A program made the position numbers and the translations under genes. A stretch of 64,000 nucleotides of DNA from Asterella californica. Taxonomy: Eukaryota > Streptophyta > Marchantiopsida > Marchantiales > Aytoniaceae. The stretch spans positions 1 to 64,000 of the forward strand of contig JAYKYS010000014.1 of the NCBI GenBank assembly GCA_036924285.1, written 5' to 3'. The notes beneath the pieces are model-generated. The model did no database searches, was not told where the DNA came from, and saw nothing but the letters and a program-made list of their open reading frames with translations. This document shows positions 1 through 64,000 of the stretch, piece by piece; the first letter of the stretch is position 1; each line of letters starts with the position of its first letter.

Positions 1-869
<869 letters not shown>

Positions 870-2432
870 CTGCAAGCTGACGAGGCTGATATCCTGTCCT
901 CTTAGAATCTTTCTCAGTCAAAGGCATGTACCCTAAAACTAACGCTTAGCGCTACTCACGTGTGGCACCTACCTGTTCACGCCTATTTATTTCTTAATAC
1001 ATTATTAATACGGACATTTGGGTTAAACTTTTTAACCTCTAATTTTTTTTCCTTTTCTTTTTTACCTCTAATTGGTTCTGGAGGATAAGCTACACTAACT
1101 GATAATCATATTCGCATGAAATTTGAACACGAGTAGCAAAAATTCATGCGATTCTCTGGTCTGCAATTGTCTTTTTTATTAACCAAAATTATTATAAAAA
1201 TCAAAAATTTCCAAAAACCTTAAGTAGGCAGTCGTAGGTCGCACCGTAGAGGTGCCAAGCACCCTAAGCAAGCAGCCTGCGGCCGCAAAACTCTTAGTTT
1301 GGAAGATCTCCTTTTTCCTAATCTGGAACCTAATCGTTAAGCTAACACGTTGCTTGGAGAATTCACAGGGACAAGTATTAATATCCTAACCTGCTCTTGA
1401 GCCCGGCTCTCTCTTTGTATACAGCTATCAGCGTATTGGTTTATAATAAAAACTGTATATCCATAACTTTGCAGTTGCAGTTGATACCATTATAAGTTAA
1501 GAAGTAAGGTAAACAAGTTCCTAAGAAAGAAGGTTTGTAAATAATTTCCTCTCTTAGCTTACCGGCCGTTCGGTGAGAGATTAGAAACTCGAAATAAGAT
1601 GCATAAATATCAACTTGCTCGTTTGTTGTTATCAGGAAAATATTTGATTGTTATGGAAAAACTTCTGTACCAAACTGATAAAAATAAGAAAATTATCTCT
1701 AAATGTTAAGCAAACTTCGGGTACATCAAACTACAAGCAGGAAAACTGAAATGGAAATTCTAAATTTTTATTTTTAATTTAGTTAAGTAATTAATGGAAA
1801 TATTTATACCAAAATTATCAAAACAACCATAGTTGAGATTAAAGTTTCATCATCGAAATTCCTGTCATAAGTTCAACTTAGAATTCCGTCCGAATGTTGA
1901 TGTTAAGTGATAGTTAGACTTTAAAATACGAGAAAATTCAAACATAACCAATAAACAATACGAGAGAATATGCATTTCCATAATTACATATCCAAGGAGA
2001 CGGTCTACAAATATATCACACTTAATTATAATTATAATTTATTACCTAATCGTTTCCTACTAATAATAAAAGAAACCCTCACATATTTTCCTCCTCCATC
2101 TAAGATGAAGGACATGAATATGCAAGGAGGCTAGACTTAATACAGTCGAATAAGAGTTTCAAGGATATACGGTTCGTAAATACCATATTACCATATGGTA
2201 TCTATTATAGCAGCTACTCCGATGTAAATCGATCAAAACCTGAAATCATTTGGTGTTTGATAAAAGGGAAAGTCATTAGAGTGATTGATATGCCATTTCA
2301 CATTCTCATATCCAACCGATCTCGCATGAATGACTCATTAATAGGGGCGTAAAACCAGTCGGTTTCCCGTGATATTTTTATGGAAAAGTGAGTTAAGGGG
2401 TTTACCCGTTGTATCTATGCGGGTACCTCAAG
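870..2432. other. Gene-free AT-rich stretch
   Basis: I see no open frame with recognisable protein character on either strand, and no RNA gene. The sequence is AT-rich with scattered homopolymer runs. Confidence 0.5.
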
Positions 2433-2433
2433 A

Positions 2434-2696
2434 GGGGTGTCAATGCTGAATTTTCATTAACAAAAGAAACTAAAATTGATAAAAAATTTCAATTCCAAGA
2501 AATAAATAAAGAAATACCGAGATGGACCTTTACCTACGGGAGGGATTTATGACTTCGGCTAGGCTTTCTTGCACAGAGGTGCTCCCAGGAAAACACCGTG
2601 GGCATTTCTTTCATTCAGTTCTCACTCGTTTGCTCATTTGTTTTCCAATAGGGATACTTAATGTAATTATTGCAAGTGTCAGAGTAAAAGAAATAA
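2434..2696. repeat. Fragment of a dispersed repeat with a hAT-like end
   Basis: The stretch starts with GGGGTGTCAA, a motif typical of hAT element ends. Near 2575 it contains a GAGGTGC...CCAGGAAAACACCGTGGGC segment that recurs in diverged form near 31516. A related end in opposite orientation lies at 31764-31784 and another at about 39105. It stops where the MITE at 2701 begins. Family assignment is inferred from short matches only. Confidence 0.25.
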
Positions 2697-2700
2697 TATA

Positions 2701-3027
2701 CCGTACTGCTATTTAAGTTCGCACATAAATTAAATAATTATTAGGCTGCGCGAATGTTTAGAGAATACAAATTCAAACTGCGTGAAATCTTAGGATAATA
2801 TTACTGACACAACTCTGAAACCAGTGGAGATATATTTTTTGAAAAACGATTTTTTTCTTGCTAGATTTACTTATAGATACAATAAAAAGTTTCAAAGTTA
2901 AAAATATCAAACCAAATACCAGAAGTGCGCGAATATAATAAAAATTAAAAGCACACTGCGCGAAATGTTCATACGAACCATTCTGTGTGTTCCCGCAGCT
3001 GCTGCGCGAACTAAAATAGCAGTACGG
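2701..3027. mobile_element. MITE, 327 bp, 22-bp terminal inverted repeats
   Basis: The left end CCGTACTGCTATTTAAGTTC (with GC following, 2701-2722) is the reverse complement of 3006-3027 with one mismatch. TATA flanks both ends (2697-2700 and 3028-3031), which could be a TA or TATA target duplication or part of the inverted repeat. The interior is AT-rich, encodes nothing, and repeats a TGCGCGAA-type motif several times (near 2747, 2779, 2926, 2956 and 3002). Size, inverted ends and lack of coding fit a non-autonomous DNA transposon. The TA duplication would fit a Tc1/mariner-like source, but this is not proven. Confidence 0.65.
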
Positions 3028-3031
3028 TATA

Positions 3032-4950
3032 AGAAAAAGTTAATATCATTTCATGAGAAAGACCCAAAATGATCCACGATTCAGTACAAAACTAGTCACT
3101 GTGAAGTTGATACGGTTTCCAGCTTGTTTGACAAACACTAACGTCGTACGAGGATTCCAACGTGGTTCAGGGAAAAGGGAGACAAACGGAATCACCAACA
3201 AGGGCAGGTGAACCCTTATTTCGATGGACGTGTTGATAGTTATCTTGGAAGAAATACTACTAGTGACAGATAAACTGACTTGACGTGGAAGAATTAGGGT
3301 TTGAGATGAGGAGGCTTGGTTATAGATTTTTTGAATTACTTTTTTCTTAAGTGTATATTCTAAGAGAAGCGACGGGATTGAGCTAAATTTCGTAGGATTA
3401 TCATGCATGGTTTGATTCTTTCGACACGAAGAGTTCAATAAGTCGAATTCTTTTTATCACACTTCCAATAGATTTGTTGAGTTCGATCACATTCTTCTAA
3501 ATCATGTATTGTTTAATCACACTTATGACTGATTATTGATAATAAAAGAATCACTCTGTTACGATTATATCATTATTTTTTACTATGACTAAATACCACT
3601 ATCATTCATGACGTTCACGTCGTATCATACATTGCTCGAAAAATTGATATATGCAGTCTGTAATGTTATTGATATAACAAGTGACTGGTTCCACAATCAA
3701 CAGGAAGTCAAAAGTGTTATCAAGCAATAAATCGTTATAAAAAGTGCGATAAGGTAAATTAAAAACTTCTTCTACTGCCCATACTACTATCCCTCTTCCT
3801 TTATGGACTACTGTCGTTTACCGAATCCAGTATTCTCCGGTCACCGGTGACTTGACACATCGCTCACGTGAAAACCCGACTTTCCGACTAACAAGGAAAC
3901 GAATCGGACCGGATTCCCCTAATCACCGCAGCACCCGGACATGTGTTGCACAAAAATCCGGGATCGATTGACAGAATTGCATGAGTTGAATCTACATGAT
4001 GCGCGAGAGCTGAGTTTCTTTCCCCTCTTTTAGCAGCCTCTGGATGCTTCCTCCGCATATTGTATAATATGACCAGAGGAGACGAGCGCCTCTCGTACTC
4101 GAGCTAGAAAAAGCTTTTCAAACTGATGAACAATCACAAACCTATGATCCACGAGCAGAGAGCTCCCAATCTAAGTTCCATGAGCGGCGCTGATGCAGCG
4201 ATGACTCTCGTTTGTTGTTGCGCTTTGCCCAACGACAAGCACATCCGAGAGGTGTGAGTGACAATATTATTGTCGTCTTCTTTATTGACTGTAGCCAGTA
4301 GTACACCAGGGCTATCTAGACCAGATGTCATCATTCCCTTGGACGACGGCAGCCGCGAGTTTCCTAGCTTGATATGGAGCTGAGTCAACTCAACTTTGAG
4401 ACCGGACCTGCCAAGTGGAAAGAGGAAGTACGTGGGAGCTTCAGAAGTTTGTAGCGGAAGGAAGGAAGGAAGCACCGAAGCAGATCCTTGTCTTTTCGGG
4501 ACGTCTAATGACGAGGGAGGGACACACACGAGGCACGGTACTCTGCTAGCCGTGAAGACGAGGGTTTCTTCACTAGGCTATGTCTCCTCTACTGTAGTGA
4601 AGATAAACACTCAAGACAGACTGGTTTCATCGACCTACTGTAGGTGGCCATGGAATTTGGAAGAAATGCTTTTCGTGTTCTTCCTGGATATGGACCTACA
4701 GTAGTCTAGACATGATCATATAGCCGTGTGAAAATAAACGCAGCATCTTCTAAAGTGCTGGCCACCGTCCTCTCAGGTGGCGGCATGGTGGCCCGGATGA
4801 CGCACTATTTTCCGGTTAACACTAAGCAGTGTCGACGGTTGTCGAGGCTACTATGATCTGGACTTTCAACCGGAACTGTTTGTCACCTATGCTTGAGCTC
4901 GTGAGTATCGTCAGCGCGCGGACACGGAGTTCAACTCCGGGATCCCCTCC
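3032..4950. other. Intergenic stretch upstream of the protease gene
   Basis: The stretch has overlapping open frames on opposite strands of 100-130 codons (3046-3438 minus, 4134-4529 minus, 4396-4704 plus). None has a recognisable domain, a convincing start context or a conserved pattern. No RNA gene is seen. It may hold the distal promoter of the downstream protease gene. Confidence 0.4.
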
Positions 4951-4952
4951 CC

Positions 4953-4957
4953 TATAA
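4953..4957 (+). promoter_or_regulatory. Candidate TATA box of the aspartic protease gene
   Basis: CCTATAAGAAGG lies about 350 bases upstream of the preferred start codon at 5307. A transcription start about 30 bases further on would give a 5' leader of roughly 320 bases. The assignment rests on motif and position only. Confidence 0.35.
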
Positions 4958-5306
4958 GAAGGGAGCGAAAGCTTCTGAAAGCTCAGGCTTTTTCATTTCT
5001 CATAGTTTCTAGTAGTGGCAGTCTTGGGACCGAAAAAAATTATACTTAAAAGTCTAGTTCTTGACTCCGGAACTACACAATACACTCGGCCTGAAGTAGT
5101 ATCGCAGCAGAGGTCGACTAGAATCAGTCCGAACAAAATCTGAGAGTCTCGTGTCAGATTCTCAACAAGATTCTGTTTTTGAGAGTAGAGGATCCTTCAG
5201 GTTTCTCGTCTCCATTTCTCTTGGACTTTGTAGAAAGAGTCCCCAATTAGCCACCAGAAAATCTCGAATTGGATATATACACACGAGCTCGAAGAGTACG
5301 TTAGAT

Positions 5307-6785
5307 ATGCCTTCGTGGGCAAAGGTGTCGATTGTGCTGCTCCTGGCAGTTCAAGCGTATACTTGTGCTGCATTCAGCAGGCAGGAAAATGGCTGGGTAA
5401 CTAGGCATCTGAAACGTCCTCAAGGCTTGGAGATGCGACCGAGCAGGCATTTAGGAGAATCTACGGAGCAAGGAACTGACACGACTACTATCAACGGATG
5501 GAGGGCGAGCTTGATACACTCGACTCACAAGCAGGGGACTGAAAACTTCACCATCTTACAGTCCATACACGACGACGTGGAAATCAGTAAAGAGCGTGCC
5601 AGGACTCTGGATCAGAGAGCAAGGAACGCTCCCTACAAGCACCACGAGGGCAGGATGGCACTGGACTTCACCACAGATTTACACGTGACTCCAGGGTCAT
5701 ACTCCATGGAGATATCCATCGGCACTCCGCCGCAGAATTTCATCGCCATTGCCGACACTGGCAGCGATCTCGTGTGGCTGCAGTGTACTCCATGCGACGT
5801 GTGCTTCGAATCTGCACTCTTCGACCCGAGCCTTTCGTCCACGTACGCTCCTCTGGGCTGCGGCCCAGGATGCGATGTTCTTGGAAACAATGAGCTAACG
5901 TGCACTCCCAACTGTCAGTACACTTACCTCTACGGCGACCAATCGACCACGCAGGGAGACTTTTCTCTCGAGACTATCACCCTCAACAACACCGACGGCA
6001 CCCAGACGCTCATCTCCGAGTTCCAGTTCGGATGTGGCCGCAGGAACAATGGCACTTTCTCAGGAACCGACGGTCTGGTCGGTCTCGCTCGTGGGCCTAT
6101 TTCCTTCCCGTCTCAGATCGCCCCCGCTCTCAACAATTCAGTGAAATTCTCCTACTGCTTGCTCAGCCGCTACGATCCGGAATCCGAGAGAAGCCCTCTC
6201 CTCTTTGGAGAAGCCGCAGTGCCCACCAACTTGACGGGAGTGAACTACACAAAGATTCTTGAACCATACAATACCAGCGTGGTCCCGTACTACTACGTGC
6301 AACTGCTCAACATCACCGTGGGAGCCACGCTACTAGAAATTCCATCGTCCGCGTTTGAGATCGATCCGATCACGGGGAATGGTGGTACCATCTTCGACTC
6401 GGGCACCACGTACACCATTCTGAACACCGTTGCTTACCAACAGGTGAGTGCAACGTACAAGACTACTCTCGATTCCCGCTACACTCCCGTGGATATGCTG
6501 GAATTGACAGGGCTCGAGGTGTGCTACGACATCACGGGTCTCGACTCTGTGAGCATTCCGAATTTGACCTTCAACTTTGAAGGCGCGGACTTCGACTTGC
6601 CCTTCGAGAATATCATGGTTCTCTTCACCATTACCGGGCAGGACCAGTACATGTGTTTGGCCATACTGGAATCTTCAGGGCTGCTCAACATTTTCGGTAA
6701 TGTCCAGCAGCAAAACTTCCAGGTCCTCCATGACGAAGATAATCTGCAGATTGGCTGGGTAGAAATGGATTGCAAGAGCTTGTAG
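5307..6785 (+). CDS. Nepenthesin-like aspartic protease (A1B family), secreted
   Basis: This is a 492-residue pepsin-family endopeptidase of the plant nepenthesin type. The open frame extends upstream to 5151, but I prefer the ATG at 5307 because it opens a clear signal peptide (basic start, then VSIVLLLAVQAYTCAAF). A propeptide of about 110 residues follows. The first catalytic motif, ADTGSDLVWLQC, has its Asp at about residue 150; the second, FDSGTTYTIL, at about residue 364. After the first motif comes the cysteine-rich insert characteristic of nepenthesins (CTPCDVC...CGPGC...CTPNC). The tail contains the NIFGNVQQQNF segment conserved in the family. Several N-glycosylation sequons are present, as expected for a secreted enzyme. 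The gene is intronless and intact, and is one of the few undamaged genes here. Exact substrate unknown; roles in defence or wall processing are typical of the family. Confidence 0.92.
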   Translation: MPSWAKVSIVLLLAVQAYTCAAFSRQENGWVTRHLKRPQGLEMRPSRHLGESTEQGTDTTTINGWRASLIHSTHKQGTENFTILQSIHDDVEISKERARTLDQRARNAPYKHHEGRMALDFTTDLHVTPGSYSMEISIGTPPQNFIAIADTGSDLVWLQCTPCDVCFESALFDPSLSSTYAPLGCGPGCDVLGNNELTCTPNCQYTYLYGDQSTTQGDFSLETITLNNTDGTQTLISEFQFGCGRRNNGTFSGTDGLVGLARGPISFPSQIAPALNNSVKFSYCLLSRYDPESERSPLLFGEAAVPTNLTGVNYTKILEPYNTSVVPYYYVQLLNITVGATLLEIPSSAFEIDPITGNGGTIFDSGTTYTILNTVAYQQVSATYKTTLDSRYTPVDMLELTGLEVCYDITGLDSVSIPNLTFNFEGADFDLPFENIMVLFTITGQDQYMCLAILESSGLLNIFGNVQQQNFQVLHDEDNLQIGWVEMDCKSL

Positions 6786-7065
6786 TAAACAATTCTTTTT
6801 GTTACACTAGTAGGTGTACAATCAGGTGCCAGGCCGAACCCGATCTCTTCCCCCGATCAAACCCCTTGTGTATATTTATTCAAAATTCATCAAGTAATAA
6901 TTGATAGATAGAGCACGTTAGCTCTGCTTCTCTGTAACAGAAGCACCTTTACTCAAATCTGTAGCCTCCATTAATTGTCCGTCATTTTCCTGTCATTCGT
7001 GAATGCTTGTTTACCACGGTTACTCGTCCATTGTTGCTGGAAGTTTCCAATTCTTGATTCGATGT

Positions 7066-7108
<43 letters not shown>

Positions 7109-7564
7109 TCTTTGCACGTCGATCTGCAGTTTACAACTGGTGAAACAGACGGAGAACAGCGCAGCTCGACTTTTCGCGCCTGCGATATGAGAAACAGATT
7201 CGACTCAGTCAAAGGGGGAAACCTAAGAAAGAACCTCCATGCCGCGCACCAGAATTGAGAAAACGCGTGCATCTGACAGACAGACGAAAGAAAGCGATGA
7301 GTTTTCACGAATGGAAATTCAAATTCGTTACGTCACCTGAAGATCGTTACACATCGCGCGGATAGACGCGTGGGAGCAGATGCATCTGGCCTAGTTTATA
7401 CTTCTGTCTGCATACGTCTGGACAGTAAACAGATGCTTCCTGTGAAAAGACCATCTCGAACAGCAGAAAGAAAAGTTTGCACGATAAGAGTCCTTTATTA
7501 AGAAATATTCTTCGGTCGCAACAGTCGTCTGCACTGCACGCACGCGTATGTGTTTATTTTAGAG
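6786..7564. other. 3' flank of the protease gene with a microsatellite
   Basis: The stretch contains the probable 3' untranslated region (A/T-rich, with AATAAT near 6896) and the TC microsatellite listed separately. Open frames crossing the microsatellite only encode Ser-Leu or Arg-Glu repeats and are not genes. Confidence 0.5.
7071..7104. repeat. (TC)17 microsatellite
   Basis: An uninterrupted TC dinucleotide run of 34 bases lies about 290 bases after the protease stop codon. Confidence 0.97.
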
Positions 7565-7820
7565 CTATTTTCCGCGTGGAGCTTTGCTCTTGCAGTAGAC
7601 ACCACCACTGCAGTTCCCGCGTCGTCGTCTATGGGTAGCCCGCCGACGCCCGACTTGGCGTGACCGGCACAAGGCTTCTGCAGCCGGCGCGATTCGGAGC
7701 CCCGACCTCAATTGTTTCCCAAGTCGCCTGCGTGAGTATGGTATGAAAAGGTTACCGCATAACCCACAAGGAGAGATAACGTACGTCCACCAAGACTCTT
7801 CCACGTGATCTCAGAATTAG
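7565..7820 (-). repeat. Dispersed repeat, related to 32575-32830
   Basis: The left end (CCGCGTGGAGCTTTGCTCTT, then GCAGTAGACACCACCAC) closely matches the left end of the unit at 32575-32830 (CCGTGGAGCTTTTTGCTCTT, then ACACGGATTACACCACC). Both are GC-richer than their surroundings and of similar length. The other copy has a tRNA-like B box, so this may be a degenerate SINE copy. No protein function is visible. Confidence 0.4.
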
Positions 7821-8526
7821 TAACTGGATAACAGTAATAGTTGATCGACGACCTCTCGTTCTTCTCGCCTTTGCTCGCTTGGACAGCTTGACGGATATTT
7901 ATGTGGATTGTGGACGGGATAGAAAGTTCTTGGTTCGCTTGTGCTCGCAGAAACGGGAGCTTGCCATACAGTAAAACATTCTTGATCTATAATTAAGTGT
8001 AATTTGTGCCCCTAGAAGTACTCCTGGTCACCAGCAGGACTTCATTGTACGAGGTCAGTGTCGAGCTGCAAAGAAATCTAACAGGTAATCCTAAAATGGT
8101 TTCGCTGATTACACTCTCGTTCGATAATAGAATTTTACAAACAAAGTTTTAAATAATAGCTCTACAATCTATCATTAACTCTCAAGTAAACTAATGAATA
8201 TCTAATGAAAAATGTTCAGTCAAGAATCCTTTGCGTTTTTGAAACAAAACAGAATCTTCCTTCCACACCAAAGTACACGGGAGAAAAAAAAGGAATTCTT
8301 TTTTTCCTCCTTTTATATCCGCACTGGAGGTTTAATTCTCAGAAAACGCTAGTACAATGTAGAGATCTTACCTTTGGTGAATGAATTACGTCTTAACACA
8401 CGTGCTCTTATACATCAAGGAAGTTTTATGTTTGCTGAAGCACTTTTTGTGGATGGTGCAGAAGCCGAGGATGAAATATACACGTAAAACATCGGAAAAA
8501 GTTTTGTTAAGTGGATTCTTGATTAA
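7821..8526. other. Intergenic, nothing recognised
   Basis: No gene, RNA or repeat structure that I can support is seen between the repeat at 7565-7820 and the repeat at 8527. Confidence 0.4.
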
Positions 8527-8780
8527 TGTAATGCACACTAATCACGAAAACCGGGGTATAACTAGTCATATGTCTAAGCCTCGATCCTGTCTGAGTCTCG
8601 TCTTTCTCCTCTGCAGGATATGTTGTGAATCATTGAGAGGGATCGAATAGCTGTTTAGCTGTAAAGCCCTTCCCCTTCGAGTCTGCTGCGATACTTGCCG
8701 GAGTGTTTTGAATACACTAAGAGTTCCGTTCTTTTCTTCGTCCGGAGAAGTATCTGGTTATATGGCGCCTATGACTCATA
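8527..8780 (+). repeat. Partial copy of the secreted-peptide 5' region
   Basis: About 250 bases match 17604-17859 closely. They start at TAATGCACACTAATCACGAA and include a (mutated) TATA region, the GCAGGATATGTTGTGAATCATTGAGA block and the ATGGCGCCTATGACT start region. The copy diverges a few codons after the ATG, so the signal-peptide coding part is absent. It is best read as a truncated duplicate of the promoter and leader of the gene at 17840. Confidence 0.7.
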
Positions 8781-9289
8781 GGTCGCCTAGGTTTTTCGCA
8801 TGTATCGGCTGAAAACCGGAAGTAGATATTAACCGGGTGGTTTCTGGTTTTCTATGTCGGTGATAACCGTTTTTGTGATTCGCTTACCAGCCGGAACTTA
8901 CTTCTTATTTCTTACACCGGTTATTTTTCTGAGCAAGTTGATAAACGCTTCGTAAAAAATCCGGGAGTATCTTCTTACAATGAGTTAAAAGTTGATTACT
9001 TGGTGAACTAAAGACGTTCGCGACTCCAAACCATGCTCTGGCGAGACTCTTGACCCTTTACATTTTCACCGTTCATAGTGACATAGCCGAGGAAGATATA
9101 CAGAAAACCGTGTCGTGGACTGCACTCGGGCCAATGGACCTACTCCAGTTACTTCTGCAGTAATGAGTCGAGCATTTCTTCATGGACGTTCTTGCTGTTC
9201 ACCTCGATGTTCACCTCGATGTAGACTGCGACCTTCCCCCGGGCCCTAGATAGCCAGTCGTACCTCAACTTCATGATACCTCAACATCT
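8781..9289. other. Intergenic, nothing recognised
   Basis: No coding or RNA signal can be supported. Confidence 0.4.
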
Positions 9290-9480
9290 GAGTAAAGTGT
9301 AAAAGAGTCCAGAATCGCTTGGAGCCGAGTACACAACAGGATCCAATGTGTACTAGGCTCCAATCAATACTGGATCCTTTTCAGAGTCTCAAAAGGATAC
9401 CGAATAGATTAAACCGAGAGCGGGATTTGAACCCGAAACTCCTCTCCATTAGAGGCTCCCGGCACTAGCCTACAGCTACT
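9290..9480 (-). mobile_element. tRNA-derived SINE-like unit
   Basis: On the minus strand the head carries an A-box-like GTAGGCTAGTGCCGGG (plus-strand 9461-9475) and a near-perfect B box, CGGGTTCAAATCCCG (plus-strand 9421-9435). The spacing is about what RNA polymerase III internal promoters need. A CCTCT/AGAGG stem resembles an anticodon arm. The matching 5' acceptor half is missing, so this is not an intact tRNA gene. A non-tRNA body seems to follow to about 9290. SINE identity is inferred, and the 3' boundary is uncertain. Confidence 0.4.
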
Positions 9481-9545
9481 GTAAAACGATCTAAATCTGT
9501 AACAAACTAGTACAAAAGAAAGAAAAGAGAAAATCTACTTCACAA

Positions 9546-11970
9546 TCAGGATAAAGACAAATGTACGTCAGGATTTGAGATCAAGTAACGAAACTCCTTC
9601 GATCGTTTCCAAACATCTATAGCATCACTGAGAATATCGTCTAACTCTGGATTCAAAACTGAAACAGCAGGGCCTTCTAGATTCAACCGTAAGAGTGCCT
9701 CAAGATGCACTGAAGACAACTGGTTGCGATACTTACTCTTGATCAAGTTCTGAAACGAAAATGCACTCTCGCAATACAAGCAAGAGTTAGAGGTTAGGAT
9801 ACTTCACCTTTAAACTCTCTGAAAGTTCAATCATCGCCCATAACTCAACAAATGAAAGATCTCAAAACTCAGTAACAGCATGAGTCTTGAACAAAAGGAA
9901 CTCTCTTTGCAATGCTGCTGAACACAGAATGGGACCTTTCGATATATCATGAAGATACTTTACCTGACCAAAGTGTTGAGACAGTCGATCCAGCTCCTTT
10001 ATGCCTCAGTTTTTCAAAGCTATCATTTGCTTTGGCATTTGGGAAGGAGACAAGATCTTCAGCGCCCCAATGACATCATTGTCCATGAAATGTTCTTCAA
10101 GTGAAGTACAAATGGCTTCTGCGAACGCTTTTTGGAAGGATACTGCAGCTTCTAGATCAATTCCTAGTCTACAACGCTGCATTTCACAAGAATGATAAAA
10201 GTTACCTCTGATTTCTGATGACAGACGTTTCATGAAACCTCCTTCAGGTCCATAATCAGGAAGAACATGGTACCCGGTGTCATTGTTCTGCAAAGTGTGT
10301 TTAGATCAACGTGTTCCACCATGTAGGTCATCCGAATTGAAGCTATCTCTACAGCTACTATACCTCCGATGTCTGAGACATCGACCACTCTTTGCTGAAA
10401 GACGAGACTCAACCGTGCAAGAGAACTCAAGATATCAGCCAGAAAGTATAGACAGTAAATAAGTTTGAAACTCCTCAACTTACCATACACACTCTGTGCA
10501 ACCCCGTGATCCTCTGAAGGTGGAACATCACGAAAGTAAGTAAGTACAGACTCTAACGAGTCACAAAGCGTTGACATAGCTTGTGCTCGACTGAGCCATC
10601 GAATCTTTACATACCTCTTCAGTGAACGACGCGCATCGTCCAACTCTCTCTGTAAAGCACCAAACTGCGCTCGACGTTTGGATGAACGCTTGAAGTAACT
10701 AGAGCAGGTGTTTATCAGTGCGTCGATCTCATCAGAGATCTGTGCACAAACAGAGTGCTTGGAGGCTGAGAGAACTGTTAAGTTTGTCCTATGTGCAATA
10801 CAGTGACAAGAAACAAGAAAAAGATTTACATTCCTTTTCAGTCGAGTAGCAACTCCAGTTTGCTTCCCTGTCATAACAGAGGCACCGTCTGATCCAAACC
10901 CAATGAAGCGCTCATGATCCAACCCCCATACATTCAGTAAGGCAATAAGTTGCTCAGAAATAGCCTCTACACCCTTATCTTCGACTCGTATAAGTCTCAA
11001 AAAGCTTACTTGAACTGAACTGTTCTCCACAACATAGCAAAAGCTACAAGAGCGGAAGTAACACTGATATCAGTCGACTCATCAACCATAATCCCAAAGA
11101 ATGGACTAGCACGTACCCTTCGTAAACAACGTTCTTGGATGCAGTCGCTGATATGCATTACCATTTGAGTACAAGCTTTATCTGACTGATAAAGCTTGTT
11201 TGTAAGCTCACAATCAGATGCTCGGAGCACTGCACATAGCTTTGGAAACTTGCTAAATGCAAGGTTTTCTCTTCCCACCCAATAGGTGCACGGAACATCG
11301 ATAACAACACAATGTCTACATGTAGACGTTGCGACTTCATCGTAGTGGTCATGTCCTTCTGGCCTGAAACTTTGGCATAAAACCGCATCTGGTGCTCATT
11401 CGATCGAGCGTGCTCCACTAACGAAGAAAGTTTGATGTTAGTACCACCTTGAACAGCAAAAGTTCCTTTCGATCCCATCTCCTGACATACTAAACAGTAT
11501 ATCCGACGAGTAACTCCATCAAACTTAGCCCATTCAAACTGCACCTTCCAGTGCTCTTTCCAAGCTGCAGAAGTCTCTTCGAGTGTTCTATTTCTAAGCT
11601 TCTGCGACTCTTCCTATGAAAAAGAATCTGACGTGCTGTCGGAGACTCTACTGCTAGAAATGAACATAGAAGGAGAGATAGTTTCACCTGGATCGACTCC
11701 AACGTTGTTCTTTCGAATGCTGTAATTCTCTAAGGTACGTTGTTTCTTCAATGACTGCGGACCTTTACCTCGTGACGAACTCGAAGCATGCTTACCTATT
11801 CTGGTCATTGGCCTTGATCCTGCTGCGACATCGGAAGGATGGGAATCCAACAACACTGGATTAGCTTCTGAACCGTTTCCGAGTTCAGAAGCTCCAACAT
11901 TCGCTGCCGTTGCTTCTTCCATGAGTACCGCTATAGGTGGATCGTTGGAGAATTCCAAGTCCGCTTCCAT
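9546..11970 (-). pseudogene. hAT superfamily transposase, broken by several frameshifts
   Basis: The minus strand carries consecutive overlapping frames that together read as one hAT transposase, N-terminus at 11970. Order: a disordered N-terminal region (11970-11614); a zinc finger with IYCLVC...LVEHARSNEH (11544-11400); a transposase core with ASPFFGIMVDESTD (first catalytic Asp, about 11080) and GFGSDGASVMTGKQ (second, about 10890); the CHCIAHRTNL motif (about 10800); and the C-terminal dimerisation segment with FQNLIKSKYRNQLSSVHLEALLRLNLEGP split over 9779-9546. The core resembles the ZNF862/KIAA1586-type hAT branch. At least five frame changes make it non-functional. Terminal inverted repeats were not found with confidence. 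The repeat cluster at 12030-12560 lies just upstream of its 5' end. Confidence 0.8.
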
Positions 11971-12029
11971 TCAGTCCCACCGTCTCCCACGATGGACAAA
12001 CACTACAAGAACCGTAAGTGATAACATAC

Positions 12030-12560
12030 ACAAGCACGGAAGTAGTCAAAAGAAGAGCAAAGATTCATGAAAGTAAAACAGAAGAGAGCACGGTTTCACG
12101 GAAGCGATAGAACTGACAGTCTTAGAACCGAGCCCTTAGCGAGCACCAATGCACAAAAGTAGCCTAAACGAGAGCACGGATTCACGGAAGAGAAAGAACT
12201 TACAGTCTTAGAAGCGAGGCTTAGCGAGCACAGAATAGCACAGATTCACGAGAATCCAAGAAGGTGAGAAAGCGAGCACGGAAGCGAGCCTTACCGAGGC
12301 TTAGCGAGCACGATGGAAATCCAAGAAACTACAAAGCGAGCACGGAATAGCACGGATGCGGTCGTGGAATACACAGATTCACGGGAACCCAAGAAGGTGC
12401 GAACTGCAAAGGCGAATGAAATCCAAGAACTTGGCGAAAAGATACAAAGCGAGCACGGAATAGCACGGAAGCGAGCACGGAAGCGATTATCGACTGAAGA
12501 CTTGAAGAGAGCACGATTCACAGTTCACTCGATTCACTCGAAGACAGTCACTGTAGTGGC
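12030..12560. repeat. Subterminal repeat cluster, GAGCACGG motif
   Basis: The motif GCGAGCACGG and variants (GAGCACGGA, ATAGCACGG, TTCACGGAAG) recur more than a dozen times in irregular spacing, interleaved with ATCCAAGAA and TTAGCGAGCAC blocks. Short overlapping frames in the cluster encode Arg/Ala-rich junk. hAT transposons carry clustered short subterminal repeats as transposase binding sites, and this cluster sits next to the 5' end of the hAT transposase remnant. That link is an inference. Confidence 0.55.
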
Positions 12561-13213
12561 TCGAATCGCTCGATGACACACTCAGGAAGAGCCGCAGACT
12601 CGCAGAGTGCAATGTGCAAATAGCATAACGAAAACCTAACAAAAGATCGATGTGAATCGAAGTTCGAACACCGACTGTCACCGAACCACTATCGCAGTGT
12701 CGTACCGAGTCATCGAATCACCGAGTAAATTGCGGCTGCCCCCACTGTCACCCAATCCCAGACTCCCAGCAGCGACGAAGCAGCCAGCCGCGCGGCCCGC
12801 GCCACGCCGAAATTCGAAATTCGAAGTTCAAATTTCAAAATGCAAACCACGATAGTTTAATTTAAATTTTTTTAACTATGGTAGTATGTATTACGTAGTA
12901 CTGCCCTACAGTGGTACAAAAAAACCATGGTGCGAAATACCGACAAAACTGCAACACTTGTTCTTAACCCGGTCGAAATGCTGGCATGGTTCAAAAACTA
13001 CCCAGTGTATATCTGAACGCCGTAAATAATAACTCGGTAAGAACTGAAATGGAGCCAAGATAACCGTCTATGATTCCGAGACCCCCAAACCGTCGTTAAG
13101 TTATTTCTGATCCATACACTGCTTCCCTCGGTTTGACAACTTTCCAGACTTGAAGCTTCCCGGTTTCTGAAGCAAAGTTACCGGCTCATTTTACTCTATA
13201 TGCCGGTTCTAGG
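12561..13213. other. Intergenic, nothing recognised
   Basis: The stretch includes a poly-T-rich segment near 12865 and short palindromic pieces near 12885-12910. They could be part of the right end of the hAT element, but no inverted partner was found. Confidence 0.35.
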
Positions 13214-13224
13214 CGAACTATGCT

Positions 13225-13401
13225 ATGACTATGAGATGGAATCTGAGCATTGTACATGTGCTCATCATCAGTGCATTTCTGCTGATTCTGTTCACAGAGA
13301 ACAGTTTTGCCAGATCATTCGAATTCGAATTCGAATTCAACTTCTATCATAACTCCACGTCGAAAGATCATCGTATAATTATTAACGAGCAGCTGATCTA
13401 G
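13225..13401 (+). CDS. Small secreted peptide, 58 aa, relative of the gene at 17840
   Basis: The 58-codon open frame starts at ATG 13225 (MTMRWNL) and has a strong signal peptide: IVHVLIISAFLLILF, then TENSFARS. Residues 1-31 are nearly the same as in the gene at 17840. The mature part is short and includes FEFEFEFNF, produced by GAATTC repeats at about 13320, and an N-glycosylation sequon (NSTS). After the signal region the sequence switches to a segment shared with 31110-31280, including the 3' flank. The copy therefore looks like a fusion of first and last parts of a family member with the middle lost. It may be a processed or deleted copy; expression is unknown. No function is assigned. 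Confidence 0.4.
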   Translation: MTMRWNLSIVHVLIISAFLLILFTENSFARSFEFEFEFNFYHNSTSKDHRIIINEQLI

Positions 13402-13480
13402 GTACTAATTACTTTCCGTGGCCAAGTGCTTCCGGAATGGCAACGCTTGGTTGTAAGGGCACGGGTGGGTAAACTTGATA
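13340..13480 (+). repeat. 3' segment shared with 31110-31280
   Basis: The blocks ATAACTCCACGT, ACGAGCAGCTGATCTAG, ACTAATTACTTTCCGTGGCC and GGCACGGGTGGGTAAACTT recur in the same order at 31110-31280 with substitutions and small insertions. The segment covers the end of the small open frame at 13225 and its 3' flank. Confidence 0.6.
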
Positions 13481-13904
13481 AACTGTAAATACTTCAATCA
13501 TGATTGGAACTTTACATCTTTACATCTCAACTGGATACTGTATAAGCCAGGAGCAGCCGAATATATACACAGAGAGTGGTGCCAGACTCCTCAGTGGAAA
13601 CCCCAAGGAAGATGGATACACGTGAAGAGTAGTTAAAGAGTAGTTAAAGAGGATTTAATAGCGTGGTATGTTTAGGAGTGCTAAAAGCAGTCGCACATGG
13701 AAAAACTAACACTCTCTCTCATGCCTAAACGTATCAAAAAGATAAAGAATATACAAGTGCAAAACTTTTCAAGAAACCTGAGAAGAGACTGTAGTGAGAT
13801 CCATGGGCCTAGATTGGATCTGTGTATCTCAAACAAGGTTCTTCTTAATGCTTTAGAAAATATGTTAGATAGAGACACTTCGAAACTCGTGTCCTCTCTC
13901 AATA

Positions 13905-15240
13905 CTAGTTCTCTAATATGTGATGTTTGGTCTCAATATGTTCAGTGCGAGCATGGAAGACAGGATTCTTAACAATTTTATCAGAACTCTTATTGTCATA
14001 ATAAATCACTTTACTTAGATCTACTAGAATTCCAACTTCTGAACCAAGCTTACTCAACCAAGTTGTCTCCCGAGCTCCCTCTGGAAGTGAAGTGTACTCT
14101 GCTTCTGTTGACAATAATGCAACTGTGTCTTGCTTTTTGCAAAATCATGTAATTGCACTAAGACCAAGTCGGAAAACAAAACCTGAAGTTGAATGTCTAT
14201 AGTTCGAATCACCCACGAAGTCAGAGTCAATGAAACTATGAAATTGACTTCGAGAGAATCCACATAACTCGCTTTGCTCAGTTTACGGAGTAAATATCAT
14301 AGTTTGCAGTGCTTCTAATATATTGTAGTATATTCTTGGCAGTTTCCAAGTGAGGTTTCTCAGGTGTGCTCATGTACTTGCCAACTGTACTCAGCACATA
14401 ACAGATGTAAGGCCTGGTGTTAGTAGAAAATACTAATTTTCGGATGATGCTTCGGTAGTGGGTTGCATCCACTCTCTCTGCATCCATGTCATTATAGAGA
14501 AGTATGCTTTTCGCCATGGGTATTAGATTAGGATTACAATTTATCATTTCAAATTTATCTAGGGAGATGCCTAATATAAATTCTATGCCTAGATAATGAC
14601 TAATAATACTGAGTTCCTCATGTCAAACTATAATTTGAGCTTGGCCACAATCCACTGTATCTGTTGTGTATCATCATCCGTGATGAGCAAATCATCAACA
14701 TAAAGAACCAGAATAAAAATGCAACCACCTCTCTCTAGATAGTACAAACCGTAATCTGTGTTACTTTTGTTTAACCCTTGAGCTTGAAGATAAGTGTCAA
14801 TTTTATCGTATCAGACACGTAGGTTTGGTTTGAGCCCCTAAATTACTTTGAGCAGCAAGCAGACCTTCTCTTTTTGTCCATGCTGAACATAACCTTATGA
14901 AGACTTCTTCGCTCAGCTTTCCAGTTAAGAACGTCATCTTGACGTCAAGATGAAGAATTTTCGATCCCTTGAACGCAGCAAGTGCCACAACTATATGCAT
15001 TGTTTGCCACTTAACAACAGAAGCAAAAGTTTCAAAGAAATCCAATCCCTCCGTTTGTTCAAATCCACGGACCACAATACGAGCTTTCAGTCGTTTTATA
15101 GATCCATTGACTGCAGGTTTGACCTTGAAAATCCACTCAGCGGAGATGACTCTTTTGTCGGGAGGTAGAATCACTAGCTTCCAAGTAGAAATTGTGTAGA
15201 TAGAAGACATCTCTTCATCCATAGCTTGCTTCCATCCTAG
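13905..15240 (-). pseudogene. Copia-type retrotransposon remnant (RT and RNase H)
   Basis: Three minus-strand pieces keep the order of a Ty1/Copia pol. 15222-14803 is the start of reverse transcriptase (WKLVILPPDKRVISAEWIFK, KARIVVRGFEQTEGLDF, LHLDVKMTFLTGKL). 14547-14278 is the RT tail and connection region (ATHYRSIIRKLVFSTNTRPYI). 14114-13905 is the RNase H end (STEAEYTSLPEGARETTWL, ARTEHIETKHH). Frameshifts and gaps separate them, including loss of the FxVDD region in frame. No LTRs or target duplications were identified. It is a dead, truncated element. Confidence 0.8.
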
Positions 15241-17600
15241 ATGTCTTAACGTTTCCTGAGCTCGAGAGTTTCACTAGTTAATTTCATTCAACATAAGTGA
15301 GAGTACAATAGGGTAATTTTTATTTGCTCTTACTCAGTTCGTCACAAAATTCGTAACGCTAGTTTGTAAACCACGATCACAAATTAGCATCCATGCACAC
15401 TTATCTTTGTCTCGTTTGATCCGGACTAGAGTCGAATCTTCTCTCTAACCAAGCTGAGCGTTCCTTAAGTCTCGACCTAGACCCAACTAGGTCGGTCCCA
15501 AAACATGAACAAGTCATAACGTGACTTGTGATCCTTTAAAGTCCAAGGTCCTAAACGATATGTCCATCACACTTAGCGGTCCAACCGTCTGTAATGTTTG
15601 TCTGGGTCCATGCTCTCCAACGATGGTTTAAGCTGCCTTCTCGTTTCTTAGTCTTACTCCAACCCTTGGGTCGATCTGAAGTCCACACGTCCAAGTCTGG
15701 ACCAGAACACGCCTTGGTACTGATCTAATCATCACAGTATGTTCCTAGAGTCTGTTCATCAAACTTTAAGGTCGGGTGACTCGTCTTGACCCACCCAGGC
15801 ATCGAGCTCTCCTCATATTTACTTTTGAGGATCAGCACCCCACCCTCCTCTTTGCTCTTTGGGAATTATACCACAAATTGATCACAGGATTGATCATAAT
15901 TCTCATAACTCTGATGTCAATTCGGAGAGTTCTTGATATCATTGGAAACTTCTCGTTGGAACCTTTGTCAATGATATCTCACTCGCTTCGAGATCTTACG
16001 TGGAGCTCGTCCACGACCTAAAATGTTATTGGAGCTCCAACACTTAGTATTTTTCTGACGAACTATGGTCCAACAAAAAGTTCTGAAAGATTCAAAAATA
16101 ATACTTTATACTTGAAGTACTTTTTCTTTTATACTTAAATGGAAGAATAAAATAGAGTATTTGGTTTATGGCTTCACTCACTAATGGTATGGAAAATTAG
16201 GTCTAAATGAACCCGGGAATTGATTCAATTGTATCTTCGAGAATACCAATAAAGCCTTGATATCTCTTGGGTAGGACACCTGTGGTACTTCTACTGGATT
16301 CAAATTTGGATTTAAATTTTATGCAAGCTCAATTTGACCATATGAAGAAAGAGAAAGAAAAGCGATAGGCAGTTGTGAAGGTGAATAAATAGTGTTAAGA
16401 GGCTCTAATTAAGTATTGATCTACGGAGGTTGAGAAGATCTCAAGAGAAAAGAAGAACAGAAACTTTTTCTGAGATAGGTTTTTCAGTAAGAATCGATCT
16501 CGAGAGAGAACTATCTAGACCGGACGCAACGTTAACCACAGACCTATCTGACTTACAGAAATTAAACATGCGTTCAACAAACAAGACAAGTTCTATTAGG
16601 TACTAAGATGTTTAAAAGTTGATCCTTTGAAAGTCTTTATCGTAAGATTCATATGGATCTATCTCAACTGCTGCAGCACTCATATCATGTACGTACTATA
16701 TATACCTAATATGTGAATAAAGTACTGTGACATCTGACGTGTGCCCGACATAGAATCTTTAGTTTCGTGATCAATATAGACGTGTATATTGGAATACTGC
16801 AAATCCTCTGTGAATATGACTGTTGGCCACTGTGAAATGCACATTGTGAAGTACCTAGTCTGTTGCTGATGTGCCGCGGTATGTTTAACTGTAAAATATG
16901 TCACCATCTCCTGCGAATAGGAGGAGATGGTGACTTATCGGAACCTTAAGCTTCTGGTGATTCAGTATGTGAACAACTTTGGGCTCAGATGCAGGACGGG
17001 TGACCTATGTACAGCACTTCCAGCTCGTCCAATAGTAGCACTAGCAGGTATACATGTTCAGAGTGGAAGTGCTAATGTAACCATACTACATATATACATA
17101 CCGTGGAGGCACTTAAGTCAGTTCGTAGGAAAGGTCTAAGCTGCGATAGTAGTAGGTTAACTTATTGTCCGAAAGCGATGGTTTGTTGCAAACAGTAAAG
17201 GTCGCCATCTATCGATGTCACTGGAGCTCGAGTTTTCGGCAATGTCTCCACAACTGTAAGATATCACTTTGGAAAGACTGAGACTTACGCCCCAGCTAAT
17301 TATAGTTCAAACCTTGTTATCTGTCGGATTCTGTCCTGTCATATCAGTCCCACGCGCTAGTCGTGGGAATTCGAAGCGCAGCGTTCATCATACTACAGTT
17401 CATAACCAGACGATCTTTCTGACATGTCCATCCCGTTACACTCCTTACATCCAGGGACAAGCCACTGATTCATGATCAGACTACTCAGTGTCACCGAGTA
17501 ACGCACGTTAATTTGATGGTTACACTGGTTGTCTATGGAGAGTTGTATGTACAGAACCAATTAGTTATAAATCTATCAGCACTAATGCGTATTCTTTATT
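15241..17600. other. Retroelement-flank and unclassified sequence
   Basis: No intact gene is visible. The first part may be the upstream remainder of the minus-strand Copia remnant: on the minus strand a TGTTGGAGCTCCAATAACAT stretch near 16040 looks like an LTR start, but no partner or primer site was found. A 13-bp perfect inverted repeat lies at 16900-16934. The open frames of 60-80 codons in this stretch have no protein character. Confidence 0.4.
16900..16934. repeat. Short hairpin, 13-bp arms
   Basis: GTCACCATCTCCT (16900-16912) is the exact reverse complement of 16922-16934, leaving a 9-base loop. It has no poly-T run and no neighbouring gene, so a terminator role is not indicated. Confidence 0.6.
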
Positions 17601-17603
17601 AGT

Positions 17604-17839
17604 TTAATGCACACTAATCACGAAGACCGGGATATAAATAGTCATATCTCTAGGCCTCGATCCTGTCTGACTCTCGTCTTTCTCCTCTGCAGGATATGTT
17701 GTGAATCATTGAGACGGATCGAGTATCTATCGTTTAGCTGTAGAGCCCTTCACCTTCGAGTCTGCTGCGATACTTGCCGGAGTGTTTGAATACACTAAGA
17801 GTTCCGTTCTTTTCTTCGTGCGGAGAAGTATCTGGTTGT
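17604..17839 (+). promoter_or_regulatory. Promoter and leader of the small secreted-peptide gene
   Basis: This segment is conserved with 8527-8775. It contains GATATAAATAG with a TATA box at 17633-17639, about 205 bases before the ATG at 17840. In the other copy the corresponding box reads TATAACT. Conservation of the noncoding leader between two copies fits duplication of a gene's 5' end. Confidence 0.45.
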
Positions 17840-18721
17840 ATGGCGCCTATGACTATGAGATGGAATCTGGGCATTGTACATGTGCTCATCATCAGCGCAT
17901 TCCTTCTGCTTCTGTTCACAGGGGACAGTTTTGCCAGATCATTCGAAGGCGAATTCGGAGAAGGTCAGAGCTTCTGTGTCGTCTGAACTTGAGGTTTTGA
18001 TCTCTCCTCTGGATTCATGGACGAAAAAGTTCTTACATCTAACAAAACCGTTGTGTTTTTCATCATCAGATTTCGCTAATGTTCGTCTGAAGAAGTGTCT
18101 CATCAAATTCTGCTGCTGCAGCCCTTATGACATAGTTTGCACGGGAAAAAAGATGTGTTGTTGTTGAGGATCCGGAGCAGAAAATAAAGCAGATTCGACA
18201 AGGCACAACGTCGGCTGCAAGGATAGATATCTGACGATATATATACGCTAGGAGTAGAATTGGCTCCTGTAATAAGTTGGCTGGCTGCAGTGGCCAGCAT
18301 GGAATACCAAGCTGAAAACCCTAGGAAATTGTGTTACATTGATCTCAAGTTACTTGAACTAGATTGTTATGTATATGAAGGTACCGCGGCATGTTGGCGC
18401 GACCTCATATGATCACGTAACCATTACGTCCGTGGATATGGAGCCACTTGAGAATTTCGAAGTCGTTAGCTGCAAGGGCATGTCGACCTTATATAAGTTG
18501 CTTACAAGCTCCAGTTTCGTAACTCCAGATCTGGCAGTGGACTGATTTGCTTATTGATAAATATGTTGTGCTTTTGTTTCATGCATACTTCATCATGCGT
18601 TTGCATATGATTCGTTGTTTACGTACCCCGATGAATATGTTTCGTTTTAGACGACGGCAGAGCTTTCAGATCCAATGAAGAAGTCCATGGATCTGGTGCC
18701 CAGTCCTCGAGCGGATCATGA
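17840..18721 (+). CDS. Candidate two-exon gene for a 64-aa secreted peptide
   Basis: Exon 1 (17840-17963) begins MAPMTMRWNLGIVHV and forms a textbook signal peptide (LIISAFLLLLFTGDSFA), ending at an AAG|GTCAGA donor in phase 1. Exon 2 (18651-18721) follows a TTTCGTTTTAG acceptor and stays in frame (DDGRAFRSNEEVHGSGAQ, then SSSGS and stop). The spliced product is 195 bases, 64 residues plus stop, with a mature part of about 30 polar, Ser/Gly-rich residues and no cysteines. This pattern suits a secreted signalling peptide precursor, but no known family motif is visible. Without splicing, the first frame ends at 17986. Partial copies at 8527 and 13225 show that this is a duplicated locus. The splice model is my inference and the weakest part. 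Confidence 0.4.
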
Positions 18722-18998
18722 TGGCAAGGGCGGTCTCTGACATGGCACTGACGCTGTCACACTTGAAGTGAGAATTTCTGAACTGTTACACCTCATATCA
18801 GTGACATGTAGGATTTATTCAACGTGGAAAGTTCTCTTCCTCTACGTAACCTGATTATGACTGCAGTGCAGTCTGATGTGGACAGATAATAAACATTGCT
18901 GTTGATCAACATCAGAAGATCTAGACCTTTACCTGCAGCTGGTACGTACATGTAGAAATTGGTGAATATTATACAGGCGTAGGAAAGCAAAACTGTTG
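18722..18998. other. Spacer before the Copia element
   Basis: Nothing recognisable. The last five bases before 19004, ACCAT (18999-19003), are the left target-site duplication of the Copia element. Confidence 0.5.
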
Positions 18999-19003
18999 AC
19001 CAT

Positions 19004-19253
19004 TGTTAGAATATTGTACAAGTATGAAACCTCTTTTCCAGTAACTAGTTCAGGTTATTAGGTGATGATCTTTCGTAACGTCAAGACCAAGAGTATATTA
19101 TCCAAGCCCAAGGCCATTGTATATTATTGAGTAATCTATTTACTTGGTTCTGCTCACACTCTCTTGAGGAGCTCTCTCACACTCTCATATTGTCCTTATA
19201 CCGTGATTTAGAGTTTTGCCTTAGTCTATTCTACCAATAGTTCATTTCCAACA
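19004..19253 (+). repeat. 5' LTR of Copia 1
   Basis: The 250-bp repeat begins TGTTAGAATATTG and ends TTTCCAACA. It matches 25039-25296 apart from substitutions and a short insertion (extra CACCAAGAC-type bases in the 3' copy). Confidence 0.95.
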
Positions 19254-19265
19254 TGGTATCATAGC
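19254..19265 (+). other. Primer-binding site of Copia 1
   Basis: TGGTATCATAGC follows the LTR directly. It matches the complement of the initiator methionine tRNA 3' end (TGGTATCAGAGC) except for one base. This is the usual primer for plant Copia elements. Confidence 0.9.
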
Positions 19266-19304
19266 TTTGCTTTGTTGATACACTAGCGATCAATCTGATA
19301 CAGA

Positions 19305-20240
19305 ATGTCTGCCCCCTTTGACACCAAAGGCTGGGCTAAGTTCGACGGTATATATTTCACGCTTTGGAAACACAAGACAACCTTATGGCTCAGGGCCCAT
19401 GGTGTTCTTGACATCGTGGAAGAGAACGTGCAGAGACCACGTGCCACTACACTCGGAGGTACTACGATACCCATCCCTCTCCTTGCTACCGGACCCGGCA
19501 GCATCGCAGATTGGGATCAGCGTGATGTTAATGCGCTCACAGCGATCAACGAATGCTGCGAGAACAGTGTGGCAGGACATCTAATGTCCTGCACCACGTC
19601 GAACGATGCATGGTCCACCTTGACCAGACACTTTGCTGGTCAAGACATGGTGACCAAGATGCACTTAAGAGAGAAGTTGCGGGTTTTAAAGATGAAATTC
19701 AACGACACTGTCACCCAACATGTGAACAACTTCAAGTCTCTCATCCAGCAGATGACTTCAGCTGGATTGATAATTATCAACGAGGAGCAAGTCCTCGCGT
19801 TGATGGGCAGCATGCCCAACAACTACCATTTATTCTTGCAAGCGATGAGAACAAACTCAAATCTCTCGCTACAGGACCTCATCACTTTCCTCATCCAGGA
19901 GGACGCGATCGAGCACAAGTTATCATTGGAACCATCTACTGTCTTGTTTGCAGGATGCCGGCAAGGAAGACGCAATGACAACAACCGGCGTAACAATGAT
20001 GACAATCGACAAAGCGGTAATCAGCCACCAAAAAGACCGCCAGATCCTAACGAGAAATGTTTCCAGTGCAACAAGCCCGAACACCGCATCGCAGAGTGTC
20101 CGGACAAACCCAGCAGCAACAACGAAAACTCGAATGCTGGTAACCAGAACAAGAATAGGAACAAGAATCGTTGTTCCCAAAACAACAACAGTAACACTCG
20201 TCAAGTTCGGGTGGCACAATGTTCATCTACAATCGTACAG
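19305..20240 (+). pseudogene. Copia 1 gag
   Basis: This frame of about 310 residues starts MSAPFDTKGWAKFDG and is a UBN2-type Copia Gag (FTLWKHKTTLWL, AWSTLTRHFAGQDM, LREKLRVLKMKFNDTV). It ends in a zinc knuckle, CFQCNKPEHRIAEC, of the CX2CX4HX4C type at about 20059-20100. Gag would coat the element RNA in virus-like particles. The pol reading continues in another frame from about 20220, so a frameshift now separates gag from pol. In Copia these are usually one frame. Confidence 0.9.
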
Positions 20241-20640
20241 CTGATCCTAATTGGTATGTGGACAGGGGTGTCACACACCACATGACCCATAATCGACAAC
20301 AATTTGTCGAATACTCACCCGTCTCTACTGAGAATACTGAGAATGATGCAATTCTATTCGATGACAATACCACCATCCACGTTGCTGGTTCTGGCATGAT
20401 GGAAATGCGCCTACTCAACGGCGAGCATGTGTACATACGTGACGTTCTCCATGTGCCCGCATTGCAGAAGAATTTATTCTCAGCTCGGCAATTTGATGCC
20501 AATGGCGGCTGGTGCTTAATTGACAACGGACTCTGTCACCTAGAAGACAGATTTGGACAAATGCTAGCTCCCTGTCCCATTGTCGACGATCTCTACATGC
20601 TAGGAAATTCAATTTTGATCGTCGACCAAACCGCGCTTGT
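20219..20640 (+). pseudogene. Copia 1 aspartic protease region
   Basis: The segment NWYVDRGVTHHMTHNRQQF corresponds to the conserved Copia protease motif W-x-DSGA-x-HH. The catalytic DSG triad reads DRG here, which would inactivate it. The following LNGEHVYIRDVLHVPALQKN matches the usual downstream conserved block. The match to Copia ends at about 20640 where foreign sequence begins. Confidence 0.85.
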
Positions 20641-20649
20641 AGCTACAGC

Positions 20650-21930
20650 TGGTAGGACTCCAATAGTCCACACACTACCACCTAGTCAGAGATCAGGACC
20701 ACGCATGCGGGCTAGACCGCAATCAAACCAGCGGACTAGCGTTTCTTTATTCAATCACAATATGCGCAGGATCCGTTTCCCACGGTCCAGGCCCAGCCTC
20801 GTCTCACAAAATGTGCACACCCAAGCAGAAATGCACCCAAGTAACTCACGGAGTTTTTCTCCTCTTAATTCAAAGCATAATCCCACAAGCGAAGTCCTCA
20901 CTCCACTACTTTCGGAAATATCACACTTGGAAAATGAGGGTCAAATTCCTCTGAGTGCGGCCTCTACCTCCTTACCTCCACGCCTCTTGGCACATTCTCG
21001 ATGCAGACGCCATCTGTTGGCTTGCCTCCTCTTCCGTGCACGTCAATTGGTCATAGAGAAACTTCCTCCTTCGAATCTTCCCCCCTCACATGGATCGAGT
21101 CCATTCAGAGTACAACCTTTGACCCAGTTCGCACGTCTTTTGAAAGACCCGAGCCCTTCCACTCAAGCCCATCAAGACATCTAAGTCCACGGGAGGCCTT
21201 CATGGCCCCTGTAGACAAAGAGTCCTCTGTCGATGGGGACTCGCGCCCCTTCCTCGAGGCGCTACTTCCTCGAGAGGCGCGCCTCCCGACGTGGGCTGTC
21301 AGAAATTTGCGCCCCCACGTAGACTGTCAGTCTCTGCACGAAACGAGGACGGGGATGAGGATGGGGATGGCGACCTCATCCGGATGGAGATCTCATCCCC
21401 ATCCTCACATGCCTTACCTCGCAGTGTGCACGGATACTTAATGTATTCCCGCACGAGGGATAGTGCATCCTCGCGCGGCGAGGATACACTTAACATATCA
21501 CCGTCGTCGCGGGGACATGGCAGTCCTTCCCTCGCGGACTGTCCCGATGGTAGTCCGTCCGAGGACCAAGGGGACAGTCTCTTCAGCAAGGACGCGGTCC
21601 CTCCAGGAGGGACGTAGGGCCTTCTTGGCCCGCGTCTTTATCTACCCGACCCAAATATAAACGTTGGAAATTTAAATTTCCCTTCTCCCTCATCTTTTTC
21701 AGTTCGGGTCCCTTTTCACTCACATCAGGTCGACTCTTCCGGTTCGTTTTCTCGACTTCGGTCTCCTCCACGTCTGCTAGAAGGCCTTCAGGGTTTTACA
21801 TCTGATAGTCGGACTCCTCCATCGACGCCATCTCGACCCTGTGCCCTTGTTAGTACAACGTGCAATCTCTCTACCTTGTGACATCAGCGACTCGACCGTA
21901 TCAACCACCATCGAGTCCATGAGCTGAGCC
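20650..21930. other. Non-Copia insert of about 1.3 kb inside Copia 1
   Basis: Between protease and integrase the expected pre-integrase zinc domain is replaced by C-rich, higher-GC sequence without Copia similarity. Open frames here (for example the continuation to 21184 and 21001-21441) have no recognisable domain. A 13-base inverted repeat lies at 21356-21368 and 21394-21407. A CCAAATATAAACG TATA-like site near 21650 would fit a solo LTR, but I could not define terminal TG...CA ends or a target duplication. Confidence 0.5.
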
Positions 21931-22550
21931 ACCGCAGGTATGTTACCAGCCTCCCCTCCTTCTCACTCTCTGAGGATATTTGTCCAGCTTGTGCACACGG
22001 CAAGCATGCATGCACTAAATTCCCACATGTCAGTTCCACTCGATCAACTCGTCCCTTGGCACAGGTCCATTCTGATATTAGTGGTTGTATCCCCCCTTGC
22101 ACCTTTTCTGGCTATGAATATTTCATCACCTTTATTGATGACTACTCGTGCTACACTGTCACTCGTCTTCTCTACTATAAGAGTGATTGTTTTGCTACTT
22201 TTCGGGACTATCTCGCATTTGCAGAACGTGCCACTGGTCAATCTCTTGTCACTTTGCGATCTGACAATGGCGGAGAATATCGTTCAGCTGCTTTTGACGC
22301 TTTCTGTCATGAGCGTGGCATCCAGCGTCAATTCACAATCCCTTACTCTCCTCAACAGAATGGTGTTGTTGAACGTAAGAACCGCAGCTTGCTTGATGCT
22401 GTCCGTTCTATGCTTTTCACTGCCAATCTCATCAAGCCCTTCTGGGGTGAAGCAAAACCGCAGCTTGCTTGATGCTGTCCGTTCTATGCTTTTCACTGCC
22501 AATCTCATCAAGCCCTTCTGGGGTGAAGCAATCACATGCGCCACCTTCCT
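21931..22550 (+). pseudogene. Copia 1 integrase, with 76-bp tandem duplication
   Basis: The frame reads ICPACAHGKHACTKF (zinc-binding end), then the catalytic core with HSDISGC (first Asp), FITFIDDYSCYTVTRLLY, TLRSDNGGEY (second Asp) and YSPQQNGVVERKN (Glu). A 76-bp segment (22381-22456) is repeated directly at 22457-22532. Because 76 is not a multiple of three it shifts the frame. Integrase would insert the cDNA into the genome; this copy cannot. Confidence 0.88.
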
Positions 22551-24990
22551 CTAGAACCGGTGTCCGTCTAAGGCTATCCCGTCTATGACCACACCTTACG
22601 AACTCTAGCATTCCCAAGCCTCCACAACTCCTCGTAGACCCGATCTATCCTTTCTACGCGTCTTTGGCTATCACGTTTTTTTCTAGGTCCTCGAGGTTGA
22701 GCGCACAAAGCTCGATAATCGCTCACGCGAGTGCATCTTCCTTGGCTATAGCGACCGGAGTAAGAGCTACCGTCTCCAAGGAAAATCTGACGGTCATATC
22801 TTCACCTCTCGTGATGTTATCTTCGACGAGTCTTTCCTGACTCTCCTTCCCACACCCACCCCCTCTACTGATCCCTCACTCACTGAAACGTTTCTTGAGA
22901 CCGACGTCCATTTTTATCATATTGTGCCTGTCCCTTCCGTTGGTCTAGCTTATGTTTCGTCCGTCTCTCCCGATTTCCCTTCAGTGGGAGTTCCTCTGTC
23001 ATCTCCTACCGGTCCAGCTCCAACCCAATCCGTTGGTCTTGGATCTGTAGGAGGAGTCTCTAGCAGTCATGGCCTTGACGAAGGAATCACCAGGAGTACA
23101 CAGTCTAGTGGGAGTAGTCGTCCTCCACGTTCTCACTCCTCTAGCCATACACAATCACTTTCTCCCTGCAGAGAACTTGAGCCGCGCCATCCTTATCTTC
23201 GGTGCACATCACCACGCTCACCATGAGTTTCTGGTCCTACCCACAGCGAGTCCTCCCTTCTTCCACTGGACTTCCCAGCACTGCCTCCATTGAGACAATC
23301 AGCTCGACATTCAGTTCCTCCACAACGGAACCTAGATGAAGACTATGACCTTTCATCGCTGATCCCGAAGTCTCGAAAGAACACCAAGCGTGCATTGATG
23401 ATAACTCTCAAACTTGTGTCAATGGAACCTGTTTCTTACACAAAAGTAGTATCTTCTCCTGATGCCGATTAGTGGAGAAGAGCAATAGAGGAGGAGTTAG
23501 ATTCTCACGAATCTAACGATACTTGGAAGCTCACCGACTTGTCACATGGACGCCGGCCTATAACATGTAAGTGGACCTTTAAGTTAAAACTTAATACCGA
23601 TGGGTCCATTATTCGTTATAAGACGAGACTAGTGGCTCGTGGTTTCACCCAGATCTACGGGTTGGATTACACAGAAACTTTTTCCCATGTAGTCCGTATT
23701 CAGTCAAAACGACTCATCCTTGTCATCTCAGCGTAGTATAATCTACATGTACAAATGGATGTTAAAACTGCATTTCTAAATGAAACACTTAACGAGGAAA
23801 TATACATGAGTGTTCCGGAAGGAGTGATTACAGCAAAGCGCAATCAAGTATGCAGATTGCTTAAGACTCTCTACGGTCTTAAGCAGTCATCAAGAGAATG
23901 GTACTTGATCATCGACAAATTCTTGCTTTCTCTTGGATTTGCTAAGTCCGGTGCAGACGGAAATGTTTACTACTTGCATCAGAAACAGCACTTTGTCATC
24001 CTTGCTTTCTACGTGGATGACACTGTGATTGTTAGTAGCAGTGAGGCTCTACTATCCCATGTAAAAGAGAAATTGAGCTCACGGTTCAAAATGATTGACA
24101 TCGGTCCAGTCCATCATTGCCTTGGTATTGAAATTAACCGCGATCCATCTTCTGGCACTATCAGACTTAGTCAAACTTTGTATTTGACACAGAAACTATT
24201 TCAGTTTGGCTTACAGGACTGCAAACTTGTAAGCACCCCTCTAGTTACAGGTGAGAAACTTTTCTCGGATGACTCTCTTGTCACTGAGGATGAAAAGAAG
24301 CTATGTAATAGTTATTCTTATTAGAGTGCAGCTGGCTCTATTAATTGGGCCACAGTATGCACTCGTCCTGATTTGTCTTATCTCATGAGTGTACTCTCCC
24401 AGTTCATGAGTAGTCCTGGACCCAGACACATTGCCGCTATGAAGCGAGTTTTTTGCTACATCAAGGGAACTTTGAATTTGTACCTTGAGTATGCTCACTC
24501 ACCCCAGCCCTACTCTCTGTTCGGTTACTCCGATGCTGATTGGGAAAGACATGTAGAGACAAGACGATCCACATCAGGACATTGCTTCATTTACTCTGGA
24601 GGAGCCATCAGTTGGTCCTCTAAGAGACAAAAGTCAGTAGCCTTGTCAAGTACAGAGGCAGAATATGTAGCTCTTAGCAGAATATGTAGCTCTTAGCATG
24701 AGCTGTTCAAAGACAATCTGGTTACGTCAGCTCTTGACTGACATCGGATTGCATGACAAGGAGCCCACCGTTACATATTGTGACAACCAAAGTGCTATGG
24801 TCCTTGTCGACACTAGCAAGTTCCACGATCGTACGAAGCACATCGACATCTGATATCATTTTATCAAAAATCACGTCGTTGGAACAGTTATAGAAGTTAG
24901 ATATTGTCCTATTGAGGACATGGTTGTAGATATTCTGACAAAGAGCTTACCAGCTCCCAAGTTGGACTATCTACTACCAAAGCTAGGAAT
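22551..24990 (+). pseudogene. Copia 1 integrase tail, reverse transcriptase and RNase H
   Basis: After a degraded integrase tail and linker (22551-23470), reverse transcriptase is recognisable from 23472 (ITCKWTFKLKLNTDGSI, KTRLVARGFTQIYGLDYTE), through MDVKTAFLNETLNEEIYM at 23755, LYGLKQSSREWY, and the catalytic AFYVDDTVIV at about 24005. RNase H follows (GYSDADWERH, SVALSSTEAEY). In-frame stops occur at 23470, 23734 and 24322. A 19-bp tandem duplication (24658-24695) breaks RNase H at its conserved EAEY segment. The catalytic Asp pair is intact, so damage is in reading frame rather than active site. Confidence 0.9.
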
Positions 24991-25027
24991 GTTTTCTAGC
25001 TAAGTAATATTTTTATCCGAATTGTTA

Positions 25028-25038
25028 CTGAGTGGGAG
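25028..25038 (+). other. Polypurine tract of Copia 1
   Basis: CTGAGTGGGAG lies immediately before the 3' LTR and is the expected plus-strand primer. Confidence 0.75.
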
Positions 25039-25296
25039 TGTTAGAATACTGTACAAGTATGAAACCTCTTTTTTGTAACTAGTTCAAGTTATTAGGTGGT
25101 GACCTTTCGTAAGGTCACCAAGACCAAGATCAAGAGTATATTATCCAAGCCCAAGGCCATTGTACATTATTGAGTAATCTATTTACTTGGTTCTGTCCAC
25201 ACTTTCTTGAGGAGCTCTCTCACACTCTCATACTGTCCTTATGCCGTGACTTAGAATTTTGCATTAGCCTATTCTACCAGTAATTCATTTCCAACA
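25039..25296 (+). repeat. 3' LTR of Copia 1
   Basis: The 258-bp repeat begins TGTTAGAATACTG and ends TTTCCAACA, followed by the ACCAT duplication. Differences from the 5' LTR show that the insertion is not recent. Confidence 0.95.
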
Positions 25297-25510
25297 ACCA
25301 TGACTAGGCTACAAGTGATTATGGGCATATATGCTTCCGCACTATTAAGGTCGCTGTCAATATGACCAAGACTAGATCCACATCACAGTAGGTAGCTATA
25401 GCCACGCACTACCTACTGTGATGATGATTCCACTCCTGGCCATGTCCAGCATCAAACGAGCAAACAGGATCTAGGAGCTGAGCCGAAAGGAGGCCGATGT
25501 ATACGAACAG

Positions 25511-25754
25511 TGTTAAAGATAATGTCTAGTCTATAGTCACCTCTAAGTAGTCACATCTATAGTCATCTCTATAGTCCCTCTATAGTCACCTCTTTAGACA
25601 CATCTCTATGACTAATGACTGACTAGTGACTAACCTCTTGTCCATAGGTTAGAGTATATAACAACCCCCCTCTTGGGAGATGATGAGTCGATTGATCCCT
25701 TTTCTGATGTATCTTCTATAGTGGAGAGTATTCACTTGGTTTGGTTATTAAACA
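25511..25754 (+). repeat. 5' LTR of Copia 2
   Basis: The 244-bp repeat begins TGTTAAAGATAATG and ends TTATTAAACA. The U3 part contains about five imperfect copies of a TAGTCACCTCTA motif (25521-25600), and a TATATAAC box lies at about 25655. It differs from the 3' LTR by only a few substitutions and small indels. Confidence 0.95.
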
Positions 25755-25766
25755 TGGTATCAGAGC
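25755..25766 (+). other. Primer-binding site of Copia 2
   Basis: TGGTATCAGAGC is an exact complement of the initiator methionine tRNA 3' end and follows the LTR directly. Confidence 0.95.
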
Positions 25767-26212
25767 TTAGGCACGAGCATTAGCAAGGAGAATGACGAAC
25801 CAGAGAGTGAAAAGGACATAGAGTGAGCACACCACCTTCAACTGAAAAGTGAGAAAGAAGGCGCAAATTTCTGGTCAAACTACCTTTGACTGCATTTTTG
25901 GAGAGGAAGGAGATCGAATTAGACAAATCTGAGAGTGGATTTGGGGTTAAAAAGGCTTTGCCTGCAAAGAGCTTTCCAACGGTTCAACTTTCGACCCAAA
26001 CGGACCTCGTATAAGGAAGTTACACTTTGGAGAACCCTTGGTCAACGGATCTTTGACTGCACTTTTGAAGGCCTTAAGGATCGATTTTCGCGTTTCTGAG
26101 ATTTTTGCCGGGCTGGACAATCTTGTAGAGGAGTACACTATAGACACTACTTCCACCTCCACAACCACTTTGAGGAGTTCCAGATTTTTCCCACCTACTT
26201 TATTTTTGATCG

Positions 26213-27100
26213 ATGGCTAACGTTAGTGATAACCTACTTCATGATCATCATAAGTTCGATAGCACCAACTATCCAATATGGTGCTTCAAGGTTCAAGCCA
26301 TTTTTCAGAACTACGACTTATGGGACATAGTGTTGGGTGAGGAAGAAAGACCTATCGATTCACCAGCTGCTGTCAAAGCTTGGAACAAAAGAGATCAACA
26401 AGCACTTGCTATCATCAAGATGATCATAAAAGACTCGGAAGTTATGGATATCTTGGAGGCTAAAACCTCTAAAGATGCTTGGGATACTTTCACCAAGAAG
26501 CACGAAGGAGCTGCTCGAGGGAGGAAGAGAATGATACGCAGAAAGTTAAACACTTTGCAGATGGTTGCAGGCATCTCACTCGAAGAGCACTTCAATACTG
26601 TCAAAGGATTGCTACAACAACTGAAGAATCTGGGTGGAGGTATAGATGAGGACGACTTGATGCTTATAGTGCTCCAGAGCTTACCAGAACCGTATGAGCA
26701 CTTCGTCAAAGCAGTGGATGTCCGCAAGGAGCCAGTCTCATTTGAAGAACTGCAAACACTAGCTTTGCAAGAATCAATGAATATCGAAACCAAGTCAACT
26801 CAAGCAACTACCACAACTGATTCAGCTTTCTTCTCCAAGAGGAGAGATCCTAAACGTGCTAGACCTCAAGACTCACAACCAAAACAGAAGGAGTTTTGGG
26901 ACAACAAGAAAGGCAAATTCAACAAACGAGATTCAGAGGGCAACTCCAACAAACCTAAACCTGGGAACTGCAACTACTGTAAGAAACGTGGTCACTATGC
27001 TTATGAGTGCAGGAAGAAGGCATTTGATCACGTTCCAACACAAACAACAGAGGTAACTTCGTACAGACAACTGATCACGAAGAGAAGCTGTTCTTCACTG
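26213..27100 (+). pseudogene. Copia 2 gag
   Basis: The frame begins MANVSDNLLHDHHKF and carries the UBN2-type Copia Gag features (NYPIWCFKVQAIFQNYDLW, AWDTFTKKHEG). It ends with a basic linker and the zinc knuckle CNYCKKRGHYAYEC at about 26968-27009. The frame runs out of register with the protease near 27060-27100. The N-terminal 290 residues look undamaged. Confidence 0.92.
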
Positions 27101-27102
27101 CC

Positions 27103-27760
27103 ATGTATACAGACACACATGACCAACAATGGTGGATTGATTCTCGAGCATCAAATCATATCACCTCAAAGAAGGAGTGGTTTCAAGACTTTCATCCTCT
27201 TAATCGACCACAGATTCGACTAGGAGATGGTAAGGACTACCAAGTCCAAGGAGAAGGTAACATTCGTATTAAGCTACCTTCAGGACAGATAAGAATCATT
27301 GGAGGTGTTTGGTTTGTACCTGGTGTAGTGCATAATCTTCTGAGTGTTGGTAAACTTGCAGCAAACGGATTTCAACTGTCATTTGATGCTCAAGGATGTT
27401 CAATTCTTGACCAAGGATCTGTAGTAGCTACAAGGCTGAAGGTTGACCACTTGTATGAGTTACAAGCCTTACCCTTAGTAGCTCCAGTTCTAGCTGCTGT
27501 AACAGAGACGAGCCAATTATGGCATCTACGACTTGGACATTTACACTATCAGAGAATGCAGAAGTTGTTTCATGAGAACTTAGCACTTGGTGTTTCCAAA
27601 CTCGCCCCTGTAAACATCTCGTGTGAAGTTTGTCTCAGATCTAAACAAACTCGAAGAAGTTCTTCAAGACTACTACAACAAGGGCAACAGATATCCTTCA
27701 GCTGTTACATACAGATCTCTGTGGACCTACTGAGACCATTTCGCTTGGAGGTTCTAAGTA
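27103..27760 (+). pseudogene. Copia 2 protease and pre-integrase domain
   Basis: QQWWIDSRASNHIT matches the Copia protease motif, with the DSG triad changed to DSR. The downstream block FVPGVVHNLLSVGKLAANG and the GAG-pre-integrase zinc domain (LWHLRLGHLHYQRM...CEVCLRSKQ) follow normally. The frame shifts again near 27700-27765 at the start of the integrase core. Confidence 0.9.
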
Positions 27761-27764
27761 CTTT

Positions 27765-29215
27765 ATGCTGGTTGTTGATGACTTCTCGAGATACATTTGG
27801 GTTTTCTTTCTCTTAAGAAAGTCTGAAGCACTCTCGAATCTTCAACAGCTTGTTAACATGGTGGAAAGACAGACTGGACAGCAAGTGAAGCAGCTACGAA
27901 GTGATAGAGGAGGAGAGTTCACTTCCAAGGCAGCTGACCAATATTTCGCTGAGAAGGGGATACTGCGACAGTTGACTACAGCTTACACGCCTCAGCAAAA
28001 TGGAGTTGTAGAAAGGAAGAACAGAACTGTTGTGGAGATGGCAAGAAGTCTTCTTCTTGAGCAAGATCTTCCAAAAGAACTTTGGACTGAAGCTGTCAAT
28101 ACTGCGGTCTACCTTCTCAACAGAAGTCCAACAAATGCTGTGAACAACAAAACTCCATTCGAAGCTTTCACAGGGAAGAAACCAGACCTCTCTAACCTAC
28201 GAATTTTTGGATGTAAAGCATATGTTTCAACTCCTCGAAAATTACTCCAAAAGTTTGATGATAGATCTCAGATCTCTACATTCATAGGATATCCACCAAG
28301 AGAAAAGGGATATAGGCTATTGAGTGCTGCAAGAAAGATCATCATCAGTCGAGATGTAGTGTTTTTAGAGGTCCCTTCATCTCGAAACTCACAACACCAT
28401 CTTTCTGACCTGCCACCTCTCTCTATCCAAACACCTACTTCAGAGAACCATGAAGAAGAACCTCAAGCTCAACTAGAACCACCTCCTACATCACCCACAC
28501 AAGTTGAGGTTACTGAATCAGGTCCAACTACAGCAGATTCGCCTCTCATTCATCACACTACTCCAGATTCGAATCTTGCTACCCAACCAAGGAGACCTAT
28601 CAGAACAAGGAAGGTTCCTGCAAGGCTAGAGGATTATATTCTCATGGCTGAAGCTCAAGGAGATGGAGAAACTATTACATTCGAGGAAGCTTTCAGTAAG
28701 GATCAATGGAGACGTGCTATGCAGGAAGAATATGATGCATTACTCAAAAATGCAACCTGGAGCCTAGTTCCTCTTCCAGCAAACAGGAAAGCACTTGGCT
28801 GTAAGTGGGTTTATAAGATCAAGAGGCATGCGGATGGAACTATTGAGAGATACAAGGCTCGCCTTGTTGCAAAAGGTTATTTGCAGACTGCAGGAGAAGA
28901 TTTTCAAGAGACCTTCACACCTGTGGTAAAACTTAACTCTATCCGGGTTCTTTGTGCTCTTGCAAAACAACATGGTTGGAAGTGTTTACAAATGGATGTT
29001 AAGAATGCATTCCTTAATGGCATTCTTGAAGAAGATATCTACTTGCAGCAACCACCTGGTTTTGTTCGTCAAGGAGGTGAACAGTTAGTGTGCAAGATGC
29101 ACAAGCCATTATATGGCCTCAAACAAGCTCCAAGAGCTTGGTACACAAGAATCGACACCTTCTTGAAACGGCAAGTCTTCTCTCCTACAAGAGGTGATCC
29201 AAACTTTTATGTTTG
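27765..29215 (+). pseudogene. Copia 2 integrase and reverse transcriptase
   Basis: A single frame of 483 codons covers the integrase core (VVDDFSRYIWVFFL, QLRSDRGGEF, YTPQQNGVVERKNRTV) and the NLRIFGCKAYV block. It continues through a linker rich in Pro/Thr/Ser and the reverse transcriptase start (GCKWVYKIKRHADGTIERYK, LQMDVKNAFLNGILEEDIYL, LYGLKQAPRAWYTRI). It ends just before the catalytic YVDD, which continues in another frame at 29213. Confidence 0.93.
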
Positions 29216-30200
29216 ATTACTTCTCAAAGTATTGTGTTATTGTTACTGTACGTGGATGACCTGATAATATCCGGAAGTAATCAAGGAGGAGTAAAGAAGA
29301 TTCAGCAAGCTTTAATGCAAGAGTTTGATATGAAGGATCTAGGACTTCTCAACTTTTGTCTTGGAGTTCAGTTTCTGGAACACAACGAAATGTTATACCT
29401 CTCTCAGGCAAGATACACAGAAAGTATACTTCAAGATTTTCAGATGGAGAAGTGCAAGCCTGCGCCTACTCCTATGATTATCTCAAAGGAGTGGCAAAGT
29501 TCTTTAGTTGATGATGAGCAGGCAGATGCAACAGAGTTCAGGAAGCTGATCGGGAAGTTAATTTATCTGGCTGTCACTACAAGACCAGATATTTCGTTTG
29601 CAGTCAGCAAACTCAGTCAGAATATGGAGTCTCCCACACTATGCATATGAGGGCAGCAAAGAGAGTTTTGCGCTACCTCAGGGGAACTACCAGCTATGGG
29701 CTCAGATAAGTCACTTGGACTTGTTGGATTTACAGATGCAGATTGGACAGGTGATTCTAGAGATCGTAAATCAATGTCTGGATTCGCATTTATGCTGGGA
29801 GGAGGTGCCATCACTTGGCAGTGTAAAAAGCAGCCAACTATTGCTTTATCCTCCTCTGAAGCAGAATATCGTGACCTGTGTAATGCAGCACGAGAGGCCA
29901 TTTGACTAAGATGGATGTTGGAAGATGTAGGTGTCAACCAAGACACTCCAACAGTAATCTGGACTGATAGCATGAGTGCAATAGCATTGACGAAAAATCC
30001 AGTGCATCATGCTAGAACTAAGCATATTGAAGTGCAAGTCCACTTCATCAGGGAGAAAATAATTTGGAGGGAGGTTGTTACTCAATGGGTAACAACTGAT
30101 GACCAAACTGCTGATATATTCACCAAGCCTTTGTCTTCAGACAGGTTTCAAAAATTGAGACTTGAACTTAGTGTATATTCAGTACCACTGACATTAAGAG
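29216..30200 (+). pseudogene. Copia 2 reverse transcriptase end and RNase H
   Basis: LLLLYVDDLIISGSNQGG holds the intact catalytic YVDD. The palm and connection (LGLLNFCLGVQFLEH, TRPDISFAVSKLSQN) follow up to a frameshift at about 29625. RNase H is visible as GLVGFTDADWTGD, TIALSSSEAEY and HHARTKHIEVQVHFIREK, interrupted by a stop at about 29903. Three lesions separate the pieces. Confidence 0.9.
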
Positions 30201-30204
30201 GGGG
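30192..30204 (+). other. Polypurine tract of Copia 2
   Basis: A purine-rich run (ATTAAGAGGGGG) lies immediately before the 3' LTR. Confidence 0.8.
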
Positions 30205-30447
30205 TGTTAAAGATAATGTCTAGTCTATAGTCACCTCTAAGTAGTCACATCTATAGTCATCTCTATAGTCTCTCTATAGTCCTCTCTTTAGGCACATCTC
30301 TATGACTAATGACTGACTAGTGACTAACCTCTTGTCCATAGGTTAGAGTATATAACAACTCCCCTCTTGGGAGATGATGAGTCGACTGATCTCTTTTCTG
30401 ATGTACTTCTATAGTGGAGAGTATTCACTTGGTTTGGTTATAAAACA
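30205..30447 (+). repeat. 3' LTR of Copia 2
   Basis: The 243-bp repeat begins TGTTAAAGATAATG and ends TTATAAAACA, followed by the AACAG duplication. Near identity with the 5' LTR suggests a younger insertion than Copia 1. Confidence 0.95.
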
Positions 30448-30452
30448 AACAG

Positions 30453-31100
30453 TACTAGTACATCAGTTGAGACAGTTCATTATGTTCTCTTAGTTTCAGC
30501 ATGAGTGGAAAATCTAGACGTGCATTGATCACCATATCCATCCCCGCAACTAGCTAGCCAACTTCTCCGTGGAACTCTTCTCGTATACTCGATCGCGACT
30601 ACTTATGAACCGCACAACTTTACGTTCCCAGCCCCGATAGCGATTTCAATTTATCCAAACTGCCAAACACTTGCTGAATGTATGTACTTTCTAAGCTGGT
30701 CGAGCTCTGACAGGCACTGAAACAGAATGCACTAGTTAATTCTGGTGAAGGGCTGCATTTTGACTATATATCACAATTCTACTTTAATTATAATTGACAC
30801 GAGTCTATCACAGAGAGGGAGCCATCATTTCGCTTCGCATGCATCGCATCCTGCAGCTGAGCAGCCGCGATGGTACAAAGTTGACGTAAACCGTGGTCTA
30901 CCCAGCAATCGTACCATATACTAAAAGGATGCATTTTGCTATATAGCCCGAGCCCTCGACGACTGGAAGTGGTGATCCTGAAGAGAGAGCAAGGAAGAGA
31001 AATTGGTATCGGAGACGTGTCAAATATTGACGGGAAGCATGAACGACACGTCTCGGGCGAAATCAAACCTTTGTATTCTACAGAAGTGGAAGGTCCCTCC
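30453..31100. other. Intergenic, possible peptide-family remnant
   Basis: Nothing firm is seen. A plus-strand frame at 30936-31151 (RRLEVVILKREQGREIGIGD, then ending FSYNSTLMKIVI) runs into the conserved 3' segment of the secreted-peptide family and may be its degraded coding part. Confidence 0.3.
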
Positions 31101-31109
31101 CACTCCTCC

Positions 31110-31285
31110 AAGTTCTCTTATAACTCCACGTTGATGAAGATCGTCATATAATGTAATGTTTAACGAGCACCTGATCTAGATAACTAATTACTTTCCGTGG
31201 CCAAGCTAGCGCTTCGGCTAGCTTCCGGAAGTTAACTGGCAATAATGCATATGGTTGCAATGGCACGGGTGCGTAAACTTTGAGA
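31110..31285 (+). repeat. 3' segment of the secreted-peptide family
   Basis: The segment matches 13340-13480 in order and orientation (TATAACTCCACGT, CACCTGATCTAGATAACTAA, TTACTTTCCGTGGCCAAG, GGCACGGGTGCGTAAACTTT). It has an insertion containing the small inverted repeat GCTAGCGCTTCGGCTAGC. It is likely the end of another partial gene copy. Confidence 0.55.
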
Positions 31286-32574
31286 CCGTGTCTCGACCGC
31301 GGGAAGTTTAATGGGAAGGGAAATGGAGCCTGAGAACATAAAAGTTCGAGCTAGTTAGTCTGGGAATGCGCATACCTCAGAATTGACTACCGCTGTCATG
31401 CTGCAAAGAGTGGGGGTGGGCAATATATCGCAATTCCACAGTGCAAAGTTAAAGAATCTCTGAAATATTCGTGAGGACGCGGGCGTGAGTTACGGATTCG
31501 GAAACACTGCGGCTGAGGTACCCGCAGGAAAACGCCGCGGGCGTTTTCTTAACGGCTATTCATCGGTTTCTTCTGATTCTTTTTGCAATGGATTCTCTGT
31601 TACTATGAGTACTTATTTTTAGTGTAGAAACGAGAAAACAATCAATGGTAAAATCTTGATGGTCAATCTCAGGCGCGATCTAGAATGAGCCGCGACTGTA
31701 TACAAACTTACCGGTGACAATTTTACGTCCAGTTACCTCTCAGCCGTTGAAGAATCTTTCTTCTGAACTTTGACACCCCTAATAGGCCGCTAGTGAGTTA
31801 CATCCCATGTGACTGAAGTACGACGAACTACTTCGAATTCTTAGCTAGCAACTATCTAGAATTCAAACTGGAAGAGCATGCACGATTCAACGGACAGGTG
31901 CAAAATCCGCCACCATCCGTTACAACTCAGAAACTAAGAAAGACACAGCGAGGCCTGGCATGGAAAAGAGGGGCAAGCTCGAGAAACCTAACTATCCCTT
32001 GATACAACAAAGAAGTAGCAGTCACCATCGCCTCGCGGAACTCCGCATGCGCAGTTGTCAATCGCAAACATGCATGGTGCTCCGGGAACTACTAACCTGA
32101 CCCACATGTAGAATTCGAAGAATCTGTTATGATTGTTGCCACACACGAGGATTTCTCATCTTTGGAAGGTGTCACAATATTATTAGACTTAATTTCCACT
32201 ATGGCATTACAGATGGAGATCCTGCGTTCCGCAGATTAGCTTTGTCAACTGAATTCCGTCCCTTATACACAATTATATGAAACTAACTGTATCTGTACGA
32301 CTTTGACAGAGGATATAACATGCAGATATCGATAACCACAAAAGGAGAACACGTAAGGAGGGCTACAAGATCGACCCAAACTCGAACGAGGAACTGCTGA
32401 ATTCAAGTCGGATAGTAAAGAGCCTGATCCAAAGAGCAATACAAATATGCCTGTCCATAGAAGAAGATACGAGTTTTATCTATCGGTCCAGTGGCAGGGA
32501 TCGGAAGACTTTGGCATGGCACCACATGTACAAGAAGCTCTAAATAAAGAGAGAGTTCTTCTTCGAGTTCTTCT
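31286..32574. other. Intergenic with a hAT-like end
   Basis: No gene is visible. A GAGGTACCCGCAGGAAAACG block near 31516 resembles the one at about 2575. TGAACTTTGACACCCCTA at 31764-31784 has the form of the right end of a hAT element and is the exact inverse of the TAGGGGTGTCAAAGTTCA at about 39105. Confidence 0.35.
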
Positions 32575-32830
32575 TTGATTTGTTTTAAAAGCTTTTTCCC
32601 GTGGAGCTTTTTGCTCTTACACGGATTACACCACCCCACCCTCTCGCGAGTACCCAGGTCGCCCATGTAGACCAGGAGGTCGAAGTTCACCACCCGACAC
32701 TGGATCCCCACAAGCCAACCCCGGACACCGGGCGAAGTTGAACCCTCGACCTGGAAGTAATAAAGAGGGAGTTGAGTCATGCAATCCGCCACGTTTGTTG
32801 GTTTCCCTAATCAGCGCAAAATGAACACTC
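32575..32830 (-). repeat. SINE-like repeat, related to 7565-7820
   Basis: On the minus strand the head reads GTGGCGGATTGCATGACTCA and then a B-box-like CCAGGTCGAGGGTTCAACTTC. A GC-rich body ends in GAGCAAAAAGCTCCACGGG followed by A/T-rich sequence. The 3' part is shared with 7565-7820. A tRNA-related SINE is the best reading. The open frames through it (32403-32792 and 32626-32871, minus) are probably chance. Confidence 0.4.
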
Positions 32831-33759
32831 AATTGTAACTTTTCGATGGAATTTCTGGCTGTCAGTGACATGACATGAGAATTCGAAGCTCGAGAACTGT
32901 TTGCTGATTTTCGTCGATCGTGTCGTGTAGGTTGCAGCTAATGAATGAGTCTACTCTAGACAAGGAACTCTGAACTTATAACTGGAAATATTACTTAGAG
33001 TCCTAAGAAATATGACGTGATAATGTCTTGAAAATTCTTATAACTTTTGCTGCATACTAGGATTGAACATTTAATTTAGAAGACGAGAGTGCATCAAATA
33101 TTGGACATCATAGATATATAAACATATAACCCTGTAGTATAGAAAGTGGATGAAATACAACAACTGACTGTTGTCAGTGGACGAATTCACAGTGTTGCTA
33201 CTTAAGTGTGTAACATGAGAGGCTAGATAAATCACCGAGTCGGACACATGACATATCCCTTGTGCTCTTGCCTTCACGAGGCCCTATGAGGCTCTAAGGA
33301 AGCCTGCCGGTTCTGATCATGACCTGGATCCATCCTCTCCCTTTCGAAATTTTGGATAAGAAACGCTTTGCAATAACTGTAATGTGACTATAATCACATT
33401 TTTTCATGTCCCCAACTCAGCTATCAGGCAGGAGAGGGTAGCGCAGGAGTGTGTTAGAGGCCCTCTGCAGCGCACCGGAAGGCACTCTTCCGCTTTGCTT
33501 GCTGTACCTTCGAAATTCATCAGCTGGTCGGCTCGGACGGGCACGCACCAGGCTCTCCAGAGAGCATCTCAACCTGATCGTCTGTAAAAATAAAGCTGCC
33601 GAGCAGCAGACGATCAAGAAACAGTGCTGATGCATGTGCGTGTACTTTCAAATGCCGAGATCAGAATGTTTCGATGCAGTTTGCTGGAAGGACAACAAGA
33701 GCATTCAGCAACGCCGGTGACCGTCTTCCTTCCTCTAGTACTCAGCTTTTCTATCCTTC
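32831..33759. other. Intergenic, nothing firm
   Basis: No supported gene. A GC-richer patch at 33420-33640 has overlapping opposite-strand frames without domains and a 9-base inverted repeat (GATCGTCTG...CAGACGATC). Confidence 0.35.
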
Positions 33760-33771
33760 GCTCTGATACCA
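33760..33771 (-). other. Primer-binding site of a lost minus-strand LTR element
   Basis: GCTCTGATACCA is the exact reverse complement of TGGTATCAGAGC, the initiator-Met primer site. The sequence to its right would be the end of an LTR on the minus strand (reading TTCTCTCTCGTACTGAAATT...). No internal region is recognisable to the left, so this is a remnant. Confidence 0.5.
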
Positions 33772-33774
33772 TAT

Positions 33775-36139
33775 AGAATTTCAGTACGAGAGAGAAGTCT
33801 CTCTCAATGTAATTGATTATGAATAGAGTTTCTGTGTGTGCGGGACCTAAGAAAATCCAACGCACGTCTGTCTACAGGATACAGGAAGCTCTGAACGTCC
33901 CAAAAGTTCAGTTCTGAAATCAACGACTCTTACTTTGAATTTCTACTTTCTGCTCTAAAAGTGTTTCAGTTTCAGCAAAGGTTAACGTTAACCACAGCCG
34001 TGAAATAACCATTGATAAAGAAGCAAGCGGAGGAGAGTGCATTGTTCAACAATTTATTCACGGACATATGAATTCATGAGGTGATCAGCTATCAGTCTGC
34101 TCACATTTGACTGAAAAATCGAGTAGAGAGTGAAGAAAGTGAAGAAAAACCTGACGTAAACACGGAATCGGTGGTGATAAGCATAAAGAAGATCAGGAAA
34201 ACGGAGAAGAAGAATAACTCCTGAAATTCTCAGATGAGCACCACCTCATCCGGGAAAATGGCATCTTCTATCACTTATTTATTCTCATTCTCCGTTAATC
34301 AGTAAATTTAGCGAGATGAATTATAACATCTGGAAAATACAGATGGAAATGGTATTAATCAAAGAAGAATACTGGTGAATAATTTCCAATAGTGAAACAA
34401 ACCCAACAACAAAAATATCAGCTTTGAACTGAGATCTTAGAAATAACAAAGCGAGAGAGTATCCTATTAAATATCTCTGAACAATACATACATCATGTAC
34501 ATAGATTAAAAACATCCAAAGATCATCTAACGCACTAACTCTATTGAACTCTTTACCTGATTCTTATTTAAAGATAAAAATGATCTTGAATGTCTAGCAA
34601 ACACTCATGTGATGATCCATTCTCACATGATGTAAGAGTTTTCGCTAATCAAATATATTGTTTTATCTCAAAATCATCTGAAGGACGGCTCATCATCATT
34701 CAAGGCTTGATGTCATTGAAAGGAACAAACTGTTGATGTTCTTTCTACTTACTATCTCCTCTTCAACTTCTCTTGCCAAGATATCATCTTGTTGAGTCGA
34801 CTCCTGCAATCCTGTCATACATGATTTATATTGCGTACCACGGTTCGTGCGAGGTCAAAAATCATCTTCAAGTGTTTCTTACGTCATAATTTCTCATCCT
34901 ATTTTTGATCAAGATGACAATCTTCTCACATTATTGAATAGAGAATTCATCAGTTTGGTTAGCATATCCATCTTCATCATTCTTGTTTTGTAGAGATTGC
35001 AAATAACGAGTGTAATTATCAAGATAGTGGAGAATTTCATTATGCTTTGCATGCACATGTGCCGTGCCAACTGATTTTGATTCACCCACATGCAATGTAA
35101 CTCAGAAATCAGTCTTCGATGCAGGATCCACACGTGGGAATCCATGGTCCTTCATAAGTCTCATTCACTTGATATACAAGGATGTTATTTCTCATCAAGA
35201 AGATTTTAAACGAACGATTCAAATACTTTATCTATATCTGCATAAAAATCATACTACTTTCATTACGTTGAGAACTCAATCCTCAAGAAAAATAAATAAT
35301 ATAGCTTTTTCAGTTATGTCATTTTTAATAGTAACTATAATTATCTGCACAAAATCAAGTTGATCCATATTGGGAAGAGTAAACTAAAAATTTCATTCAC
35401 AGATTATCATATCACAAAGCTCTACATATATATTCAATCAACATATGAGCAAAATGGAACAACATGGACATCATCCGCCGCCTTAGCTAACACACGAAGT
35501 CACACGTGCTATCTGCACGGTAGGGTCACTTTTGAATTGTGACAGAAATTTCAAATTGATCAACTTGACAGCATGATGTCTTCCAAAATCGATGGAGTCT
35601 TGAATAGAGTTCTTCGTGCTCCTCTTTTTTCTAAACACTGTTCAGAAAAAAGAGGAGCACGAAGAACTTTTACGTAATACTTTGTACCAAGGGGACAAAA
35701 GATTACATAAACCTTGATCTTCAACATGTATGGCCCGGGCATTACTTCATCATGTTCTTATCACCACAAAAGAAGTGATGCCTCATTGGTCTTACAACAA
35801 TGGAGGGTGCTGCACTGATAATCATATGTATCGGTTGCCTCTTTGTTATACAAGAGAAGTTATTTTGAAAAGATTAAATAAAAAATGCACATGATGGATA
35901 TCCAACCCATATCAAGATCCACGTTCTACACTTTGTGGAGGAAGAATTTTGACAATTTTTCTTTACATGCATCTAGTGCGTTTGCCAAGTGTCAAAAATG
36001 ATTACTTTGAAAGAACAATTGGTGCGAGAAAGGAGAACTGTTGAACGTGCAACTTTGAAGTACAAATGAGAACAACACACTGTCTGGGCTAAATTGTTAC
36101 TACGCAAACAATCGACTTGTCATACTGCTTCTTGACGTC
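33775..36139. other. AT-rich gene-poor stretch
   Basis: Strongly AT-rich, with only short frames lacking recognisable domains. It contains the 25-bp perfect hairpin listed separately. Confidence 0.4.
35608..35668. repeat. Perfect 25-bp hairpin with 11-base loop
   Basis: AGTTCTTCGTGCTCCTCTTT and five more bases (35608-35632) are the exact reverse complement of 35644-35668. The loop is 35633-35643. Stem perfection is striking against the surrounding AT-rich DNA. It could be a small-RNA hairpin, a foldback element or a recent palindromic insertion. Confidence 0.85.
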
Positions 36140-36650
36140 TATATGTCAACAATTCATGAAGAAATTGGACCAGTTGAAGACAATTGTTCCTAGTCTTGCT
36201 GAGTTCCTCAAGTCATTTATGAGAAACACCTCTCCTTTGTCATTGACGTTAAGATGTTGAGATGTTTGAGGTTTCTTATCTCAGTCCTCAAAAGATTGAT
36301 AGTGAAACATTCTTTGGAGTTCCGTAGGTCGAAAACACAAGCAACAGTTCCGTGAATGTCGTTGAGACATTGAATTGGTTGATGACTACGTTCTGTAGTG
36401 AATTGGTTGCTCAAGGATATTTTGAAACTGTGACTATGTCATTTCTTATTGTGGACACACCACAAGGATGTGGATGCATTCTTCTCAAAAGTGAATGGTG
36501 AGTTATCTCACAAACATGTAGCGTCTCTTCCACAGTTGTTGATAGAGGTTTTCGGTGTCAAAGAAGAAAGAGATGTTCCGTACTTGATACAAGAAGTGGT
36601 TGACTACAGAGCTTATGTTCAAGATGATGTAGAAAAGATAAGCGGTTAAA
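36140..36650 (+). pseudogene. Eroded open frame, unknown protein
   Basis: Plus-strand frames here have protein-like composition: SLAEFLKSFMRNTSPLSLTL, VETLNWLMTTFCSELVAQGY, and 36449-36649 with HKDVDAFFSKVNGELSHKHV and VPYLIQEVVDYRAYVQDDVE. They are in different frames and broken by stops, as expected for an old pseudogene. I do not recognise the family. This could equally be chance in low-complexity DNA. Confidence 0.25.
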
Positions 36651-36965
36651 GCTCTCCTGTTTCATTCCATTAAGAAAATAATCGTCCTCATCAGCGAATT
36701 CAACCAGAAATACATCTTTTTACCATGAAAAATTAAGAGCATTGATTTCATGAGCAATCTCTCTAAATAACACACTTGATTACTAAGTGATAAACTTGAA
36801 TATGAACTGAGGACGGTAGTTTTTAGGACGAATGATAGAAAAATTCACCATGAAGTTGAAGGTCAGTCCTCTTCTCTAATTGAACTAGATGAGTACTCCT
36901 CTTTGGAATCAAAGGTCAAGGAATATAATGTTTGACAAGAATGAAAAATCATGAATCGCTTTCAA

Positions 36966-37266
36966 GTTCAAAGCAAACCCTCTTCCCTTGTTCGCTCTCC
37001 AGCTTCAGAACAAATCCTCTTCTCTTGTTCGCTCTCCAGTTTTAGAGCAAACCCTCTTCCTTTGTTTGCTCTCTACCTTCAGATCAAACCCTCATCTCTT
37101 GTTCGCTCTCTGACTCCAAAGTAAACCTTCTTCTTATGTTCTCTCTCCAACTTCAGAGCAAAACTTCTTCCCTTCTTTGCTCTCCACCTTCACAGCAAAC
37201 TTTGTTCTCTCATTCGCTCTCCAGCTTCAGAGCAAACTCTCTTCTCTTGTTTGCTCTCTAGTTTTA
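36966..37266. repeat. 37-bp tandem repeat, about eight copies
   Basis: The unit is roughly AGCAAACCCTCTTCCCTTGT then TCGCTCTCCAGCTTCAG. The conserved CAAA starts occur at 36974, 37011, 37048, 37085, 37122, 37159, 37196 and 37233, an exact 37-base period. Copies differ by a few substitutions and no indels, typical of an ageing minisatellite. The period is not a multiple of three, so it is unlikely to be a coding repeat. Confidence 0.95.
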
Positions 37267-37288
37267 GAGTGTTCCTCTCCCCATGATT

Positions 37289-37405
37289 GACAACAACATC
37301 GCTAAAAGAAACCTCAACCTAGTATTTGACAACTACATCGTTGTAAGAATCATCAACCTAGTATCTGATAACTATATCGTCAAAGAAATATCGACCTATT
37401 ATCGA
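37289..37405. repeat. 39-bp tandem repeat, three copies
   Basis: Units start at 37289 (GACAACAACATCG), 37328 (GACAACTACATCG) and 37367 (GATAACTATATCG), each carrying a CAACCTAGTAT-like end. The 39-base period is a multiple of three and one frame is open across the copies (pattern DNYIVVRIINLVS), but no gene context is visible. It directly follows the 37-bp array. Confidence 0.85.
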
Positions 37406-37409
37406 TTAT

Positions 37410-37984
37410 AGAACCTAGTTGATTGACATAGACCTCTTGTATTAAATATGCTCTATTATTAATATATGAAAAACTATTTGGGACTAGAGAAAGCTCTCTT
37501 TGGACTATTGTGAGCCCAACGAACTTGAAGTATATAATGATTTGTCAAAGATATCCTTTTGGACATGATACAATGATAGTAGTAGTACTACAGTCTTTCA
37601 TCGAACACAACTCTTAGAGGTTTTAATAAAAAAGTTTATTAATTTTAGAAAAAAATTCAATTCTATTCAAATAAAAACCTACTGTAACATACCACCTAGA
37701 CACTATATTACAATTTCTTCAGAGTGAAAATCTTATTTCTAACCTTAAACTTTAAGCACAGTCAATAAAGACTCAAGTACGATCTTGAATCATAAGGCAT
37801 TTTGCTATATTTTTTATCACTCAGAACATTAGAGAAATTTATTGACTTTATGAAGATTGATTCACAACATACATAAGAATATCTATTGAAGACCAAGTAG
37901 GATATAGTGAATGAGAATGAGACAAGAGCAGAAAACAGAAAATAGAGAGGCAAAACAAACAAGTTATTATTCTTAAAAATTTCA
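37410..37984. other. AT-rich, nothing recognised
   Basis: No gene or RNA can be supported. Confidence 0.4.
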
Positions 37985-37987
37985 AAA

Positions 37988-38346
37988 ATTCATGCATCCT
38001 GTAATTTGTGGGCACCACAGTCTCTCGCCTTCGCCTTCTTCTCCAGCAACTCCATAGTTGGCTGGATCTCCTTCTAGAAGTAGGCGCTGAACTCCTCCAG
38101 TCGTCTTCCTGCGGAAGACAAGTTCATCTCTACCACTCGCTCCGCGGTGTCGACGTCGTCTTCCAGAGGCAAAGAAGCCTCTTCCACCACTACGGCCTTC
38201 ATCTTCTGCGCACGAGAAGAAGCTACTCTTCTCATCTTCCGGGGTGGAAGACTCCTCGCGGCAGGAACGGCTCTCTTCTTTGCGCTTCCTCGCATCGCAG
38301 CAGGAGCGCCCATCCATCCTTCGTCTTCTGGAGTCTTCGTAAGTGA
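37988..38346 (-). pseudogene. GC-rich exon-like open frame, unknown protein
   Basis: An island of higher GC in AT-rich DNA is open on the minus strand for about 118 codons with one in-frame stop (at about 38074). It reads GAPAAMRGSAKKRAVP, then RKMRRVASSRAQKMKAVVVE, an acidic helix (LEDDVDTAERVVEMNL), LEEFSAYF, and after the stop EIQPTMELLEKKAKARDCGA. The basic patch followed by a helical tail looks like a nuclear or DNA-associated protein piece, but I do not recognise the family. It may be an exon of a decayed gene or a transposon-encoded domain. Confidence 0.35.
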
Positions 38347-38349
38347 TTA

Positions 38350-39290
38350 GAAGAATAAATACAAATAATACGCAACAGTTCATGATTCAAACATAAAGAT
38401 AAATACTTATTTCCTTCATATTTTTACAGAAATATTTTAATGAAGAAAAATATAACATTTATTTTGGATAAACTCTCATGTATATTCACAGGCAAGAGAT
38501 GTAATAACAAACAAAAAATAAAGACATTTCTTTGAGGTCATGTTGCAGAAGGTCTTGCCCCATGGTGTGGCTTCACGAGCATAAGCCACTCCTTCGAGCA
38601 GCAACTTATGTTCGTAAGTTCATGATTATAGAGATTTATTTATATTTTCCATCAAGAAATAAGATCTTTGTTTGTTCATTGCATATCCTGTTTCTCGATA
38701 TTTTTAAGGATGAAGCTCACGAAGCCATGTATTACACGTTGTCTTATGGTTTGAGGCATTAGACGGATGGGGTTGTTGGTGGTAGTATTAGAAATGACTT
38801 TGTTCATGAATTCAACAGTGAATGCGACTTATATATGGATGCTCATTTGCACATTACTAATGCATGATCTGAAAGCCGGTTTTTATACGTTTTTCTCCGT
38901 ATTCAATTTTACCTCAGAACTTCATATAGACTGATCTAGAGAGACGTAGTACGATCTATTCACAATTAAAGAGTGTATGGAAAATCACATGACCCGCAAC
39001 AGACGAAGCATTACATTAGAGATGAGAAGAAGAGGACATTGTGTACAACGCACGGATGATATTCAGTCAGTAGACATTGTTGGGAAAATCTGAAGTTAAA
39101 TAATAGGGGTGTCAAAGTTCAAAGGAACTATTATCTAACGGATGGTAGAATCTTTTCCGTTAGTCGAGGACGGGTCACTATCTGAAGCAAGTCTCGTCTA
39201 ACTATGTCTCAGTACTACATTTTATAAGACAGCATTCATTCAATCTGAAATAATGGAGCGAGTGGTAGATCGACAATAGTCTTTTCTTGA
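38350..39290. other. AT-rich intergenic with a hAT-like end near 39105
   Basis: No gene. TAGGGGTGTCAAAGTTCA near 39105 matches in inverse the end at 31764-31784. Confidence 0.35.
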
Positions 39291-39294
39291 TATA

Positions 39295-40194
39295 ATGACT
39301 CATAGAAGCAAGAAGATGCACGTTATCTGTGATGAAGTGGAGTGTGATGTTGAAGTAGACTCTCTCTATTGCAGTGCGATGGCTTCGAGAAATATAGAAA
39401 TGATGAGAAAAAAACTCATCCATTTGAATCGAGATGATTATGAGAAGATAGTTGTGTATATTGAGGATAAAGAAAGCTTTGCTGCACTGCAAGAAGCAGG
39501 TCAAAAACTGAAAGTTGGTGCTAGAAAGTGCTTAAGCAAAGCCATTGCATTTGGGATCATGGCTGCACAACCTTTGCGAGGAAACTAGATTTCTTATTGT
39601 GTATGTAGAATTGAAAAAGCATGTACAAGAAAGCAAAAGGAAATTCAAGATAGCACAGGAGGAGGATTGACAAAAGATGAAATGTTGAACAGATTGACGT
39701 TGGAAGAGAAGTTGAAGAAAAATTATCATCACTTTTATCGAATGATTGTGATTTTTGATAGTCGTGATGACATTGATCCTCTTGCTATCATTGCAATTAG
39801 AATTCTATCAAAAGAAGAATTTTTAGGATATGATTCTCAGTTTCAAAGAGAAAGTACTCTTCCTCGATATGAGAATACTGTGCCTCGATACACTAAGAAA
39901 GACGATGGAGATATAGATATCTCTCATTGTAGTGAGGAAGAGATGAGTCTGGTTGATGAGGAGAGAAAGATTAATGAAGAAAAAGAAGATGGAAAAGACT
40001 AGATGAGTCGAGGAACCATACCAGATATACTTGAGTCGGTGCAAGAAATATCTAGAAATCATAGATCAAGAAACAACAAGAATATAAAAGGAGGAGTGTT
40101 GAGTTTGTATGAGGAGAGCATAAGAGAAAAAGGACAATATAGAAGGTGTTTGTTGAGTATCGAACGGTCACGTTGGATGAGAAGAAAAGACTAG
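39295..40194 (+). pseudogene. Eroded hypothetical gene, Lys/Glu-rich
   Basis: Two plus-strand segments have protein-like content. 39295-39588 reads MHVICDEVECDVEVDSLYCS then YEKIVVYIEDKESFAALQEA. 39667-40194 is one frame with a single TAG at 40000 and reads MLNRLTLEEKLKKNYHHFYR, DDIDPLAIIAIRILSKEEFL, then an acidic tail and ISRNHRSRNNKNIKGG. Composition is charged with predicted helices. No known domain is recognised. Broken frames imply a pseudogene, or introns I cannot place. Confidence 0.3.
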
Positions 40195-42088
40195 AGAGAG
40201 TCATGAGAAAGAACAGAGTAGAAATAGACATGATCTAAGATGCAAACATATACTACACACTACAATCTTCATGATGAAAATCTAAAACATAAATTTTGAA
40301 CTCACTCATATTTATGATACATTTCACGATATCAGAAATCTTGTAGAACTCCAAATAACTTTTCACTTGCAGTTCTATTTGTTACTTTTTAACATACTAT
40401 GATGCTTAACGTGATGAGATCTCTTTATGGTGTTTTCAGATTCTCAAATGCTTACTTCCTCCAAAATCAACTTGTATGAGGTCTTAACTTGAGTAAGAGA
40501 CTCTAAGTCTGACAAAAAAGTGAATTATTTACTATGTGAAATAATTCACATCACGACATTGTCCAAATTGCGTGCTCAACGGCTCTCCAGTAGAAAAAAT
40601 GTGTAACTTACCATTCTGATAATGTACGACACCATCTCGCAAAGCAGCCGTAAGCTCTTGATAGTCTCCTCGAAGATAATATGAAACGTCACACTAGATA
40701 CATCTATGAAAAAGAGCACCTCTTAGACGTACAGCAGCAGGTGCTGACGATTGCTGTCTCTGCAAGGCAACCAACTCATCTATCTATCTTTCAACTCTCG
40801 CATCTGTTGGATAAGATCTTCGATCTAGTTTTGTTGATCTTGGTTCTCCAAAGGTATTTGAATATGTTTCCTTAGTGCAAGAACTGACACAATTGACATC
40901 AAAGAGATTGTTGTCGAGACAATAGATCAAGGAGCAAGAGCTAGAGGTTGCTGTACTTAAAGATCAACATGAGGATGAGAGATCACTTCTGCAACCGGAC
41001 GTCCTCTTATATTCTTTATTTCTCGTCTCTGCTTGTTAATACAATCACGTCATCCTCAGCTCTCCTCCAATCAGTAGTAACACTTCCTTTCATAACTCTT
41101 TCCTGTGAGTCCGGAATCATTCAGAAAGATTTTAACATTAACACCTTCTAATGCACAGCTGGTGGGCAGTGCATTAGGAATTGTGAAAGCTATGGAGTAG
41201 ATTCTTTAACGTCTAGAGGTGAAACAGTCGTTATTTTTTGAATTACAGTTCTGTATAAAGTCTTGAACCGTTGTTGAATATATTTGAGAACCGATATCAC
41301 AATTTAAATTTTTAATAAATTAAATTTTTGAGAATTAAAATAAATTATCTAAATCTTACACTGCTTTGTCACAAAAATTTATGGCTGAATTCTCAAAAGA
41401 ACTGATAAGAAACTCCTGTGGCTTTTTCTACGGTGCTTCCGGAGGTGCCCGTAGGGAATGGCTAGACCACGGTTGTAATACTCTTCCATGACAGAAAAAT
41501 ATTGCTTCCAGATTCCAGCTTTTACACACCATATCATCCTGTATATACTATAGTTTCTATTAGTTTCAGTGATTTTGAGAACAACACGGTATTCAGCAGA
41601 TATGTATTTGAGTGCACCTCTAATATATTTGTAGGACTTGATTTCACTTTTTGACAGGTAACAGTAGGTTCAGTCGGTTTATCATTATGTAAAGATATTG
41701 CACTAAGGGAAATAAGAAAGTGCATATGATCCCTCAGCCATGTATCCAACTTAAAATGCCCTGTGGCAAGTCAAGGGTGCTACCAAGTAATGCAAAGTTA
41801 AGAAGCGTGGAGTCGAAGTAGGACAAACGTATGAGGGTCGCGGTCAAGTAAACTTCTGCGGAGTTCAGTCAGTATTCAGTCTGAAAAGCGAGTTCAGTAC
41901 TGCTCTTCAACTCGTGAGGTTGCGTAGGTCCATGTTCATCAGAGAACGTTCATGACGAGTACTCTTGACTAGCGTATGTCTCTTCAGTCTCCCTCCTCGA
42001 GCGGAGCCGATTATGAAAGGTTATCAGTGCCTCAGTTGTTCAGTTTAGTACATAGAACTCCGGATCTCTGAATTGGTGAACTAAAGCA
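40195..42088. other. AT-rich intergenic upstream of the HNL gene
   Basis: No supported gene; the last few hundred bases (about 41760-42088) are less AT-rich and probably contain the HNL promoter and leader, although no clear TATA box is seen. Confidence 0.4.
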
Positions 42089-45000
42089 ATGGCAAGTTCC
42101 AGCTCCTGGACGCCGAGGAACATCCCAGATCGGCCAACCATCACGAAGGTATATGTCTGTTCATTCGGTAATTTTCGAGTCACCCTTCACTTCTTGTCTC
42201 TGATAGACTCGATGAAATCTCACTCGATAGACGAGTGAGATTTCATCAAAGGTGGTTGCAGTCATCGAACGTGCAATCGCGGGGAGGGCCGTGTTTTTCC
42301 GTTCATCTTTGTCTTCGAGTCCTTGTGAAGTGCTCTTGATAGTCTCCGAGTTATCTTCAAGATCTCAGTAAGCGATGCCGTTGTTTGATTTTATCCTCTA
42401 CGTATCCATAGAAATTTCATTAAGGTTTGCTCGTGCATAACACTCTGCTGATGAGGAAACAACGAGCAGTTTTGCATATTCCAATCACTAAAACCTAAAC
42501 TCTGATGATGCTTTATTTGTGAATGATGGGGGTATACGGTATCTCCGGCAGATGAATGATGAACTATACGAGCTGTACAGACCTGCTACCGGTTTCGTCG
42601 ATATAGAAATCATCTTCTTTCACGGATTCCAGTTTCAAGACTATAACGAGGCATATTTGGAAACGTGGATGTCGGCTGATCGCTCCGAATGCTGGATCAA
42701 CACTTGGCTCGCTGAGGATTTCCCCCAAGCACGTATCATGTCAGTGTCCTACGATTCCAGCACTAAAATTTCGGCTTCTGCTTCGGGGATGGATATGTAC
42801 CTGGTTGGTGAAAATCTTGCCCAGTCCATCATCGGACTCGAACGCACTGGCGAGAGTTGTCCCGTTTTGTTGGTAGGACACTGTATAGGAGGCCTCGTGC
42901 TCAAAGAAATGTGTCTTCAAGCGGAGGAGATGGGGACATGAGTCCTGCCATTAGTCCATACAAAACCTTTCTATGGAATATGAAAGGAGCATTTTTCTAC
43001 TCGCCGCCAAATTCAGGATCTCGTGTAACGTCCAGCTCGAAGCAGAAGGGACCCTTGCTGCCATATGTGGAGCTACTTAGCAAGGATGCTGCGAGACTTA
43101 ATGAGAGCTTTTCAAAATTGCGTCAGCAGCATGGCTGGAAGACGTGCGGAGTGGGAGAAGCCAGTGAGACTGAAGCTTGCCAGTCAATCATACAAATACC
43201 ACTTACTACGGTTGGTGTTTAAACATATACCGTAAGGTTTTAATTAAGAGCCAGCCATTGAACTGCAAGTCGGTCTGTCCACTGTCATTCAGAAAACATC
43301 CCTTCAATGCATCCTGCAGCTGCGAACGATGGACGATGCTTGATTTTCTTTCATTACAACTATTATCGTTTCGTCCTATGCACGATTCTTAATCATTACT
43401 GATGAATGGGTGGTTACCATGCCAACAGATAAGTCGATTTTTCAGCTGGCAACCACAATCTGAGCTCGTGGTTGAAGAGGGATCCGCGCGTCAAGATATA
43501 GACGACTTCCGTATTTTATCTGGGGAGGACCACTTCACCATTTGTAAACCGAGAGATCGGAAGTCAAGCAACTACCTGTCTCTCGTCAAATTCATACGGG
43601 AGGTTCTCCAGGAAGAGGTATAATATGTTTTCTTGTAGTTTGATCTTGCCCACTTTGAAAATAACTTTTGTGGCCAAATTTGGAGACTTGAAGTTGAACC
43701 CATGTGAATTTATCATCGTGAAGAATATATCGTATTGTGCTCTAAGCAGAGATTGAATATTAACTCGAGAGAAGGTTAGCATTTGGAAATTTGCTGATGG
43801 CATCTATGCTGGAATAGTGATCGTACAAGCTGACTTCAATTGTCAGAATCTGGGTGACAGAGTATACTCAGTTCGATCCTGACCTGCGCATTCTAACGCT
43901 GGATTCGTTTGACAGAGAACAAAAGAGGTTTGGCTTAATTCTCTCCGACTGCCTCGAGTATTCGTGAACATCCCGCGGATTGTGGAAGGAGTGATCCGGA
44001 AGCTTCAGTTGGGAAAAGCAGAACCGTCGCGGTTGACACTCGTAGGAATGGGCGGTATAGGCAAGACCACGCTTGCTAAAGCAATTCTCATGCAGATTCG
44101 GGAGCAGTTCGATTTCAGCTGTTTTGTGGAAGACGTCAAAGACACATTGAAGCGACGGAACTTAGACCTTCATGATTTAGTTGCTAACAACTTGTACACG
44201 GGTAGCGGGCGAAAGGTTCGCCTAAAGGATGCCGACGCACTATCATTGCGGTTACATTTGCACGGGAAGAAAGTGATGTTCATAATGGACGACGTTGAGT
44301 CCGAAGAACAAATAATGTACTTGCTGGACTCACGGGACTGGTTGCGGACAGGGAGTCGTTTGATTGTCACATCCCGGATAGGAAGTCGCGAGCTCCTGCC
44401 CACCTTCTCGAGATGCCGGGTCCCATTTTTATCCGCTGAAGAGTCACAAGCTTTGTTTTTGTCTCACTTGGATGCTGATGTCGATCGAGACATACCCAGT
44501 GAACTGATAGAAAAGGTAGTGCAGAAATGTGATGGCCTACCTCTCACATTAGCAGTGATAGGTAGTTACTTGCACTTCGAAAAAGGTGTTCCCCGTTGGA
44601 TCAGTGCTCTGGAGAAACTAACCAAAGCGGAGTCTCTGGACGGAAGTGCACAGGATCGTTTGTGGGCTAAACTCAAAGTCAGCTTCGATGAGCTGGTACC
44701 AATGGAACGCGAGATGTTTCTAGACGTTGCAGTGTTCAATCAGTGCTCACAAGAGTGTAATCAGGAAATATGGAAAGAGGTGTGGGAAACTGGAGTTGAT
44801 GGCTTTTCAGTGGAGAGTGGCTTGAAGAACCTCATCGACCGATTTTTTATCGACTTGAAAATTGTATGGAAAACTGAATCAGGAACTACCTTGTCCTGTG
44901 TTACAATCCTCTGGATACATCAGCAGCTTCGCGACTTAGGGAAGAGGATCTCCAGACCATATAATAGAAGGATAGAGCTGTGCAGGGGAGTTTGGGAACC

Positions 45001-46216
45001 GGACGACGTTAGATATCTGCTAAGCGTGTATAAGGTAAGTTTATTTGATAGATCTTTCGGGACTTAATCTTACCATTATGCCTGGTATATATCAGTTTCG
45101 TGGATGCTAATTTCTTGCGTTTAGATTTAAGAATCTCATCTTCAGTTTCTAATTTTTGTGCAGGGAGACCAAGCTGACACTGAAGCAATATCGACATCAA
45201 TGGACCCACCTAGAATTTCTTTTGCTTTTCAGTGGAGCTGTGTCGCCAATCTACATGAGTTGCGGTTATTGAGATTGTCGAATGTTAATTTTAGTGGAAA
45301 CACAAGCCGTTTTCCATGCAAGCTTACATTTATTCATCTTACTTCTTGCTTCCAAGACCGTGGCGGAACGTTCCAAGGCTTACTGCGAAAGGACTGTTGG
45401 CCTATTCGGGAAGAAGACGTGGAAGGGCTTCAACAATTGGCAGTGCTTCACGTGGAAAAATGCAAGTCTGTCCGTTTTCCATCCAACTTTGATAGGTTAG
45501 GTAACTTGAAAGTCCTCACTATACGAGGAACGCCTTCGAAGAAACTTCCAAAATCTTTTGGACGACTTCCTGCCCTGAGAGTGTTGAGTCTAGCGAATGT
45601 TGGATTATTACAACTGCCAGGTTCGTTTTCCCAGCTCTCCTCACTTCGGACCTTGATCTTGGAAGGATGCTCACTGACAGCCACCAACACAGGCATTGTT
45701 CGTCAGTTGGTCCGCTGGGGAGAACAGGCGCCCCGTCCTCTGAGTGCGCTAACGAACTTGAAACTGGAGGACATACGAGGTTTGAAAGAACTGCCGGGAT
45801 CATTCTGGCTGTTGGATTCTCTCGAAAAGTTTAAAATCGCCCGTTGCTCTGCCCTGAAACAGCTGCCGGTGGGTTTTGGTAAGCTCAGTCAACTTGCAAC
45901 TTTAGCAATTGAAGATTGCTCTGGACTGGAGTACTTGTGCGAGTCTTTGGGAGAACTGACATCTCTTCTGGTGCTGACCATCAGAGATTGTCCACGTTTT
46001 CGGCACCTACCGGATTCGCTAGGTCAGCTTCGCTCTTTAGCTTATCTGCACCTGGGGAATCTGAACGTCGTGAGCCTACCAGAGACGGCAGGTAACCTCC
46101 AGAGATTACGGATGTCAACCATAACCGGCTCGCCATATCTCCGGTGCTTGGTTTCTTGCACCGGTGACACGAAGGTAGAATGGCGGAGGCGTGCCGGGGG
46201 GAACGCTGAGAGGTAA
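42089..46216 (+). CDS. HNL-class immune receptor: alpha/beta-hydrolase, NB-ARC, LRR
   Basis: This is an intracellular NLR-type receptor with a hydrolase-like N-terminus, the layout described in liverworts. My exon model: 42089-42148 (MASSSSWTPRNIPDRPTITK, donor AAG|GTATAT); 42552 to about 43160-43210 (hydrolase fold: IIFFHGFQF, elbow VGHCIGGLVLKEM, GAFFYSPPNSGSR); about 43429/43446-43617 (EDHFTICKPRDRKSSNYL); 43916-45034 (NB-ARC); 45164 to 46172 or 46216 (LRR). NB-ARC motifs: P-loop GMGGIGKTTLAK (44045), kinase-2 VMFIMDDVE (44273), RNBS-B GSRLIVTSR, GLPL CDGLPLTLAVIG, RNBS-D FLDVAVF. The MHD position reads WIH. About ten LRRs follow. Oddities: the nucleophile-elbow Ser is Cys (42882-42884), a one-base frameshift near 42938 interrupts exon 2, and retroelement sequence abuts the 3' end. 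It may be a recent pseudogene. Confidence 0.85.
42211..42247. repeat. Perfect 16-bp hairpin in HNL intron 1
   Basis: GATGAAATCTCACTCG (42211-42226) is the exact reverse complement of 42232-42247 with a 5-base loop. It lies about 60 bases after the proposed exon 1 donor and would form a stable stem in the primary transcript. Confidence 0.8.
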
Positions 46217-46841
46217 TAGAGGAATTAGAGAGACTAAGCAAGATTAAGGAAGAGAGTAGGGCAATAAGTGAGAAGGAAGAGGCAATTAGAGGAAAGGGCA
46301 ACACCTAGGGTTGCGGATTTAGCGAAGGGTAACGACAGTGACAGGTTGCGGCTCCTCGAAGGAGGTGCAAGGGCATGACGAACCAGCAGGGGGAACATGG
46401 CCGGATTTGGCTCGTCTGGGGTTCTGATATTCGAAGCGATGAAAAGTAGAATCCCGAATCTGGAGGAGGAGTTGGAAAAAAAACGAGGGAGAAGAGTGTC
46501 ATTAGATATGATCGATTCACGATGAGCGAAAAACTTTGATAGAAGTCAAGTTACGGTTGAGAGTTTGTTCCATGTCCTTGTTTATGTGTTGCGTTTGTTT
46601 GTGTTGACGCTTGATTTTCGGAGTGAGTTCACTCCAGTGTGCTGTCGATAGTGAGACTGGAGTTGCGGATCAGTCAGATTATTTTTGTCTCTCTCACGGT
46701 GCGGTTGGAGTGATGACCAACAGACTGTGAGAGGCTGCCTGTGGTGATGGCAGATACAAGTTGCCCTTACCTTGACCGTCCTAGTAAGGAATAGATGAGC
46801 TCAGTAGGAGCGGGGTGACGGAAGCACAAGCAGTCCAGTTC
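46182..46841 (+). pseudogene. N-terminal gag of the methyltransferase-bearing element
   Basis: MAEACRGER (46182), a stop, then IEELERLSKIKEESRAISEK forms a helical, Glu/Lys-rich start typical of plant Gypsy Gag. Reading continues in shifted frames (RVADLAKGNDSDRLRLLEGG, MAGFGSSGVLIFEAMKSRI). The last codons before the insertion, SRSGVTEAQAVQ (46803-46838) then TTC, join directly to FWYGILDRELRRRVRD after the nested element. This confirms that both halves were one gag. Several stops and frame changes make it dead. The extreme N-terminus is inferred from composition. Confidence 0.55.
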
Positions 46842-47612
46842 TGTAACACCTAGGGATTGCATAGTAATAAATATATGGATAGTTATAACTATGTGTGGTG
46901 AGTCTTCTAAATAAATCCCAAAGCTAGACCATACTCTAAATTAGTGACAGATAACTAAGAGTAATCACAGTTAGAGTTGGAGGTATTTGAAAACAAAATA
47001 TTAAAACATTCTAAAGTGTGAGAATTACTATTTTGTTTGGTTGTGCATAAAATGACAAGGATGTGAATAATACACTCTTGTCTTATGCGTGATTGATTTT
47101 TATTGATTGTAGAGACTTAGAGGTCAAACAATCAAGAGGGTTGTTGACCTTTTTGGCTCAATTATGTGTCAGTATTTTGTCTTGTAAAGAGCAATCCGAG
47201 ATTCTATTATACTTCTAGAAGAATCCTAATTATTAGAGTAGAGTCAAAAGAGAAGAAATCTACTCTTGACTTAAGACTTTTATCTTTGACTTGGTCTCGG
47301 TAAATTGCAGTAAATCAGATTTACAAGTAGTTACCATGGTAAATCTGCAGTAGTATAAATAGAGGGGTTGTGGAGTGATCTATCATCCTCCTTTTGCCTT
47401 GTATTTGGAAACCGTTAGACCATATCTATAAAGGGTGTGTTTTTCTCATCTCTATGCTTCCATGAGAGTTCTGGTCCCTAGTGTGGAATTGAGATGAGTA
47501 TGTCGAGAGTTGAATTTAGCAGAGGCCTCCTAATTCTATGATGCGTCTCACCAAAGATCATCAGAGGTTTACCTTGGGTGAGAGACAGGACCGGTAGCAC
47601 GCTTGAGGGTCA
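46842..47612 (+). repeat. 5' LTR of the nested Gypsy element
   Basis: Begins TGTAACACCTAGGG and ends GCTTGAGGGTCA. A TATAAATAG promoter box lies at 47354-47362, preceded by an inverted repeat (CAGATTTAC...GTAAATCTG, about 47317-47348). It matches 53764-54547 with scattered transitions. Confidence 0.95.
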
Positions 47613-48253
47613 CATTTTTGGTTTCGTTGCCGGGACCTCATTAGGAGGCTTGAGAGATATGTTTCGTGTGCAATTTTACATAAGACAGAAAGACGTTATG
47701 AGAGAGCATATCGAGAGAACTCTTGGAGAGGCTAGAGCTACTGCCATGCTAGAGACCTTAGAGCCATTCGTGTATCCGGTTGTCATCTACGACGCATTTG
47801 AGGTCATCTTGTACATTCTGTACACATAGGATGTTAGAATCAGCTGAAGAGAACGTGTCGAGTGTTAGAGTTTAAATCTGAGAGCAGAGTGGTCATATAA
47901 TCCTATATGTTCATGAGGGTAGAGGATCAGATCACTCTTATCAGGTTCTTTGAGTGATAGTCTTTATCGTGGAGACTAAAAAGAGGAGAGGCTAAGAGTC
48001 CGAAGGTGTAGACGATTCGCTTTCTGATCGAGTTTACAGTCACCTTCATTTTCTCTGTATTTCTCGGACGTCCTTGAAACTTCACGACGGACTGGAGAAG
48101 CCTCTGATCTATCTGTTGATCCAAAGATCACTAGTTTTGGAGCTACAGAGCTCAAGATATCGCTGTCAAAAGTTCAGCTGGTAGTCCAATCGATCAAAAT
48201 CTGCATGGGGTCGAATTTAAGCCAAGATCATGGAGGGTCAGAAAGAATAGGTA
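47613..48253 (+). other. Leader region of the nested Gypsy element
   Basis: The stretch contains the putative primer-binding site directly after the LTR and a short frame, 47578-47829 (LGEARATAMLETLEPFVYPV), of unknown meaning. No conserved domain is recognised. Confidence 0.5.
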
Positions 48254-48646
48254 GTGAGGCTTAGGAACTTTCCTCAAAATCTTGATGTCATAGTGGGTGT
48301 GGATGAACGTTCTAGAGAGTTAAAGGTCGAATTTGAAGAGAGAACGGAGAGAAACAAGCAAGACTCTTCCAAGAAGAAGTTGAGGGCAGAACCGTGGTGC
48401 TACTTTTGTAGAGGATTAGGTCATTATGCAGCAAGTTGTCCCGTGAGATTCAAGAGAGAAAACCCTCATGAAGGAAGGAGTTCTATCAATCTAGGTCTCC
48501 GAGTGGGTCCATCGTCTCCTTCGCGTGTTTTTACAGACGAAAACATCTGCTCAAACTGTGGAATTGAAGGTTTGCCAAAGGAGCACGAGTGTGGAGACGT
48601 GATTGCCCTGTTGGCATCTACGTCTAGGAGAGGAGCAAGGAGTTGA
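48254..48646 (+). CDS. Extra zinc-knuckle open frame upstream of gag
   Basis: This frame of about 130 residues contains a CCHC knuckle, CYFCRGLGHYAASC, at residues 50-63 and a second Cys/His cluster, CSNCGIEGLPKEHEC, near residue 98. It sits between the LTR and the main polyprotein of the nested Gypsy element, in the same strand, and is intact. The main Gag has its own knuckle, so this would be an additional nucleic-acid binding protein or a displaced Gag-like duplicate. The start codon is uncertain because the frame is open further upstream. Origin unknown. Confidence 0.55.
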   Translation: MRLRNFPQNLDVIVGVDERSRELKVEFEERTERNKQDSSKKKLRAEPWCYFCRGLGHYAASCPVRFKRENPHEGRSSINLGLRVGPSSPSRVFTDENICSNCGIEGLPKEHECGDVIALLASTSRRGARS

Positions 48647-48909
48647 AACGGAGAAGCTGCCATCTTCAGACGAAAATTCAGCTAACGCATGATGGAGATG
48701 GTAATCCAGATGGTGGAGAAGATGACAATGAGGATGCGACTCATGCATACGTTCGGTGAGGAGATAGCGCAAGCGATTATGGTGGAATCCTTTGCTTTCT
48801 TGCTATCGATGGTTGATTATGCTCGCATGGAGTTAATAATGTTCATCCTATATTAGAAAACGAAGAGAGATATCGTGTTGAGGAGAGGAGAAGACATCAA
48901 GAATTTAAG

Positions 48910-51900
48910 ATGGAGAAGCTTCCGGTTTTCTATGGAAAAGATGGTGAAGATGTAGAAACCTTTGTGCGAGATTTCAAGCGAGCATGCATAGGAAACCATG
49001 AGAGGAAGAAGGAAGAGTGGGCATCATTATTACTTGATTTCCTAGAGGATATCGCATTGACTTGGTATGAGGAATATAGAAGGAACAAGACTGAGATGGA
49101 TACATGGGAAAGCTTGACGGAGGTTCTAATTGAGAACTTTCTGCCGGATGAGAGCTATGAGAAGCTCATGACCGAGGTGACCTTCTTGAAACAAGGAGAT
49201 GCTGAAAAGGTGAGGGTTTACGCAGAAAGAACCGAGAAGTTGGAAGCTCGTTTCAAGACTATACTGAAGAAGAGTGGTGATAATGTGGAGGCTACAATGG
49301 TGGGAATTGTGGCCATGCTTACCAAGAACTTTGTGGCAAGTTTGAGGCTTCAAATCAGAACTCAGGTGAAGTACGAGAAGCCCACCACTAAGACGAAGGC
49401 GATTGAAATTGCAGTTCGAATGGAAGAGAGTTTGGAAGATGATGACGTTCTTCTAGGAGAAGCAAAGACGACAAGTGTTGCAGGGATTACACTCGGTGGT
49501 AGAGCTGCTCAGAGAATCCCGACGCCTATTGTGGTTAACACCTCTGCTGTGGTTAACACACCTGCTGTGGTTGCTGTCAACCCTCCGGCGTCTAATATTC
49601 AAGATGAACTAAGACAGATAACAGAAACGTTGGCGGATCTGAAGATCAATGTAGTGCAGTTGAAAGAGCGGAGGAACCAAAGAGGAGGAGGAGGCCAACG
49701 AGGTTATGGAGGAAATTTCAATCGAGGGCCTCAAAATGAATTCGGTGGTATCTCGTGCTACGGATGTGGTGGTCCTCATTTTCAAAGGAATTGTCCACAC
49801 TCCATCCAAAATGGAGGACGGAACAATGAGGGTACAAGAGGAAATATGGACGGAGGAGTCCCGTCACAAAACAAAGACAAAGGAGTTACCACAATCGATG
49901 CGATGAAGGTGCCAAACGTTTATGAGAGAGGAGAATGCTCTTACTCTCAAGTGGAACTCTTAGCTCATGAGAGGAAGAGGACGAGGTTTTCAGAGGAACC
50001 TATGATCATTGGGGATTCTCAAAGTAGGAGCACTCGTTCCAGCACTATGTCTTCTTCTCAGAAGGAGCCTAGGAAGAAGCTGGGAATGGAGGATTTCACC
50101 ATTTCAGCTGCTCAACCTAGATATGACGTAGTGGAGGATGTTGGCACGCAAAAAGCCAACATAACGATGGATCAATTGATCGCACTCAACCCAAGCTTGA
50201 GGAGAGAGCTTCGAGGAGGATTGAGCTCGCGAAGGACCAAGAAGAAGAAATCTAAGGGCAAGATCAACGTCTCAAGTGTGGGAGTTGGTGTAGTGGATGC
50301 TCAGGCCTCTGAGGTATGCACTAAAGCATCCAAGATCGAGGTTCGTTTGAATGGACACTTTGTACCTGATGTATTGGTGGACGGAGGTTCTGCTGTGAAT
50401 GCGATATCTGAACGTTTGATGAAGCGGTTGGGGATGAAACCCACGAGATCGGCGAGCATCATTGTTGGTATGGCAAACAAGCAAAGGGTGAGACCTCTCG
50501 GAGTCCTAGAGAAAGTAGTGGTGTCGGTTATGAGGGTACAGACCTTGATGTCTTTTCAAATTCTGAAAGATTCTAGCTATGACTTGCTCCTTGGAAGACC
50601 TTGGTGGAGAGCCGTTCGTACAATTGATAGATGGCACAAAGGTTACTTGAGGATAGGACCTAGCGACCATCGAGTGAAGGTGCCTCTCTCAAGTGGTGGC
50701 TGTGTAACTTCTGATTCTGATAGACCAACCAGCGACTATTGGGAGTCAGAAATCGAAGACAGTGGAAGTGTCTCCGGAGTAGATACAGGTGGTTCTTCTG
50801 ATGAGAAGACGTCAGAAGATGAAGAGTTTGATATGGATTGTATCACACCTCATATTGGAGCTATTGATTTGCTCCCTCGTCCATCTGTTGAGAAGGACCC
50901 GGACAAAACAAAATTAAGTGGAGAGGAACTAGAGCGAAGACTAGCAACCATCAAGTTTGGTCCCAAGGTGACTTCGGAAGAGAAGAGAAGGTTCTTGGAG
51001 ATATTCAGGAAGTACATCCACGTGTTTGCTTTCAGCTATAAAGATCTGAAGGAGGTGACATTGGAGACGCACCGGATCGACGTGGAGGAGGACGCGAGAC
51101 CTGTTCGACAAAAGCAACGGAGGATCAGCCCGCCAACAGCAGTGATCGTCAAAGAAGAGATTGATAAACTGAAGGAAGCTGGGTTCATTTACGAAGTGGA
51201 GAATTCAGAATGGGTATCGCCCATCGTGATCGTGAAAAAGAAGAACGGTAAGCTTCGCGTATGTGTGGATTACAAGAAGTTGAATGCAGTCACGAAGAAG
51301 GATTACTACCCGTTGCCATTCATCGATGAGATCTTGGAAGAAGTCGCAGGTCATGAATGGTACAGTTTTGGAGACGGTTATAGTGGATATAACCAGATCC
51401 ATATAGTCCCTGAGCATCAACACTTAACGACCTTCACTACTCCGTGGGGTACATTTGCGTCTCGCGTGATGCCGTTCGGGTTATGTAATGCTCCAGCTAC
51501 TTTTCAACGGTTCATGAACAAAGTGTTCGAACCGTTTCTTGGGAAGTTTGTTAGAGACTTCATTGATGACTTTTGTGTGTATGGGCGGAAGGAGGATCAC
51601 TTTGATCATCTGATCAAAGTATTAGAGCGATTGGAGCAAGCTAATGCATCTCTGAATCCAGAAAAGTGCATTTTTGGATGCGAGGAGGGTTTGCTGTTGG
51701 GACACATCGTCTCCAAAAATGGAATAGGAGTGGATCCAGATAAGGTGAAGAAGATAGTCGAACTACCGTTCCCTACTAGCTTGACCAAGTTGAGACAATT
51801 TCTTGGGATGGTGGGATATTATCGTAGATTCATTTCATCCTTTTCCAATAAAGCTCAATCGTTGACCAACTACATGAAGAAGGGTGTAGTCTTCGAGCTG

Positions 51901-52845
51901 ATACTTCAGGATCAGAAGGCTAAGGAGGCGTTTGAAGAGTTGAAGAAGGCATTGGTGATAGCCCCAATCCTCGCCAAACCTGACTGGAGTAAGTCATTCA
52001 TCGTTTATACTGATGCATCCAATGTTGCGATTGGATGTACCTTGAGTCAATTAGATGAGAATGGACACGACCATCCAATAGCTTATGCTAGTAGACAGAT
52101 GGTGCAAGTTGAGAAGAACTATTCTGTGACAGAGAGAGAAGGGTTGGCCGTAATCTTTGCTTTGAAGAAGTTTCGGCACTATTTGTTAGGAGGAAAATTT
52201 TCTATAGTGACTGATCACAAAGCTTTGAAGTACATCTTCAATAAGCCCAACGCGGAGGGAAGGATAGCTCGATGGAAGATCCTCATGGCAGAATATGATT
52301 ACGTCATTGAGGATAGACCGGGGAGGAAGCATGCCAACGCAGATTTGTTGTCTAGAGCTTACGATGAATTGGGAGAAGAACCATTAGATGATACTTTTCC
52401 GGATGAAGACTTGATGACCATCACGTTGAGCAGCGAGGTGCCGGAAGAGTACAAGGAGGTGTGGAATTTCCTTTCTGATGGATCATTTCCTGAAGGTATG
52501 CAAGCGAGAGAGAAGAATGCTCTAATGAGAAGGTGTAAGCCATACACCATTGTTGAAGGAGTTCTTTTTCATCAAGGTGCTGATGGACTGCTACGACGAG
52601 CTGTGGGCAAGGAGGAAGCTGCGAGGTTGATGCTGGAGTTCCACGATGGACCTGTATGTGGTGGTCACTTTGCTGGTAAGGTGACGGTTTTCAAAATCTT
52701 AGACGCTGGATATCATTGGAAGGGTATTTTCAAGGACTGTTTGGAATATTGCAGAACTTGCGATGTGTGCCAAGCCTTTGCCCAGAAGTCTACTAGCACT
52801 CCTCCCTTGAGATCAGTTCCTGTGCTAGGTCCGTTTGAAAAGTGA
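48910..52845 (+). CDS. Nested Gypsy polyprotein: Gag, protease, RT, RNase H, start of integrase
   Basis: A single 1311-codon frame starting MEKLPVFYGKDGEDVETFVR. Gag covers roughly residues 1-300, with a CCHC-like knuckle CYGCGGPHFQRNC near residue 285. The protease is visible as VLVDGGSAVNAISERLM near 50380 (DGG in place of DSG/DTG). Reverse transcriptase runs from about 51130 (YPLPFIDEIL, MPFGLCNAPATFQRFM) with the catalytic pair in FIDDFCVYG (about 51559). RNase H follows (FIVYTDASNVAIGCTLSQ, VTDHKALKYIF), then the integrase zinc domain (HFAGKV...CRTCDVC). The frame ends at a TGA where relatives have Trp (PFEK-W-GID), so the stop is a point mutation rather than a natural end. Confidence 0.93.
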   Translation: MEKLPVFYGKDGEDVETFVRDFKRACIGNHERKKEEWASLLLDFLEDIALTWYEEYRRNKTEMDTWESLTEVLIENFLPDESYEKLMTEVTFLKQGDAEKVRVYAERTEKLEARFKTILKKSGDNVEATMVGIVAMLTKNFVASLRLQIRTQVKYEKPTTKTKAIEIAVRMEESLEDDDVLLGEAKTTSVAGITLGGRAAQRIPTPIVVNTSAVVNTPAVVAVNPPASNIQDELRQITETLADLKINVVQLKERRNQRGGGGQRGYGGNFNRGPQNEFGGISCYGCGGPHFQRNCPHSIQNGGRNNEGTRGNMDGGVPSQNKDKGVTTIDAMKVPNVYERGECSYSQVELLAHERKRTRFSEEPMIIGDSQSRSTRSSTMSSSQKEPRKKLGMEDFTISAAQPRYDVVEDVGTQKANITMDQLIALNPSLRRELRGGLSSRRTKKKKSKGKINVSSVGVGVVDAQASEVCTKASKIEVRLNGHFVPDVLVDGGSAVNAISERLMKRLGMKPTRSASIIVGMANKQRVRPLGVLEKVVVSVMRVQTLMSFQILKDSSYDLLLGRPWWRAVRTIDRWHKGYLRIGPSDHRVKVPLSSGGCVTSDSDRPTSDYWESEIEDSGSVSGVDTGGSSDEKTSEDEEFDMDCITPHIGAIDLLPRPSVEKDPDKTKLSGEELERRLATIKFGPKVTSEEKRRFLEIFRKYIHVFAFSYKDLKEVTLETHRIDVEEDARPVRQKQRRISPPTAVIVKEEIDKLKEAGFIYEVENSEWVSPIVIVKKKNGKLRVCVDYKKLNAVTKKDYYPLPFIDEILEEVAGHEWYSFGDGYSGYNQIHIVPEHQHLTTFTTPWGTFASRVMPFGLCNAPATFQRFMNKVFEPFLGKFVRDFIDDFCVYGRKEDHFDHLIKVLERLEQANASLNPEKCIFGCEEGLLLGHIVSKNGIGVDPDKVKKIVELPFPTSLTKLRQFLGMVGYYRRFISSFSNKAQSLTNYMKKGVVFELILQDQKAKEAFEELKKALVIAPILAKPDWSKSFIVYTDASNVAIGCTLSQLDENGHDHPIAYASRQMVQVEKNYSVTEREGLAVIFALKKFRHYLLGGKFSIVTDHKALKYIFNKPNAEGRIARWKILMAEYDYVIEDRPGRKHANADLLSRAYDELGEEPLDDTFPDEDLMTITLSSEVPEEYKEVWNFLSDGSFPEGMQAREKNALMRRCKPYTIVEGVLFHQGADGLLRRAVGKEEAARLMLEFHDGPVCGGHFAGKVTVFKILDAGYHWKGIFKDCLEYCRTCDVCQAFAQKSTSTPPLRSVPVLGPFEK

Positions 52846-53751
52846 GGAATTGATCATGTCGGTCCTTTAAACAAAACACCTCGTGGCAACAGATATATCG
52901 TGATTGCAACCGATTATTTGACTATGTGGGTGGAAGCCAGACCACTTAAAACCACAAGTGAGGAAGAGGTTGGCCGTTTCTTATGAGAACGGATCATTAC
53001 TAGGTTTGGATGCCCTCTTGAGTTGGTTTCTGATAGGGGTGGTGAATTTGTGGGAAGCATCACAACCGCTATGTTGGAACATTTCTCCATCAAGCCGCGA
53101 GTGACAACTTCTTACAAACCGAACGCTAACGAGTTAGCTGAGAAGACCAATCATACCTTGTGTGCGATGCTGGCCAAGGATGCTGATATGGAGGACGCGA
53201 AGCACAACTGGGATAAGAGGTTACATGCAATCTTGTGGGAGTATAGGACTACTACGAAGACTTCGACGGGATACACTCCTTTTCATCTTGTTTACGGTGT
53301 GGAGTCGAAGTTGCCCATACAGTTTGATTTACCTACCTTTCAAACTGTCCATAAGAGGTTAAAGAGGTCGATTGGAGCAGCAGCCGAAAAGTCTAGAAGA
53401 GAGCAACTATTGGAGTTGGAGGAAGCACGAGTGGTGGCAATGGTTCAGATGAAGAAGGCGCAAGAACGTCAGAAGAAATATTACGACAAGCGTCTCGATA
53501 AGAGAGAAGTGAAGCCGTTCAAGGAAGGAGATATGGTAATGCTTTTTGATGCCATTAGGTATAAGAGAGCTAGGAAGAAGTTCCTTCCACGCTACTTTGG
53601 TCCTTTCATCATCGAGAAGATGTGGAGTAATTTTACATACGACTTGAAAGAGCTAGGAGGACGGAGGTTTGACCGGGTGAATCACGACAAGCTCAAGCTT
53701 TTTCATCAAAGGAAAGTCATCGTTCACTCCGAGGACGAAGTGAAAACTTAG
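52846..53751 (+). pseudogene. Nested Gypsy integrase core and tail
   Basis: The frame continues directly after the TGA at 52843-52845: GIDHVGPLNKTPRGN (first catalytic Asp), VIATDYLTMWVEARPL, then a second stop at 52984 (Arg to TGA type). It goes on with ITRFGCPLELVSDRGGEF (second Asp), KPNANELAEKTNHTL (Glu) and the C-terminal GPFIIEKMWSNFTYDLKELG beta-barrel end. Only the two stops break it. The protein ends at 53751, just before the polypurine tract. Confidence 0.9.
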
Positions 53752-53763
53752 TCCGGGGGTAAA
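53752..53763 (+). other. Polypurine tract of the nested Gypsy element
   Basis: CCGGGGGTAAA lies directly before the 3' LTR. Confidence 0.75.
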
Positions 53764-54547
53764 TGTAACACCTAGGGGTTGCATAGTAATAAATATATGG
53801 ATAGTTATAACTATGTGTGGTGAGTCTTCTAAATAAGTCCCAAGGCTAGACCATACTCTAAGTTAGTGACAGATAACTAGGAGTAGTCACAGTTAGAGTT
53901 GGAGGTATTTGAGGACAGAATATTAGAACATTCTAAAGTGTAAGAACTACTATTTTGTTTGGTTGTGCATAAAATGACAAGGATGTGAATAATACACTCT
54001 TGTCTTATGCGTGACTGATTTTTATTGGTTGTAGAGACTTAGGGGTCAAACAATCAAGAAGGTTGTTGACCTTTTTGGCTCAATTATGTGTTAGTATTTT
54101 GTCTTGTAAGGAGCAATCCGAGATTCCTTTCAAAGATTCCTTTATACTTCTAGAAGAATCTTAATTATTAGAGTAGAGTCAAAAGAGGAGAAATCTACTC
54201 TTGACTTAGGACTTTTACCTTTGACTTGGTCTCGATAAATTGCAGTAAATCAGATTTACAAGTAGTTACCATGGTAAATCTGCAGTAGTATAAATAGAGG
54301 GGTTGTGGAGTGATCTATCATCCTCCCTTTGCCTTGTATTTGGAAACCGTTAGGCCATATCTATAAAGGGTGTGTTTTTCTCATCTCTATGCCTCCATGA
54401 GAGTTCTGGTCCCTAGTGTGGAAGTGAGATGAGTATGTCGAGAGTTGGATTTAGCAGAGGCCTCCTAGTTCTATGATGCGCCTCACCAAAGACCATCAGA
54501 GGTTTACCTTGGGTGAGAGACAGGACCGGTAGCACGCTTGAGGGTCA
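53764..54547 (+). repeat. 3' LTR of the nested Gypsy element
   Basis: Begins TGTAACACCTAGGGG and ends GCTTGAGGGTCA. It is longer than the 5' LTR mainly because of a short tandem duplication near 54121-54143 (AAAGATTCCTTT type). The AGTTC duplication follows. Confidence 0.95.
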
Positions 54548-54548
54548 T

Positions 54549-55470
54549 AGTTCTGGTATGGGATACTAGACCGGGAGCTGCGTAGGAGAGTTAGAGATGC
54601 TACTCTCCTTAGAGATATCGTTCCGACGTTGACGGTTGTCTTTAGTCTGGCTGAGCGGATTGAGCTCAACATGGTGGAGGAGAGGGTGGTGGTTGCTGGG
54701 TTCAGCAAGGAGACACCACATTGAGCGACCACCTCTTCTCGAGGATCACAAGCTACGCAACAGCGTGGTGGTGGTGGTGGTAAGGATCGTGCGGAGCAGT
54801 CACGATCTCAAGGAGGTGTTGGAGGATCTGGTGGGCAGAAGCCCATGCCGTCCTTCTCTAGTCAGCAGCAAGTGGGTCCTTGCTAGACGTGTGATGGTCC
54901 TCATCAGCAGAGGGACTGTCCACAGAGGAGAGGTTATGAGACGTCAGGGACATCAGGGACGTCTCAAGCAGCACCTAGGCAATGTGAGCATTGCGGACGA
55001 CCTGTCACAGTAGTGACCGTTGTTTTGATCTCCATCCCGAGTTGCGGCAAGGGAAGGCTGATCGTGGACGAGGCAGAGGAGCTCAGGGAGGCCGTGGTGG
55101 TCGAGCTGGAGATAGAGGTCCAGCACCTGGGAGAGGACCGATCGGTCCACTGCCTGCTACGACGTCAGAAGCAGGTATGGCTGCTCGGATTGAGCAGTTG
55201 GAGCAGAGGATAGCTAGTATGGCTATGGCTCAGCGGAGATCAAGTGGAACAGAGGCTTCCACGTCTTATGGAGGAGAAGAAAGTGACTTCTACTTCATGG
55301 CTGGTGTGGCGCAGATTGAGGCATCTGCGGCAGTGACTAGAGGTGCAGTACGTGCCTCTGAGCCACGAGGTGCATCAGTGGAGTTGGATCCACAACGCGG
55401 GGAGGCTGATAGACAGGCCAGGCTTCCTCAGTCGTTCACGTTTGAGGACCACATCTATGGTTCCTAAACG
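54549..55470 (+). pseudogene. C-terminal gag of the methyltransferase-bearing element
   Basis: Gag resumes right after the nested insertion: FWYGILDRELRRRVRD, TLTVVFSLAERIELNMVEE, a Gly/Arg-rich linker, and two zinc knuckles. The first reads CxTCDGPHQQRDC with a TAG at the second position (about 54884). The second reads CEHCGRP (54983) and continues one frame over as HSSDRCFDLHPELRQ, so one base is missing near 54996. An Arg/Gly-rich segment (RGRGRGAQGGRGGR) follows. The segment is clearly nucleocapsid-like but inactivated. Confidence 0.85.
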
Positions 55471-56640
55471 GCCTACCGATGGTATAGTAGAGTTGGAGGC
55501 ATCGACATCCAGGAGTGAGTGTGATGTGAGTCCACCTTCGACGTCTGTGGATGCGACGCTCGAACCCGTTGTTGAGGGCGGCTACAGCGGTTTTGCGAGC
55601 CCCACTATTCTCAGCCACGGATATGAAGGCATTGGGAGTCAACTTGGCTCCAGTGTTCCAGTTGGCGGTCACGCTCAGTGAGAACGAGGATATAGTTACC
55701 TCTAGTGCTGAAGTAGTTCAGCGAGAGGCGGTAGACGTGTCCATGGAGTCGAGGATCAGGACAGCTACCAGTGGTACTTGGCAAGCGGCGACTGCTAGGT
55801 TAGATGAGTTACCAGCTAGGCCGGCGATTGACCGTGCTGGTTTGGCACCAGGTGTGCTGTTGTTGGACAACAGAAGTGGTATCTTCTGTTTGGTGGCACC
55901 TTCAGGGAAAGTGTATCGACCCCAGAAGATCTTGTTAGACTCTGGAGCCCAACCGTTGATGTTGGGTAAGGCGGCGTGTATTGGTTTGGGTCTGAAGAAG
56001 TCCGAGATAGAGAGATGTCCATTCCAGTTGCAGACATCTCCAGGGGGATCAGGAGGTAGGGCTCTACACATGACACGTGAAATGTTAACGATGAGAGTTC
56101 GGCCAGATCATCCCACGGATGGCTCTATGGTGAGGGCCAAGGCCATAGTTACAACCGCAGAGTCTTATGATGTATTGGTGGGAGGTGCTGTGTTGTACCC
56201 TATGGGGTTCGTGATCGACTATTGGACGGAGACAGCATCTTACAGACCAGGTTGGCAGTCCGGTGAGGGACGAGTGAGCCGCTTACCAATGCGGTTCAGT
56301 GCTAGAGTTGGGACGACGGAGCCTACACCAAGGACGATGACATCCGTTGCAGGGTTCAGTTCGGTCATCACTTGGCCGAGCGAGTTGTTGGAGAGCAATG
56401 CCCATGCGGAGGATACTCCGGTCTTTGAGGAGGTGGAGGACATGCCTAGCATGTCTACGTTAGTACCATCTGCCTTGGATGTTTCACTCTGGAGTTCGAG
56501 TGAAGAGTTGCAACAGTATGCTGATCAGTTGGTGCAGCAGGCTTGGAGTAAAGTCTTTGTACCACCAGTAGAGGAACAAAGGGTTGTTCCTGCTACTGGC
56601 CCTGTGACCTTATCATCGTTGGATACGATTCCCATTGTGT
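55471..56640 (+). pseudogene. Aspartic protease region of the methyltransferase-bearing element
   Basis: After two frame changes between 55460 and 55620, the frame from 55551 reads PSGKVYRPQKILLDSGAQPL, with an intact DSG triad at 55938-55946. It continues SYDVLVGGAVLYPMGFVIDY, the second conserved protease block. Retroviral-type proteases of this kind cut Gag-Pol. A long linker (55.9-56.64 kb) leads straight into the methyltransferase domain in the same frame. Confidence 0.85.
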
Positions 56641-57841
56641 GGCAGTATCCAGAGGAGGGTGTATGTGTGCTGGAGCTGTTTGGAGAGATCAGCACAAGTT
56701 TGGCTGCGGTATTGCAAGCAGGTATACAAGTACAACGATACTTGTATGTGAAGAGAGATGAGATTGCAAGACGCATCTCATTGCGACATGTGGCACGTTT
56801 GGTGCAGAGATATCCTGAGTTGTTGCTCATATCAGCTGTTAGAGGATACCAGCAAGCATTACCGTCGGATATTTCGCTGTTGGGGGCACAGGATCTTACC
56901 TTGACATAGACGGATGGCCATGTCAAGGTCATACGCGTGCTGGGAGAGGTCAGGGTTTACATGACCCGCGATCTAGGATGTTCTGGGAGATGTTACGGAT
57001 CTTACGACATCTCCAGATGCATCAGGTGGATTCTCCAGCGTACATCTTGGAGAACGTTCCTTTGTTGGGTGATGCTCGTACACAGATGATGGCGAGTGTG
57101 CACCAAGTGCGGTCTTGGGTTGGACCAGCAGTGTTGTTGGATGCAGCGAGAGTAGGATCTCGTGCACATCGTCCACGGTTGTGGTGGACGAACTTGTTAC
57201 CGAGAGAGGTGCTTAAGCGCGCACACGATGGAGTGAGACGACCAGCGCATCTCACGGTTGATAGCATCTTGGATGCAGGACGACGATCTCAAGTGGTGAG
57301 AGTCGTCGATAGGTCACCCATGGCAGTGGTGAACCTAGTGGGACGGCCCATGGTAGCATTACCCACTTTGGTAAGCTTTCCAGCGTCACATGCTTATAGA
57401 GATGGAGAACCTGGGCTTGTGTGGGATGCTCAATTACGGCAGTTGGTGGAGCCCAATGTCGATGAGAAAGAGCGAGCGATGAGTTTCGCTACGAGTACGA
57501 CGGCAGTAGCTTCGGTGTCAGAGGCTTCACGTCGTCAAGTATTGGGTCAAGCAACGGACTTGAATTGCTTGACATGGATTGTTAACCTTGGATTGGCTGA
57601 GCAGCGTCGGATGCGATCGACGGGAGTTACTGCTCGAGCACTCTTGAGCTCTTTGTCTACCGAGTCGGTGGAGACAAAGGCTGGGGGCGAGGCACATGGA
57701 GTTCGTCATCCTTGGACATCATGGGATGTCGTAGGAGAGAGTGTGGAGCTTGCAGCTAGAACTGCAGAAGCTTTTCGCACAGTAGCGGTGGAGATTGTTG
57801 GTGGTGAGCAGAAAGAAACTGCTCCAGAGGCTGCAAGATAG
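56641..57841 (+). pseudogene. Cytosine-C5 DNA methyltransferase domain within Gypsy pol
   Basis: The domain would transfer a methyl group from S-adenosylmethionine to cytosine C5 in DNA. Motif I: VCVLELFGEISTSL (56661; usual FxGxGT loop altered), then a motif II-like VQRYLYVKRDEIARRIS. After a one-base frame change near 56906, motif IV GWPCQGHTRAGRG has the catalytic Cys at 56921-56923, followed by DPRSRMFWEMLRIL. Motif VI: AYILENVPLLGD (ENV at 57050). Motif VIII: GSRAHRPRLWWTNLLP (57164). A short target-recognition region follows, then a motif IX/X-like end (SEASRRQVLGQATDLNCLTW, about 57515-57575). About 310 residues, the size of a catalytic domain alone. Linked in frame to protease before and RT after (one TAG at 57839), so it is part of the polyprotein and not a neighbouring gene. 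Confidence 0.9.
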
Positions 57842-59640
57842 CAGTCAACGACTTCGTCTTCTATCTCTAGCATGGTGACAGAGGATACTTGGGAGCCGGA
57901 GATTGGACCCAAGCTTATAGGAGAGGAGAGACGAAGAGTCCAAAGATTCCTGAAGAGCTACAGGAATTGTTTTGCCTTCAGTATGAAGGATTTGGGTACC
58001 TTGAAAGGACCTGGTATACGGATCGACTTGGCTAATGACACGCCAATCTTTCGACGTTCTTACAGGTACAGTGACATGGAGAGAGCCTTGATCCAGAGTC
58101 GGACTCAAGACTTGTTGGAGGCTAGGTTGGTGGAGATGTCGCATGGAGAGTATGCATCTGCCACAGTTATGCCAGCCAAGAAGGATATGTATGGCAACTA
58201 CACAGATAGACGGATGTGTGGGGACTATCGTCCTATTAATCGGCAGACGAAGTCCGATAAGTATGTCATGCCGACACCTGAGGAGATCTTTGATGCAGTG
58301 GGACATGTGAAGGTCTTCAGTACTTTGGATCTTCGAGCAGAGTATCATCAGTTGCCAGTGAGAGAAGAAGATAAGTCCAAGACAGCATTCTGGGGAATTG
58401 ACTCTCACGGCAAGGATTGTTTGTATCAGTGGCGGTTCTGACCATTTGGGTTGAAGAACGCCCCTGCTGAGTTCCAAAGGGTGATGGACAAAATCCTAGC
58501 AGGATTGGATTTTGTCAGATGTTATATTGACGACATCTTAGTCTATAGTGCTACAGTGGAAGAGCACGAGAGACACTTACGGGATGTGTTTGAGCGGTTG
58601 AGAGCTCATGGGTTGAAGTTACACCCTGGGAAGTGTAAGTTCTTCCAAGAGTTGGTAGAGTATCTGGGCCACACCATCTATCCAGGTGGATTGAGTGTTC
58701 AACAGACGAAGGTTGAGGCTATTGCACGTATCCCGCGTCCCACAGATGTGAGTCGAGTTCGGGCATTTGTTGGTTTGGCGAACTTTTATCGTCTGTACGT
58801 GAAGGGATTTAGTGCAATTGCGAAGCCGTTGACCAAGCTGATGAAGGTGGACCAGGAGTGGCAGTGGGGAGATGAGCAGGAGTGAGCTTTTGTAGAGCTC
58901 AAGGATAGGTTGACATCTGCTCCCATCTTGAGGAGACCCGTTAGGGGGCGTCCTTTCTAACTGCACACTGATTGGAGTATGTTGGGACTTGGAGCAGTGC
59001 TGACTCAGCATGATGATGAGAAAAAGGAGTTCGTGGTGGCGTATGCCAGTCGCTCCAACAATTCAGCGGAGGCGAGGTATAGTTCGTATGAGAGAGAGTG
59101 TTTGGCGGCAGTGTGGGCTGTTGCACACTTTCGATGTTATCTGTTTGGGAACCTCTTTACTCTCATCACTGATCACAAGCCGCTCAAGTGGTTGATGGAG
59201 TCCGACAAGCTTACAGGGAAGCTTGCACGATGGGCTCTGATCTTACAAGAGTATGACTTCCAGGTAGTGCATAGACCTGGAGTTGCAAACCTAGATGCCG
59301 ATGGGTTGAGTCGCAACCCGTGCACGAGTCAGCAGGATCAGACTGGGACTCGATGGCATGACGAGGTTGATGAGGAGATAGTGCCAGGGTGGCATGCATC
59401 TGCCTTTCTTTGTGTGTTGGCCATGAACTCTAGTATGGAGGGTCAAGTCGTATCTTTCTCTGGTCAGAGAGTAGATGATGAGTCTCCAGATCCAGGAGTT
59501 GGAGATGGTGTTCCAGATCAGCGAGATATCCATGATGATGTGACCGTGATGGAGTATCTACGTACTGGGGTGGTAGTAGACACAGTAAGTGCCAAGGAGC
59601 GAGATCGTGTCCTTCAACGAGCGAAGAGATTTTGACGAGA
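57842..59640 (+). pseudogene. Reverse transcriptase and RNase H of the methyltransferase-bearing element
   Basis: Same frame as the methyltransferase. RT: MCGDYRPINRQTKSDKYVMP, VFSTLDLRAEYHQLPV, TGA at 58439, PFGLKNAPAEFQRVMDKI, CYIDDILVYS (catalytic pair about 58530), LGHTIYPGGLSV. TGA at 58883 (Trp position) and TAA at 58958 (Gln position) precede RNase H: LHTDWSMLGLGAVLTQ, FVVAYASRSNNSAEARYSSY, LITDHKPLKWL, FQVVHRPGVANLDADGLSR. A linker then runs to a TGA at 59633. Catalytic residues are intact; only stops damage it. It groups with Ty3/Gypsy by motif order and content. Confidence 0.93.
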
Positions 59641-60820
59641 AGGACGACATGTACTTCGAGTGTGGGGTGATGGGAGGGTACGGATAGTGCCACATCCATC
59701 CCAGAGGGCACAGTTAGTACGACATGCCCATGAGGAGTTGGGACATTTTGGAGTGAAGCGTACACATAGCTTACTCCAAGGACAATATTGGTGGCGTGGT
59801 ATGCACATCGATGTGCAACAGTTTGTCGCACGATGTGTGGTTTGTGATCGAGTACGAGCATCGTTTAATGCTCCTACTTCACAGTTACACCCCTTACCAA
59901 TTATGGGGTTGGGTTACCGTTGGAGTTTGGATTTTGCGGGACCCTTACCGTTGACCGTACGTCACCACCGGTATGTGTTGGTGATGGTGGAGCACTTCTC
60001 CAAGTGGATTGAGTTGGTGGCATTACTAGACAAGGCGAGTGAAGGGACAGCGTATGCGTTCTTAGATCGAGTGCTGAGTCGTTTTGGAGCACCAGCTGAA
60101 GTGCTGACAGACCAAGGTACAGAGTTCCTTGGTGAGTTTCAGGTCTTGTGTGATCAGGCGCTGATTGATCATCGGACTACATCTCGAGATCATCCTGAGG
60201 CGGATGGTTTGGCGGAGAGGGTAGTTCAGACGGTGAAGAGAGGATTGCGCAAGTATGGTTTGCAAAAGGGCCACTTGGGAGACTGGGATGTGCAGTTACC
60301 ATGGTTGGCTATGGGCTACCGTTTCAGCCGACAAGCGTTTTTGGCTTCCTTCTCATCGTATTTTCTATTGTATGGTCGAGATCCAGATCTACCTTCGGCC
60401 ATTCGTCGTGATTCTGCTGAGGTGCTGAACCTTGATGACTCGGATATGTAGGTGAGAGCATGTTCTCAACGAGCAGAGACATTTCGGAGAGTTATGCCTA
60501 TGGCTTTTGAGAACCTAGCGATTGCTCAGCATAGAGATACGTTGCGATATGCGATTATCCGAGGAGGAGGTTATCGGCCGTCGATTCGCAGGTTTCATCC
60601 TGGCGATTATATCTATCTACAGCAGACTGCACCGACGACGTTGGATGTGACCGCAGGGCGCACTATTTTACGAGTGCGTGAGGTGTTACCTTCTGGAGTA
60701 CTCATGTTAGAGGGCCGTGATGGTGTTGTTTGGAAGGACCATGTGCGTAATTGCACGCCATCTCATCTTCTCAACATTGATGGTACCGTTGACCCAAGCT
60801 TAGCAGTTGTACGCGCGGGC
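59641..60820 (+). pseudogene. Integrase of the methyltransferase-bearing element
   Basis: Zinc domain HAHEELGHFGVKRTHSLL...CVVCDR, catalytic core with WSLDFAGPLPLTV (Asp), VLTDQGTEFLGEF (Asp) and EADGLAERVVQTVKRGL (Glu), then a TAG at 60449 (Gln position). The C-terminal domain includes FRRVMPMAFENLAIAQHRDT, FHPGDYIYLQQTAP and LMLEGRDGVVWKDHVRNC. Integrase would insert the cDNA. The tail runs without a break in frame into the PHD finger, where many Gypsy integrases instead carry a chromodomain. Confidence 0.92.
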
Positions 60821-60968
60821 TTGAGGTGTATGTTGTGTGGGTCTGCTGATGGAGCAGCCCGTATGTTGGTGTGTGATGGTTGTTCCGAGAGGTTGGCACA
60901 TGTCATGTTTGACTCCACCTCTCAGTGTAGTTCCTACTGGACGGTGAGTTTGTCCTCGATGTATATAG
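60821..60968 (+). pseudogene. C-terminal PHD finger on the integrase
   Basis: LRCMLCGSADGAARMLVCDGC (60821-60883) gives the first four zinc ligands (CX2C, then CDGC) in the pol frame. After a one-base frame change near 60890, the other half reads WHMSCLTPPLSVVPTGR, a TGA at the expected Trp (60945), then VCPRCI and a stop at 60966-60968. Together this is the full C4HC3 pattern with the conserved WH, LxPPL and WxCPxC features of PHD fingers. PHD fingers bind histone H3 tails in specific methylation states. Placed on the integrase C-terminus it would be expected to steer insertion or read the local chromatin. Function here is inferred. Confidence 0.85.
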
Positions 60969-61020
60969 CGGAGATAGTCGATTAGATCTTTGCGTGGTAT
61001 GGATTGCAGACAGACGACTA

Positions 61021-61032
61021 ACGATGGGGCGA
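61021..61032 (+). other. Polypurine tract of the methyltransferase-bearing element
   Basis: ACGATGGGGCGA lies directly before the LTR start at 61033. Confidence 0.6.
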
Positions 61033-61650
61033 TGTAGCACCCGGCCTCCTGATCCTTGCACCCATGAAGGTGTGTATCACGTAGTTGGGATATGGAGCTA
61101 TCTGGAGTTAGAGGGACCTAACTGCCAGTTAGGGGGACGATTGTGGTACACTTGTGTATGTGTATGACATCGTCCATGTGTTATGTGTATGTGTAGTGTA
61201 TCTCTGACAGCGATGTATGTTGTATAGCGATGTGTATGCGCACGACAGCTGTCACGTCAGTTTGGGCACCTTGGCTAGGTTGACCGAGTGCGAAGTGGCG
61301 CATCCCAGTAAGGCCGTTAGTGCCGTTAGGGCGAGTTGGTGAGAGAGCCCACTAGGGGTAAACTTCGCAGGTAAGGCTTGGAGGCCTTAGTTCTTTGAGT
61401 TGAGCCTTCAAGCTTCAGGCTATGGTGGATAGTCTAGTTGAGTGTAACCCGGATTCTCTTCGTGCTTAGAGTGGGTTTGGCTTGACCGTTTGTGAGTAAT
61501 CCTTGTTGTGGTGTTGGAGATGGTAATTTCTCTATTCAGATTATTGTGGTACACTTGTGTATGTGTATGACATCGTCCATGTGTTATGTGTATGTGTAGT
61601 GTATCTCTGACAGCGATGTATGTTGTATAGCGATGTGTATGCGCACGACA
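61033..61650 (+). repeat. 3' LTR of the methyltransferase-bearing element
   Basis: TGTAGCACCCGG at 61033 to GCGCACGACA at 61650 gives TG...CA ends and 618 bp. It follows a polypurine tract and precedes LINE coding sequence. There is no second LTR in the window to confirm the ends. A perfect 109-bp direct repeat occupies 61140-61248 and 61543-61651. Confidence 0.65.
61140..61248 (+). repeat. 109-bp perfect direct repeat (second copy 61543-61651)
   Basis: The segment starting ATTGTGGTACACTTGTGTAT and ending GCGCACGACAG occurs twice, 403 bases apart, with no mismatch. It is rich in GTATGTGTA-type repeats. The second copy ends at the proposed LTR boundary. Confidence 0.95.
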
Positions 61651-62470
61651 GGTAGCTCGGACCCTTAAGCTGAAATATCTAACTAAGATACTGAGTGGTG
61701 GCAACCAAGAGTGGATCCGAATATCAAGATGGGGTATACGGGAGACAAGGAGGAAAGACAAAAGATGTAGGTACACTGTGGAGTGGACTCCCGAGGAGTG
61801 TATACTTATGATGCATGGACTTCGAGTTCGTGCTCTCCCGACTCTGGATAGTATGCTTAAGTGCTGGAGGCTGGTGGCGGAGAGGCTCAGGTTCGAGGGA
61901 AATATTGTACAGTTATCGGTGTCTCTATCCACCCTCCTTGCGATCGACCTCTGGCGTTACTTTGACTCGACGACCGATCAAGACAGGAAGGAGGTTCTTC
62001 GTAGCATTAAGAGACACAATCTGACCACACTTAACGCTCTTAAGATAAAGGACCTGAAAGATTCTATGGGGGGCATCTCTCTATCTCGCGCTGAGGTCAG
62101 ACTGAGTCCTGCGGAAGGTCGGGGGGAGGAGCTACTGAGGAAGCTAACGAGATGGGCAGGAGAGATTCTGACGATATCCGGGGGGTTACAAGAAAGCGAT
62201 AACTGGGTGTGAAGCTGGACAACAAGAAGACGAGAGGCTGGAGACAGGAGCTTCGAGCGTGGAAAGGCCTGCTTAACCAAAAGACTATCAACTACTAGGT
62301 CCTAAATGCAAGATGGGAACAAATGACAACCACAAGGTGTGAGAAGGAAGATGGGCGAGGATTTGACAGAAGGGAGGGACAAATAGAAACAATCTATGGC
62401 TTTGGAGGCTGCTTAATAGGGGTTTCTTCACCAACAGCCGAGCCCAACAGAGTGTGAAAAAATATGCTGT
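61651..62470 (+). pseudogene. LINE (non-LTR retrotransposon) ORF2 3' part
   Basis: Reading starts right after the LTR: RTLKLKYLTKILSGGNQEWI, RISRWGIRETRRKDKRCRYT, then 61778-62212 (WTPEECILMMHGLR, TLDSMLKCWRLVAERLRF, LRSIKRHNLTTLNALKIKDL). After a stop and frame changes, NLWLWRLLNRGFFTNSRAQQ appears near 62390-62450. That is the conserved block just before the terminal zinc motif of L1-like ORF2 proteins. Reverse transcriptase and endonuclease are not in the window. The Gypsy element probably inserted into this LINE; the matching left LINE part is not present at the other end. Confidence 0.75.
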
Positions 62471-64000
62471 ACATGATGAGTATATTTCTGACAATGAATT
62501 GTACATCACATTGTGTAAAATAAAACATTTTTTAGTCAAACGTAACGAATGCTAATGGTGCAATCTGGTCTTTCGCACTCAATGCGATCGAGGTCAAATC
62601 GCAGAAGTCCAAGTTTGATTCTATCTTCAGTAGGATCCATAAGAAAATAAGAGAATACATTAATGTTCTCTTTGTGTCCAATGCAGCCCGATTCAGTGTA
62701 TAAGATAAATGATGTTCTCTCTTTGTACTCAGTGTGATTCAATTCAGTGTTGCTAATGTGTATTAGTTAGACACGTATTGAAATTTTGTTTGTCTTTGAC
62801 TATTCTAAAGGAAAGAATGAAATGACGCATTGGAAAATATCTTGAATCATTGAGTAAATGTTGATCTCATTGTCAATGTGTTTTCAGGAAAAAGATTTAC
62901 ATAAAAATCTGATATCTTAATAGTTTTCAAGCATATTTATAGAATAATTACATTTCCTTTCGTAATAAATTTATCTCTCAAACTGAAGCCTCTATGACAA
63001 AAATAATAAATAGCAATCTATTAACTATATACGATCAAAAAACCATTTGGGACAAAAGTTTATGAGATTGTTCTCATGATTTGATCATTGAATGAATCTT
63101 CCAAATGTACATTCTAAAGCATGCATCACCTTTTTCACGTAAAAGATCATAATCTTGTGTCCAATGCCTCAAAGAAGTAAAGAACAACCCAAAACAACAC
63201 CGTTGGTATAACGTTCAAATCAATCTAGTGCAACAGCAAGCTGTAAAGACACGGGCTTGTTTCACGTGAGTTTCTTTATGAAACGTAAGATGTCTTTCTA
63301 CTATATGGACTTCCCATACTCGTTAGTTCTTGAATAGAATCGTGGAGAAAAAGTATAAATTGATCTTGTCTTTCTAAATATCATGAATTTTACAAAAATC
63401 CATACAATTTGATAAATTCTTCATCTGAATCTTATATGACATTCCTTGCGTAATGTCATCAACCTCCTCCACTTGCTAAAAAGCATTCTAGATTTCTATC
63501 ATTTTTGGATCGTCTTCAAAATGAATTGGTGGAGGATCATGAGATTGTGACGACGGAGTATGTTGTGGATCCTTATGTTGAGTAGTTGTCTTTTTCTAAT
63601 TTTCTAATCAGAGACTTATGAGTTCTTCAGTTGTACATTTTGCTCCACGTGTTGACTTAAGATTTGGAGTAGTAGCAATAGCCAAAGGTAGAGCCATAGA
63701 TGTTTGACTTATCGTTGGTTTTTGAGTTGTCTTTTTGGCGGAAACAGTCGTTCATAACGATCAATTTCCTCACGAGTTCTCTTTTGAGTTTTCATGCACC
63801 CTCCGTAGCTGGAAATTGCAAGTTCGTGAAATTTGTATTTATTCACATTTTGAATATATTCCGCTCTTGCTTAAGTTCTCAAAATTCATTTCTTAATTGT
63901 TATTCAACCACTCGACGTTGACGACCATAAACAAAAATGCTGAACATGAAACAATTTTGCTAAAAGCATCTCATATTACGATCCCAAGATGCATACAATA
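62471..64000. other. AT-rich stretch with possible coding remnants
   Basis: No intact gene. On the minus strand near 63300-63900 short frames such as ELAISSYGGCMKTQKRTREE and MALPLAIATTPNLKSTRGAK look protein-like but are broken by stops and match no family I know. Composition resembles 34-42 kb. Confidence 0.35.

Follow-up and report, generated by a model that had tools for sequence, protein, structure and literature searches.

The window, the whole 64,000-nucleotide stretch of Asterella californica DNA that was analysed, contains, in damaged form, one copy of a Gypsy-type retrotransposon that is present in many copies and was amplified recently, and this element almost certainly carries a DNMT3-like C5-methyltransferase domain at the end of its first open reading frame. 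In intact copies, ORF1 comprises a Gag-like part, a protease and the methyltransferase, and ORF2 comprises reverse transcriptase (RT), RNase H, a DDE integrase and a PHD finger. The full explanation proposed here, in which the DNMT3-like end of ORF1 would methylate the element's own cDNA and the element would integrate from cDNA joined end to end, is slightly better than an even proposition when taken as a whole. The original prediction of a C5-methyltransferase inside a Gypsy-type element stands: the domain is of the DNMT3 type, is found in other copies too, and has relatives in Marchantia.

At least 121 scored matches to the methyltransferase piece, the window's own included, are present in the 516.7-Mb genome, a lower bound given 4477 first-look candidates; the other matches are 90-96% identical to the window copy. 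An unrelated insertion private to the window copy is ruled out by these 121 matches. Thirty of them lie in stop-free open frames of at least 1368 amino acids. Twenty copies were sampled, 19 from the 30 open ones and one with a stop. The methyltransferase domain is the C-terminal part of ORF1 in all 20. ORF1 (1368-1383 amino acids) is open across the position of the window copy's frame shift in 19 of the 20, a sample in which intactness is over-represented because copies were picked for good match and openness (19/20). ORF2 is open over 1038-1041 amino acids with a PHD finger at its end in eight of the 14 copies covered to the end, and contains stops in the other six.

The putative Gag-like part owes its label to its position and CCHC knuckles only: in a Pfam scan of protein P0001 no Gag family scored, and the knuckle reached 10.3 bits, under the cut-off. 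The protease of P0001 (725-828) resembles that of P0032 (36 bits). The order RT, RNase H, integrase (H2C2, DDE) with the protease before it is that of Ty3/Gypsy elements, and a tree of RT plus RNase H places the element against just two ordinary Gypsy-type outgroup rows. The PHD finger that follows the integrase at the end of ORF2 (in L011 and others, and at about 60825-60982 in the window) is common in relatives and is possibly a chromatin-reading targeting module.

Table 1. Parts of the window copy and of the insertion within it (coordinates within the window)
Feature	Position	Strand	Evidence
5' UTR fragment of the element, detached; upstream of nested insertion	46575..46816	+	blastn to L011 2502-2742, 91%
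Second, ordinary Gypsy inside the window copy; foreign to the element	46842..54557	+	LTRs 46842-47622 and 53764-54557, 94% alike
ORF1 3' remainder: putative Gag-like CCHC knuckles (frames broken), then aspartic protease (DSG 55938)	54549..56663	+	Alignment to intact copies, sequence, protease similarity
DNMT3-like C5-methyltransferase domain, end approximate	56664..57625	+	PF00145, motifs, fold of intact copy
ORF1 C-terminal tail, mostly low model confidence	57626..57838	+	dN/dS 1.37, no constraint seen
TAG CAG TCA, in-frame stop in UAG-CAR-YYA leaky-stop context	57839..57847	+	20/20 copies
Reverse transcriptase	57842..58885	+	RVT_1 9.2e-22
RNase H	58961..59635	+	RT_RNaseH 3.8e-35
Integrase: H2C2 zinc domain and DDE core	59636..60448	+	Integrase_H2C2 9.4e-18, rve 3.3e-13; triad visible in L011
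Integrase C-terminal region with truncated PHD finger	60452..60985	+	PHD whole in 8/14 other copies
Polypurine-tract-like plus-strand primer site, directly 5' of B1	61129..61139	+	Before B1 in 14/14 copies
Repeat B1, 109 nt	61140..61248	+	
B1/A2 junction: integrase-type ends ACGACA and TGTCACG abutting, 2 nt between	61241..61256	+	Exact in 24/25 other B-A joints
Repeat A2, 294 nt; counterpart A1 forms the 5' end in full copies	61249..61542	+	
AGTTCTTTGAGT: predicted mRNA 5' end and self-primer; complementary to 12 nt after A1 in full copies	61389..61400	+	
Repeat B2, the element's 3' end	61543..61651	+	

The window copy is broken in several places (Table 1). A 242-nt stretch is the sole 5' fragment located upstream, and between it and the remainder of ORF1 lies the nested ordinary Gypsy, which has the order Gag-PR-RT-RH-IN. 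The landmarks of the original prediction are present where they had been placed: the DSG protease site (55938-55946), methyltransferase motif I (VLELFGEISTSL, from 56667), the PCQ catalytic site (56918-56926), the motif VI ENV (57050-57058), the motif VIII AHRPRLWW, and RT after position 57842. The single frame that was to join the domain with RT, RNase H and integrase does not exist. Motif I is in the frame of an ORF at 55530-56909, motifs IV-X are in a different frame at 56843-57841, and the TAG at 57839-57841 closes the latter ahead of RT; in other copies, the domain sits in ORF1, likewise ahead of the conserved stop. The shift between motifs I and IV is damage private to the window copy, since other copies are open across it. 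Motif I itself is degraded in the window copy (FGEISTS, as opposed to FGGISTG in 19 of the 20 other copies), and its RT contains a stop at 58439-58441. Elsewhere in the window, positions 1-869 are a nearly pure run of G (869 nt, 95% match) at the start of the contig, possibly a sequencing or assembly artefact; a 76-nt unit is perfectly duplicated head-to-tail at 22380-22531; and two adjoining tandem arrays with units of 37 and 39 nt occupy 36956-37403.

The translated segment 56843-57838 scores against the DNA_methylase family PF00145 as had been anticipated (E 2.2e-7, 31.1 bits, cut-off 22). Its best PDB match is DNMT3A (E 4.9e-4), and NCBIfam dcm scores 27.8 bits, below the cut-off of 100.65. 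The predicted fold of an intact copy is of the DNMT3 type. By profile, the domain is nearer to DNMT3 than to DRM and bacterial enzymes, and by fold it is nearer to DNMT3 than to bacterial enzymes; DRM and bacterial enzymes were accordingly rejected as nearest kin. Among the profile and fold matches listed there is no DNMT1 or CMT chain, and these may still be near. In intact copies, motifs I, IV (PC), VI (ENV) and VIII occur in canonical order with the catalytic motifs whole, and the dN/dS of the domain is 0.18. The DNMT3-like domain is predicted to methylate DNA. That the domain is catalytically idle and serves Gag in structure or in binding DNA or RNA is very unlikely. The related domain of Klebsormidium nitens gave no sign of activity in yeast in the account of De Mendoza et al. 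(PMC5890265), and in many relatives GWECQ replaces GWPCQ at the catalytic loop, the Pro of PC giving way to Glu, as an idle domain might allow; however, three residues that binding alone would not need, namely the catalytic Cys, the Glu of motif VI and the Arg of motif VIII, hardly vary among 123 domains.

The stop that ends the domain is TAG followed by CAG TCA in 20 of 20 copies, with the frame running on past it, and because it is present in all of them it is not damage. The relative L043, whose methyltransferase domain is 50% identical, has TAG CAA TCA at the same place, also followed in frame by ORF2. In tobacco mosaic virus, the context UAG CAR YYA has been reported as essential for readthrough (PMC2754532). 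The UAG-CAG-UCA of the element is thus very probably a leaky stop, to judge from its context. If a minority of ribosomes pass the UAG, the methyltransferase would be as abundant as Gag and would enter the particle, with RT-integrase as a minor product. In some Marchantia gene models (P0008, P0014) a single protein contains both methyltransferase and RT, as could be expected if the TAG were an ordinary stop and ORF2 were produced by splicing or internal initiation; this alternative is highly improbable, as UAG-CAR-UCA is retained between elements with domains only 50% identical even though the Gln codon differs (CAG or CAA), and ORF2 continues in the frame of ORF1 past the stop. Rice gypsy-type elements such as RIRE2 are described as readthrough candidates in the same source as the viral UAG with CAR YYA (PMC2754532), whereas the stop here comes after the methyltransferase, placing the enzyme on the Gag side.

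The ends of the element depart from those of a standard LTR retrotransposon. Fourteen copies were covered through both ends (the sequence taken for L018, L020, L022, L023, L026 and L027 stops short of the 3' end); all 14 start with TGTCACG and end with ACGA(C/T)A, and each lies between the two halves of an exact 4-bp target duplication. The terminal repeats are split: A (294 nt) stands alone at the 5' end, and B (109 nt)-A-B at the 3' end, giving A1...B1-A2-B2. Because the two ends do not share one complete LTR, the element was classed as a variant with Gypsy-type proteins instead of a standard LTR element. Comparison of A1 with A2 in ten copies (L025 was left out owing to an indel) gave only 0-4 differences over 293 sites, and the amplification is therefore recent. 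Twenty further 3' stretches yielded 15 that were informative (L062, L067, L069, L078 and L079 had neither A nor B). Of 29 3' ends, 23 are B-A-B, three are B alone (L019, L068, L080), and three are odd (L009, L012, L076), L009 being an inversion and L012 having A doubled at its 5' end, the second A without its first 20 nt. Several of these six unusual ends suit joined or rearranged cDNA, yet they count against the simple form of the arrangement.

The two kinds of joint behave differently. The B/A joint reads CACGACA-GC-TGTCACG in 24 of 25 cases; the A/B joint varies, being flush in 17 of 23, longer by one nucleotide in five, and in one (L015) longer by 12 nt identical to the polypurine sequence flanking B1. 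The polypurine tract before B1 and the primer site after A1 abut the start of B and the end of A, respectively. The site directly after A1 is complementary to 12 nt inside A (15 in L017), which none of 1000 shuffles reached. L043 has a 13-nt self-complementary pair and the same order of polypurine tract, B, ACGACA GC TGTCACG and A. Primer sites complementary to tRNA typically begin with TGG. A tRNA primer was dropped as the leading idea because the sequence after A1 lacks this start and the self-complementarity was found; a tRNA gene was not found in the window or in eight loci. Base 13 after A1, at the end of the self-priming site, is G in nine, C in six and A in three of 18 copies (L009-L028), and uneven copying of a capped primer end would explain this variability.

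In the proposed mechanism, the mRNA would start inside A at AGTTCTTTGAGT and prime itself as in Tf1, and reverse transcription would produce linear DNA with B-A as its LTR (B-A...B-A). The right end (A) would then be joined to the left end (B) in a 2-LTR circle or concatemer, and the integrase would open the internal B/A site (ACA-GC-TGT) and insert A1...B1-A2-B2 with a 4-bp target duplication. The variable A/B joint, which once keeps the polypurine tract, is the reason for supposing that joined cDNA is reopened within its repeat, and integration from cDNA joined end to end is likely on the evidence of these junctions. Circles and concatemers would leave identical ends as sources. PAT elements have the arrangement A1...B1-A2-B2 too (PMC4157794), and the repeats of the K. 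nitens element were described as DIRS-like by De Mendoza et al. (PMC5890265), so that a DIRS/PAT-like route might be imagined in which a circle is made on an internal B1-A2 template and the integrase merely inserts it. This route is distinctly unlikely: a joint made on a template should be constant, but A/B has an extra nucleotide in five and the polypurine tract in one of 23; the primer site and polypurine tract adjoin the end of A and the start of B; and a DDE integrase is accompanied by exact 4-bp duplications in 14 of 14 copies. No tyrosine recombinase was found by Pfam in ORF1 and 993 amino acids of ORF2, where the rve DDE integrase was found instead, and filing as a DIRS/PAT (tyrosine recombinase) retrotransposon was rejected on this ground despite the split repeats.

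Integration from end-joined cDNA may be compared with three known systems. In Tf1, the mRNA 5' end is complementary to the primer site; in the present element the complementarity spans 12-15 nt and the primer is predicted from sequence. Retroviral 2-LTR circles have end-joined LTRs, at times keeping primer-tract bases, and are regarded as dead ends, whereas the integrated copies here look like opened ones. PAT-type DIRS elements share the split direct repeats A1-B1-A2-B2 but use a tyrosine recombinase (PMC4157794), as opposed to the DDE integrase, TGT...ACA ends and 4-bp duplications found here. No report of Gypsy integration from end-joined cDNA was found among the matches listed in the open-licence literature (titles and abstract starts), which is weak evidence of absence.

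Relatives of the element are spread over the green lineages. The nearest named ones are from Marchantia: Marchantia polymorpha accounts for 14 of 57 hits, the best with 76% identity over 90% of the query region. These 14 (P0002, P0003 and 12 others) are annotated as hypothetical (e.g. Mp_4g09160) and could be mistaken for host methyltransferases. Other named relatives are from Sphagnum fallax, Closterium, Monoraphidium, Haematococcus, Cymbomonas, Scenedesmus and a Chromochloris-coded entry, and most of the remainder are environmental. None of the hits is named as a K. nitens protein, most of them being nameless, and the 15 loci on viral contigs encode just distant enzymes with 24-43% identity over parts. 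L043 (1-9285), a 9.3-kb contig filed under a 'Synechococcales' MAG, reads as a plant or algal retrotransposon and is most likely contaminating plant or algal DNA; its 127-nt end overlap, as in a circular assembly, can be an assembly collapse. P0055 is filed under a 'Minisyncoccia' MAG, and both it and L043 are probably eukaryotic contamination of bacterial genomes.

The domain matches 235 of 239 proteins, and a domain order was assigned for 191 (48 were left without one). In architecture I (50/191), the methyltransferase precedes RT or ends the protease ORF, as here; in architecture II (141/191), it follows RNase H, in most cases standing between that domain and the integrase, as in P0198, P0172 and other proteins of chlorophyte type. 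Named hosts with both flanks are Sphagnum and Closterium for architecture I, and Monoraphidium, Haematococcus, Cymbomonas and the Chromochloris entry for architecture II. A domain tree of 127 rows was built by a quick method without bootstrap from 118 domains, thinned from 168 near-full ones of the 191, together with L043 and eight rows for comparison, four of them host or human and four bacterial or from viral contigs. In it, all 119 domains carried by elements, named ones from liverwort and chlorophytes included, group in a single clade (SH-aLRT 99). Host DNMT3, human DNMT3A, DRM and the bacterial and viral-contig rows fall outside this clade, and the first three form with one bacterial row an unresolved fork beside it. 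Architecture II is one clade (99) inside a grade of architecture I, with the long-branched P0130 (architecture I) falling beside it. The tree of RT plus RNase H has the same split (architecture II 99; 87 of 118 rows kept, with two ordinary outgroup rows), and together the results argue for one capture followed by one move within the element. The original prediction had left ancestral inheritance and separate capture side by side, and the single clade favours one old capture. Judging from host distribution, the capture is perhaps as old as the chlorophyte/streptophyte split, with host-to-host transfer as the alternative.

Self-methylation is the most likely function of the enzyme: there is about an even chance that it methylates the element's own cDNA. 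The enzyme would modify the double-stranded cDNA de novo, inside the particle or the nucleus, so that the cDNA is marked no later than its integration. De Mendoza et al. proposed self-methylation of cDNA for DIRS elements, and deemed inconclusive their finding that the domain of the K. nitens element gave no methylation in yeast (PMC5890265). Singleton C-to-T changes in the 20 copies occur at 107 of 635 CHG sites, 62 of 594 CG sites and 178 of 2076 CHH sites, decay per site being highest at CHG. This bias looks like host silencing and contains no pointer to a CG enzyme; the footprint is better explained by host silencing and is silent on the element's own enzyme. Self-restraint, in which self-methylation would cut transcription and limit harm to the host, is among the possibilities listed by De Mendoza et al. 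(PMC5890265), and copies so methylated would show C-to-T decay as these do. It is nevertheless unlikely to be why the methyltransferase is kept: at least 121 scored matches and near-identical A1 and A2 (ten copies compared) indicate recent amplification, the decay has no CG bias, and host exons of DNMT3 type and DRM type, read from motif order, are present and could do the silencing.

DIRS elements such as SymbioDIRS-Dnmt3 carry a tyrosine recombinase, whereas the element described here has a DDE integrase. SymbioDIRS-Dnmt3 of dinoflagellates resembles it in having Dnmt3 in a retrotransposon polyprotein, and methylates CG in yeast (PMC5890265). Gypsy elements with Dnmt3 are known from one charophyte, K. 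nitens, as KnitGypsy-Dnmt3 (De Mendoza et al. 2018, PMC5890265). Like the present element, these have Gypsy domains, a non-rearranged Dnmt3 in the polyprotein and, according to the legend of Fig. 4 in that paper, DIRS-like repeats, and their domain is likewise reported to be under purifying selection, with Ka/Ks < 0.2 (PMC5890265). In contrast to KnitGypsy-Dnmt3, the present elements occur in several green lineages and, here, in the genome of a land plant, and the passages on KnitGypsy-Dnmt3 mention neither a leaky stop nor a target duplication, and neither a variable joint nor a circle model (PMC5890265). No report of such a methyltransferase element in bryophytes appeared among the matches listed in the open-licence literature (titles and abstract starts), which is weak evidence of absence. 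A 2019 paper states that land plants such as tracheophytes lack methylase transposons (PMC6338049), and a methyltransferase element in a land plant runs counter to that statement.

Transposons are normally targets of DNA methylation, and the element here carries its own DNMT3-type domain, which is under selection while the element has multiplied recently. Its relatives across green plants indicate that elements of this kind are no peculiarity of charophytes. Should integration from joined cDNA prove true, 2-LTR circles would not always be the dead ends that they are as a rule. Tentatively, and with somewhat less than even probability, these elements may constitute a green-lineage Gypsy-type clade, old enough to occur in liverworts, mosses, charophytes and chlorophytes, with a third way of replicating, intermediate between LTR elements and DIRS: cDNA that primes itself and has a B-A LTR would become a 2-LTR circle, a DDE integrase would open the circle at a pair of ends already formed within the LTR, and DNMT3 made at Gag level would methylate the circle, perhaps so that the host spares it until insertion. 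Marchantia, a laboratory plant, has relatives of the element in which the purpose of the enzyme can be tested.
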